Assembly (NCBI RefSeq): GCF_000002425.4
Contig: NC_037273.1
Coordinates: 13,611,207 to 13,675,206 of the forward strand
Direction of reading: 5' to 3'
Length of the DNA stretch: 64,000 bases
Source: Physcomitrium patens
Lineage: Eukaryota > Streptophyta > Bryopsida > Funariales > Funariaceae
Notes under the pieces: model-generated
Seen by the model: only the letters and a program-made list of their open reading frames with translations
Told to the model about the DNA's origin: nothing
The model's database searches: none
Part shown: positions 1 through 64,000 of the stretch, one piece after another
Numbering within the stretch: position 1 is the stretch's first letter
Layout of the letters: each line of letters starts with the position of its first letter
Position numbers and translations under genes: made by a program

Positions 1-3000
1 TGAAGCTGGTGTGTGCAACCGACTATCCAGGCTAGATTTCACCCACTTCAGCTTTCTCACTTGCAATACCCAAGATGCAAAAGTTAAACCTTGTTTAGCC
101 TGCTTTTCATCCGATATGCGAAACGTTGCTCTACAACGTGAGGCGTAATTGCTTTGCCATAATTTGTCAAGGATGGAAAATATGGCAGAGCAACGTTTCG
201 CTTTCTTGTGTACTTTCCGTGCTGATGTTTTGGTGGTAACTGTAGATATCAAATCCACAAGTTCAGGGGACTCCCAATCCTCAAGGACACAGCCTGTATC
301 GTCCTTGTTAACACCTTCCCAAACCTCATCTTTCCAGAGACTAGCTGCTTTGTTTTTAATAATTTTCTTCACAGGGATAACTTGCACAAAATCTGTAACT
401 CCTAACTCTGATAAGAACTTTCGCCAGCTTTCGACGTTCGGGGTGATTTGTCCCGGCAAAGCCAGCTGGAGATAGCTGTCGCTTACTTCGTTCCACTTCA
501 TCGAACATCCACTTAAGACATCTTGCGCATCAAACGGACTCCCCATTGATTTTCCAAAATGAATTGGCTCTTTTTCACCCATTCTGAAGACTCCATTGTT
601 TGTGGAGATTAGAGCATTTTGTTTCAGTTGCTCAAATATCAGCGCTATTTCACCTGTACACTGGTTACAACTAGATCCCAAATGCCACTTGGCATAGCCT
701 ATGTATTGAAGCAGAAGAGATGTCTCTTTCGCCGTGCAATTTTCATCCGCCATGGCTGGTATGACATGGCTTTTCAACACATGGTGTGCTGATATGGGCC
801 TGACTCCGAGTTGATGCAGCATAGAAATGACTTTTCCTGTCACATTAGGATCATCTGCAAGATCAACCTCAGAGGCACTAGTAGAATGAAAAAGAGTTGG
901 GTGCACAGTTCGAAGCTCCGCATACAGCAATGGAAAACAACCAAGAGGCTTGATTGCACCATCTTGTAACTCTGCAGGATGATTAGCAAACCAGACTGGC
1001 CCATCCTTTATGGCTGTAAACGATCCGCTTGCTAAGGGAATGAACTGCATTGCTCGAAGTTCTTGGAACAATATACTCTCATTAGTAGAATCGGCAGAGG
1101 ATGTGAACACCTCCTGCTCTTTTTGGAGGCAAGCATGCAATTCAATCAGCCAGTGTCGTATCCATTCAAGTCCCATACGACCCACTCCATCGCTCTTTTG
1201 TGAAACAGATTTCATCAATGCAACAAGTGTTTTCGAGCCATACTTTTGTACTCCCAAACTTCTTGCTAATGAATCAGAGATATCAACTTCCTTATCCAGA
1301 TACTGAAGTCCCAAGTGCTCTTTCAAAAGAGCATCTGGTATCAGTTCGCGGGCTGTTTCACTCCATCTCATTAAAACAGCGCATGGAAATGACCAACTAG
1401 ACTCTGATCCTTCGACAGGAAGGCATGGAATAGCTTGTAGTCTTGTATGAATCAAACGCGGTAAGACAGAGAAGAAGCCCAGCACCTCTCCTTCTAGAGG
1501 AACGAACTTCAGATAATTGCTTACAGCTGCCCCTCTGGTTCCAAGAGTGGGGAGAGTTTTGAATATCTCAGCCGCCTTTACAAACACCTCGGGAATTTCA
1601 GACCGTAGCCACTGGTTCCAGGCGCTGTCACTATCTACTTCCTCTCTTGATGAAGGTAGTAAAAAATCACACTGCAACACAAATACGAATTGAGATTGAG
1701 ATGAGCAGATGGTTCGCAGTCGGAAATAAGCTGTAAAACATTGAATCAAAAAAGAATTCAGGGGCCTCTTAAAACAAGGAAAAGACAAGAACTTCACAAC
1801 CAATTGACTGATTTGAAGTCCGCCAACTAAGGCGAGACAAATTACAGAAACCCCATTCCCTCTAAGAAAGCATTCAACATAGAAGATATACTTATTAAGA
1901 AAATTGTTCTAAAATATTTAGAAAAAGTACCTGTACAATAAACCGAAGACCATAAGATCTCAATGGAAGAAAAGCGAATACTTGTTGCTGCTCTGCAACG
2001 GCTTTGTAATTTCCATCAATAAGGTCTTCTAGAGGAAAAGCTAAAGCAATCTCGGTCTCCAGAATGTTTGGCCTTGGAACCCCAGCCAGGACTTGATGCC
2101 GAGCAACTAGCCAAGTTGCATGTCCTTTATCATGCACAACACGAACCAAGCCATTGGCTAGGTCCTCACGATGCATGAGCTTAGTTGCACTGACGACATC
2201 ATTCTGAACAGCAATGCAACGCAAACGGTGCAAAAACAGTAAAAGTGATGGGTGAATATCATCAAATTTGGCTGCGAGTGACGCCATCCCTTTCCCATTG
2301 CTTATGGATGATTTTATTGGCAGGTCAATCCGTGTGTTCCAGCACACGACTTTCTCATGGGAGAAAACCTTTTTACCTACCAGCTCTAAAGTACCACTAT
2401 ATGATTTAGCACATTGTCTGGCTTCTATGATGGTGGGGAGAATAAATCCAAGATTGCTCTCAGTGATGTCGAATTTCACATTGAAGCCATTAGAGTGGAT
2501 TTCAGGAGCATCAGTGACCTGCAAACAACACAATTTTGTTCGTGTAAGAAAAATAGTGTCCCACATGTTACGTTCTGGAAAAAGCTAATCTCAAGAATAC
2601 TGAAATGCGCAGAAACAACCAGCAACCTCTAATAAGTAGACACGGAGTTCCCTCACTGCTTAGAAACCCAAATGGAACAATTGTAACAATTCTCAATCTA
2701 GAAGCAAGATTAGTCCACTACGTAGAAGCTTGTCATACCCGAAAGACGGATTTAAAACCGATGCCCTTGTGACCGATGTAACCAGTGCTGGATCCTGTTT
2801 TCGTGGAATTGCCCACATCACAAAGAGCACGTAAGTTAGCGGACGTGAAACCGACTTCATTGTTGAAAACCATAACGTGCCCAGATTGAACAACAAATAC
2901 AAGAGCAGCCTCCACTCCAGGCGCATATGAGTTATCATCAGCATTTTGAACCTGCATCCCAAACAAAACATCGGTGAGTATATCCGTGAGTGAACACAAC

Positions 3001-6000
3001 GCTTCAATAAAAAGTGAGCACAACAACAAACTTCAAGTCAGCCATAAATACAGCAACCATTGATGAATAAATAACCATTGGAAGGAGGACGGAGACAAAC
3101 CAACTCAAGAACAAAATGAGAGTCCTGAGAATAAAGATCTTGAGAAAGACGATGTAGAGCACGTCCCATTCGTGCATGTTGCCTCGCAAGCAATTCCTGC
3201 TCTTGGACCTTAAGATCTTGCCCGATCCCAAACTCCTCACGCCTGATGAATTCCACGACATCATTGGCTCTTTGTCTAATGTCAAAATCAGGAGCCGATT
3301 GAGTTGAGCCTGAAAGCCCTGTCACAACTGCACTTGTGCTAGCCTGGTCATTTTCAATCCTCTCTACTGTAGAATCAGTTTCCATAACATCACTTTGACT
3401 TTGCACACTAGGCAATTGCTCATGGTTTCCGGAAATTGCAGGTGACCCTTCAGCACAAATGAGTTCAGACTCATTGAAAATCTTCGTCGAAGGCCATTGC
3501 AAGGCACTTTCTTGGTTCAGTTCCTCTCCACGCATCTCGTTGCTGGATATATCTTGAACAACAGCCCCTTCAGTCATAGAAGATTTGAAGACACAGGCCT
3601 TGAAGTTATTTATCCATTCTTCGATCCCGAAAGCAACACCCAGCTTGTGAAGCAAAAATCGATGTTCATCAATTTTGCAAGATTTGAGAAGAATTGAGGC
3701 AGAATACTCTACAGCTGATGAAAAAGCCGGCAAAAGAATTTTAGCTGCAAAAAACTGAAGCTCCTGTGGTACGACACATAGGATGTCCAGTAACAGCATT
3801 GCCACCCTGCTGTAATCTTCAGAATGAACTTCACTAGCAAACGAACGAGTCAACACAGTCAAGGCTTTTGTAGCATACGTCTTGAGGAGGGCTGATGGTG
3901 CATGGTTGATACCGCCATATAATGCTACAATGGACGTAAGCTGCACAGCAGCAGACTTTGAATCTCCACTAATCAGTGATGGAAGGAAGTTATCGGCAGT
4001 AGCTGTCCCATCAATTTTAAGGATTACCCCTGCATCTGTTACCAATGTGTAGATATTACCTTTAAAGCCCTCTCTCTCTAACCAGCTCAGAAAAGGCCCT
4101 AATGTAGGAGCAAAAATGGTATCCCACTGAGACCATAGGCTGAGGTTGACAAGCATGGGGGCATTAATCAAGGCCTGCAATGCGTCAGCATTGGTTTTGG
4201 CCCCTAAGGAACCCACTCTCAAACTAGAACTCATCTCACTGCTTAAAACAGACGAGTAAGACGAAGGGCCATCCTCCACCGCAGAAACCAATGCCCCTAA
4301 ATACAAAATAGATGAGCTTGAGCATTCTGTTTTGCTACCATGATTGCACTCCCCCACCACTGATTCTAATGAGCCCCAACCTAAATCTTCGAATTTCTCG
4401 ACATTAAAGTATTTACACAGTCTAGGGTCAAGGTCGTCGGATGTGCTACCGACACTGGATGCATGAATTGCTTGAGTAATAAAGGCTTGCACTCTATGCA
4501 AGGGAACTTTGGGAACGCTGCATGAACTACACTTGGTCACTGCTTCAGTGTTCAACTCGGATGCTGCAGACATGTGCAAGAATTTTACTTAGAAAGACGT
4601 CATTTCGCTTTGACTTGGTAAATAGACAGAGGCAAACTACACGATCATTGGAAAATCTAAACTTGCGAGACTGATTCGTTTACTTGCAGACGAGGAAAAA
4701 TAAAGAACAGGCAGAAAATTAAAATAAAATAAACAAATAAGAAATCAAGGAGAAGGAAAGGAAAAGAAAAAAATACAGAAGCCTACGAGAATAAAGAGAC
4801 GAACTGGAAGCTGATAGGAGTGCACGACGGCCGATCAGAGTCTTGCACATACATGACAAACAGCTTGGACGATATATGAAAAATGCCAATAGTACCTTCT
4901 ATTTTATCCTTCACTGGTTTAGTGCCAGTTTGAACACTTGCATCGCAATCGACACTGATGGGCGCTGCAGTGGCAACAGTTTGAGCTGCGGCTTCTTCTT
5001 GTTGGTGCTCTTGCGTACTATTTTGTAACATATCACTGTTATCCCAAAGCCCCATCCTCACAGATATAACCTGCAGATCAGGAACGAGTCGATGTGCTAA
5101 GCTCCCTAATTAAGAAATGACAACACTTCTCTTCAAGACCACCAACCGTGCTAATATAGTGAAAAGAAATATCACAGAGACCATGAGACTGAAGTGATCT
5201 GAATTCATTGAACAAAATGCTCCAGATCCAGTCTGCACTGCCGCTGAATGTCATTGTAGGGACGTCCGCCTCATGGAAATCCAGAATGCATACAATTTGG
5301 ATATTGCCAAAACCCCATAAACAAAAGTGTGGAATTTAGGGGCATATATCATGCAGCATTTCAGATTTCAAGTCCTCAAATTGGAAGTTGGACGAATATA
5401 TAAGGACAAATAAAAGCACAGAGACTAGACACTTAACTCACGTTAACTAACTAACATGAATACATAGTATGAAAGGTAAAATACACAAGTTTCAAAGTCA
5501 AGGGGCAGACCGCGACGTAGAGCAAGCCAATCCCAAGCCTTGATTTCAGAAATTTGGTTAAATTCTTCTTCTTAGGAACCAAGGGAAAATCATTGTTTTG
5601 CCAGGGAGTGTCAACCAAATGCTTCATCACCTGCAGCAATACATCATTTCCCATAAATGAGTACACCAAATCTTGAAGAGTGAAGAGAAGTTTCGTGCAA
5701 GAACAACACGGACTAAATGACGGAATAGATACCTGCGAAACTGTACAATTCTTGCAAGCATCTTTCAGTATCCTCACGAAGTCCATCACCTCCGACCACG
5801 ACATTTCATTAGCATCACGGTACTTATCATCAAGCTGTGCCTTCGTCTTCGTTTTTTCCTTTGCCCGCAGCCGCTCCTCAGCAGCTGAAGGGTAGGGGCA
5901 GGTGCGCGGTCCAGTCACAGTCCCCATCCTATCCGTACAATAGGGCAGATTATTCAATGATTCTTTCGCATTATTTGCGTTCTCTAATTGCTCAAATAGT

Positions 6001-7208
6001 TCCTTGATCTTAGCAATCTTAGCTGACCTTTCGTCACCGGTGGATGTCTTGCTTGGTCTATCTGTCTCTTCCTCATCATCCGAATCGAAATATATGTGGT
6101 TTCTCTTCCGCTTAAGGCCTTCCTTTAGAGAATTTTGCGATGAGAGAAAGTTGCTGACTTGTGACACAACACTAGACTTCTTCAAACCAGGAAGAGATTT
6201 CGCAAGCGCTTCCCAGTTTTTGATAAACTCCGTCTCTGCCCTCTTCGCACGCAACACAGCTCCTACATGTAACCTTCAAGCATTCATCCAAGCCCACAGT
6301 TTACACCCTTTTATAAATGAATTTTCAAGTAAACAGCTACTCTCAGATACTTATCAAATGAAGATACTCTACACACAAAAATAAGAATAAAGGTAAAAAT
6401 AGGTCCTATCCAAAACACAATCTTTGCGAAAGCCGAACTATTACTTGGGGACAGCATTGTATTGGACATTACTCGCGAAGATGATCTCACAGATACTTAG
6501 CATAACGCTGGATTCAAACAAAGCCCACGTCAATGTTGCTGGAACTATTCGCTTGGACCACACAAAGCAATAGTTTTTCTCTGAAATCTTACCCGAGACT
6601 TTGAATGCGGACGCCAAGATGTAGCCTTGTAGGGGCTTTCTTTTTGTTTTGCAAATACGCCATGAACTCGTCCACCTCCACGCGCTTGTATTCAGCCTCA
6701 CCAATAAAAGCGGAGAGATGCTGCATCACCTCCTCGGCGGTGATTGAAAGAACCTCATCCGGTGGAGAGAAATACCGAACTACCAAAGGATGAAGAAGTA
6801 GAGGACCTATACCCAGGTCTTCAAAATCAGACACTCCTTCTTCTTGCGTTAGTTCACAGCCCAAGTCATAAAGGGTAGTAATCCGCTTTGCAGCAATGTG
6901 AGAATGGATGATGGCATTGACCTGATATACAAAATGTGCCGGTAGTCAGAGTTACTGCAAGTTTAAGATTCATCAATTGCATCTCACATTCCACCTCTGG
7001 GAAAGACTATGTAGAGACAATCTCCAATACTAAGCCCCACTAAATAAGATTGCGACGATTGCAATATATAGACCATGAATAATCAACTAATCATTGTCCA
7101 TAGACAGGTTAGCCAACGAAGGAACCAAGTCCGTGTAAATGTTAAATCTCGAAAACGACAACACATGCTGATACCAAAGACACACACACACACACACACA
7201 CTTTAAAA

Positions 7209-7240
<32 letters not shown>

Positions 7241-8055
7241 AAAAGAAGAAGAAGAAGATCGATTCCGATGTGGGCAAAAGCATGCATAGCGAGACACTCA
7301 ATAATCGACCAATCTCGCATCTCATTTGGATAGAATGTAAGCTACATTATTAACACGTGACCAATTCAGCAGTTCGGAAAAAATAATATCCTGAGAATAC
7401 GAGTCCAAAGTCGAGTGAAGTAAGGTACTAATTGATCGAGAGGATACTTCAAGCGCAACTTAGTGCAAATTGAGCCAATGGGCTTGAAACCTGATAGGCT
7501 CACCTTGCCTTCGACAAGCGCCAATTTCCGCAGGCATGAAACATCTTGCATACGAAAGCCCAGCAATTCAAAAGACGAAACTCCTAGAGCAGACAGAGTG
7601 CCCTGGACAACCTTAGTCACAGAAATATGCTTCTCCTCTCTGACCAACTCCTCATACACCTGCCTCGCAGCTTTTTCTGCTTTCTGAACCATTTCTTCAT
7701 TGTTACCGCCGTTCCTAGTCCCCTCTGGTCCTCGTCTCATTGCAAAACCTGCATCTCTTTCAGTCTCCCTAGGCAATGCTCCAATCCCCGCATTCCCTCG
7801 CACTGGTTGCTGCATTTGCATCATCTGAAGATTCCCTTGCTGCTGAAGCGGCACGCCCCAGGCAGCTCCTTGTGGAACGGGAGGACCTCCCCATTGCGAA
7901 TACCTAGGGCCGCCGTTGGGCATCATCCCCATAACAGGCGGTGGTGGCAAGCTGAACGCTACTCCTGGATGTTGTGAAACACCCGGCGGAGGCGCTTCTG
8001 CATACATGAGCGCCCATCTCGGTGGGTGATGGGATCCACCTCCGGCATAACTCAT
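1..8055 (-). CDS. NOV: NO VEIN-like protein (HATPase domain), 3' part outside window
   Basis: The gene is read leftward and stays open at base 1. Exons by GT/AG and phase: 8055-7429, 6921-~6593, ~6260-5733, 5630-~5500, 5070-4896, 4563-3101, 2951-2739, 2518-1931 and 1671-1. Two borders (6593/6260 and near 5500) are unresolved. Exon 1 is Pro/Gly/Met/Gln-rich. Exon 3 has an acidic, Lys-rich stretch. Exon 7 carries a GHKL/Hsp90-type ATPase fold: QNADDN (N-box) and GYIGHKGIGFKSVF (glycine box), running on into VTDAPEIHSNGF. These match the plant NOV family, nuclear proteins known from Arabidopsis vein patterning and auxin-dependent development. About 1900 residues lie in the window. Arabidopsis NOV is roughly 2700, so the missing end fits. 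No stop or frameshift was seen in the long exons. Family identity is strong; biochemical function is not known from sequence. Confidence 0.85.
7181..7237. repeat. (CA)n and (TAA)n microsatellites in NOV intron 1
   Basis: A run of CA dinucleotides is followed by about ten TAA units, inside the intron between 7428 and 6922. Confidence 0.9.
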
Positions 8056-9110
8056 TACAACCCGTTCTCTACCTCTCCCGTCAAGAAAAGATTCCTCGAA
8101 CGAATTTATTAGAATACAGACTCGTCCCTTCCTCCCATAGCCTCAGCGTCTGCTCAAAACCTCACACCCTGCTTCCGACAAGTCAAATAAGACAGGTTCC
8201 ACTGCTTGCAACCTTCATTTATTCCTTCAAAACGAGGTTCCAAGGCGCTCTTCCTCCACCTTCAAATTGATCCTAGACGGAATGGAGTAGAATCTGGAAC
8301 AGGGACTGATACAGCAAATTGATGTAAACAGGGTTAGCTCCCATGCTGCGGTACTTCACCGACGACGTAACGAGCTAAAACCCTAATGTTTGAAGCGCCG
8401 CTGAGTTGAGTTGTTCCCTCCACTTTAACTTTGGACACTACTTTTACTTTTGAGGATCTGACATGTAGGATTCAATCATTTTTAATAATGTCTGGTCTTT
8501 TAAGTGATGCGACATCAGTTTGGAGCTGTCATGATAGTTAACATCAGCATGATATGTTATGTAGAATAATACTTTTTAGAAATAAATATAATTCAGTGTT
8601 AGAAAGAAATTAATATCTAATTAATTTCTATTTTTTATAAAAATGTAAAAATGATGAATTAAATGTCACACTGTTCATTGTGAATAAGCATTATTGGCTT
8701 GTTATACTTGTCTGTACTTATGTTTTTATTTGATTATATGTTAATATATGTATTTTAATTTGAGAAAAAATTAATGTTTGTATTTTGATTAATTTCTCAT
8801 TAATTTACTCAAAATTTTATTTTGCAGTCGTATTTTAAGTAATTGACAATAATATTGCTAAACAATTGAGGTGTTAAGATGTACTTATGTAATCTGGTAA
8901 CAAGAACTTAAGAAGATAATTAATATATTTATTTATACATATAAAAAATAGTTGATTTTAATGTCTAAAAAGTACATAAATTTAATTTTACTTATTTTGA
9001 TATATTTATATATATATATATATATATATTTATCATTTGATATAATGTAAATAGTCAACTAAAAACTTTATTATGCATATACAAGTAATATAAATCTCTC
9101 TCTTGATATA

Positions 9111-9154
<44 letters not shown>

Positions 9155-11879
9155 CTAGCATTTTTTTAATACTTAATAAAAAAGATAAAAGAAACTAAAA
9201 TATGAAAAAATAAAAAAATAAATGATGATATATATAAATTTATATTCAAAGTAAGTTATTGTTTTTTTTAAACAATTGGACATTATATTCTATCTTTTAA
9301 ATTTATTTTGTACATTTGTTTTAGCTGATGTTTAAATTGCTATGTTTTACTAATTATTCTAATGAAGTAATCATATCAAATTTTGGAAAGACTTGCATGT
9401 TTGAAAATTAACAGTGTCTAAGAGATGAATTAGCAAGGCTAAAAATAACAATAGTTTAACTTTTGAATAAATTACTTATATAATGCTACATCTCCAATTG
9501 ATGTTGCTTCATCCCACATGACCTCCTTGTAAACAAATAGGTAATAATATGCCTTTTTTATTGGGCATTTTTTTTGTTCTTTGCATTAAAAAAGAGTGGT
9601 GGTTGACAGGGAGAGAAAGAATATTTTATGAAAAAACAAATAGTAAGTTGTTTTTTTAATAAAAAAACAAATAAAATCTTTGCAAATATTATTTAAATCA
9701 TTATTATTATTTTGTCTTCGGGTACCAAAACACAAAACTTTTTTATTCTATTTTTGGGTTAATATTGGGATAAAATATAGGATTGTCAATTGCACCATAA
9801 CTATAGAAGCATGCTTTTTAGTCAATTTAAGTTCTATGGAAGCCACATGGGTTGTAACAATATCAAATTGGGGGTGTAGCATTAACACTTCTCAAATTAT
9901 AATAAGCCTTAATAACCAAACTTCCACAACAAGGTTTCTAAATACTTATATAAATTGCAAAAATAATCTAAAAGGAATAGAAGGCTCTAAAAATTGTATA
10001 ATAACCTATATCTATAAAATTCAATCTTAGAATTAAATTTTTTTAATCAAAACCTGCATATGTTCTTCAAAAAAATAGTTTACTTAAAACATGTTCAATC
10101 ATATAGTTTTACATTTTTTAAAATTGTTTTATTTATTTATTTATTCATTCCAGTTTTTGTTGTAGATAATACAAAAATATTTTTTATTTTGAGTTTTTCT
10201 AAATCAAACTTTGTGATTGTTTCTTGCTATTAATTTAATTAGTATATAAAAAGTGATTTTCTCAAGAATTGCTTTTGCTAGAGTTTTTAGCAATAAAATA
10301 TTCAATATCTATTAGAGATTAAAAATTATTATAAAATGGATTTTTATTATTGAATGTACTAAAATAAATTATAAAAATAAAATAATGTATTTTATTTATC
10401 TATCTAAAATTAATTTTTTATTACAAAAAATAATCTATTTAAAAATTATGACGTTAGTGAAAAAATTATGCATATGTATTTTCATAAATTAAGAAAAATA
10501 TATATTATTAAAAAAAGTAGATAAAAAAATCATTACATAGCACAGAGTTCGAAAGAGCATAATCATATTTTATTTTTTTAGTTTCTAACACTTTACTATC
10601 TCTTGCACAAGCATATTTTTAAATTTAAAAATTAAAAATATAAAAATCAATAGATGTGTTGATTATACTCTAATAATCTACAAAACCTTCCCAACAAAGA
10701 AGACAATTAAAAGTAGTAAGGACTTGAAAATTTACTCTATAACAAAGTATGAGAAAAAAATGATGGATTTAAAAAATAAAAATATAAAATGTAATAAAAA
10801 TTCAATTAAAAAAAATATGTTGCTCAAGTTGTTAATATATCATCTCACAAGAGTATTGCTTAAGGGGGTCTTTATACCTAGATACTGTTTTTGAAAGGCC
10901 ATGGTTTAAAAGCTTTATTATGGTCCAATGCTTCGTGAAGAAAGCTCTTTTTTACATGCCTAACCTTTTTGATATAGTTTAAAGTAAAAAGATGCCATTA
11001 AGCCAACCAACCTGTTCTTCTGTTACTAGTCTACATATGCCAACATCAATATTGATTCTAACAATTATGTAAAGCATGAAATATGACGTCTTAATTTTTG
11101 TATCTTTTTATGTGACAATTTTATGACATGTGTTCTAACCTTTTAAAAAATATACCTTTAGAGTTGGGTCCTTCAGAATTTTATTGATACTAAAATCATT
11201 CCCAGACCTAAAACGGTAAGTGACCATCAGCATTAGTAACTCACAAACTCCTTAAACCATGAATCGATACATAACCGACAACCAAGTTAAACCTAAATTT
11301 ACGCAACTATTTGATTCCAACCGATTTGTGTGGACAGAGTGGGTCAAACTTCTCTGAACACTACAACACTCTTCAAAAGGCCTGTGAAGGTATTGGAAAA
11401 AATCAACAGACGTCAGCGATATCTTTGTCATCGACACAACAGCGGAGTAAAATGGGCAAATGTAGACGCCTTACAGTCCAAGTAAGGCTTAAATATATAC
11501 AATGTCACGACCTCGAATGAAATCGAGTCTCAAATATATCTCTCAGCAGCCACTAAAATTGTTGTCTGCACGCTAATATCTGTGGAGCAATCACTCCGTA
11601 CCCACATATTGCTAATGCTACGCCTGTGATAACTGGAGGGTACGTCAATCCTAAGACTGTGATGTCCATGCTGCAACGACTCATGGAGAAAGCACTTATC
11701 TTTCACCGCTTGCTCCGATGATAGTGGTCCTGATCAGTAGTCAGGAGTGGAATCCCAGACCCCCACATCGCTAAGGTTTGTATTCACAACAATTAGGAGC
11801 TTGAGGGGCGAAAGTAACTGGCGTATGCTTCAGATATCATAAACAATGGGTCCTCTTGGGGATAGATTCCTGGAGGAAT
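8056..11879. other. intergenic, AT-rich, no gene seen
   Basis: The first ~350 bases are mixed-composition DNA upstream of the NOV start and probably hold its 5' UTR and promoter. From about 8450 to 11150 the DNA is very AT-rich, with long (TA)n runs at 9004-9030 and 9108-9152. Short ORFs here (for example at 9680) have a low-complexity composition and no recognisable domain. From about 11200 to 11879 composition rises again; this is probably myosin 3' UTR and downstream DNA. Confidence 0.7.
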
Positions 11880-14800
11880 CTAACCTTGGAGCGCTCTTGA
11901 GGAGGTGGTTTTCTTTCCCCACCACTTCTTGCGCGTCCGATCTCCCTCTTTTTCCAGCGAGTCTAAAGCACACAGCATCCTATCTCCGTCTTTTTCAGCC
12001 GAGTCTAAAGAACAGAGCTTGTTCAGCACAAGCCTGGTCTCTCGCAATCTGGCTTTGAAGTCTCTCCTCCATGTGTCAAACCTCACCTTCAGCTTCCTCA
12101 ACTCTTCTTCAGGGTTCAAGTTAGCCTCAGTCAAGCCAGATTTAACTTCGATGAGAAAATCAACATCATCGTTGAATACCTGCGTTCGGTGGTCGTACTC
12201 TCTCGTCAGGTGGCTGACGACAGACCGTGCAGCTTCGACGTCACCACGTGACGCGCCATTTCCAGAGCCAGTTACCAAATATTTGTTGGTGAAGTCATCC
12301 GGGCTCTTCATGCCGTTCGTTGCGACATCGTCCCAATCGAACTCTTCGTCATCGGAGGGCAGCAGTTGCCGCTTAGTACTATGCCGGTGCTTCCCGGCTG
12401 AGATGCGACCATTGTCGTGCTTGCCAGGAGTTTGCGGCAGAAATTCATCTGTTGCTAAGCTCTTCTTGGCAGCTGCTAAGCTAAGTTGCAATGAAGACAT
12501 CTGCTTTTGCCACATGTCCTCCATGGACGACATCTTGGCTTCATACTCCATCCACCGTGCCTCGTAGTGCAGAAGCCTCTGTCGCAGCATTGCATTGTCT
12601 TCCTCTTTCTCCCTCAGTGCCTTCTCCGCCATGACTGCCCGTCGCTGCAACTCAAGAAGGTATGACGGTGCAACCTTGATAGTGGCCTCTTTTAATTCCT
12701 GCAAGGCACGCCAATAACTCGGTAAATCCTACATAAAAGTGAGGCCTCAATTGTTAAGCCATCAGTCCATGAGCTAAGTTACGTTAAGATAATGAATGGC
12801 ACCACAAGTATAACTTACCTTAGCAGATTCTGCACGTGTTGAACTAGCCACCTCCTTTATACATTCGCGACCATCATCAACAGCATCTTCCTTTACATTT
12901 GCCTCAGTCTCGGCAACTCTAGCTTCTTCACTTAGTTTAGATTCCATAGCTCGCTTCGCCTCATTGGCCTCCTTTTTCCGAGCAAGCGACTGCTTTCTAG
13001 ACAGCCACATGCGAACGACTGCCATACGACACTTATCCAGTTAGTGTCGAACACTCCCCATTAGGATACATAACATAGAAACTTGAATATCAGTAAAAGA
13101 AGGAATTGCTTCGAGGAATTCAAGTCAGGCCCAAGGTTTATGTCCCGGAAAGAATTGGCACCTGATTGAAGGATTACAATGTTTTCCTTCACTGAGCGAT
13201 ATCTACGACAAGCAACCTGCCTTCTTGCATACTTTTGAATCGTTACAGCCGCACGATGCCTCTCTCGCAACAACTCAAATCGCCTCCTTGCGATGGCTCC
13301 TCTGACCACTGAAGCATCCGAAAAAGAGTGAATCCAGTCAGCACAAAATACACAATCTAATTAAGTCAACCAAAGACTATTCGTGGTGTAAAAGATGTAC
13401 AGAGTTGGATGGTTGCACCAGAAATGGATAGATGGCACAAAAACGTAGTGCAGTAACAGACTTCTCCAAACGACCTAGGAGATCGAATGCAAAAAGCAAG
13501 TCAACACTGGAAGAAACTCACAGGATTGTAAGAAAATTGTGGTTGCTCGTCGATGTTTGTAATTGCATCGGACTTTATAGCCTTTATATAAAGCTTGAAC
13601 TCGTGTAATACCCTGAAGGGTTCTCAGTCGAACGTCCTCCAAATGTCCTATCTGATTGTGTAAGAGGAAAAAGCCATGTTAATACCAATGATGCTTAAAT
13701 GGACTCTAGGAGAGATGGAACTACAGAAAGGACATTTGCATGACAGATCCAAATCATTTAAAGGAATTATTCTGTGAGTCTTGATATGTGTACCCATTCA
13801 GGGAAGAATTACAATAACTTAACAGGAGAAGAACTAGAAGGTTGAGATACAAATGGAGGACATCTCACCTGTCCAGCCCGAAAGAACAACTTCGTGATGC
13901 CTACTTGATACATATCTGGAGCAATGCCAAATTGATGAAGAATAGAGACACATATGCTTAGCATGTCCTCTTGATTAGACAGATTCCTTGGAAGCAGGAA
14001 GCCATACCTGCGCATACATTGTTTGACCTTATGGACATTGCACGGCAGAAAAGTTCCAGGAAATTATTCTTTGCAAAAATATCATTCAAACATACATGTC
14101 ATGGTGTGTACTATGTAGATCATTGTTTAAAAGCTTAAACTCATCCAAGTATACGCATCCAAGTACTTATCGTTACTTCACCTCTTTGCAAACTCATGAT
14201 GTGAATGGCGAGTCGGGTAGCCAGAACGTGAAATGCGAACCACCTCCAGGACGCCACAACACCGGAGCTGATGTAATACTAGATCCTGCTCGAAGATATT
14301 AGGAAGCTGCGAGGTATTGGGTTTGATGCACCTGATAAAGTGAGGTTCAGTGCTCTCTAGTCTTTGCATCAGCTTGTTCAATTGGCCCTTATAAACCATG
14401 CAAGAATTGAAGTTAGTTGTGCGTGATGGATCCGATTATCTGACTACGGCTTATACAGCTCCGATATCAAATGAAAGTCTCATTCTCAGCAGCGGGTTGT
14501 CGTGAAATGGTTAACAAGAATATTTCATATGCAAGGCTGAAAGTTTAGCAGAAAAATTCATGGAAAATAGATACGCACCTTAAACTTCGCAGCCACACTC
14601 TGCTTTTGAGATTCCATGCCATTGGCCCTTCGATTGGGGCTCAGCAACTTCTGAGCACCATCTTCAATAGAGGCACCAAACAGTTTTGGCAATGCACAGT
14701 CACAAGATGCTAGCAGCTGCAACAAATCTGCGTGTAGCAGGTCCCTGTTCTTCTCAAGAAACGCAGATGTTTCATAGACAACCTGCAAAAATCACTTCGA

Positions 14801-17800
14801 TGTTAGAATCAACTTCGAATTACCAACACATTACGCCCAAAACCAAATAGCATGGCGGACGCAACCCAGATGTCGGTGAACACTAAATCTGGAAGTTATC
14901 ATGATATTGTCAGAAATGAAACGTGTACTCTCATCCCTGAAGAGGAATTCTTATAACCTCGAAGCAGAGTTAATACTAGATGAATACCTCTCCAGCATAG
15001 TGACAGATTCGGAATGCCTTATCTCGCTCGCCTTTAAAGCAGTCGTTTCCTTTCAGATGCTCTTTCAGCTTATTTGCAAGAGTCGCATCTGAAGCTCGCG
15101 GGAACATGCACTCCTCATCGAGTAAAGAAATCAATCCTAATGGTCTCTACACCACACATATATCAAATATTTTGGTTATATGACTGCATTCAATCTGACG
15201 TAGTCTTCCACACATTCTGATATTCTAGTAATAAAATGAACTCGTTTACTAAAATTAGTTAATGGTTAAGGATTCGAAATAAACCAATATGTACAGTTAG
15301 CAGCATGACGCAAGAGTTTTTCATTTATTAGTTCAAGAACTCGAATAACGTCATGCGAAGCATACATACCTTCTCAATAAGATCAAGACATTCTTGATTG
15401 TCTTCAAAATCCACCCTCGTCCAATCAATATTTTCAGACGTATACTCCTGAAAAATTCACGCAAAAAGCCGACCTCTGTTAATCGTTCGGCGTAGCATTT
15501 CGTGACTGAGTCCGGAATGGGAGAAGTACACAGATGCTGTGACAGTGGGAAGATAAGAGAATTACAAAATCAGTACGTGCGAACAGGGAAAGATAACATG
15601 GCCGTAACAATCATCCTCGTATTACCTCTTGCTCAAGCTTGAACAGATGACGATTGAAATGTTGTTGCAACCTTTCATTCGCATAATTTATACATAATTG
15701 CTCAAAACTGTTTTTCTGCAAGAACCATAGTAAAGCTTGAGACAAAAAAAATTCTACGAAAAGTGGATTTCGACAGTGGACATTGTAAAAGACCTGGTCA
15801 GGTCCTGATACCCCTTTCTTAATGAACTCTGCAAATCAATCCTGCCCACCAAATGCTCGAGAAGAGAGATAGGCCGAACCAGGAGTTTAGGTGCGTTAAA
15901 GATGCGTTATGTTGTATTCATGCATGAGAAACGCTTGCACCAACACAAGGAGACGATATGGAACAACATGAAAGTGTTTATGAACTGCTCATGATTTCAA
16001 ACCAAAGTAAACGCAGGTTTTACCTTAAAAGATTCAAATCCATAAATGTCCAGGATGCTTATTGACCTTCCTGTCGGCTTCTTGCCAACTTCTAAAGACT
16101 TGTTGATACGTCCCACCAACCAGTCGAACAGGCTAGCATAGATAGCTTTAGCAAGGGCATCTCTGGAATCATTTGCCTGCAACCAGAGGTCGATTAGAGA
16201 AAGAAACGGTCTATTTACGTATTCTGATCTCAACCGTTGTATTAGAGTGATATAACTTCAGTACATAATTAAATTAACTTCAGGCACATAGCATGTTCAA
16301 CAGAAAGCAAGTATCCCATTGCAAGCTCGGGCACGAGAGAGCCGGCCACGGAAAAGACTTCTTCGGGATCTCTCTCCCTGGTCGGAAAAAAAAATAAAAA
16401 ATAAAAAATAAAAAACAAAGGAAAAGAAGGAAACCGGAGAGGCACCGCAGCCACGTCCGACACGTCGCTACAGACTTTGAAACCCGTGCCAAGTCGTAAA
16501 AGAATTAAACGCGCGTGCAAGTCCAACACATTGACTTCTGTTACTGCGGTCACTGAAAACGAACAGCGCCAAGTATACTTCACTCCTTGAGGAAAGGAGT
16601 CTAGAGGTGTGAAGGATACCTGCGCAAATGTCAATCTCTGTACAATTTCTTCGCCTCCAACGCGGATCCTTCGAGTAGAAAGTGCTGCAACCAGCGCATT
16701 GGACTTGCAGTGAAGCAGTCCAGCCGCCACATTCACAGCTGCACACATAGAGGAAATGATAAATTGATTAAAATGAGATCAAAAGGAGAGTACAGACTTC
16801 GTCGTTGCACTGCTGAGATAGATCTCACGTTTGTAAAGAAAAATTAGGACATGTTTGAGAAGAAATCTACACAACAAAGTTCTTGTTACCTTCACTTTCA
16901 TCCACAACGACATAAGAATCATTCTCAACAACGTGAAACGTGATGTTCCCGATCCAAAGGACTGCAGCAAGCATCTTAAAAGCTTGCTCCTGGTCTTCCA
17001 CGCTGATTTGCACCACATCCATAGCACTCTGCAAGACAATGTCCCCTTCTTAGAGAGGAATACTGAGCCACCGAAAAAGAGAAGATGTAATACAATGAAG
17101 TATGGAAACGACTGAATGGATTGTCCATGTCAAGCACGACTTGAAGGGTTCAGAGAGCCTCTAGAGGAATCAATCAACGTTATTGATTAGAAGCATCTGT
17201 CCTTTCAGCTAATCCTCAAAAGCGATGAACATAGGGACTTACCTTCATATGTTGGAAATTTTTTGCATCGTCAACGTTATCAATGTACAAACACCTGCTT
17301 TGATTCAAATACTTGTACTCTTTCGCAGATTTTAAATGCAACCGCTCTACACCAGCGAAGACACAGCGAGCAGTCAGAGATGCACAAAAGAACAACAATG
17401 AGAAGAGATTTATACGCATTCCGATAGACAAGCGAAAGGAAATGGTTAAACTAGAGGAGGTTTAGAAGAGACAGTTTCTACAACCTCTCAAAGCTGTGTC
17501 GGCTCCAGCGCAAAGTTGATAAAAAATATGGTAAGATCTTTCGCCTTCAGCCTGCTGTACAACTCGAGACTGAAATCGCCACACCGAAACAGAAACAAAA
17601 GGAAAAAGCGTAAGATGATACTGACACGTTGCTTGCTTTAAAAGAAATTCACCCCATTTTCCGGATCAACCACTAGTACATTCATAACCGATCATACGAG
17701 TCAGCTCTCGAGAAAAGACCTTTTGTGCCACAATTTGAATATCATGTACCCGATCAAGAGTAAATTATTGCTCTATTATGCGTGTTGGGGTGAGCGCAGC

Positions 17801-20576
17801 AGGATTTGTAAACTATACACAAATAGCTCAAACACAAGATGGCCTACCTTTTCTAATAAATCTTCTCGCAAACAGGTGTAAGCGTTGAGTGAGAATCACA
17901 AAACAAAAAACAAAGTTAAGATGATGTGATGTTGAGCTCATCAAAGTACAAGAAAAACAGAATAAAGAGAAACATCAAAGGTATATCAAAAAATTACTCT
18001 ACAGCTACTAAAACTTCTCATAGCTAGCCATGTGCAGAATAAGTGAGTTTTGATTAGGCTTACAAGTTTGAATCTTTGCCCCACATATTTTACCGGCTCT
18101 ATCAAAATGAATATCAATCAGCTTTCCCTGTGGACACGGAAAACGGATTGATCGATAGTAAGACTCTGTACTTCCAAAACAAGAGATCCTGTCGGATTTT
18201 GTCGCTTTCCTAGGATTTAACAGGGAAGTGTTGTTTCAGCATCCAAAATCGACCACTATCTAGATGCTTAACCTGAATGTATATTTGAGATTCCCTGTAA
18301 ATCCTTATCAACACTAACAAACGCAGTCGATCTACTTACAAAGCGACTGGAGTTGTCATTTCTTAAGGTCTTGGCATTCCCGAACGCTTCCAAAATCGGG
18401 TTAGTTTGCAAAATTTCGTCTTCTAATCCACCACCGCCACCAAGTGCAGCTAGATACTGCATGGTAATTTTCGCTGTTTCCGTCTTCCCCGCACCGCTCT
18501 CACCGCTGTAAAAGGATCAGAAACAGCTCCACATTAAACGCATAAAAATTCAATAAAAGCAGAAGTGAAAAGAGGAAAGAAAGAATGGAAGAAAACAAGA
18601 AAAAAACGAAAATAAAGTTCTGAATTAAGGTAACACAGTACGTACGAATACAATTTAACGATGGTAGATACGTTGGCAAAGATGTCAAACTGGTGGCTAG
18701 ACAAAGATGTTTCAGAATTGAGAAACTCATGAAAACATACCTGATGATGACAGACTGATTAATACCATCTGCAAATGCACCAGCACAGAGGATAAATCAC
18801 ACAAACCTTTCACTCTTCATCGAGATAGACGATACGAAGATGTACATCGCATCAATATTACAATTGATCAGAGAACTGAAAAATAAAGGTAATGATCCAC
18901 CACTGCAGGACAACCAAGGATATGTACCTCGAATCATGGCTTTGAATGCAGTGTCCGCTGTCATATACACATGAGGGTAAGTGCTTTCGGAGGTTCTATT
19001 TCTGTAGGCAAGGATGTTGTTTGGACCATAGATGGAAATTTCCTTGAACGGATTAACAGCAATCAAGACGGGACCGGCCTTAGTCTGCATAGCAATATTC
19101 CATGTCGATGATGAGAAAAAGTTCGAAACTCTTCACTGAAATGACATAGAAGCAAACCAGGGACAGTTTTGTAGGAGAATGTGCATTGAAAAGCATAACC
19201 TTCGTGTTCAGTTTCAGGCATCACAGCCAGCCACGGCCACAGCGCTGCTACATAGAGTGCGCAGTGAAAAAAATTGATGAGAAAGCAAAGGATATCAGGA
19301 CCCAGCTTGCACTTACATAAATCTTATCTTGCTCATACCGAAAGTCTAAATTATGCAGAACTGAAGGCTCATTCAAGTAGCTGAGTTTGATGAGGTCATA
19401 AACTCCTTCTAATATGTCAGGGTTTGCTGGTTGAAGTCTGGTGACATTCACTCTGATAACCTGCGTCAATACGCAATGAACAACCATATTATCTACAAGT
19501 AGCCTAGCGTTCCTTATTGTTACAATAGTTCAAACACTAAAATCATGTATCCAGTTCAGTAATGCATTGACCTGAAAATTGGAAAAGAACAAAGTAACGT
19601 TCAGAATCCCACCTTGTGATCAGCAGTGCGCACCATAGCCTCTGTATCCTTATCCTCAGCAGAAACTACCGTTCCAGCAATCCAATTGTACTCAGAAGTT
19701 AAGCACCATACTCGCAAATTCTGCACTCCCAGATATCAGCATGGCGTTAGAATAAGCGTGTAGCGACAATTGCTGGTGGATCTCAACCCTCATTTAAGCT
19801 GTGAGTAGGATCCAGTTCCCAAAGACAAAGTAAAAAGTCTACATTACAAGTGGCCCATCTCCCAGCCAACACAGACTTGAAACATGGCAATACAAACTTG
19901 TGGAACTATGGCAGAGATATACCTTCTTCAGGCGCAGTGTACCGTCATCCTTCCACTTCTTGCCAGACGATGGAGTTGTTACAGGCAGAGCTGTATTTTC
20001 CAGGACAGGAGTCTGAGGCAGAGGTGTTTCAGGTGTGGAGGATTCTTGTGCAGTTAGAAAACTGAAACTTGATTCCTGTGCGCCACAGGCGTCGAGTCTT
20101 TGATCAAAGCTCAGTGTTCCACTACTGCGCACTTGGTCTGCCGGCGTGAAAACATCTGGTATGATGGAAGGGGAGGAGGCGAGCTGAGGACTGGCGAAGC
20201 TCTCATTGAGAGCAGTGCCCACTCTTTCAGCAAGAGGTGTGTGAACGTTCGTACATGTCACGGACTTCGAAGCTAGCGCTGCGGGATCAGCTGGTGCCAC
20301 CAGATTTACAATGGGTGATCCCACGGCGATGTTTTCTTTGAACGCTTCAGACTCATTGCTCGAAAGCACAATGCTATCTAAACACGCGCCCAGCGCTTTC
20401 TTAGCTCCCATGGATGATGGCAAGCGTGCCCTGGATGATGGTCTTAAAGGCAAGGGAGGCAAGTCCGCATAAGTCTCATCACTTGTGATTTCACTTTCCT
20501 CAATGTCACCGGTCTTCATGAAATCCAGCATCTTCTCTAATGTACTACGCCCCTCAATGCCATTCGTAGAATACAT
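11880..20576 (-). CDS. class VIII myosin heavy chain
   Basis: Coding exons: 20576-19923, 19720-19613, 19460-19317, 19084-18928, 18768-18741, 18505-18340, 18127-18064, 17861-17848, 17569-17485, 17346-17243, 17028-16890, 16738-16620, 16176-16024, 15715-15626, 15447-15370, 15146-14988, 14782-14579, 14387-14182, 14007-13869, 13651-13522, 13308-13162, 13018-12819 and 12728-11880. They sum to 4137 nt, an exact codon multiple (1378 aa). The order is a long Ser/Pro-rich N-terminal extension, the motor (P-loop GESGAGKT, switch I NDNSSRF, switch II DIYGFE, actin-binding HFIRCIKPN), about four IQ motifs, a short coiled coil and a class VIII tail ([15 protein letters not shown] near the end). Plant myosin VIII is an actin motor of plasmodesmata, endocytosis and phragmoplast guidance. 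The ATG at 20576 is the first in frame, but the frame stays open to an acceptor-like site at 20650, so an upstream exon is possible. Confidence 0.93.
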
Positions 20577-20717
20577 AGTGACTTCACAGGAACACGAATC
20601 TTCACCAGTCCCTGCAAATTTCACCTCCTCGGGGAGACTGCCACCATTCCTGCAACGCACAGTAAGCACAACAAATATCTCTCTCGCCCTCTCTCATCAG
20701 CGCGGAACGACATCCAA

Positions 20718-20760
<43 letters not shown>

Positions 20761-21399
20761 AACAACGACCATGAATTTTTCTGCCAACAACACTCGGTTT
20801 CTCTCTCCGCTAATCACGCACTCCTTATCAACACCACCGCAAGCATGCCCTTGAACCTTCAAAATTCCACCTCCGTGAATTATCTCCCCACACCAACATC
20901 CACACATTCCGCAACAGCGAGCTCGCGCTAAACGCAACTCCAAACCACATTATCACACCCCCGGCACCGCACGAAACACTGCATAAACCCAACTCGTGAT
21001 TCGAAGAAACTCAGCACCAGACCCAAAAGCAGCCCTGATAGATGGCCAGATGAGGCTCTGATTCGCAGCTGACATAAGACAAAGGCGCAACGGCCGGTAA
21101 AGCTTCTTCGTCCTCGCACGAGTACACCCCCCCCCCCCCAAATGTCTTTTGCTTGCTTGCTTTCCTCGTCGGCTCTCTCTGGGCTCATTGCGCACGAACA
21201 CGGGCGTGTGGATGAATGTGGTTCATGGATGTATCGTCAATGGATGAATACATGAAACATCCAGTTCACAACGTTCACTTCGGATGGATTAGAAACGTGC
21301 GGGTACGTCGTCGTGGATGAACGAGAATGCGGATCGGGTTGGATGAGGGAGCACCACCCGAGGAGGCGGTAAGATTTTGAATATGAAAATGGGGGAAAG

Positions 21400-21450
<51 letters not shown>
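20577..21450 (-). promoter_or_regulatory. myosin VIII 5' UTR and promoter region
   Basis: An acceptor-like TGCAG at 20650 suggests a spliced leader. Upstream lies a (CT)n run at 20725-20758, read as (GA)n on the gene strand, as is common in plant 5' UTRs. A C-only tract (about 21126-21141) and a joined (AT)n-(GA)n block (21398-21449) follow. The transcription start was not located. Confidence 0.5.
21398..21449. repeat. (AT)n-(GA)n compound microsatellite
   Basis: About eleven AT units are followed directly by about fourteen GA units, upstream of the myosin gene. Confidence 0.95.
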
Positions 21451-21451
<1 letters not shown>

Positions 21452-21823
21452 TTTCTTATTTCTTAAAGAGGCAAATTGGGAGGCTCATTGGGCGTGGGTT
21501 GAACAAATATTAGATGAATGAAACTTTAATGGAGATGAGACGCGAAAATATGTGGTCATCCACTTGACTCCGTTTTTGAAAGCCCTTCACATTCCTAAAG
21601 AAAACACTTTACTGATTATTCTCAAGTGACACACTCGAATGCTATTATTTTGATGCCACTTTCACTCGTTCTATTTTTGTTCGTTGTTCAAGTTGGTGTT
21701 TTTCTTTTACAATTCCTAATTTTAAGAAAAAATTCAAACAGTTCGAGATATAGAGTCCAATCTATCCTTGTGTCTATCCATCTTTGTTTCTAAATGTGTG
21801 TGAGCGTTTGGATTCGATTATAG

Positions 21824-21871
<48 letters not shown>

Positions 21872-24800
21872 GTAAAGAAGAGTCAAACGTCTGTGTTTAA
21901 TAGTGAGTACTTTAATAGTTTAACTGGGTCATTAACAATTGTCACTTGTGTGATATCAAAATAACATTGGAATACGAAATGAATATGAAAAAAATAAAAA
22001 AATAAAAAACATGGATTTTATTCAATCATTTATTTTAAAGATAGTATTTTTATGTATACACCAATCAATAAGTAGAGAATGTCGGTTTTGGATTGCAATT
22101 TTATGTTTTCAAGTTTAAAATAGTGTAAACTTGTACACAATCATTTCAGTTTCGTTATTTATGTTATTTATTACTTGTATACCATGGCCATCAACAATTA
22201 GTTACCAATCTAGGGTTTCATAAACTTCAATATGAAACACCAGACATTGTTTTTTTTTCTATTAGTTTCTAAAGGAAGGAGGTACATTCCATAACAATGG
22301 AGGCACATCCGTCATTGTCCACTTCTTTAGACATCGCAACAAACTTGCGTCGTAATGTCTAGTGTTCATAGTTTATCAATAGTATGGCACTATTAGTATC
22401 ATTCTTGTAGTGAGCATGAAACACATTTGTAATAGGGCTGCTGAAGAGATATGACTACACGGAGCCTTGTCGCCAAGCCTGTTCAAGTAGCAAGCTCCTG
22501 GAGCATGACCCTATTCAATGCCGTCCCTTCATCTCATCAGTTACGCCTCAGTGTCGGAGATACTCACAGGTTCTCCCCCTCATGCTTTAAAATCGCAGCA
22601 ACAGCGACACCGAACTAGAATTGATTAAACCGGGGTCTCTGCTGCTTCTCTCTCCTGTCAAGTTTCAGTTTGCTTTCAATTGTGGGTTCAGTAAAAATGA
22701 CGCGTCGTTTTCGTTAATTGCTTCTTCGTTTGCAGGACAATCCGTGAGCAAGTGCAGTTGGTGCTTGAGTCGGTTGTTTGATAGTAACACTGGGCCCTAG
22801 GTGTGTGATTTGGTGGAATTAGGTGCTTGTCCAGGGACATACTCGCAAGCCGCGAAACCTGCAATCATTAGCGTTAACCAGGGTTCGAAAGACGATGCAA
22901 TACCTCGAAGTGGGCACTTGGCAAAGGGATGTTGTGTCGAAGAATTCGCACGTTTCCAGACCTCGCCCATTATGTCTTCTATGTATAGTAGTATTGACTC
23001 ACTACATCTGTGTCGCGGGTCCCGCTGAATTCGCCAGTGCACCCGAAATTGGTGACAGTGGAGACCTTTTTCTGGTTTGGGTTGGGTGGGTCCAGAAGAC
23101 GTGGACCAAATTTATTGCACCGTTGGGGGAAAGAAGACCACGCGGTTGATGGCATCCTCAGGACGTCCTCTCCTCATTGGTGCAATTTAAATGAATGGCT
23201 TTCGTATCAGTCGAAACGGTCTTCCGAGCATCCAGCACGGGGTTTGTTCCTCCCCGCCCTCGCCCAAGTTCAAATTTCTTCATCTCTCACCTAATTCGCA
23301 GGTGGAGCACTTTCGGTTGGAGTTTCTTGTGCTCACGCCACACATGACACTCGGATAGTTCCCCTGTCCGCTGTGAGATCAACATCAACGACGCAGATGC
23401 TTGTTAGAGTGCAATCCACGCGGCATTCGTCTTCTGCTTCTCAACCTCTGATTTTTATGGGGGCAAATTGTTCTAGTTGTGTTGAACTCGTTACAGAGTG
23501 TGGGTGAACATTCATTTTTTAAGGATTGTGGAGGTAATTTGTGGAGCAGACTTGGTAACATGCAATCCAAGCTCGACATGCTGAATTTTGTTTCGCGTCA
23601 ACGTCTGCACAGAGAAGATGGTGTCGTGCACATGTTGGCTCGTTGATGACAGATTCTATTGTATTACGTTCTGCAAATGGTCGTTCAGTGTTTTCTTTTT
23701 TATTACTCGTTTCAGGATTCATTGATGTTGCGGTGCGTCAAGAGCTCTGCTAGAAAGTTTCGTTTGACATACAGTAACATGATCTCATGAGCCCAACTCT
23801 TGAACCTAATCAAGCTATTGAATGTGGAGGTCTTAGCAGCTCGTGCTTGTGTTGCCAAAGCCAATTTTTGAGCTACACAGCTGCTATCATATAATGAGCT
23901 AACCTACACACTGCAGTTGCGTGCAAAAATTCCTGGCCTGTGCTCGAAACTGATAGTTTAGTTTCTCCAAATTGATAGTTTTTAGCCATTCTCTTAATTG
24001 AATTTGTAGCTTAACATAACTTATTCCAAATTATGACAAAATAAATAATTGATGTGTAGAAAACATAATACAAAACCAAAATTCTTTAAGCTAAACTAAA
24101 TTAGATGCTTTACCTATATTTTGGTTTTGTTTGCACATGTTGAAATAGGGAGTTGGTCATCATCTTAGAATTGAAATCTGAACCAAAGAAAGCATAAAAA
24201 AATGTTTTAAAGTTTAGAACTGGAAGGCGTGTTCAAACATTAATGATAACAGTAACATTGTAAATAAAATGCTTTTGCACTTCTATAAGATATTTCTGTA
24301 TTATCCACATTTTGTTTTATTACTTGTTTTTATCTATTCATTGATAATATAAATGCTATATTACTTCTTTTTTTGGATTATGATTGAAGATAAATAAAAA
24401 TTTCATCATCTTTGAGTTTTTTTTTAACCAAATGACTTCTCTAATGTTTTTATTTATTTATTTATTTTTAAATATAAATTTAGGAAATAATATCTATTAA
24501 AATTGGCTTGCAGTTTTTCTATCTAATACAATACTTTGGTCACATTTATTCTTAGAAGCCAAAAAAAATCAATTATTGAATAGATAATTTTTTTATTGGT
24601 AAAAATTTAGACTTTAAATTACATAATAAATACAAAGATTTTTTTGATTTTGTGACACATTTTTTAAAGTAGGTTTTAAGAAACTCCAAATTAGTTTGAT
24701 CTTCATTAAAAATCAATCGTAAAATTGGTAGGATTTGTATTTTGAGAGCTTAGAAAAGTCTTATATGCAAATTTAAAAAAAATGATAGAATAATATTTCA

Positions 24801-25068
24801 AATATGGTTTTATTATTTTTTCTTGCTAAAGATTCTTAAATGAACTATAATTGGTTGTATTTGATTGTATGTAAATCCAATTTTAAATTCACATCTCATA
24901 CTATAAAATTGGACTTCTTTAAATTTACTTGAATAGTTTTTTTGTTTATTTATTTATTAATTATTTTATAATAATAAATTATTATAAGCCTATTTTTGTT
25001 ATATTTTAAAAATTATATTTATTTCTCTATCATGATTCTTATATCTAAAAATTAAAATTAAAATTTAT

Positions 25069-25103
<35 letters not shown>

Positions 25104-25610
25104 CTATCTAATTTTAACTTATATTCTTTGATTATTTTATTTAAAGTGATTAAAATTATAAAAAAATATTATATTAATTTATTTATAAGTACGTATTTTG
25201 AAAATATGTTACTTACTATAAAGTTTTTTAATTATATATATATTATCTTATTTTAGTATTAAAATGGTTTATACAAACTTAATTGACTTTCAAACTTGTT
25301 TTATAAAAGATGTGGTAATATATTATTTTCATATTTCTTGAATACTTCTTTCAATTTTTTAATTTTTTAAATATTGAATATTAAATGTATATCATGTTGG
25401 ATGTTAAATTTAATATTTGATTCAAATAAAAAACTAATTAAATAATAATATAATAATATAAATATTATTTTTTATATTATTTCTTTATATATATTGTATA
25501 ATATTTTAAAATAAGAATTTAAATGAATATTTAAAAAATAATATAGAATCTACATCTTTTTACTAATATTATCTATGTTCTTTATTATCTTTAAAGATTT
25601 TAAATATTTT
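21451..25610. other. non-coding stretch with a less AT-rich island at 22.4-23.75 kb
   Basis: An (AT)n(GTAT)n microsatellite lies at 21824-21872. Bases 22400-23750 have clearly higher GC than either side and contain several overlapping short ORFs (60-108 codons) on both strands. None shows a domain or codon pattern I recognise, so the island could be a non-coding transcript, untranslated exons or an old gene remnant. Bases 24000-25610 are very AT-rich and no gene was seen. Confidence 0.5.
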
Positions 25611-26298
25611 TGTGTTGTAATATAGCTACTAGATGAATAATATATATAAAGATATTATAAATATTATAAAAAAATACATTAGAAGTATAAATAATAATAA
25701 AGGAGGTAATAAAATTAGTAATAGCTAATGTTGCTTCTTTGCAAAATAAACTTCTACTTACTTTGCAAGGCCATAAATGAGGCACAATAATATAGATAAG
25801 AAAAAAATTAATATAGGAATCTTTAGAAAAGAATTAAGAGTATTTTGGAGCAATAATTACCTTAATTTAAACAAGAACTAATATCAAAAGAAGACCTATT
25901 ACAAATCAAGGTCAAAATTTGATCTTATGACACAAAATCATGCATCTACCGTAAATCATCGCTTGTTTGGTTGATCAAGAGCAAGGATTGAAAGGAAACT
26001 AAACATAGATTTTTTAAACATTGGTTTTGAGTGATTTAAGTTTACAACGACTTTGTAAAAGTATGAAAAGTCATTTTTTTAAAAAATGACTATAGATTTT
26101 GAGAAATATAAAGAGTTTATATTTAAAAAAATTGTGTGAGATTGATAAAAAATCTATAGTAAAAAATATTTTTATTAAATGAATATTATTGTGTTAAATT
26201 TTTGTTTTCAATTTAAGCATGATCAAACAATTCATTTGAGGATTATTGAACTTCAAATTATTGGAATCTTAAAATTGGAGTTTAAAAGATTAATGAGG
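25611..26298 (+). mobile_element. 5' half of an old degenerate LTR (RLG-3-like), split by RLG-1
   Basis: It starts with a TGTTGTAATATAG-type end resembling the start of the LTR at 51488. It aligns by eye along its length with 42523-43190, including AGGAGGTAATAAAA and a stretch around GAATTAAGAGTA. The other half is 32252-32976. It is much richer in A+T than the young LTR. Confidence 0.7.
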
Positions 26299-26303
26299 GT
26301 TTC

Positions 26304-26861
26304 TATTAAGGACAAGAACTTTATAAAGATAAATGAATAAGTGAGACTTCTCTCAAAGAAAGATGACAAAATAGAAATAACTAAATATGTATATTAAGAA
26401 AGAAATTGGAATGGCTATGGCCAAAAGACAAGAAAACTAGAGACCCTTGAAACTAGACTAGAAGTAAGAAAAGAGTTGACAAGAGTGAAGAGGGCTTCAC
26501 TCTTGTCTCTATATATACTATCTAACTAGGGGCTATGTGGTGATGTTCTATAGTACCTCCAATATGTATTGACTTTGTAGGACACATGCCTTGACTTACA
26601 AGACAAGTTTTTTTACATGTGGACCACATAGTTAGCTTGGTCTTCAAGCTAACAACATGTGTGGCACATGGCCAACTTTTTGACCTCGTTTCAAATCCAA
26701 AAAGTCAATTAAAGACACCTATAAAGTCAAAGCAGTGTCTATGAAGCATCTAGGAAGCTTGTATAGCAAATATTATAGAATAAACTTATTTTTACCTACT
26801 TTTACTTAGTTCTATCTATTTATATATATAATTACTAGCTTACATGTGTATATCCATGACA
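26304..26861 (-). repeat. RLG-1 3' LTR
   Basis: This is the same 558-bp unit. The inverted repeat at 26478-26507 is perfect (13-bp arms, loop AGGG). The purine tract AGAAGAGAGGGTAT (sense) abuts it at 26862-26875. Confidence 0.9.
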
Positions 26862-26924
26862 ATACCCTCTCTTCTAGGGGCGAGTTCCACGAAGAGCAGT
26901 CATCATATGTTAAAGAAATTTGTG

Positions 26925-27075
26925 ATGTGATGAATTAAATTTGCCACATATTATGATCTTTGTTCTCTTCAAAGATGATTGATAGAGCTCTCAACCATTG
27001 ATAGTGTCCCATATCAGAGCAGAAAGACCACCGAGTTATTTGATCGTTGTTGAGGCCTTCATAACTTCTTTCAAA
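26925..27075 (-). pseudogene. RLG-1 remnant of the extra 3' ORF
   Basis: On the minus strand this translates to a stretch with MGHYQWL preceded by a Trp-Ser and an Asn-Asp. It lines up with WSEVEGMGHYRWF in the RLG-2b extra ORF. It sits at the same place, between the chromodomain and the purine tract. Confidence 0.55.
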
Positions 27076-27429
27076 TAAAATATTTGGAACACTGTCAGGA
27101 GTTGTTCCTACTTATAATAAAATCACCAAACATTGGGAGTCCCTTCCAAGGTTGTGATACCAAATGCGTTATATCTCGCCATATATTTGAGGAAGAATAT
27201 GTTGTTCTTGAAGATCTTCATCTCGATTGCATTGTCTTGAAGGTTGTGACATTAGTAATGTCTCATCCGGTAGGTCAACAAATGAAGGCTCTTCAGTCAA
27301 ATCTGCTAGTTTTTGGTTCTATATCTTCTCAGCATCACAACTACAAAGAAGATGCAAACAAAGATTGAAAGTAGAATATTATCTTGCTTAGATCTTGTTT
27401 CTTTTATAATAAAGGTTTTCATCTTGATT

Positions 27430-27965
27430 TTGATGGATGTCGTTGATGAAAAGCCTCCACCGCCTTTATTGTATTTGTAAGATTCTTTACTGACTCCCAT
27501 GTGCTTTCACTAATATCATATCCGTGCCAATGAATAAGATATTCTAATTTATTTCAAGATTGCCTTGAATCTAAGACTTCTTCCACTTTGAACTCTTCAT
27601 TATTATCCACTTCTATAGGAGGAGGTGGAGCTTGTCTTCTTCTTGGTATGTCCACTGTCTTGTATGATTCAAGAAGAGACACGTGGAATATTGGATGGAT
27701 TTTCATTGACTCTAGTAGGTGTAAACAATATGCAACTAGATTGATTTGTACAAAAATAAAAAAAATAGTCTAAGCCTTCAATAGTCCAATTTGTCACAAG
27801 GACAAGTAGTCTTGATATTGTAATGAAGTAACCATACTTTGTAATCCATGTGGAATGATGGTTGTTTCTTTTGATAGACATCCGCATTGACCTTTTGTTG
27901 TTCTTGAGCTTCTTTTAATTGTGCCTTCATCATTGTTTGTAGCTCTAACAAATGAATTACCAAAT
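27430..27965 (-). pseudogene. RLG-1 integrase tail and chromodomain remnant
   Basis: Bases 27778-27963 match the integrase C-terminal region. Bases ~27430-27600 translate to a chromodomain with VLDSR, LEYLIHWHGYD and TWE, closely like the RLG-2b one, with an internal stop. Chromodomains steer integration to marked chromatin in chromoviruses. Confidence 0.8.
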
Positions 27966-28047
27966 CTTTTGCTGCAGGATTATCAACTTTTGAAAAGTCA
28001 AAAGTATCAAGTCTTGGATGATAACCATAATTGGCAAAGAAAGGTGT

Positions 28048-30180
28048 TTATTTTGTAGAAGAATGTACCATGTTATTATAAGCAAACTTTTTCAATGGCA
28101 AAAGAGTTGTCCAATCATCTTGTTGGTAATTGATGGTACATCTTAAATAGTGCTCCAAAAGTTGATTAACTTGCTCTGTTTGTCTATTAGTTTGAGGATG
28201 GAATGCCAAAGATAGTTTTAAATTCACTTTTAGATTTAGAAATGTGCCATCTTGGTAAAACAATCTATTATCATGAATATAGAGTCATAAAAAATCTGAG
28301 ATTGGAAGATCCGTGATGAAATGCATAGAAATAGAAGACCATGGTTGTTCTAAAATGGATAATGGTTGAAAAAGTCCATAAGGTCGATAAGAAGGAGTTT
28401 TTGATCTTAAGCAAACATCATAAGATTGTACAAAAACTTTAACTGCTTTCCACATTTGTGGCCATCAAAAGTCCCTAGATATTAGTTCCAAAGTTTTATT
28501 ATATCTAAAATATCATGCTACTAAAAAATCATGACGAGCCTGAAGAATACGTAATTGAGCTTCACCTTTTGGATCATATATGTATCCCTTGAAATATAAT
28601 AGATTGTTCTTGAATTCAAATTTAGAAGTATCATGATACTTTGAAGGATTTTTCTTAATATCACAAATAAGAGGATCAAAAGACATACTTGATTGAACTT
28701 GTTTAATGAAAGTTGAATCAACTTTTAGTGTTGATTTCATTGCTTGAAGATAAAGATGCTTTAGCTTGAAGAGAATTGTCCGTTGTTGATTGAAATCAAC
28801 ATCCCCTTTTTTTGGTGCAAGATAAGATCGTCTAGAGAGTGCATCTATCAAAGCTTCGTGTTTTCATAGTTGATAAGTGATCTTGAATTTGAATCTTGAC
28901 AAAGACATATTCTAACGGGCTTGGCGACAATTTAAAACATGTGCTGACATAAAATATTCAAGATTCTTGTGATCCATATACACGATGAGTGGGCTAGAAG
29001 CACCTTCTCGATAATGGTGCTATTCTTGAAACAAATCCACAATAGCAAGAAGTTCTTTGTCATGGATCTCATAATTGTTCTCGGTTGCTAAAAATTTTCT
29101 GGAATAAAAAGCTATTGCATGAAGTTTATCACATGTTCCCATTTGTGACAATACGACACTCAAAGCAAAGTTTGATGCATCTGTTTCCATAAAAAATGGC
29201 TTATAAAAATCAACACGATACAAGATTGGTGCAAAAACAAATACCTTCTTTAAAGCTTCAAATGCTACTACCGCTTCTTGATTCTATTGAAGTTTGTCTT
29301 TACAAGTCAAATGTATAAGTGGAGCTGCAACTTGAGAGAAGTCTTTGATGAAGATCCGATAGTAGTTGACAAATTTCAAAAAGCATTGGACATCGCTTAC
29401 CATTTTTGCAATCTTCCAATCTATAATAATTTGAACTTTTTTAGGATCTATCATAAGACTATCATTGGAAATGATGTATTGTTAGAAGTTAACATGAGTA
29501 GTGTAAAATACACACTTTTCTATCTTGGCATAGAATCCCGCAAATCTTAGTTTTTGTAACACATAACAAACATGAAGTTCATGTTCTTCTAAGTTTTTAG
29601 AATAGATTAAGATATCATCTAGGCAACAAATAACAAAATCATCTAAAAACTCTCGAAAAACATCATTCATTAGATGTTGGAATGCTGCTGGTATATTTGT
29701 AAGTCCAAAAGACATGTCTTTGTATTCGAAATATCTATACCTTGTTTGAAACATAGTCTTTCATTCATATCTTTTTTTGATGCGTACCAGATTTTATACT
29801 CCTCGTAGATCTATTTTTATGTAGATCTTAGCTTGATTCAACTAATCAAAGAGTCCAAATATCAAAAGTAGCGGGTACTTGTTATTGATGGTGACTTTGT
29901 TGAGTCCTTGATAATCGACACACATCTGCAATGATCCATCTTTTTTCTTCACAAATAAAATTAGAGCTCATGTTGGAGATTTGAAATGGCGTATGAAGTT
30001 CTTGGCCAGATTTTCTTCAATATACTCCTTGAATTCAGCTAACTTATTTTGTGATAAACTGTAGATTGGTCCAAATGGCGGTTGTGCTCCTTCTTGAAGG
30101 TTAACTGAGAAGTCATAGGAATGATGTTTTGGAAGAGTATCCACATTCTTCTTCTCAAATACTTCTTAAAAATCTTGATA
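28048..30180 (-). pseudogene. RLG-1 pol remnant: RT, RNase H, integrase
   Basis: The RT piece at 29482-29754 keeps the YRYFEYKDMSFGLTN and CCLDDILIYSK regions; the usual YLDD reads CLDD. The RNase H piece at 29020-29223 has METDASNFAL. The integrase pieces at 28513-28851 (zinc-binding end) and 28048-28263 (HPQTNRQTEQVN region with the last catalytic Glu area) follow. Stops and frameshifts separate them. Confidence 0.85.
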
Positions 30181-31343
30181 TTAGCTTAGAATGCCACTTG
30201 AAGTCTTTCCACTAGTAGAAACAAGTGTGGCATAAATGACACAAGGTGATCTTTCTTTTGCAACATATAAGAAAGCTCTTGAACTTACAAATACATGTTT
30301 AATTGTACTAGACTTATGTCTTTCTACTTGATTAAATATGCTCTTAGTTATACTTTCAGAAAATTTAAGAGTACAAGAAGTCCAATCTATTTTAGGGTTA
30401 TATTTTTTTAGCCATGATAAATCTAAAATGAATGGATTAGAGGGAGATCTAATGATATTAAATATTACAAAGCTACTATGACCATTAGTTGCTACTTTTA
30501 TAGAAAGAGTTTCATGAGTAACATCTCCTGAAGACAACGGACGACTGTCTATGACTTCTATATGAACAGGTTTAGTTTTCTTCATTAAAAGTATGCTATG
30601 TCTTTTAGCAAATTCTTTATAAGTATTTTCTTGCTCAGTAAGAGGTTTGAAATATACCACATTAATTTACATATCCTCTACTTCCAAATGTATGTGTTGA
30701 ATAGATGTTGGTATTGCCATTGAATTATAGTAATATTGAGGTTCACTTGTACGGTTCTCAAATCAAAATTCAAAAAGATGATTATTGCACTTCACAGCAA
30801 AGTCAATTACTTGATTCAATGTTTGAGGATCAGGTAAGTTGAGCATTAATTTTTTACCTCATATTGTAATCCATAGAAAAATTGGCTAACAAGTGCAGTA
30901 TTATCCTACTTGATATCAGTTGCAAGTTGTCAAAATTGTCAAGCATACAATATTACTGATCAATTACCTTGTCGTAAAATACAAATCTTGTTGGTTGCAA
31001 CACAAATTGCATCATGTTTTCCATATATGGATTGAAACTCCTATAAAAAAGCATTCAAATTATCTAATATTAGATCTTGTCATTCAAAAAAAGATGGAAA
31101 CGATGATAATATTGAACCTGAAAGAAGCGTACCAATGAATCTAACTTACAATCTTAGAGTTAGATAGCTTTGGGATTGAAGTTCAATCACAAGTTGTACT
31201 TGATTGATAAATCCTCTAAACTTTGATCTGGTGCCATCAAACTTCTCAGGTAGGATAATTTTAGATTCTCTAACACTAGAAGGACGTTCCACCATAGAAG
31301 AAGAGATATGATTTGGTCCAGATATTGAAGTAGCTCTTAACAT
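30181..31343 (-). pseudogene. RLG-1 gag-protease remnant
   Basis: Open pieces at 31146-31343 (gag N-terminal, with LPEKFDGTRSKFRGF) and 30181-30660 (protease-linker region) match the RLG-2 gag and protease line by line, with stops between. The retroviral-type protease lies between them on the way to RT. It is not functional. Confidence 0.75.
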
Positions 31344-31568
31344 TTATATATCATCACTTCATGCTAATCTTGTTGCTCCTTGTGGTGGTAAATTGAGTTG
31401 ATGCATCACAAGCATTAACTCTCTCAATTGCTCTTGCATTTGTGCCATTGCACTCTTCATTTGAGTAAGTTCTGCCATGATAACATTTTAAAAAAAAAGA
31501 TGTCTAATATTGCTCAAGACAAATAGAAGTGAGGACTTAAGAATAAAGAAAATACTAAGGAAAATATC

Positions 31569-31640
31569 AATTAGAAGAAGGTAATCTGTAACTTCTAATT
31601 CGTTTATGTCTTATCAAGAAAAAGGAGTAATCCACTCTTA
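31569..31640 (-). other. RLG-1 leader hairpins with GATTACC-type loop
   Basis: A perfect 9-bp stem (AATTAGAAG at 31569-31577 with CTTCTAATT at 31592-31600) closes a 14-nt loop containing GGTAATCT. A second, weaker hairpin around GAG-TAATCCA-CTC lies at 31623-31639. Confidence 0.65.
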
Positions 31641-31675
31641 ATGAAGATTAGATAAAGCTCTGATATTGTAAGTGT

Positions 31676-31687
31676 ACTCTTGTCAAT
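31676..31687 (-). promoter_or_regulatory. RLG-1 putative self-primer binding site
   Basis: One base inside the 5' LTR the sense strand reads ATTGACAAGAGT. Its first-strand partner would be ACTCTTGTCAAT, found in the LTR 31 nt past the TATA box (exact over 11 nt in the 3' LTR at 26476-26486, one mismatch in the 5' LTR at 31860-31871). No TGG-led tRNA site is at the LTR border. Confidence 0.7.
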
Positions 31688-31688
31688 C

Positions 31689-32246
31689 TATCAAGCACAA
31701 GAACTTGATAAAGACAAATAAACAAGTGAGACTTCTCTCAAAGAAAGATGACAAAATAGAAATAACTCAATATGTATATTAAGAAAGAAACTGGAATGGC
31801 TATTGCAAAAAGACAAGAAAACTAGAGACCCTTAAAACTAGACTAGAAGCAAGAAAGGAATTGATAAGAGTGAAGAGGGCTTCACTCTTGTCTCTATATA
31901 TACTATCTAATTAGGGGCTACGTGGCAATGTTCTATAGGACCTTCAATATGTATTGACTTTGTAGGACACATGCCTTGACTTACAAGGCAAGTTTTTCTA
32001 CATGTGGGCCACATAGTTAGCTTGGTCTTCAAACTAACAACATGTGTGGCACATGGCCAACTTGTTGACCTTGTTTTGAATCCAAAAAGTCAATTAAAGA
32101 CATCTATGAAATCAAAGCAGTGTCTATGAAGCATCTAAAAAGCTTGTATAACAAATATTATAGAATTAACTTACTTTTACCTACTTTTACTTACTTCTAT
32201 CTATTTATACATGTAATTACTGGCTTACATGCGTATATCCATGACA
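31689..32246 (-). repeat. RLG-1 5' LTR
   Basis: The sense strand starts TGTCAT and ends CTTGATA, giving unusual TG...TA ends. The TATA box is at 31895-31902. A 13-bp inverted repeat with a 4-nt loop spans 31863-31892, with one wobble position on the sense strand. Confidence 0.9.
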
Positions 32247-32251
32247 GTTTC

Positions 32252-32976
32252 TAAGATTTGCAATAATAAGCCAATTGGATTGAAATAAAATTTCTTTTAC
32301 TAGTAATAGACTTAATTTTCAACAAGTATAAAAATTTTGAGAGCCATTGGACCATAAAATCAAGAACTATTAGTGATGGGAGATTAGCTTCAAGGTTGGA
32401 GAAGGAGTCCGACTAATACTTAAACGGATTATGGGATTTATCTTCTATTTGGTAAATTTGATCTTATTTAAATTATTTATGCTTATTATAAATTATGTAA
32501 TTAAGAGGTGTGTAAGTTTTGAGTCAAAATATTCAATTAAATATTTAATTATTGAGGTCCAATATAATATACGATTTAATTTAGGATTTAAAATTAGATT
32601 AAGATTTGATAAAGATTTGTTTAGATTTATTTAGGATTTATTTAGGATTTTTTAAGATTTTGATTAGATTTTGGTCAAAATATACTCAAGATTTTTATTT
32701 TTAGTATATAAAAAGGATTTTTTTTGATGATTCTGTAGGAATTTATAAAATTCTTTATGATTTCTTTAAAATTTATTTGAAATTTTTTTATGTTTTTTTT
32801 ATAATTTTTATAATATTTCTTTTAAATTTAAGATTTGAATATAATTGTTAAGCTTTAATTATAATTTATTTAGGATTCAATAAGAGTTTTTAGGACCTTA
32901 TTGTTGAAATTTTTAATTTACCTTCTACAATCCAATATTTAGTGCATTCTCAAGCAAGGCTTTATGTAATACAACA
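32252..32976 (+). mobile_element. 3' half of the old degenerate LTR
   Basis: It continues 25611-26298 after the RLG-1 insertion and ends CTTTATGTAATACAACA. That end corresponds to AAGTACGTAATACGACA at the end of the 51488-52743 LTR and TTTTATGTAATACAAAA at 43931. Interspersed GGATTTATTTA units are part of this LTR. Confidence 0.7.
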
Positions 32977-33135
32977 ACATAATGTTTTGATAAAAAATAA
33001 TGTTAAAGAATAAGATATCTTCAAATCCTTCTTATATTACTTGTTTTATGATACAAATTTCTTAATTGTATAAATTTAATTTAATCTTATTTTCCTATTT
33101 TTTCAATATGATTATAATTAATTATTGCATGAAGA

Positions 33136-33211
<76 letters not shown>

Positions 33212-35470
33212 AGAAAATTATAAAAATTAAATTTATTGAAAATAAATATTATATTATCTAATATATATATATATATATATATATTTTAAAAAAGATGTAA
33301 TTATTGAAATAACTCTTAGATTTTTACTTCTTAAAGAAGATATTACTCAAAATTATTATTTTAATTTATCTACTTTCAAAGAATTATTTTTTTGAAATTT
33401 GAGATATACACATGTAAAAAGAAAGAAGAGAAGTGAAAAGAAAGCAAAAAGAAGAAGAAGTTTTTTTTTTTTTTTTTTTTTTTTTTTTCTCAATATAAAT
33501 AATTATTAGAATAAACTAAGCTATCAACTATCTTTTATGATATTCAACGTGAAGAAATTTTATATCCAATAGCCTTTAAAAGTTACTCTTTTGTATGTTT
33601 TATTACAATTATTAGATCTCTATTTATTAATCTACTAGTAGCATTCCTCACAAGTAATTAAGATCATATTAGTTTGTTACAAAGAAAAAAATAGGTAGTC
33701 ACTTGTTTGTTTCATTTGTTGTTTTTAATTCAAGATTTTAAAATAATCAATATTTAGATCTAAATTTGGATTCTTTATAAGAATCAGGTTGAACAACTCA
33801 TCCATCACCTTTGTTAGAATATAAAGTTCTATTTGGTCAAACAATTAAATTGATAGTCATAAATACTCTTTTGTCTTGACAAGCTGAATATTCTTGATTA
33901 TATTGATTATATTGGACATGCTAATTTGTTGACTTATTGTATGTGTAAATTAATATTATCAATACTTCTGTAATATCCAATATTCTTCATATTTTTGTGC
34001 ATGTTTTGTAAGCTAATCTTCTACATTATTAGTTTTTGATAAAAAAATATGAATTATCTATTAATAGAAATTTGTACTAAAAGAACTTAATCTAAAGTGT
34101 TCGTGTAGAACCACTATTAATTTATTAATTTTTGGATCTACATAGTTGCACATATTAAATTATAATATGATCTTAAGGTTAGAATATGATACTATTCTTG
34201 CTGTTGTTGATACTGTTGATTTTATTTTTATTTTTATTTTTCAATTATAATTTTTTTGATTATCTAACTACATTTTTTGAGGAATTCTCATTGCACCATG
34301 GTGTAAGATGTTAATGCGCCAATCTGTAAGGTATCAATCTTGATTTGTACCTTGTCAATGATTTCTAATAATCAATTTAATTTAAGTGTCTGCAATATTT
34401 GAGTGCAAATGGATGTATAATATAATTTTTAATTTTATAATTTTTTAGTATACTTTAGTATTCGTACATAGAAAAAATTCAAGTGGAAGTTTTATTTGAA
34501 GTCAATAATAAAATAAATCTCTATTATAATTAAGATGGTTGAATTGACAAAAAAAATATTTTTTAATGAATATTTTTGTCATTTTCAAAGCATAATCAAG
34601 TCTTTGTTGTAAGTTGAAAAACGATTGTTTATATGCTAAATTGGAGAGATATTATTCAAAAATCTTTTAAAGTTGTATAGAAAACTAGCTAAAATCTCAT
34701 TATCCATAATTTTTTTAAATGAATATATATATATATATATTTTTTTTTTTCATTTTTGATTTTTTTCCCTTATTGGCTGCTTTTATTGTAGTATAGTCTC
34801 TCCTACAACTGTTGTCATTTTGTGTTTGATGTGGTAGTGGTCCTACTTCAATAATGTGCTCATCTTATTGTTGCATTATTTAAATATCTTACATAACTAC
34901 TACATATACTTAATTTGTACTACTATCTACATATGTATAAAACATTAATTTTGTATGAAACCTACATTTAGTTTACATCTTTTTACTACTTTACAATTTG
35001 AAATCATAAATTATACACAAGTTTACTTATGTAACAAAATTTACAATGTTTTTAGATTACTGGCTGTAATCTATTATAAATGGTTTTGAATCTCCAAAAA
35101 TTAACTAAAAAAACTCACAAAGTTTTGATTTGTAGTAAAGAAGCTTTGAATTCATTTCTTAATTGTCCATAAAACCTTAAATTTGGTTGTAATATTTGCC
35201 TGTTTTAATATATTTTCACCTACTTATGTACTTACTTTTTTGCATAGAGGGTTTTTACATCATTCCAAAATGATTGTGTTTATATATCATTTCAGTTGAC
35301 CACGTATGCTTAAAAGCAGACAATTGCAAAAGCCACAATTCATACTCACTCACAAAGGTATCTTGTAACATCCTTCACCACACAGGAAAGTTGCTCTACC
35401 ATTCTATTTGCCATTTACAGTTTTCATAGAGCAAAGAAACTAATAATATTCAGCAAGAATTTACAAGACC
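32977..35470. other. AT-rich intergenic DNA with microsatellites
   Basis: No gene was seen. The stretch contains (AT)/(AC) compound runs at 33136-33209, (AT)n at 33258-33284, a T-only run of about 28 at 33461-33488 and (AT)n at 34724-34740. The last few hundred bases may include the reductase 3' UTR. Confidence 0.7.
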
Positions 35471-35862
35471 TAAAGTACTCATGTACTGTACAGTTCACTA
35501 TAATATATCAAAAAGTTCTTCAGAAATTGACCCTGAAACATGATTCCAACCAAGCTGTTCTTCATCCCAAGTGGAGCATGTTCCAGGAAGCCTAATGAAC
35601 ACTCCACTTGGCAACAAATTTCGACACCAACTGTAGCCCAAATCAGTATGTATCGATCCCCATTCACATTCCAGTCCCCGATGGTGCATTCTGTTATGTG
35701 TTGACACAACAACCACGGCAGCCTAAAACATCAACAAGTTGTCTGATCTGCCTTCTTATTTGTAGATGCATTGACACACAGGACACTGTTAGACGAAGTC
35801 ACTTCTACGAGATCCAAGAAACTGATCATCAAACTCTTCCGACCTACTTCACAACAAAAACT

Positions 35863-37513
35863 TCACTTCCATGAAGACAGGGGTGGTGTGCTCGCGTTGC
35901 GCCATGTGTTGTGCGCATGTTCTGGGTTGTATCGGTCTCCTGCAATGTCCTCCTGGGGCACCGCTGCTTCCAGCTCTGCGATCTCCTCGTCTGTCAATGA
36001 TACTTGCAATGAATCGATGTTGGAATCCAGGTTCTTCCTTTTCGTCGTACCGGGTATGGGTACCACGTCCTTGCCTTTGTGATGAACCCATGCCAGAGCG
36101 AGCTGGTTAATCGAACAGTTCTTCTTCTCCGCTATCTCCACCACTCGTTGTCGCAGTCTCTCGTTCTTCTCCAGGTTCTCTCCCGTAAATCTCACGTGAT
36201 AGGACCGGAAATCATTTTCTTTGGCTTCCTGTGCTTTAAACCCCGCGAAAAAGCCACGACCCAGAGGACTATATGACACAATTGAGATTCCCAACTCCCT
36301 GCATACGCACCACATCGCCCATCGTGAGACACACAGCTGAATCCCAAACCCCACTCACTCACTTTGCAGCGTTTTCCGAACATCCGTGGACTGTCCATGT
36401 GCGGACCGAGATGGTGCGACCATGCCTAACATTCTCTCAGCGGTCACCACTCTTGCGCTCAAATCAGGGCAATTCCCACAGATGCCCGTCACCTGCAAGT
36501 GGGAACAATATCTTCCTCGATATCACGAGCCCACAGTGACCATTCCATCTGCACCGCAGTGATGGGATGCACCGCATGTGCACGCCTAATTTCGGACGCT
36601 GACGCCTCCGACAGCCCCAGATACTCCACCTTTCCCTCCTTCACCAGCTCCGCCATCGCCCCTACCTGCGCCATAACCCAACACTCTGAGTTCAACCTCA
36701 AGCACGTATCCCGTTTTCCAGATACACATGCTCATCTCTCCACTACCATCGTTCGACATGCGCCCAATCTTTAGTTGCTTCTTCATGAGGATTCTGATTA
36801 TTACATAGTTCCATAATGACCCATCTACCAAGCTCGTCAGCTGCCATGTTCGTTCGACCAATCAGCAGGATCGCAAGAGCAACCGGCGTACTAACCGTTA
36901 TCTCGATCGGAACTTTGGTGTCGACACGATGCTGGTAGTAGAGATCGATGCAGTCCACTCCCAGCCTCTTCAAGCTTCCTTCACATGCTTCTCGCACGTA
37001 CTCAGGGTCACCTCTTACGCTGTAATTTCCATTCTCGTCGATGTAGTTGGCGAACTTCGTAGCGATCTGCACTTTGTCCCGAATGCCCTTGATTGCCTGC
37101 ACCACATCCAAACCATAAATCCGCAGCCGCGCCTTCCTCACAGCCAACGGTGAACAATCGATGGATTATCCTTCAACACTCAACTATTAAGCTTATGCTT
37201 AGCTGCAGGATGAAATGCAATTGTCGGTTTGATCAAAATGAACAATGGGACGTGGAACCCAGATGAATGCACTCGGATTCGAAGCTGGGACCCCTACCTT
37301 GCCCACAAGCATCTCGTTAGTAAAAGGCCCATACATATCCGCAGTGTCCAAAAATGTGACCCCTCTTTCGACAGCGTGGTGAATCAAGTCGATCATGACC
37401 TGCTCCGGCGGAGGAGGCTCACAGAACTGGCTCATGCCCATGCACCCCAGTCCCTGCTGCGACACCTCCAGACCCTGGGAACCTAGCTTCACACGAGGCA
37501 CTTGGGACGCCAT
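35863..37513 (-). CDS. aldo-keto reductase (plant AKR13 / auxin-induced PCNT115-like)
   Basis: Exons 37513-37298, 37096-36896, 36665-36493 and 36298-35863 sum to 1026 nt, that is 341 aa plus stop, the family's usual length. The start ATG precedes [17 protein letters not shown], a typical first strand. AKR features in order: [15 protein letters not shown] with the catalytic Asp and Tyr; ATKF with the catalytic Lys; YYQHRVD with the His; YSPLGRGF; and the cofactor region [13 protein letters not shown]. Family members are cytosolic NADPH-dependent reductases of aldehydes and ketones (for example perakine reductase). The substrate cannot be told from sequence. No lesion was seen, so the gene is probably active. 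Confidence 0.92.
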
Positions 37514-38449
37514 GACTTCGACCACCGACTCGAACACTCTCACCCCTGCAAACTGGATCCTCACTGCAAAACTCCACTTCACCTCGAGCTCTTGTAGCTC
37601 TAAAATAGCAAAGTTTTGTTTCCCGTTGATTCAAGGTCAATGTTGTTTACCATACTTAGAGTGGTCAGCACGAAGCCACTTTTTCGCACAACACTGTAAG
37701 AGCTTTACGCGAAGCAGCCAAGGGAGCTTCTAGTAGGACCCTATTCATGAGCCGCCTCTATGAACTCGAATGAACTGGAAAACAAATATTCTCTTGTGAG
37801 TTGGTTTTGAAATACAACTATTGATCCACACTGTCAGTCGGTTGCAAGGCGGCTGTCGTTCGACGTCATCTTCATTTTTGTGAGGCCATCGGCGTGCGTG
37901 AACCTTCTGCAGATCAGTGAGTATGGGGACCCAGTTCTTCATACGCCATTTGCATGTGTCCAGGCTTTTTACCTTTATTCAATCTTGATGTGCAGTGGAA
38001 GGATATCTGATTTGGTCCCAGAGTAAAATTTACCTCGTTCGTGGCTACCACCACTGCGTACATCACTTCATGTCTTTTCTGTGAGAAACGTGGATTGTTC
38101 TGCATTTCGCAAGTTTTCCATCTTGTGAGACATACTCTCAGCATTCTTTTGTGGAAACTATCAAAAGTTGTTAGTCACGACTTGTTTTCAACTCTTTCCT
38201 TTCTTTTCCGACTTCTTCATATTCTTCTTATATTTTCAAGGCATTTCGTCGGCTTCAAACGCCCTGTCAAGCAGTTTAGAGGCTTACGAAATTTGGATGA
38301 AGCAATCACGGGCCACACTTGAAATCCAACTAAGAAGACACACTTCATTGCCCACTCAATTATGTTTAGAAGATTTTAAAATGAAAGAATGTGAGTGAAA
38401 TGTTGATCTTTTCAACTTTATTAGAAGGTTCTAGAAGATTTTCAATGAT

Positions 38450-38540
38450 CCCTAATGTATTCAAGTACAAGAGTTGCATTGTTGAAACTAAAGATCTTCT
38501 CAACCTTGATTCTTATGGATACTAGTGTACAAGGAAGCTG
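38450..38540 (-). mobile_element. decayed RLG-2-type LTR fragment
   Basis: The order AAGTACAAGAG...TTGTTGAAACTAAAGA...CTTCTCAACCTTGATTCTTATGGATACT matches the R region and TATA-side part of the RLG-2b LTR (57730-57830) with many transitions. No partner or other end was found. Confidence 0.5.
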
Positions 38541-38806
38541 TACAATACAAAGCTCAACTTGAACCTTTTGGTCTTGTTCCTGTTCCTTATTATAGCTCTT
38601 TCTTGTGATGTAAAATCAAATTCTTATATTTGATTTTCTTGAGGTTTTGGAGTCTTGTCCTATCCAAGTGATGAGATAATAACAAAAAATATCATTTATT
38701 TTTAATAACATTGTAAGTATTTTCTAAATTTATTAGTCTAATTGTTCTACTAGATATTAAAATATCTATAATAAATAATGGTTGTATAGAATTTCATTGT
38801 TCAACT

Positions 38807-38846
<40 letters not shown>

Positions 38847-38924
38847 TAGGAAAATATTAAAATGATCCAAGTTTTTACTAAATCAATCCACTTATCTAAA
38901 CCATCATTGCATCCTTTGTTCCCA

Positions 38925-39115
38925 GTTGCTGTTTCCCTTGTTTCCGGCTCCATCCATGTTTTCTCCATTTCCAACCCCTATCTTCATTCCCCCATTCCCA
39001 ACCCTTGTCCCCAATCTTAGTTCATAGCCCCTGTCCTTGTTTTCAACCCTTGTCCCAACCCCCTCACTGTTCCCAGTCCTTGTCATGGTCCCCTTAGCTC
39101 CCATTTCTGATCTTT
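38925..39115. repeat. pyrimidine-rich imperfect repeat (TTCCCAACCCTTGTCCC-like units)
   Basis: Eight or so short variants of a CCCAACCCTTGTCCC/CCCTGTCCTTG unit follow each other. It is low complexity, with no coding signal accepted. Confidence 0.6.
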
Positions 39116-39397
39116 GATTCAAATCTCGCCCACAAACACCAACTTAATCCTGCAAAGAAATTAGAACACAACGAAGGCGGATCATTCGAAGCAGGGAGCA
39201 TGCAGTGAAGAGTACCTTGTGCACAGCATTCCAATAACTGTAAGATCCTTCTTTGGTCCTCCTTCCCTCAAAGCTTCATATAAAGGAACAGTGTCTCGCT
39301 CCGAAGAGTTCATCATCCACAGCATTAGACATTTTCCAATGCCCTCTTCTCGCCCCGTGCAATTGACGTCTGCCTTCCATGGCCAAAGCTTGTCAGT

Positions 39398-40612
39398 GTG
39401 AGCCACGTCGCGTCGTTGCAGGCTGCGGTGACGTCGAAGAGCAGTGCCCCAAGGGCCGTGGTGGTTTGCAAAGCTGCTAGTGGGCAGACGGTGGTCATTG
39501 GAATGGCTGCGGACTCCGGGTGCGGGAAGTCTACGTTCATGCGGAGGTTGACGACCGTGTTCGGAGGCGTTGCGACGTCCCCGAGGGATGGCAACCCTGA
39601 CTCCAGCTCGCTGATTAGGAACACCACCACCGTGATTTGCCTGGACGACTACCACTTCCTTGACAGGTATGGTCGCAAGGAGAAGGCCGAGACTGCGTTG
39701 GACCCCAAGGCTAACAACTCTGATCCCATGTACGAGCAGGTGTAGGCCTTGAAGGAGGGCAAGTCTTTTGAGAAGCCGATTTACAACCACGTGACTGATT
39801 TGTTGGATGCCTCCGAAACCATTCACCCCCAACCCCCCCCCCCCCCCTCCCCCCTCAAGCTTCTCGTCATCGAGGGTCTGCACCCAATGTAAGCTTCCTG
39901 CCGCTCTTGTGAGAGCAAGCTTGACGATTTTGGCCACAATTCTCAGTGCCCTTTTCTGGTTGCTGCTGTAGTTTAGTGGTTAATTCATTCGCGGAGCGCT
40001 ACTATTTTTTACATGTTGATTTCTACATTGAGTGATTTCTACATGTGCATTTTGTACGTTTCTCAGAGGTAACAAGATTGTTCTCATTCGGTCAGTAAGT
40101 TCTGAACTCCATAATCTCTTACTATGATGTTTCAACGTCCAGGTACGACGAGCGTGTCAGGGAATTGTTGGATATTAGCATTTACCTAGACATCAGCAAC
40201 GATGTCAAGTTCGCTTGGAAGATCCAGGTCGATGCACTTTCCCTTTTTTGACTCACAAATTACAGCAGTCACACACTCGTCACCGGACCTGTTCAATCCA
40301 CCTCACTTCCTCCACGAGGATCATCAATGATCTACAAAAAGTATCACTGTTGACTACATTAATCAAACTGCTCTACATCGTAGTCTGTGAGCCAGGCAGT
40401 GGACCATTGAGTGTAGAACTGACACTATGGCAACGAGGTCTCCGTCTCGGAGATGGACGGCCAGTTTGATAAGCTCGAGAAGCTCATGTACGTGGAATCA
40501 CACTTGAGCAACATCTCTACCAAGTATTACGGTGAGATCACTCAACAAATGTTAAAGCACTCAGATTTTCTCGGTAACAACAACGGTACTGGATTGTTCC
40601 ATACCATCTGCG
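39398..40612 (+). pseudogene. chloroplast phosphoribulokinase pseudogene
   Basis: The first part encodes a short transit-peptide-like start, then VVIGMAADSGCGKSTFMRRL (P-loop) and VICLDDYH, typical of Calvin-cycle phosphoribulokinase (ATP + ribulose 5-phosphate to the bisphosphate). Breaks: an in-frame TAG at 39743, a C-only expansion at ~39830-39848 in the EKPIYNHVTDLLDASE region, and loss of a long central part after FAWKIQ (40227). The end survives as SEMDGQFDKLEKLMYVESHLSNIS and stops matching near 40612. An intron with GTAAGC...CCAG at 39889-40142 is kept, so this is a decayed DNA duplicate, not a reverse-transcribed copy. The true gene must lie elsewhere. Confidence 0.88.
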
Positions 40613-42522
40613 GTCCACCCCCAGCCGCCCTCTTCTTGATATTTTTAATATTTCCCAATATATATACATATAATTGCATGAACTTTTTTATTTAAAAAAA
40701 ACTTAACTCAATATACAATTTTATATATTTTTAATTATTTAATTTTGATGCATGTACATATTATTTTTTAATATTATATCTTAATCTTATATAGTTGCAA
40801 ATACTAATTTAGATAATATAAAAAAATCATAGGAGATTAAAAATCACAAGATTCAATAAAGCTAGATGATAATAAAGACAATAACATACACTTTGTATGC
40901 TATAGTTGGCTTTAAAAAAATAACTCTAAGGTAATATTTTCCAAAAAGAGAGAACATTCATTTATACCTTATTTTTAAAAAATATTTTGAAAGATAATAA
41001 AAAAATATCTTAAAATATATATTTTTAAAAATTATTAATATTTTTCAGATTTTATCATTATTCCTATTAAAATTGATATTTATTATAATAGTATTATTAA
41101 TAATTATAAAATTTTTATTCATGAAAAGATAATAATAAAAAAAAGAGATAGTTTGTGGTTATTATTTATATGTTTATATTTTATTTTAATTGATTATTTA
41201 TCTATTTAGTAACACATTAATAGATCTAAATAAGATACTTTTGTTAAATAATACCAAATTATAAACCTTGAGTCTTTTTTTTATCTGTATACAAAATATT
41301 TATAAAAATATTTCAATTAATTAAAATAAATAAAGAAATAAAGAAATCTAATTTTTTTTATATCTTGTTTTATTTATCTTTTTGAATTAGATTACATTAT
41401 TTTATGTTATATAATCTTAATTAAGATTATAATCCCTTATTATAAATTTATTTAGAATTTAGGACTTAGGATTTGTTTTATATCTAATATATATATTTAA
41501 AAATTATATTATTTAATTAATTATTTTTTTCTATTTTTTTAAAAGCATATTTTTAAAAATTTAAATTAAAATAAGGTTTAAACTCATTATATATTTTTTA
41601 TTTTTAAAATTTATCTAATTTTATAATTTAAATAAATAATTACTAATATACAAATTAAGATATTATTTACAAAAATCCTAAAAAATATTTTAACTAAAAT
41701 AATACTTCAAAAAAAACCTTTACTTATTCAGTTAATACATAGTTTTTATATTATAAATTTTAAATATTTTATTTTTAATTTTAAATAAAATATAAGAGAT
41801 AAAAATTTGTTGCTATGATTTTAATTGTAAAATCTTTTAGCTCTTATATTTATAGTACTTAAATAGATACTATACAAAATTTAATCTGAATAAAGTATAA
41901 CCTATTATAAATTCTATATTTAGAAATTTTTGTTTAAAAAATATTCATACATATGATTAATTTATATTAGATATTATATAGATAATTGATAAGTAGCCAT
42001 ATATCATGAATATTAGTCAATGCATAATTGAATAGCTATGGTAGCTCTCAAGTTGTTGTCAAGTTGTTGTAGCCTACTAAGTCGTCATGTGGCTTTACAA
42101 GTCAAATACCTATATATCAATAGCTAGATTAATTATTAGTGTATTTGCATAAAAAAATCCATATTGTTATACCATAGACATATAAGAGCTCATGAAAAAT
42201 ATTTATTTTAAATAATTAGTTCTTTTGAATCTTCTTAGATTAGGCACCAAGCTCATTTGTATTCACTTTATTAAACTTCTATTCTAGCAATATACTTCTT
42301 TAAATTTTATCGCATGATATGAAAACTTGACACTCTTAATTTATAGCCTATGGATTTAGTAGATTATGTGAGGTTATTTTACAAGACTTAATCTTTCAAT
42401 CAACTTGAGAAAGTTTTATAATTTGTAAATTTAACCTTTTGAGGAATTAAATCTTTTATAGAGCCAAATCTAAGCTATTTTTTTTCTTCACTTAGTAGCT
42501 CATTTAGCAATAGTTACATTTT
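40613..42522. other. very AT-rich intergenic DNA
   Basis: No gene and no clear element was seen. Composition is almost only A/T, with short A and T runs. Confidence 0.7.
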
Positions 42523-43931
42523 TGTATTATAACACAATTATATGGTAAAAGATAAAAATATAGATTTTATTATAGAAGAGCTTAATAGAGAGTTATGATA
42601 GCAAAACATGAATAAAAAGTAGGGAGGTAGTAAAAACTTAGTATTAATACTATCTTTTTTTTATTAAAAAGGCTTCTATTTACTTTATATAGCAATAAAT
42701 ATGACAAAACAAAGTATATTAGAAAAACAATTATATAAGCATCTTTAGATGAGAGTTAAGAGTAGTTTGTAGCAGAAATTTCTTCAAGAAATTAAGAATC
42801 GATACTTAAAAAGGATTGGTTGTGACCAAGATTAAAATCAAATCTTGAAGCACAAATTATATTTCTATAGCAATTCTAGGCTTCTTTAAAAGATTAGAAA
42901 GAAAATTTTGAAAGAAAAATTTAAAAAGGTTTTTTGAGCATTTACTTCAAGTGATTTGGATACATATTGAGGTTTTGAGAGCTTTTTAAAATGAAAGATG
43001 TATTTAAAGGTTTTGGATTTTGAGAAATGAAAAGAGGCTTATACATTTGAAGAATTTATGAATATTATAGAAAATTTATGGATGAAATTTTGTGTGTTTA
43101 ATACTATGCTTATCTTAATTATATTTGACAAATTTAAAATCAATCAACTAATTAGATTAAAAAATTTGAGAGTTTTATTGGATTAAGATCTTGGATATTT
43201 AAAATTTAGGATTAGTGGAGTTTTTTTGTGATTGTAAGAAATTTGCTGGTTTTATTAAAGCAATTTTTTTTGAGAGCATTTTGGATTTAGGCATTTACAA
43301 TTAAGCCAATTTTGAGACCAATTGAATAGTTCAACAAACAATAAATATCGCATAAAATCAATATTCAGGTTAAAAAAAGAAGATGGCTGACATTTGAGAG
43401 TATTATGAGTTTCTTCTTCCAATTGATAAGTTTGATTTTATTCATACTTATAAGCCCATTTTTTTCTTAAATGTTGAAATGTGAAAAAAAACTTTAGTTG
43501 AAATCAACAATTTAATAAATTACTATTGGAATTTTAAAAAAATTATAGAAAATATTTAAGAATTTATTTGGAATTTATTTAGGATTTTATTAGGATTTGG
43601 TTAGGATTTATTTAGGATGTATTTTAGATTTTTTAAAGATTATTTAGGATTTTAATAGGATTTGATTAGGATTTGACATAAGATTCCTATTTTTATTAAT
43701 TTAAATTATTTTTTTATTATTTTCTAGTATTTTGTTATTTTTTAAAAATTTATTTGTGATTTTTAAAAATTTCTTTAGGACTTATTTTGGATTTGATTAT
43801 GATTTTTAAGGTTAATCTGGAATTTATTCAGGATTCTATTAGAATTAAGACTTTGTTGTTGCAATTTTTAATTTATCTTCCACAGATAAGTATCTAATGT
43901 ATTCTTAAGTAGGATTTTATGTAATACAAAA
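42523..43931 (+). mobile_element. old degenerate LTR (RLG-3-like), uninterrupted copy
   Basis: It begins TGTATTATAACACAATTATATGG, which aligns with TGTAACACGAGTATACCGTG at 51488, and ends TTTTATGTAATACAAAA. It aligns along its length with 25611-26298 joined to 32252-32976. G and C of the young LTR are mostly T and A here. No internal element sequence was recognised after it, so it is a solo LTR or a ruined element. Confidence 0.7.
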
Positions 43932-44335
43932 GTTTAAGAAACCAAGAGGAGCAATAAGAGGACTTTAGAGCTTCAAGAAATACCAACTACAACTTTTATT
44001 TTTCTCACAGCCTTTGCTTGCAGTCTTTCTACTACATAGAGTTATATAGAATCGAAAACATTGTACTAAAATACACTCTTAAGAATGGACTCTTGAATTG
44101 GGCAACAATAGTTAGAAACTTATTGTAGGAACTTCAAAGCAGCCAAGGAGACAAAGAAGTCAATGGACATTAGAAATTTTGGTAAGTTAAATATTTCGAT
44201 TTAAATTTGACATCTTCTTATTAGAATCATAATATTTTTGTCAATTTTATGAATTTAGACTTGAATTTTTTGAAAAAATTGGTGACATCATAATAAAATT
44301 ATTTAAAACTGATTTTTTTTTAGAAAAAAATTAAA

Positions 44336-44373
<38 letters not shown>

Positions 44374-45516
44374 ATAAAATATTATATAATAGTATGTTGA
44401 ATCTCATCTTGACTCCATTTCTATCCTCTTATGAATTTTTTTCTAAATCTTATTATTTCTTCTATCTTATTATTTATTTTTTATATTATAACAACAAAAT
44501 ATTATATTAAATTTTTTTTTTATTAGACCTCTAGAAGCAAAGAATTAATTTTATTCTAATTAAGAAGAAATTATAAAATATTATATGTAGACAATATAAG
44601 GAATCTACTAAATTGTCCATAAATCCAAAAAAAAAAAATAGAATATTGAAAAGATACATACAAACCAATGCTATTTGAAATTTTTCAACATCTTTCTAAT
44701 CCAAAGTTCATAACAATAAGCAAAGTAGCAAGTATAAAAACATCATATAAGAGTCTAAAAGAATTGTACAAGGTTAAAAATACCTCAAGCCTATTGTTTT
44801 TAATTTGCAAGTATTGGATTGCAAATAAATGAAGGTGGCAACTTTGTCATGTATATAAGCAAAATATAGGAGATGGTTGAGCAACTTTCTTTAATTTGAG
44901 AGAAAGTTTTGCACACACATTTTTTTATGGCATTCTTAAGAAGTCTTTGAAAGTCATACCGTATTTGGTGGTATTATTGGAAATACAACATCTAGTTCAA
45001 TTTTTATTAATTATAGTTACAACTCAATTATTGCAATAAAAGTCTTATAACAAGAATGTGAGTTCAACTTCAATAGTAGCATTGGAAATATATAATAAAA
45101 TTAAGCCACATTTTCATACTCACAATCATACAAGGTCTTCACATGATTACAAGAAGAATGATAAATACAAATATTATAGCAAGAAGGATAATTATAAGAG
45201 AGATTGTTAGACCAAAGAGAAAGACTTGAAGTCAAGGCAGTTGAAAGATACTTTTAAAAAAAAATATTAATATAATAGATAAAAAAAAAATTGAAAGAAG
45301 GAAAATAAAGTTGTCTTTAAATTTGCATTATTTATCACTATGAGTGATAAAGAGTAATAAGTTGATTCTAATTCAGCACATAATATGAAATCAAAATTAA
45401 ATTTTAAATTATAAAAATCTATTATTAAGATTTAAGATTGATTAAAGAAATTATAGTAGAATTGCCATTAAAAAAAAGAATAATAAATCTTTCTAATTTC
45501 CAAAAAATATTTAAAC

Positions 45517-45558
<42 letters not shown>

Positions 45559-48500
45559 TTTTAAATATTAAAGGATTGGCTATGAATTTACTTTTTGTTA
45601 GTAAAATCATAGATCAAGGTTATGAAGTCAATTTCAAAGTTGACAAATATTTTATAAAATAAGAAAATATTAAAATAAAGGATATTAAACATAAAAGCTT
45701 ATATTAGATGTTTGGATTTTTAAATAAAGTTAAAAAAAACTTTTCTTGTTATAAAAACAAAACATGATTTAAATAAGACTAATCTTTGGCATTAATAACA
45801 TAGTCATCCTGGCATTTAGTGCTTGAAAAAACTACAAGTAGGTGATATGGTTATTCATCTAGACTTAGGGAAGGACACCGAGTTAGAATTTTGCAAATGA
45901 TGTGTTGATAAAAAAAAAACAACATTATGATGTTTTTTCAACAAAAGATTGTATTCAAGCAATCAAATTCTTGAAATTGTTTTATTTTGATGTTAATGGT
46001 CATATTCAGACTGCATTTTATGAAGAAAAAAAATACTTTTTTATTTATATTGATGATTTTTTGAAAAATTCTTTTGTGTATTTTATGAACCAAAAGTCAG
46101 AATTCATGGATAAATTTATATTTTTTAAGGCTTTAGTAGAAAAAAATAGACTTAGAGATTTAGATTTAGAATTTGAAAAGGTTGTAAATATATATGTAAG
46201 ATCTTTAGGTGATTTTATAAGCAATATGGTATTAAAAGATATTTTTTTATATCTCATATGCCTTAATAGAATGGAATTGCAAAACGCAAGAATTGGACAT
46301 TGTTTAAGAATGCAAGATGCATGTTGCAACACCAAAAACTTTTAAATGTGTTATAGGGAAAAATCTATTAATATGATACTTTTATCCTTAATTAAATTCA
46401 AATTATGGATGTAGAAAGAAAAACATTCAAAGAAGCTTGGTTAAGTATGGAACTTTTAATACAATACTTTTGTAATTTTAGATATGATGCCTATGCCCAT
46501 GTTTTCAATAACAAAATATAAAAAATTTAATCTTGAAAGCAAAAAATATATATTTTTAGACTATATTGAAGATACTAAGTATTATTATCTTAACAACTAT
46601 GATAATGGTTGTATTATTAAGATCCTTGATGTTAAATTTGTTGAATATAAAGATTATAAAAAAAGAGATTATAGAGGTTTCTATCAATAAATCTAAAAAA
46701 AAATTAAAAAAAACTTAAATCTATAGATTTTTCATCTGATTCAAAAAATGATAGTGAAGATATAATAAGTGATTTAAATATTAACAATGATAAAAAAAAT
46801 CACTTGTTGAATATTTATATTTATTTTGAAAGCTTTAAATATAAACTTTGATACTTAAATAACAACATATAATTTTAAACTCAACTACTATTCTACCTCT
46901 ATCTTTTCTTTTATCAATGATTACATGTGTGCAAGTACATTTATTGGCAAAATAATAAGTGATTGATGAATCAATATTGGCTTAATTTCCTCTAAAATCT
47001 TTTATATCTTTTACATATATGGCACATGCTTTTGACATAAGCAGTAACAAATCAATTACTACTATAGAAGCTATAAGAAGAAATGATATTTGGAAGTAGA
47101 AGGATGCAATGGATTTAGAGTAGCAAAATCTCATAGACAATATGACTTTGATTTTGATATTTTTATTAGTAAATAAAAAATCAATTAGTTGCAAATAGAT
47201 TATGAAGATTAAATACAATATAAATCTTTGTTTGAGTGGCAAAGATGGCATTAATTTATAAAATTTGTATACTATGACTAGCCACAATTAAAGATTTAAA
47301 AGTTTATTAAATTAATTTTAAGACATTATTCTTGAATTGAGGTCTAAAAGAAGAAATTCAAATGAATCAATTTGATGGTGATGTCTCAAAAGGTGAAAAA
47401 CTTGTAATCCGTAAGCTTTCTAAAACTCTCTATCAGCTCAAACAATCTCTAAGGACTTAACATAAGAATATAGGTGAGCACTTTCTTTCACAAAGTTTAT
47501 AAAAAGCTATATAGATTTAAAAATTTATGTTCTAATGAGTAATAATAGAATTATTATTATTACATTTTATGTTGATAACTTGATTTTAATCTACAATATT
47601 AAATGACTATCAAGGATATGAATCTCAAAGAAAGAAAATCTTTAATACACTCTTGTGTCTCTCAAGAGAACTAAAAATTCACTCAAAAGGTGATGTAATA
47701 TTAAACTAGAATGACTATTGCCAAAAAAGAGAAGACTAAAAAAATCTTGAAATAAGACTAAGGACTAGAAAGGCATTGATAAGAGTGAAGAAGGCTTCAC
47801 TCTTGCCTCTATATATATTCTTAACTAGAAGCTATATAGCAATGTCCTACAGGACCTCCAAAATATGTTGACTTTGTAAGATACATATCTTAACTTATAA
47901 GGTAAGTTTTCTATATGTAAGCCACATAGTTAACTTATTCCATAAGCTATCAAAATTAACTTGTTGATCAAATTTCTAACCTATTAATCAACTTCAAACA
48001 CATGTAAAGTCAAGCAGCATCTTTGAAGCTTTTAGGAAGCTTCTCTAAAAGATCTTATGAAATTATCCTACTTTTATTTGCTTTTACCTATTCCTACCTA
48101 ATCATATAACTATTTATTAAAATACCTATATATATCTATGACAATGACTCTTTTTAAAGATAAAGAGACATTTAGCTATAAGATTTTATATGAAAGATTT
48201 GAAAATATTCTATTACAATTTGGAGATATATATTATAAGAAATAAAAAAAATATTATAACTAATTTGAATCAACATAAGTACGTGAAAAACATACTTAAA
48301 AGATTTGGTTTGAATGATTGCAAATCTTTGGCTATACCTTTGGATTGTAAAAACAAACTATTAAGAGTCATGATTCTTTATGTTACTGAAAAATTCAAGA
48401 AATGATAGATTTTCTTTATGAAAGTGTAATTAAAAATTTATTATTTGCAATTGTAGGAAATTAAATTGATATTGCATATAGAAGAAGAGTTGTTAGCTAA

Positions 48501-48801
48501 TACATAAAAAAACTTTTGTTACAACATTTGATAGCTATTAAGTAGATTTTATAATATCTCAAAGATAAATTAAATAATGTGCTATAATATGGTGGAAGTT
48601 CTTTATATTTATAAATTAATAAATATTATAATATAAATTATATAAAAAATATTGATAATTAAAAATCTAATATTGGTTTTATATTTTTATTAGTTGATAG
48701 TACAAATAATTGGAATGGCAAGAAACAACCAATTATTGCATTATCTATTATTAAAGTAAAGTATATGGCATCTATTCATGCAACAAAAGAAGCAATTTGG
48801 C
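43932..48801 (+). mobile_element. decayed Ty1/copia retrotransposon
   Basis: Broken copia pol pieces lie in the order expected: pre-integrase at 45540-45660 (LAMNLLFVSKIIDQGYEVNF), integrase core at 45902-46345 (YIDDF, FMNQKSEF), integrase end at 46484-46690, RT at 47360-47580 (LYQLKQS, YVDNLIL), RT end at 48181-48405 (LKRFGLNDCKSLA) and RNase H at ~48640-48801 ending in HATKEAIWL, where RLG-2a cuts in. Many stops are present. The LTRs were not delimited. An (AT)n run sits at 45520-45554. Confidence 0.85.
47608..48143 (-). mobile_element. solo LTR of the RLG-1 family inside copia RT
   Basis: 536 bp, with the same TG...TA ends, TATA box and inverted repeat (47778-47807) as the RLG-1 LTRs. The target duplication ATGAC lies at 47603-47607 and 48144-48148. 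Copia RT reads on at both sides. Confidence 0.9.
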
Positions 48802-49092
48802 TGTTAGGGACATAATCCTTAGAACCTTCTAGAGACAAGTTTCTAGAACCTTCTAGAAGCAAGTGTTTGGAACCTTCTAGAAGCTTCCTAGTTGGTAGAA
48901 GTTGCTTGAGAAGCTTCTTAAATAGGAGTATATATTGGCATCGAGGCTGAAGAGTTCTTCAGTCTCGACAACACATCTCTTGGAGCTCTAGCTCACCTCT
49001 CTGGTGTTGTTCTCATCTGATTGATGTAGTTCTTGCCAGTTCTTCTTGAACTTCTTGTTAGATCTCGAGTCTGTATTTCTGTGTCCGTGACA
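48802..49092 (+). repeat. RLG-2a 5' LTR
   Basis: 291 bp, TGTTAGGG...GTGACA. U3 has GAA/TTC heat-shock arrays (48825-48890), then TATATATT at 48929-48936, then a 13-bp inverted repeat at 48941-48968. The shorter U3 reflects fewer GAA/TTC units than in RLG-2b. Confidence 0.9.
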
Positions 49093-49184
49093 GTTTGTTA
49101 AGACTTCACTCACCTCAGATATCAGAGCTAGTTTCTTCTTTGTTAGATTGTGGATTATCTCTCTGCTTGGAAGTGTACTAGCAT

Positions 49185-49328
49185 TTTAGAGGTTGCGGAT
49201 TACCCTCCTCTAAATCGATACTTCTTTTGTTATAATATTGGAGTCTTATTCTTCTTAGAGAGAATGGATTACCCCTTTTCTTGAAGCTCTTAAGGCATTT
49301 TAGAGGTTGCGGAGTACCCTCCTCTAAA
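49185..49328 (+). other. RLG-2a leader hairpins
   Basis: Two perfect 8-bp stems, TTTAGAGG/CCTCTAAA, at 49185-49214 and 49299-49328, each with a 14-nt loop; the loops contain GGATTACC and GGAGTACC. Degenerate ones lie near 49147-49173 and 49258-49282. Confidence 0.75.
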
Positions 49329-49372
49329 CCAATATTGTCTTCTTGTAGAGTCATTTCTGTCCTTCTCTTAGA

Positions 49373-50398
49373 ATGGCTGGGGGCCAAGACATTAGTATGA
49401 CAAAAAATTTGGAGTCCAAGTTGGATGCTATCATGAATGCCCTCGCTATGTTATCGCAAAGAACTACAGAGATTGAAGGAGTCGTGGCAAGGCTTCATAA
49501 TGATGGAGCATCTGGGATGGCACAATCTAGGTTGCACCAGCCTCAAACTTCTGCACTTGGAGAAGCAACTTTGCCTCAAGTTCGACAAGTACCGCTGGTT
49601 CTACAACATAAGGAGCCTCGAGTTAGCCTTCCGAACAAGTTCGATGGTACGCATTCCAAGTTTTGAGGATTCGTCAACCAAATCAGGTTGATAACAGTTT
49701 TACAGCCTGAACGCTATCCAATGGAGGAGTCACGTATTGGGCTTGTTGGAACCTTACTTACAAGACAAGCTCTATCATAGTTTGCTCCTTTGTTTGAGAA
49801 ATAATCGTCCATACTAAACAACTTTGAAACCTTTTTGGAGGCGTTTGTAGAAGCATTTGATGAACACAACAAGATTCGATGGGCTACAACAAAGATCCGG
49901 TCACTATGATAAGGAATGCGCTCTACATCAGTCTATGCATCGGACTTCAGGCAATTAGCATGCGACATCAATTGGGATGAAGAAGCGTTGATGAATCAAT
50001 TCTATTGGGGGTTTAAGGGATGATATGAAGGATTTGCTGTTAACTCTTCCTGATCTACAAATGCTCAATGAAGCTATTAGCCAAGCTGTGAAGTGCAATA
50101 ACCGCCTATTCCAATGCCGCCAAGACCAATGTTCAAGACAACATACAGTTTGTCACGTTCCAACTATATTGGCAAGCAGCGTGAATTCACATTCAGAGGT
50201 AGAAGACATGCAAATTGATGCGGTACAAGTCAAATCTCTTACTCTAGAAGAAAAAAAGTAGCATATTGAGGAAGATCTATGCTTGTATTGCGGTGAAGAA
50301 GGCTACAAAGTTGGAAACCGTCCCAAGAAGCAAAATCGATGTATTGTCAAGACTAGGGGTGCATTTATTCAGGAAAACGAGGATGCCCAGCCACAATA
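49373..50398 (+). pseudogene. RLG-2a gag remnant
   Basis: Starts ATGGCTGGGGGCCAAGAC and follows the RLG-2b gag closely, but has stops (for example at 49665, 49778, 49801 and 49908), a frameshift near 50010 and a damaged zinc knuckle (CLYCGEEGYKVGNRP, His and last Cys lost). Ends at the same TAG as RLG-2b. Confidence 0.85.
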
Positions 50399-50485
50399 GG
50401 AACTGTGCGGCTGAACAGTGAAATATTGCAATAACAACCAAGTTCCTTTCTTTCCACTCAACTTGCCCTTTGTTTTACAATCCCT

Positions 50486-51484
50486 TTGCTTATTGGCCCT
50501 CAAAAACTGAAAACCTTAGCATTATTAGATTTAGGAGCATCTGCTTGTTTCTTAGACGAAGAATTTGTGAAGCATCATAAGATCCCTTTAGTACAAAAAT
50601 CCAAACCTATTCACGTTGAGGTCATAGATGGGCGACCTTTATTATATGGTAGTGTCATTCATGAATCAGAACCTATAGAAGTGACGTTTAAGGGCCATAG
50701 TAGTCATATTATTTTCAATATTATTAGAATCCCATCAAATTCTATTATTCTTGGTCTTTTCTGGTTGAAAAAGCATAACCCATCCATAGATTAGAAGTTG
50801 CGAAAGATGACCTTTCCCACAAAACCACCCAAGAGCAAGCTTAGTAGAAAACCCCAAATAGAGAAATCCTTATTTATTGGAGCAAGAGTGTTTACAAGAT
50901 CGTCCAAGGAAGGCACACCATTTGTCATTTATATGGTTCCAACTACTGAGGAGAAGATCTTGATAGCAAGTATACCAGAGCAATATAAGGATTTTAAAGA
51001 CGTGTTTCAAAAGAAAAATGCTGACATGCTACCGGAACACAGACCATATGATTGCGCCATAAACTTACAAGAAGGAGCACAACCGCCTTTTGGCCCAATC
51101 TACAATCTATCGCAGATGGAGTTGGCAGAGTTGTGGAAGTACATCGACGAGAATCTAGCCAAGAACTTCATCCGTCATTCAAAATCGTCAGTTGGAGTAC
51201 CTATCTTATTTGTGAAGAAGAATGATGGCTCATTATGGATGTGCATGGACTATCGAGGCTTCAACAAGGTAACAAAGAAGAATCGTTATCCCTTATCCTT
51301 GATTTCTGGTCTCTTAGAATAACTTGGACGTACAAGGATCTTTACAAAAATTGATCTAAGGGGAGCTTACAACCTCGTACGAATCAAGGAAGGAGATAAG
51401 TGGAAGACAGCGTTCCGTATAAGATATGGCCATTTTGAGTATAATGTCATGCCCTTTGGTCTTATCAATGCTCTAGCGGTGTCG
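50486..51484 (+). pseudogene. RLG-2a protease and RT remnant, truncated
   Basis: Protease region has LLDLGASACF where DSG or DTG is expected. RT part includes LSQMELAELWKYIDENLAKNF and reaches [11 protein letters not shown], where RLG-3 begins. Stops at 50793 and 51320. Confidence 0.85.
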
Positions 51485-51487
51485 TGT

Positions 51488-52743
51488 TGTAACACGAGTA
51501 TACCGTGAAAATATAAAGAAAGGAGACTTTTATTAATATTCAGTTACCTCGAATATTGGGAGCAACGACCAATTCCAGTGCAAATACTGAGTGGCTAGGT
51601 TCAATCACCCCGTTATAGTTAGCCGGGGCATACTGAAATGCTCCATTCGATTCCAATAACGGGAGTCAGCAGAAAGGGAAAGGACCAATTCAACGATGGG
51701 TGAGCCTAGTTTGAAGAGCCAATTGGATCTAATTTCAAGACATCCAATCCAGGTCTTCTTACCCAATATGAGACCTGAATTGGTCGAGCAATCCAATGCA
51801 GTCTAATTACAAAAAATCCAGGTCTTACGATGGGCCTCAGGCAATCTGACGCAAAGGACCAATTTGATCCAATTACGGGAACATCCGGGTCTTACTACTG
51901 GACTCTTACCCAATATGAGACCTGAATTGGTCGGGCGACTCAATGTGGTCCTGATTACGGGGCTCCGATTTTGTTTCAGGCTGTTCCGTCCTTTGTGCCA
52001 TTCCGGGAACGTCCTTTCAGTAAAAGGATCTCTTAAAGGTAAAAATGGAGGAGAAAGCTCTGACGACGAGAGCCAATTTCAGATCTAAGCTCTGACGACG
52101 GGAGCCAATTTCAGATCCAAGACGGAAGATTGAAGAAATTCAAAATTAAGGTTAAGAAATGAGAGGGGAGAGAATGAGTTTTTTGGGGGTTTTTGAAGGA
52201 TTAGAGAGCGAGCTTCATGCTTCGGGTGGGGAAAAAAGACAGAGAATTGGGTTTTTTTTCTTCATAGGATTTTGGGAAGACTGAGGCAATTGTTGCTGAA
52301 GTCGGTGTTGTAATGGTGAATCAAGATTTTTAATGAAGTGGGTTTGATTTCTCTTGACTGTTTTGTGAAATCGAGTTACGTCTATGATGAAGAATTAAAA
52401 GGGTGTCTATAGGATTGAGTATGCGGAGTGAATGAAATTTATTGGGTTAATCTAACGAGACAGTCAGTGGATACAAGATCGCGAGTATAAAGCGGTATCG
52501 AAGATTAGCAGTTTGGGTTGTTCGAGGTTCTCTGTAACGTCTAGAGACCTATCGGCTGGGACAAAAAGGACTTTGGCGAGCAGTCGAAGGGCATCTGTAT
52601 AGATTTACGGTGTATTCTTGTAGTTGTTTATATTCCAACAGTCAAAAAACCGATAGACTGTTTGAATATTAGCGAATCTCCATACTACCTTCTACAGCCA
52701 GACGCCCGACGCGTTCTCGAGCAGGAAAGTACGTAATACGACA
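51488..52743 (+). repeat. RLG-3 5' LTR with internal duplications
   Basis: About 1256 bp, TGTAACACG...AATACGACA. Holds an imperfect ~147-bp tandem duplication (CTTACCCAATATGAGACC at 51757 and 51904) and a ~32-bp tandem duplication (AGCTCTGACGACG at 52054 and 52086). Confidence 0.85.
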
Positions 52744-52747
52744 AAAG

Positions 52748-52763
52748 TGGTGAACCCAACGTG
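52748..52763 (+). promoter_or_regulatory. RLG-3 primer binding site
   Basis: TGGTGAACCCAACGTG starts four bases after the LTR. A leading TGG pairs with a tRNA CCA end; the tRNA is not identified. This contrasts with RLG-1 and RLG-2. Confidence 0.7.
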
Positions 52764-52975
52764 AAAGCTTGAGGTGGAAGGTATTGGATTTCGTTTGATT
52801 TTATTTTTATTTTATGGAAAACAAAAATAAAAATTTTGAAGGATTTTTGGGAGGAGTTTCTGGTGGGGATTCTTCTAAAGGACAAGGTATGCACATGGAT
52901 CCATCTATTTTTAGTATGTTTCAAGCCTTCTCATTATCAATGCAGCAACAGTAAAGCAATGATCGAAAGGAAGCT

Positions 52976-54688
52976 TTGGCAACCAAAGCATTGCAAGCAA
53001 TGGTCAATAAAATTGATCAATTTGATGGAAGGAATATTTCAAGGTATTTAAGATGTTATGTTCATGAAATGGAATTAAATCGGGTTTCTAAGAAGAAAAT
53101 GGTTGAATTATTTAGATTTGCCACGATACCGGAGATAAGGGACCATATTACATCGATTACTAATCGTTATGGGAATTCATGGGAGGTTTTTTCACATGCA
53201 TTGAAAGACGAATATTTCTTGGAAAATATTGATCGCGTTACTAAGAAGCTGTTTCTGGAATGGATTGAACGACCCAATAAGAATTTGCAAGCAAATGAGC
53301 TTCTAAGGGAATTTGAGAGGCAGTACTCTCAATTGTGGAAGGTAGAAAAATTGACATTGGAGCCGAACAAAGTTGATCTATTTCTTCAAGCTGCTGATGG
53401 AGAATTGCAAGGAAAATTAGAACTCCTTCTTGAAGACAAAGAAGAAGATGAAGGATTGATAACAAAGTGGAAGAACGTTGAAGATGTGGTGGGGTTGCTT
53501 ACAAAAAGAGAAAGGAGGAAGGATAGGAGCAATATTCCAAAAATAGTACAAGCACCCAAAGCTCCATGACGTACAACACCACCAACAACGCCTACAGTTC
53601 AACCTTCGACATCCTTATCAAAGAAAGCAGATATGGGGATAGAAGAAATTATACGAGGAATGCGAGATCTTCAAATCAAATTGGCAAGACTTGAAGAGAA
53701 TACTTCTACAAATAATTCGAAGAATGTTTCAAAACAAGGAGATGTACAAAGATGCATTTGGTGTGATGATGCTACACACACTAGAAAAGATTGCAATGAA
53801 TTTAATAATATGATACAGCAAGGAATTATTTGCTGGAAAGATGGAAAGATAGCATTAAAAGATAGGAAGAATCTTCTTCAAACCAATTTTGGCAAGGGAG
53901 GAATGAGAGCATTGGTTCAAGATTACCTAAAAGAGCATGAAACAGCAACACGAGAAAGTGCAAGTTATGGTGCTAGAGTAGATGATGAAATTGGTGGAAG
54001 TACGGAAATTAGTGAGTTTTGGGCTTCTGCCGTTTCTACAATGCAAGAAGGGAAATTACCTCGAGAAGCGTTATTGAGGACTGCAGCTACAATACGAGGT
54101 AGAACAGGTTGGGAGGATCTTGTTGAGTCTCTTTTAATTCATGCATATATTGCTAAGAGCCAACATGAAGCTTTGATTGAAGAAAAGAGACGAGGAAATT
54201 TTGATGATATGAGAGAAGGAAATTCTTCTAAGAGGCAAACTCGAGGAGACAAGGCTCGGGAGGCAGCTTCACAAGAATTGCCTGTAAAGGATACCTCAGC
54301 ATCATTGGGAGAAAAAACAAAGGAGACAAAAGATAAGGGCAAATCAATTGCTTATAAGCTACTTTTTGACATTAAAGCGGCAACAAATTTGAAAGGGGTG
54401 TTGGAAGAACGTGTATTAAACACTAAGGTGGAATTCACATTGAAAGAAGTCTTGGAAATTGCAAAGAAAGAGTTTCATGATGTTATCATTGACAGCATTA
54501 AGCGAAAGAGGCAATTAATGGATGAAACTGAAATGAGTCATGCTATTGATGCAAGAATATATAAAGATGAAGAAGAGGTTGATATTGGTTACAAGCAACC
54601 AACAAATGAAAAGAATGGGTATAATCAACGAGTACGTTTCGAAGATTATAGTGATAAGGAAATAAAAGCTTTGAGCCATTATACTTGA
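52976..54688 (+). pseudogene. RLG-3 gag (interrupted)
   Basis: Two pieces, 52976-53569 and 53633-54688, are in one frame apart from a TGA at 53567 that looks like a changed CGA. First piece: IDQFDGRNISRYLRCY and a helical capsid-like region. Second piece: a zinc-knuckle-like CIWCDDATHTRKDC (C-x2-C-x4-H-x4-C), then a charged Lys/Glu-rich tail. It would form the particle shell and bind element RNA. Confidence 0.75.
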
Positions 54689-54718
54689 AAGCATTGGGCA
54701 AGGGCAACTACTAAGGTA

Positions 54719-55186
54719 TTGGTGAAAGTAGGAGATATAGAAGAATTAATTGTTGCTTTAGTCGACCATGGTTCTGAAATAAATCTCATATCTAAAGATC
54801 TTTATAAGAAGCAAAAATGGCCAATTGATATGGAACATGGATGGACAATACGAGCAGCTAATAACACATGGGGCGAATTATATGGAGCTTGTCCAGATGT
54901 CAAAATTCGGATTGGGGATGTTGCGACGGAGCAACATTTCTTTGTTCAAGATACAACGTCTTATCCGTTGATTTTAGGACAACCTTATATTATGGCAACA
55001 TGGATGGAAACAAAAGTACTTGACGATGGTTCTGTTTATGCAAGGGTACGGAGCGAAGATGGGAGGAAAGCTGTACAATTTCTAACAGTACCTCCTAATC
55101 ATGAACGGAATCGAGTTAGGTTGAGGGAGAAACCATTGCCAAAGATTGTTGAAGGATTTAAGGATTTTGGGGAGGTACCACTATAA
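54719..55186 (+). pseudogene. RLG-3 protease region
   Basis: LVDHGSEINLISKDLY is an aspartic protease active-site loop with DHG instead of DSG or DTG, followed by YPLILGQPYI, the usual later motif. Separated from gag by a TGA at 54686 in an otherwise continuous frame. Bases 55190-55660 hold a linker with no recognised domain. Confidence 0.75.
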
Positions 55187-55263
55187 AGCTAGATTATGGA
55201 GGTACAAAAGAGGAGGTACTCTTGTAAGATAAAGGTGCCTTTGATGCGAGTTTTATTTGTATA

Positions 55264-55665
55264 TTGGAGAATGGAAATATTATGTATAAGAAAGTTGATG
55301 ATTTTAAAAGAAAAGAAAGAAAAAGATTATATAATATTGAAAGAGAATTACGCAAGATAGGTACATTGCAAGATGATGAGAAGATTTTAGGTATTTATGA
55401 AGAAAATGGACTGGAAAATTCATTGGAATTGATTACATTTATTGGATTATGGGATAATGATAAGATTGTTGAGATTCATTCAAGAGAGGTTTATACCATA
55501 CTTGAATCTTTTCAAGCACCAGAAGTCACTGTAGAGACGAGATATAAAATGGCAGATAAGAAGGTAAAGCCTGTTGCCGGACCATTACCAGAAGATTCTA
55601 AAGAACAAATGGGAGAAGCATCAAAAGAAGCAAGTTTAAGAAATCCAATGAGTATTGGACATTAG
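55264..55665 (+). other. RLG-3 linker between protease and RT
   Basis: An open frame of 133 codons with charged residues and a Pro-rich end (VAGPLPEDSK). No domain recognised. It ends at a TAG in frame with the following RT region. Confidence 0.5.
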
Positions 55666-55689
55666 TTTACTAAAGAGACTTTTGAAGAA

Positions 55690-57324
55690 TTGAAGATTGA
55701 TTCTGATGGTTCTTTATTGCCGGAGGAAATTACTTGCTTCAAAAAGATGTTGGCTAAACAAGGTAGATCGTTTGCTTTTGAATCTCATGAAATTGGGTGT
55801 GTGGATCCAAATATTATAACACCTATGGTTATCTTCACTATACCACATGTACCTTGGAATCTAAGACCGATTCCAATACCGAGGACACATTTACCTAAAT
55901 TGGTGGAACTATTAAAAGAAAAGATAAAGATGAAAATATTGGAACCCTCATTTGTGCCGTATTCTAGTCAATGGTTTACGGTACCTAAGAAGAATGGGTC
56001 ACTACGGTTTATTCAAGATATGCAACCGGTGAATGCAATAACTATCAGGAATGCAAGAATTGGACCTATTGTGGATGAATTTACTGAGACGTTTGCTGGA
56101 AGGGCGATCTATTCAATGGGTGACTTGTATTCAAGTTATGATTAATTTCAACTTGGCGAAGGAAGTAGAGATATGACAACAATGAGGACACCACTTGGAT
56201 TGGTTAGAATGTGCACTCTTCCTCAAGGCGCGACCAACTCAGTTGCGCATATGATGAATGGGATGAATAAGGTATCGAGAGATTTTATTCCGGAAAAGAC
56301 TATGCCTTTTCTGGATGATGTTCCTATAAAAGGGTGCAGAGAAGGAGACAAGGATGAAACTTTAGATACGAGGGGGTGTCGCAGATATGTTGTTGATCAT
56401 ATACAAGATTGTGAAAAGATTTTAACTCGGCTTGGAGAAGTTCATCTTACATTATCGGGTATGAAGTCCGTATTTGGAGTACGAGAGGTTGTGATTGTTG
56501 GACATTTATGTGGATCTTACGGAAGAAAACCAGATCCGACTAAAATTGATGCAATTGGAAGGATGAAAAAGGATTGTGATTCTTTAACAGAGGTTTGCAG
56601 GTTTTTAGGTGCATGTGTATTTTATCGAATCTGGATCCCTCATTATGCTCACATAGCGGATCCATTATATGAACTGTTACGCAAGGGTTACCGATTTAAA
56701 TGGGAAGAAAGGCATATTCAGGCAATGCAAAGATTGAAGAAATTATTGATGTCACCTCCAATATTGAGGAAGGTTGATTATAGGTGCAATAGACCAATGA
56801 TTCTTACTGTGGACGCTAGTCCAATTGCCATTGGATGGGCTGTGGGTCAAGATGATTCTAGTGGGAATAGATTTGTAATTCGATTTGGAGCTAAAGTTTT
56901 AAGTATTCGTCAGCGTGCATATTCGCAAGTCAAAAGAGAACTTTGGGGAGTTGTTTCGGCTATGAAAGCTGAAAAGGACTATTTGATTGGGGCAGTAGTA
57001 GTAATAGAAACAGATTGCTTGCCATTGCTTGGAATGATTATTAACTGTTCAACGCCAGATATTGCAATGTTGAGATGGATTGCTTATATTAAGTCACTAA
57101 ATCCGGAATTTAAGCATGTTCCTAGGAAGGACAATTTAATAGCAGACATGCTATCTCGAGCAAGATACGAGAGGGAGGATGAAATGGTTGAAGACATTGA
57201 TGACGTTGAATTGAAATTCTATTCAATATCAAATCTCAACAGAAAAGACAAGCTATTTCTTGAAGAATTTTATGAAGGAGAATTATTGGATATTAGTCAT
57301 TACTTGAATACCTTGACTAAGTAG
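55690..57324 (+). pseudogene. RLG-3 reverse transcriptase and RNase H
   Basis: RT motifs in order: PKKNGSLRFIQDMQPVN, MGDLYSSYD, a TAA where Gln is expected (56143), TPLGLVRMCTLPQGATNS, and MPFLDDVPIKG as the catalytic box (FLDD for YLDD). RNase H follows with TVDASPIAIGWAVGQD, KRELWGVVSA and ETDCLPLLG, ending after NLIADMLSRARY. One stop separates two long open pieces, so the copy is close to intact. Confidence 0.88.
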
Positions 57325-57654
57325 GAGAATTGGTCTACAAAAAAATTCAAACAAATAAGAAAAAAAACATATGGATTTTTGCTTCGAGATGGATTCTTAT
57401 GGAAGAGACCGAAGAAAGGAATTGGGATGCCACAACGAATGATAGGCAAAAAGGAAGAAAAACTAAAATTATTAAAGGAGTTTCATGATAGTTTATGGGC
57501 AGGGCATAGAGGAATCTGGGCTACTTTTGCTAAACTCAAGGAACGATATTGGTAGAAAAATATGTATCGAGATGTGCTCTCATTTGTAGAGTCATGTGAA
57601 ATCTGTCAATCATATTCTAATATTCGACATCGAGATAGTCTTCATCCTACGTAT
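57325..57654 (+). pseudogene. RLG-3 integrase, first part
   Basis: After a TAG at 57322 the frame continues with a zinc-binding region: HDSLWAGHRGIWATFAKLKERY, a TAG at 57553, then CEICQSY. It is cut at 57654 by RLG-2b and goes on in frame at 63753. Confidence 0.8.
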
Positions 57655-58084
57655 TGTCACGGACACAAAATATCGACTTGAAATCTAAGAAGAAGTTCAA
57701 GAAGAAGTGGCAGAACTAGATTAAACAGATGAGTACAAGAACAACACCAGAAAGGTGAGCAAGAACTCCAAGAGATGTGTTGTCGAGACTGAAGAACTCT
57801 TCAACCTTGATCCCTATATATACTCCTACTTAAGAAGCTTCTCGAGCTACTTCTATTAACTAGGAAGCTTCTAGAAAGTTCTAGAGGCTTCCTTTCTAGA
57901 AACTTCTAGAAACTTCTAGAAACTTCTCTTCTAGAAGGTTCCAGAGACTTCCTTTCCAGAAGCTTCTAGAAACTTCTCTCTAAAAGGTTCCAAAGGCTTC
58001 TCTTCTAGAAGGTTCCAGAGGCTTGTTTTCTAGAAGGTTCTAGAAACTTCTCTCTAGAAAGTTCTAAGGAATATGTCCCTAACA
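57655..58084 (-). repeat. RLG-2b 3' LTR
   Basis: 430 bp, 60 longer than its partner because of extra GAA/TTC units in U3. TATA at 57815-57822. Purine tract TAAAGGAGGGGGTGA (sense) abuts it at 58085-58099. Confidence 0.95.
57832..58068 (-). promoter_or_regulatory. heat-shock-element array in RLG-2b 3' LTR
   Basis: Alternating GAA/TTC units spaced by 2 nt, the heat-shock factor site. The longest run is 57894-57926 with seven perfect units. Five-unit runs are at 57953-57976 and 58029-58050, and a four-unit run is at 57864-57881. Confidence 0.85.
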
Positions 58085-58131
58085 TCACCCCCTCCTTTAG
58101 CTTCGAGGTCTCTGAGAAGCAATGTTGTTGA

Positions 58132-58485
58132 TCAGTACCAACGTAAGAAAATGAAGATCTGTCGCATAACTTCTGCTATGAACTCCAACTGTTGTTCACG
58201 AGGCAAATGGTTCATTGACCCTTGAAACCAACGGTAGTGGCCCATGCCTTCGACTTCTGACCAAGCATGAACTTTCGTGTCGTCATTGTAAAACTGTCCT
58301 GTAAACACGCCTTCTGGCTGACCATCGTAAGTAGGCTCGATCTCAAATACGATCACCAGTGATCGGTTACTCGGTATCCTCCGTCGTCATCGTGGTACAT
58401 GTAGTTCTTCATCTCGGGGTCGCTTTTGTGAGCTACTCGGTTGCGATACTCTGACTGGCATAGTATCTATCTCTTGGCTATCCAT
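58132..58485 (-). pseudogene. RLG-2b extra ORF after the chromodomain, function unknown
   Basis: ATG at 58485 to TGA at 58132: 117 codons with one internal TGA where CGA is likely. Early part has a basic SSQKRPRDEE (nuclear-signal-like), later FEIEPTYDGQPEGVF and WSEVEGMGHYRWFQGSMNH. It lies 116 nt after the pol stop and ends 32 nt before the purine tract. RLG-1 keeps a matching piece at the same place. I do not recognise the family. Confidence 0.6.
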
Positions 58486-58601
58486 ATCAAAAGACCAAAC
58501 TACGATCTATCTTGGAGAAAATAACTACATCAACTACGAATTTTGCTGGGGCTCTCCCCTTTTCTTATATTGTTGGGAGAACAAGCTTCAGAAAGAAGCT
58601 A

Positions 58602-58829
58602 TCATCGAATTGATTTAGATTTATCAGGATGTCGTTGATGAAACTCCTGTACCTTTTGTGGCGCATTCGTAAGATTTTCAGCTGGCTCCCACGTTCGCTC
58701 ATTAATGTCATAGCCGCACCAATGAACAAGATATTCTAACTTTCTCCACCTTCGCCGTGAATCCAATACCTTTTCAACCTCGTATTCTTCGTGATTCTCG
58801 ATTTCAATACTAGGTGGCGGACATTGCAC
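58602..58829 (-). pseudogene. RLG-2b chromodomain (end of pol)
   Basis: [20 protein letters not shown], then [19 protein letters not shown] is a chromodomain with its aromatic positions. In chromoviruses it tethers integrase to histone marks such as methylated H3K9. It is cut from the rest of pol by the TAA near 58850. Confidence 0.9.
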
Positions 58830-58850
58830 TCTTTCAGGAAAAGATGACTC

Positions 58851-59459
58851 TTAATAAGGTTCCAATAGAGAAACATGAAAGACTGGATGTACCTTCATAG
58901 AAACCGGTAACTCCAGCCGGTATGCCACTGGATTAATTTGCTTCTGGATGATAAATGGTCCCAATCTTCGATAGTCCAACTTATCACATGGTCGCTTGGT
59001 CTTGATATTTCGTCGAAGAAGCCAGGCTTTGTCTCCAACTTTGAAAGTAGGTCCTTGATTCCGAAATCTATCTGCAGACGTCTTATAGGATTCTTGAGCG
59101 GATTGTAATTGAAGCTTCAACATAGTTTGAAACTCTGATAGTTGCTTTGCAAATCCTTCAGCTGCTGGATTGTTATTTGTTGACGGACTCAATAAATCAA
59201 GCTTTGGATGATACCCATAGTTGGAAAAGAATGGTGTTTGTTGAGTCGACGCATGGAGGGTGTTGTTATATGCAAACTCGACTAACGGTAGATATGCAGT
59301 CCAATAGTCTTGCTGATAGTTGATGCTACATCGTAAGTACTACTCCAAGACTTGGTTCACCCGTTCCGTTTGGCCATCAGTTTGAGGATGAAAAGCTGAA
59401 GAAAGCTTGATATCCACCTTCAATATCCCAAAGAGAGATCTCTAAAACTTTGACACGAA
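58851..59459 (-). pseudogene. RLG-2b integrase C-terminal part
   Basis: Between the TAG at 59460 and a TAA near 58850. Includes AFHPQTDGQTERVNQ with the third catalytic Glu, then LPLVEFAYNN and a GPF-type module (RRLGPFIIQKQ) and FHVSLLEPY. Further TAG codons at about 59340 and 59440 sit where Gln and Trp are expected. Confidence 0.88.
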
Positions 59460-61835
59460 CTAGGTACCTCGATCTGATATGATATCATTTGGTAGTCCAT
59501 GATATCGATACACATTATCGAGAAAGAGTCTTGCTGTGACTTCACTAGACGATGTCTTCTTACAAGGAACAAAGTGTGCCATCTTCGTAAGCCGATCTAC
59601 AACGACAAAGATGCTGTCAAATGAGTTTGATGATGGCAAGTCCGTGATGAAGTCCATAGAAATTGAAGACCATGGTCGACGTAGAATTGGCAATGGCTGT
59701 AGAAGTCCATAAGGGTGATGCCGAGGATTCTTGGATCTTGAACAGATGTCATAAGAGAGGATAAAATCTTTCACATCCTTCCACATTTGGGGCCACCAAA
59801 AATCTTGGGAAATAAGCTCCAAGGTCTTGTTGAATCCAAAATGTCCCGCAGCTGGAAAATCATGGCGACATTGAAGAACTCGGAGTCGTGCTGGTCCTTT
59901 TGGATTGTACAATCGCTCTTCAAAGTATAAAAGATCTCCCTCCACCTTGAACTTATCGTCATTGGTACGTTGTTTGATATCAATAGCTACTGAATCTTTA
60001 ATGGTCATAGCACGTACTTGGTTTAGGAAGTCAGCATCAAATGATACAATAGTAGTACAAAGTTGAAATCTCTCTAGCTTCAATAACGTTGTACATTGTT
60101 GATCAAACGCTGCTTCTCCAACCTTTGGTGTAAGATACGATCTCCTTGATAAAGCATCGGATAGTCCTTGCTGCCTTCCAGATCGATAAGTGATAACAAA
60201 ATCGAATCTAGATAGCGACATATTCCATCGAGCTTGATGCCAATTTAAAACTCGAGCCGACATGAAATACTCCAAATTCTTGTGATCCGTATATACGGTT
60301 ACTGGATGTGCAGCTCCTTCAAGAAAGTGACGCCATTCTTCGAAAGAATCCACTATACCAAGAAGTTCCTTATCGTGGATCTCATAATTGATTTCAGCAG
60401 CAAAGAACTTCCGAGAATAGAATGCAACTGGATGGAGCTTCTTGTCTTCACTCATTTGTGAAAGTACAGCTCTCAAAGCAAAATCTGAAGCATCAGTTTC
60501 TAAATAGAAGGCCTTTGTAAAGTCTGGATGTACTAAAATTGGAGCTGTAGTAAATGCTGTCTTCAAGTCTTGAAACGCCTTCTCCGCCAAAGGTCCCCAT
60601 TCCAACTTATCCTTGCATGTTAATCGAGTGAGAGGAGCAGCAACTTGAGAATAATTCTTGATGAAGATTCGATAGAAGTTAGCAAAACCAAGAAAGCATT
60701 GTATGTCTCTAACCATCTTCGGAACCTCCCAAGACATGATTGCTTCTACTTTCTTGGGGTGCATCTTCAAACCTTTTGTAGTTGCAATGAACCCCAAAAA
60801 CTCCATCTCCGTCTGGTGAAATAAACACTTTTCTAATTTGGCATATAGTCCTTGCTTGCGAAGTTTCTCCAAGACCAAACGAACATGCTTCTCATGCTCT
60901 TCCTCGTTTTTAGAGAATATTAGAATATCGTCCAAGTAGATGACAACAAAATCATCGAGGTATTCTCGAAAGATGTCATTCATCATATGTTGAAAAACCG
61001 CTGGAGCATTGGTAAGACCAAAAGGCATGACATTATACTCGAAATGACCATACCTTGTACGGAATGCTGTCTTCCACTCATCTCCTTCTTTGATTCGTAC
61101 GAGATTATAAGCTCCTCTTAGATCAATTTTTGTAAAGATCTTCGCATGTCCAAGTTGTTCTAAGAGACTAGAAATCAAGGATAATGGATAACGATTTTTC
61201 TTTGTTACCTTTTTGAGGCCTCGATAGTCCACACACATCCATAATGATCCATCTTTCTTCTTCACAAATAAGATGGGTGCTCCAACTGATGATTTTGAAT
61301 GACGAATGAAGTTCTTGGCTAGATTCTCGTCGATATACTTTCGCAACTCTGCCAACTCCGTTTGGGATAGATTGTAGATTGGGCCAAAAGGTGGTTGTGC
61401 TCCTTCTTGCAAGTCTATGGCACAATCATATGGTCGGTGTTCCGGTAGTATGTCGGCGTTCTTCTTTTGAAATATGTCTTCAAAATCTTTATATTGCTCC
61501 GGTATACTTGCTGTTGAGATCTTCTCCTCGGTAGTTGGAGCTGCATAAATGACAAATGAAGTGCCTTCCTTAGATGATCTTATAAACGCTCTTGCTCCAA
61601 TGAATAAGGATTTCTTTTTTCGAGGTTTTTTACTAGGTTTTTTCTTGGGTGGTTTTGTGGAAAAAGTCATCTTTTGCAACCTCCAATCTATCGATGGATT
61701 ATGTTTTTCCAACCAAGAAAGACCAAGAATAATAGGATTTGATGGGGTTCTAATAATATTAAAAATAATATGACTACTATGCTCTTTAAACGTTACTTCT
61801 ATAGGTTTTGATTCATCGGTGATGCTACCAAACAA
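59460..61835 (-). pseudogene. RLG-2b pol: protease end, RT, RNase H, integrase core (791 codons)
   Basis: [47 protein letters not shown] (YLDD intact). RNase [46 protein letters not shown]. Integrase: zinc region HDFPAAGHFGFNKTLELI...CSRSK, then catalytic MDFITDL and IISDRGT. It stops at TAG 59460, where a Gln codon is expected, before the third catalytic residue. Reverse transcriptase and RNase H look competent, but no functional polyprotein can be made because of flanking stops. Confidence 0.93.
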
Positions 61836-61841
61836 TAAAGG

Positions 61842-62072
61842 TCATCCATCTATGACCTCAACATGAACAGGTTTTAATTTTTGTACTAAAGGGATCTTAT
61901 GATACTTTACAAATTCTTCGTCTAAAAAACAAGTAGATGCTCCTGAGTGTAGTAGTGCTAAGGTTCTCAGTTTTTGAAGGCCAATAAACAGAGGGATTGT
62001 AAAACAAAGCGCAGGTTGGGCAGAAAGAAAGGAACCTGATTGTTGTTGGGATATTTCATTGTCCAGCCGCAT
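61842..62072 (-). pseudogene. RLG-2b protease start, broken
   Basis: An ATG five bases after the gag stop opens this frame. The active-site loop reads LLHSGASTCF, with His where the catalytic Asp belongs. The frame ends at TGA 61839-61841, where RLG-2a has CGA at the same place (GDP-rich VIDGRP region). Confidence 0.85.
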
Positions 62073-62077
62073 GGTTC

Positions 62078-63103
62078 CTACTGTGGCTGGGCATCCTCGT
62101 TTTCCTGAACAAATACTCCTCTAGTCTTGACTATGCTTCGATTTTGCTTTTTGGGGCAGTTTCCGACTTTGTGGCCTTCTCCATCGCAATACAAGCATAA
62201 ATTTTCCTCCATACGTCGCTTTTTTTCTTCTATAGTAAGAGATTTGACACGTACCGCATCAATTTGCATGTCTTCCACCTCTGAATGCGAATTCACACTG
62301 CTTGCCGACATAGTTGGAGCATGGCGAATTGTATGTTGTCTTGAGCGTTGATCTTGGCGACGTTGGAATAGGCGATTATCGCACTTTACAGCTTGGCTAA
62401 TGACATCATTGAGCGTTCGTGGATCAGGAAGAGTTAACAACAAATCCTTCACATCATCTCTTAAACCCCAATAGAATTGACTCATCAACGCTTCTTCATC
62501 CCAATTGATGTCGCATACTAATTGCCTAAAATCTGAAGCATAGACTGATATAGAATGCATCCCCTGTCGTAGCGACTGGATCTTTGTTGTAGCCCATCGA
62601 ACCTTATCGTGTTCACCAAATGCTTCTTCAAATGCTTCCAAAAAGGTTTCGAAGTTGTTTAATATGGATGATCGTTTCTCAAACAAAGGAGCAAACCATG
62701 ATAGAGCTTGTCCCGTAAGTAAGGTTCCAACAAGTCCAACACGTGACTCCTCCGTTGGATATCGTTCGGGCTGTAAAACTGTTATCAACCTGATTTGATT
62801 GAGGAATCCTCGAAACTTGGAACGTGTTCCATCAAACTTATCTAGAAGGCTAACTCGAGGCTCTTTATGTTGTAGAACTAGTGGTTCTTGTCGAACTTGA
62901 GATAAAATTGTTTCTCCAAGTGCAGAAGTTTGAGGCTGGTGTAGTTTAGATTGTGCTATCCCAGATACTCCATCATTATGAAGCCTTGCCACCACTGCTT
63001 CAATCTCTGCAGTTCTTTGTGATAACGTAGCGAGGGCATTCATAATAGCATCTAACTTAGACTCTGAACTTTCTGTCATACTAATGTCTTGACCTCCGAC
63101 CAT
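62078..63103 (-). CDS. RLG-2b gag (341 codons, open)
   Basis: Starts MVGGQDISMTESSESKLDAI. A helical N-terminus is followed by a retrotransposon gag (capsid-like) region (FDGTRSKFRGFLNQIRL, GQALSWFAPLFE, SVYASDFRQL) and a zinc knuckle CLYCDGEGHKVGNC (C-x2-C-x4-H-x4-C) near residue 305. It would form particles and package element RNA. It is the only fully open long gag in the window. It ends at a TAG that RLG-2a shares. Confidence 0.9.
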   Translation of the reverse strand: MVGGQDISMTESSESKLDAIMNALATLSQRTAEIEAVVARLHNDGVSGIAQSKLHQPQTSALGETILSQVRQEPLVLQHKEPRVSLLDKFDGTRSKFRGFLNQIRLITVLQPERYPTEESRVGLVGTLLTGQALSWFAPLFEKRSSILNNFETFLEAFEEAFGEHDKVRWATTKIQSLRQGMHSISVYASDFRQLVCDINWDEEALMSQFYWGLRDDVKDLLLTLPDPRTLNDVISQAVKCDNRLFQRRQDQRSRQHTIRHAPTMSASSVNSHSEVEDMQIDAVRVKSLTIEEKKRRMEENLCLYCDGEGHKVGNCPKKQNRSIVKTRGVFVQENEDAQPQ

Positions 63104-63146
63104 TCTAAAAGAAGGACAAAAATGACTCTACAAGAGGCAATATTGG

Positions 63147-63334
63147 TTTATAGGAGGGTAATCCACAACCTATAAAATGCCTTAAGAATTTCAAGAAGAG
63201 GGATAATCCACTCTCTCCAAGAAGAATAAGACTCCAATATTGTAACAAAAGAAGTATCAGTTTAGAGGAGGGTAATCCGCAACCTCTAAAAATTCTAATA
63301 TACCTTCAAGTAGAGGGGTAATCCACACTCTACT
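63147..63334 (-). other. RLG-2b leader hairpin series
   Basis: Hairpins with GGTAATCC-type loops (plus-strand reading): 63309-63334 (7-bp AGTAGAG/CTCTACT), 63261-63290 (8-bp TTTAGAGG/CCTCTAAA), 63197-63214 (4-bp, weak), 63147-63176 (8-bp TTTATAGG/CCTATAAA). Confidence 0.75.
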
Positions 63335-63368
63335 AAGAAAGAACTAGCTCTGATATCTCAAGTTAGTG

Positions 63369-63380
63369 CAGTCTCGACAA
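63369..63380 (-). promoter_or_regulatory. RLG-2b putative self-primer binding site
   Basis: Two bases after the 5' LTR the sense strand reads TTGTCGAGACTG. Its exact complement CAGTCTCGACAA lies in both LTRs (63508-63519, 57780-57791), beginning 31-32 nt past the TATA box, near where the RNA should start. Confidence 0.75.
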
Positions 63381-63382
63381 AC

Positions 63383-63752
63383 TGTCACGGACACAAAATA
63401 CAGACTTGAAATCTAACAAGAAGTTCAAGAAGAAGTGGCAGAACTAGATTAAACAGATGAGTACAAGAACAACACTAGAAAGGTGAGCTAGAACTCCAAG
63501 AGATGTATTGTCGAGACTGAAGAACTCTTCAGCCTCGATCCCTATATATACTCCTACTTAGGAAGCTTCTCGAGCTACTTCTATTAACTAGGAAGCTTCT
63601 AAAAAGTTCCAGAGGCTTCCTTTCTAGAAGCTTCTAGAAACTTCTCTCTAAAAGGTTCTAGAGGCTTCTCTTCTAAAAGGTTCGAGAGGCTTGTTTTCTA
63701 GAACCTTCTAGAAACTTCTCTCTAGAAAGTTCTAAGGAATATGTCCCTAACA
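63383..63752 (-). repeat. RLG-2b 5' LTR
   Basis: 370 bp. Sense order: TGTTAGGGAC, heat-shock array (63738-63552), TATATATA (63550-63543), inverted repeat 63538-63511, R and U5, ending GTGACA. Confidence 0.95.
63552..63738 (-). promoter_or_regulatory. heat-shock-element array in RLG-2b 5' LTR (promoter copy)
   Basis: Same pattern, with shorter total length. Runs such as TTCTAGAAGCTTCTAGAAAC lie just upstream of the TATA box, as expected for a heat-responsive promoter. Confidence 0.8.
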
Positions 63753-64000
63753 CGTATCCTCTGGCTATTCATTTTAAATGGGTTGTTGATTTGGTTATTA
63801 TGCCAGTTGGGTTATGGCAGATGAGATATTTGGTTTTAGCTCGTGAAGATTTATCAAATCAAGTAGAAGGAAGAGCATTGAGGACAAAATCTACAGAGGG
63901 GATTTGTAGATTTTTGCTTGAAGATGTCATTTGCCGCTACGGATGCGTAGGAAAAATCACTGCAGATCGTGGAGAATTAAATGCACAAGAAGCTCGTAAG
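63753..64000 (+). pseudogene. RLG-3 integrase, second part
   Basis: Continues the frame of 57325-57654 after the target duplication. KWVVDLVIMPVGLWQMRYLV covers the first catalytic Asp, and KITADRGELNAQEA the second. Runs off the window edge. Confidence 0.85.

Follow-up and report, generated by a model that had tools for sequence, protein, structure and literature searches.

Probable priming of reverse transcription by the element's own RNA in chromodomain Ty3/gypsy elements of Physcomitrium patens

How does a plant Ty3/gypsy element start reverse transcription when the edge of its 5' LTR fits none of the tRNA primers sampled? The question is raised by an element, here called RLG-2, in the window (the whole stretch of 64,000 nucleotides analysed). 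The first-pass annotation had claimed that RLG-2 primes itself in the manner of Tf1 and its sushi-like relatives, and that the usual tRNA primer is not used. We find both claims well supported, the former by the match at most sampled borders (31 of 41), its recurrence at 1490 genomic places, a compensated second family and the spacing from the TATA box, the latter by the poor fit of every sampled tRNA to the LTR edge. We put the probability at about 0.86 that the RNA of RLG-2, a chromodomain Ty3/gypsy element, serves as primer for its own reverse transcription, and that a second family, RLG-B, is primed likewise through another 11-nt pair. RLG-2 and RLG-B are labels of this window and are not equated with the published families RLG1 and RLG2.

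The RLG-2 element and its putative primer

The features of RLG-2, in the direction of its transcription, are as follows.

63753..63757, no strand: target site duplication CGTAT, 5' side of RLG-2
63383..63752, minus strand: 5' LTR (TG...CA), with a U3 rich in heat-shock elements
63543..63550, minus strand: TATA box TATATATA, whose first T (63550) lies 32 nt before R position 1
63508..63518, minus strand: R start, the putative self-primer copy, sense AGTCTCGACAA
63381..63382, minus strand: 2-nt spacer GT from the 5' LTR end to the primer-binding site (PBS)
63370..63380, minus strand: putative self-PBS, sense TTGTCGAGACT; the 12th base of the first-pass annotation is 63369
63347..63355, minus strand: TATCAGAGC, core of a tRNA-iMet PBS without TGG and candidate half of a U5-leader stem
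62078..63127, minus strand: gag frame (Retrotrans_gag, Ty3_capsid)
59460..61841, minus strand: pol frame with RT, RNase H and the start of integrase
58851..59339, minus strand: C-terminal piece of integrase (SH3_Tf2-1)
58602..58850, minus strand: chromodomain with three aromatic residues (Y, W, Y) taken to form its cage
57655..58084, minus strand: 3' LTR
57650..57654, no strand: target site duplication CGTAT, 3' side of RLG-2

The 5-bp target duplication CGTAT flanks RLG-2 at both ends, and its LTRs are identical at 353 of 370 aligned bases. Read in sense, with dashes at the boundaries, the 5' LTR border is ...GTCCGTGACA-GT-TTGTCGAGACT-G... and the stretch inside the LTR is TATATATA...TTC-AGTCTCGACAA. 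The primer site had been placed two bases inside the 5' LTR, and its exact complement in the LTR with the A 32 nt downstream of the T that opens the TATA box. It turned out that both placements are right: the PBS starts two bases (GT) past the LTR end, CAGTCTCGACAA (plus strand) occupies 63369-63380, and its complement TTGTCGAGACTG occupies 63508-63519. Compared with the next 20 nt, the LTR matches over at most 12 nt, a length that 0 of 2000 dinucleotide shuffles attained.

To this we added a sample of 43 distinct borders, 42 of the RLG-2 type (RLG-2a, described below, included) and one of RLG-B, and R was located in 41 of the 43. The exact 11-nt match between R and PBS is present in most of them (31 of 41), and the spacer is GT or AT in all 42 RLG-2-type borders, with a length of 2 nt throughout. 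The base after the 11-nt PBS is A in 31 of the 43 borders (G in 9, T in 2, C in 1), while the LTR base preceding R is C in 40 of 41. Since the 12th PBS base is mostly A but C precedes R, the RNA most likely begins with A and primes with nucleotides 1-11. Judged from the letters of these borders, the RNA of RLG-2 would thus most likely start at the A of R, and the working match would be 11 nt. The match of 12 nt first described holds for the letters of RLG-2, but its last base is unmatched in most of the copies sampled; a 12-nt primer is ruled out by the A at this position (31 of 43 borders here and 18 of 20 in RLG-B) together with the C before R. Over the whole genome, the exact R and exact PBS of RLG-2 stand 110-140 nt apart at 1490 places, and the backwards control gave 0. 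A TATA-anchored scan of 319,834 bases was not selective and was kept out of the evidence (91 inverted matches, 64 of them the RLG-2 R; 188 in the direct-repeat control).

A further copy in the window, RLG-2a, carries the following pair.

48960..48971, plus strand: R copy of RLG-2a (the 12-mer of the first-pass annotation)
49095..49105, plus strand: decayed self-PBS of RLG-2a, TTGTTAAGACT

As had been noted, RLG-2a keeps the same R copy next to a decayed 12-nt site, TTGTTAAGACTT at 49095-49106, with three changes, two of which fall inside the working 11 nt. Its longest match between LTR and border is 6 nt, not significant by dinucleotide shuffles.

In the proposed mechanism, the first base of the RNA would be the A of TTC-AGTCTCGACAA, some 32 nt past the TATA box. 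Nucleotides 1-11 of the RNA are complementary to the PBS, which starts two bases past the 5' LTR, and would fold back onto it. The RNA would then be cut after nucleotide 11, as in Tf1, and its 3' end extended into minus-strand strong-stop DNA. The 2-nt spacer may supply the two extra terminal bases usually trimmed by integrase. RLG-B would take the same route with its own 11-nt R/PBS pair.

Besides, perfect three-unit heat-shock elements overlap one another in the LTRs of this family: the RLG-2 5' LTR has 6, the 3' LTR 15 and RLG-2a 4, where shuffling gives a mean of 0.003-0.0075 (2000 shuffles). Both RLG-B LTRs have 0 elements of that kind. Induction by heat and ABA is reported for a P. patens family named RLG2 (PMC7466625, in the part available).

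A second family with another R/PBS pair

RLG-B lies elsewhere in the window, with these features.

31689..32246, minus strand: RLG-B 5' LTR, with target site duplication GTTTC
31861-31871, minus strand: R copy in the 5' LTR, ACTCTTATCAA (one change)
31676..31686, minus strand: putative self-PBS, sense TTGACAAGAGT
26476..26486, minus strand: R start in the 3' LTR, sense ACTCTTGTCAA
26304..26861, minus strand: RLG-B 3' LTR

The element spans 26304-32246, and its PBS of 11 nt follows the 5' LTR after a 2-nt spacer. Against the 3' LTR this PBS has an 11-nt match, reached in 8 of 2000 dinucleotide shuffles; its own 5' LTR offers no match longer than 8 nt, owing to the one change in R. For the relatives of RLG-B we took 20 of the 39 other places listed, one of which (L114) is rearranged. 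The match is exact in 7 of these 20 borders, the 12th base is A in 18 and C precedes R in 19. Genome-wide, exact RLG-B R and PBS stand 160-190 nt apart at 3416 places, with 0 in the control; such places are more numerous for RLG-B (3416) than for RLG-2 (1490).

The R sequences of RLG-2 and RLG-B differ at positions 2, 6 and 8, and the PBSs differ at exactly the complementary sites, while the leaders past the PBS can still be aligned (ACACTAACTTGAGATATCAGAGCT and ACACTTACAATATCAGAGCT). In both families R begins 31-32 nt after the TATA box and the match stops at the same A. These compensated differences, which form a single comparison between two families, are the strongest sign that the pairing matters.

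The LTRs of the RLG-B copy in the window end in TA, not CA (26304 and 31689), and of the 20 sampled relatives 13 have the CA end and 6 have GATA before the spacer. Among the RLG-B pieces searched, only SH3_Tf2-1 was found and no chromodomain. A search for a third R/PBS family, from which the known bases were excluded, returned mainly decayed or variant RLG-2 and RLG-B sites among the matches listed (6 of 6, 100 of 133 and 100 of 522).

The first-pass annotation had proposed aligning the genomic borders to see if site and R change together. They do so between the families, whereas inside RLG-B they do not. We read seven RLG-B copies whose PBS is a variant; five have the usual R and two an R changed elsewhere: the PBSs TTGGCAAGAGT (L124-L127, 4 of 5 such places) and TTGTCAAGAGT (L128) stand with the usual R, and TTGTCAAGAGT (L129) and TTGACAAAACT (L123) with an R altered at other positions. 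As none of these single PBS changes is answered in step by R (0 of 7), the variants look like decay, and new copies seem to start matched and to decay later. A weak linkage exists at R position 2 and PBS position 10. C with G occurs at 3416 places and T with G at 191 (191 of 3607), and A at PBS position 10 occurs at 440 places, with T at R position 2 in 16 of the first 100 listed (counted by eye; one place appears twice among the 16, once per strand). The odds ratio is about 3.4 (16 of 100 listed vs 191 of 3607), but older copies change at both sites and shared age alone can give such a value, so the linkage was not counted as support.

Two single copies deserve description. In L124 (G000:C1:12012495-12012730) the same A-to-G change is seen in the U3 arm of the hairpin described below (GGCAAGAG) and in the PBS (TTGGCAAGAGT), with R unchanged; the arm is usual in three other copies bearing TTGGCAAGAGT. 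The border of L122 (C3:4667000-4667225) reads GACA GT TTGTCAAGACTGAAGAACTC, and 18 of 20 positions in its PBS are complementary to GAGTTCTTCAGTCTCAACAA in the LTR of L122, a pairing that extends 9 nt past the usual R start (by eye). At best, this extended PBS may record one event, in which the primer of an RNA started upstream was copied into a new PBS. The same border is found nearby at G000:C3:4678821, the match being shown for the L122 LTR alone.

tRNA primers, the U3/R hairpin and common descent as alternatives

We consider it very improbable that a tRNA primes instead, be it tRNA-iMet at TATCAGAGC, which stands 23-27 nt in from the LTR edge, or some other tRNA at the edge itself. TATCAGAGC is the exact complement of the 9 nt preceding the CCA of iMet, and it lies just past the self-PBS in the leaders of RLG-2, RLG-2a and RLG-B and in 40 of 43 sampled borders, which speaks for iMet. 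But it stands 27 nt inside the LTR edge in RLG-2 and 23 nt in RLG-B, away from the edge where the DNA end must form, and TGG is absent from it in RLG-2, RLG-2a and RLG-B, so that the tRNA 3' end would stay unpaired. Nor is TGGTATCAGAGC, the mark of tRNA-iMet-primed plant chromoviruses, found directly after the 5' LTR in any of the three.

For the edge itself, we compared a sample of 66 tRNA predictions in 50 loci, which gave 45 distinct ends for 16 amino acids (Cys, Phe, Pro and Trp are missing from it); iMet, whose sequence occurs at 12 genome places, was added separately. With these 45 ends and iMet, no run from a tRNA's own 3' end exceeded 3 nt for RLG-2 and RLG-2a at 0-7 nt from the LTR, and none exceeded 4 nt for RLG-B over the same distance with one base trimmed. 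A better-matching tRNA 3' end, which would have spoken against self-priming, was thus not found in this set, and the edge fits none of its members.

A complete site does occur in one copy, L121 (G000:C1:1609800-1610300), and it counts in favour of tRNA priming. L121 has an RLG-2-type LTR end and a normal self-PBS, and the divergent leader behind them, which shares about 82% identity with RLG-2 leaders, contains the complete tRNA-iMet PBS TGGTATCAGAGC. These 12 nt include the CCA complement and lie about 23 nt past the LTR end. The ATATTTTCA-C ahead of TGGTATCAGAGC resembles another LTR end with its spacer. The TATCAGAGC block might also pair with AGTTCT in U5, as CTAGTTCTG:CAGAGCTAG in RLG-2 and AAGTTCT:AGAGCTT in RLG-B, and it is compatible both with a structural role and with a relic.

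Another explanation starts from the LTR, where R proved to be part of an inverted repeat in both families.

63511..63538, minus strand: RLG-2 U3/R inverted repeat TCGAGGCTGAAG-AGTT-CTTCAGTCTCGA, a 12-bp hairpin with one G.U pair
26478..26507, minus strand: RLG-B U3/R hairpin GACAAGAGTGAAG-CCCT-CTTCACTCTTGTC, 13 bp

R is the 3' arm and the 5' arm lies in U3, with 12 pairs in RLG-2 and 13 in RLG-B. The 91-nt fold around the hairpin has a z of -1.98 in RLG-2 (7 of 200 shuffles as good) and of -4.78 in the RLG-B 3' LTR (0 of 200). As the longest inverted repeat of its LTR, the hairpin was reached in 6 of 400 shuffles for RLG-2a and 3 of 400 for the RLG-B 3' LTR; in both RLG-2 LTRs the longest inverted repeat is another one, built of heat-shock elements. 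The decayed RLG-B 5' LTR keeps 10 hairpin pairs (reached in 85 of 400 shuffles), and all 13 pairs are present in 10 of the 20 RLG-B borders. In an RNA begun at the A, the U3 arm is absent from the 5' end and present at the 3' end, so the hairpin could form only in the 3' copy of R. We infer that it may mask that copy; the plain alternative is a role in the promoter.

The R/PBS complementarity might then have arisen as a by-product, from a palindromic promoter element where the RNA starts, and play no part in priming. As R is one arm of a near-perfect LTR inverted repeat in both families, most of its complement exists in U3 anyway. However, the PBS copy lies outside the LTR, at its very edge and behind a constant 2-nt spacer (42 of 42 RLG-2-type borders). 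It also includes R positions 9-11, missing from the RLG-2 palindrome, and for the majority of the borders sampled its match is to R 1-11 and not to the palindrome's GAAG part. We regard the by-product as having only a slim chance of being right, and self-priming remains the preferred reading.

Further pairings of the leader are less distinct. The best leader/LTR duplexes were equalled in 49 of 300 shuffles for RLG-2, 12 of 300 for RLG-2a and 77 of 300 for RLG-B, and the fold of the RLG-2 5' leader does not stand out from those of shuffles (z -0.79; 46 of 200). A GT-rich 14-nt pairing between leader and U5 was set aside for its 8 G.U pairs.

Lastly, a chance similarity kept only through descent of all copies from one founder is hardly credible: copies within a family are related rather than independent, and R does not track PBS changes inside RLG-B, but it is opposed by the shuffles (0 of 2000 for RLG-2) and by RLG-B, whose R and PBS differ from those of RLG-2 at three compensated sites in a leader that can still be aligned.

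Within self-priming, a joint reading can be proposed, which we put forward as a speculation more probably wrong than right: the leaders would record a switch of primer, the self-PBS would be rewritten in each cycle, and the U3/R hairpin would hide the 3' copy of R. The self-PBS would then have come to lie between the LTR and an older tRNA-iMet PBS, of which the TATCAGAGC core survives in RLG-2, RLG-2a and RLG-B and the whole TGGTATCAGAGC is seen in L121. A retained primer would rewrite the self-PBS, so that R and PBS of new copies stay matched, and the extended PBS of L122 and its neighbour would be a trace of such rewriting from an upstream RNA start; with the 3' copy hidden only the true 5' end could prime.

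Relation to known and predicted self-priming elements

Self-priming in moss elements is not a new idea, since the general claim is in print as a prediction (PMC6317226, in the part available). As far as our literature searches show, what is new is the definition of the 11 nt, the compensated second family, the genome-wide counts, the hairpin and the iMet-like neighbour. In the available text of the literature on Tcn1 self-priming, supplementary files aside, we found no site sequence, match length, RNA start or U3/R hairpin for moss elements. The result offers a concrete and testable self-primer in what appears to be a model moss, in which the sequence marks where the primer begins, at the RNA start, and where it ends, after 11 nt. 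With thousands of copies and two primer/PBS pairs, cross-priming and the upkeep of R and PBS become testable. The iMet-like core bears on the origin of self-priming in moss Tcn1 elements, which may be ancestral, horizontal or gained from a tRNA-primed element.

Aligned to CDYL chromodomains, the RLG-2 chromodomain shows the Y, W and Y of the methyl-lysine cage. By these residues, together with its gag, RT, RNase H and integrase pieces, RLG-2 is classed as a chromovirus of the CHD_I type, and by these features it fits the Tcn1 clade of Tf1/sushi elements. The aromatic cage positions are named in PMC3350952, which lists for the CHD_I type in plants the Tcn1-like elements of non-seed plants and, in addition, reports the type from green algae and two Galadriel elements of Selaginella. 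The cage is not unique to Tcn1, being reported also for some of the Chlamyvir and Galadriel clades (PMC6317226). RLG-2 resembles the Tcn1 clade of mosses and club-mosses in its caged chromodomain, its non-seed plant host and the lack of a tRNA PBS at the edge. According to the available sections of PMC6317226, the majority of plant Tcn1-clade chromoviruses have no tRNA PBS and are predicted to self-prime; for SM-Tcn1 of Selaginella, PMC2864245, likewise available in part, gives neither tRNA priming nor self-priming as found. Self-priming is also predicted for Ty1/copia elements of the TAR lineage in plants, such as Houba and Osr-1 (PMC6317226). These are copia elements; in RLG-2, by contrast, integrase follows RT and RNase H, as in gypsy elements, and a chromodomain is present.

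Tf1 of Schizosaccharomyces pombe uses a primer of about 11 nt. Its RNA 5' end is complementary to a PBS beside the 5' LTR (PMC4600332, PMC10085805), and, in the available part of the account of the mechanism, that PBS is flanked by further 'pretzel' duplexes, three in all (PMC10085805). For RLG-2, RLG-2a and RLG-B the corresponding stems are candidates, which shuffles often equal. RLG-2 resembles Tf1 in that its RNA start, as suggested by the TATA box and the extent of the match, is complementary to a PBS at the LTR edge.
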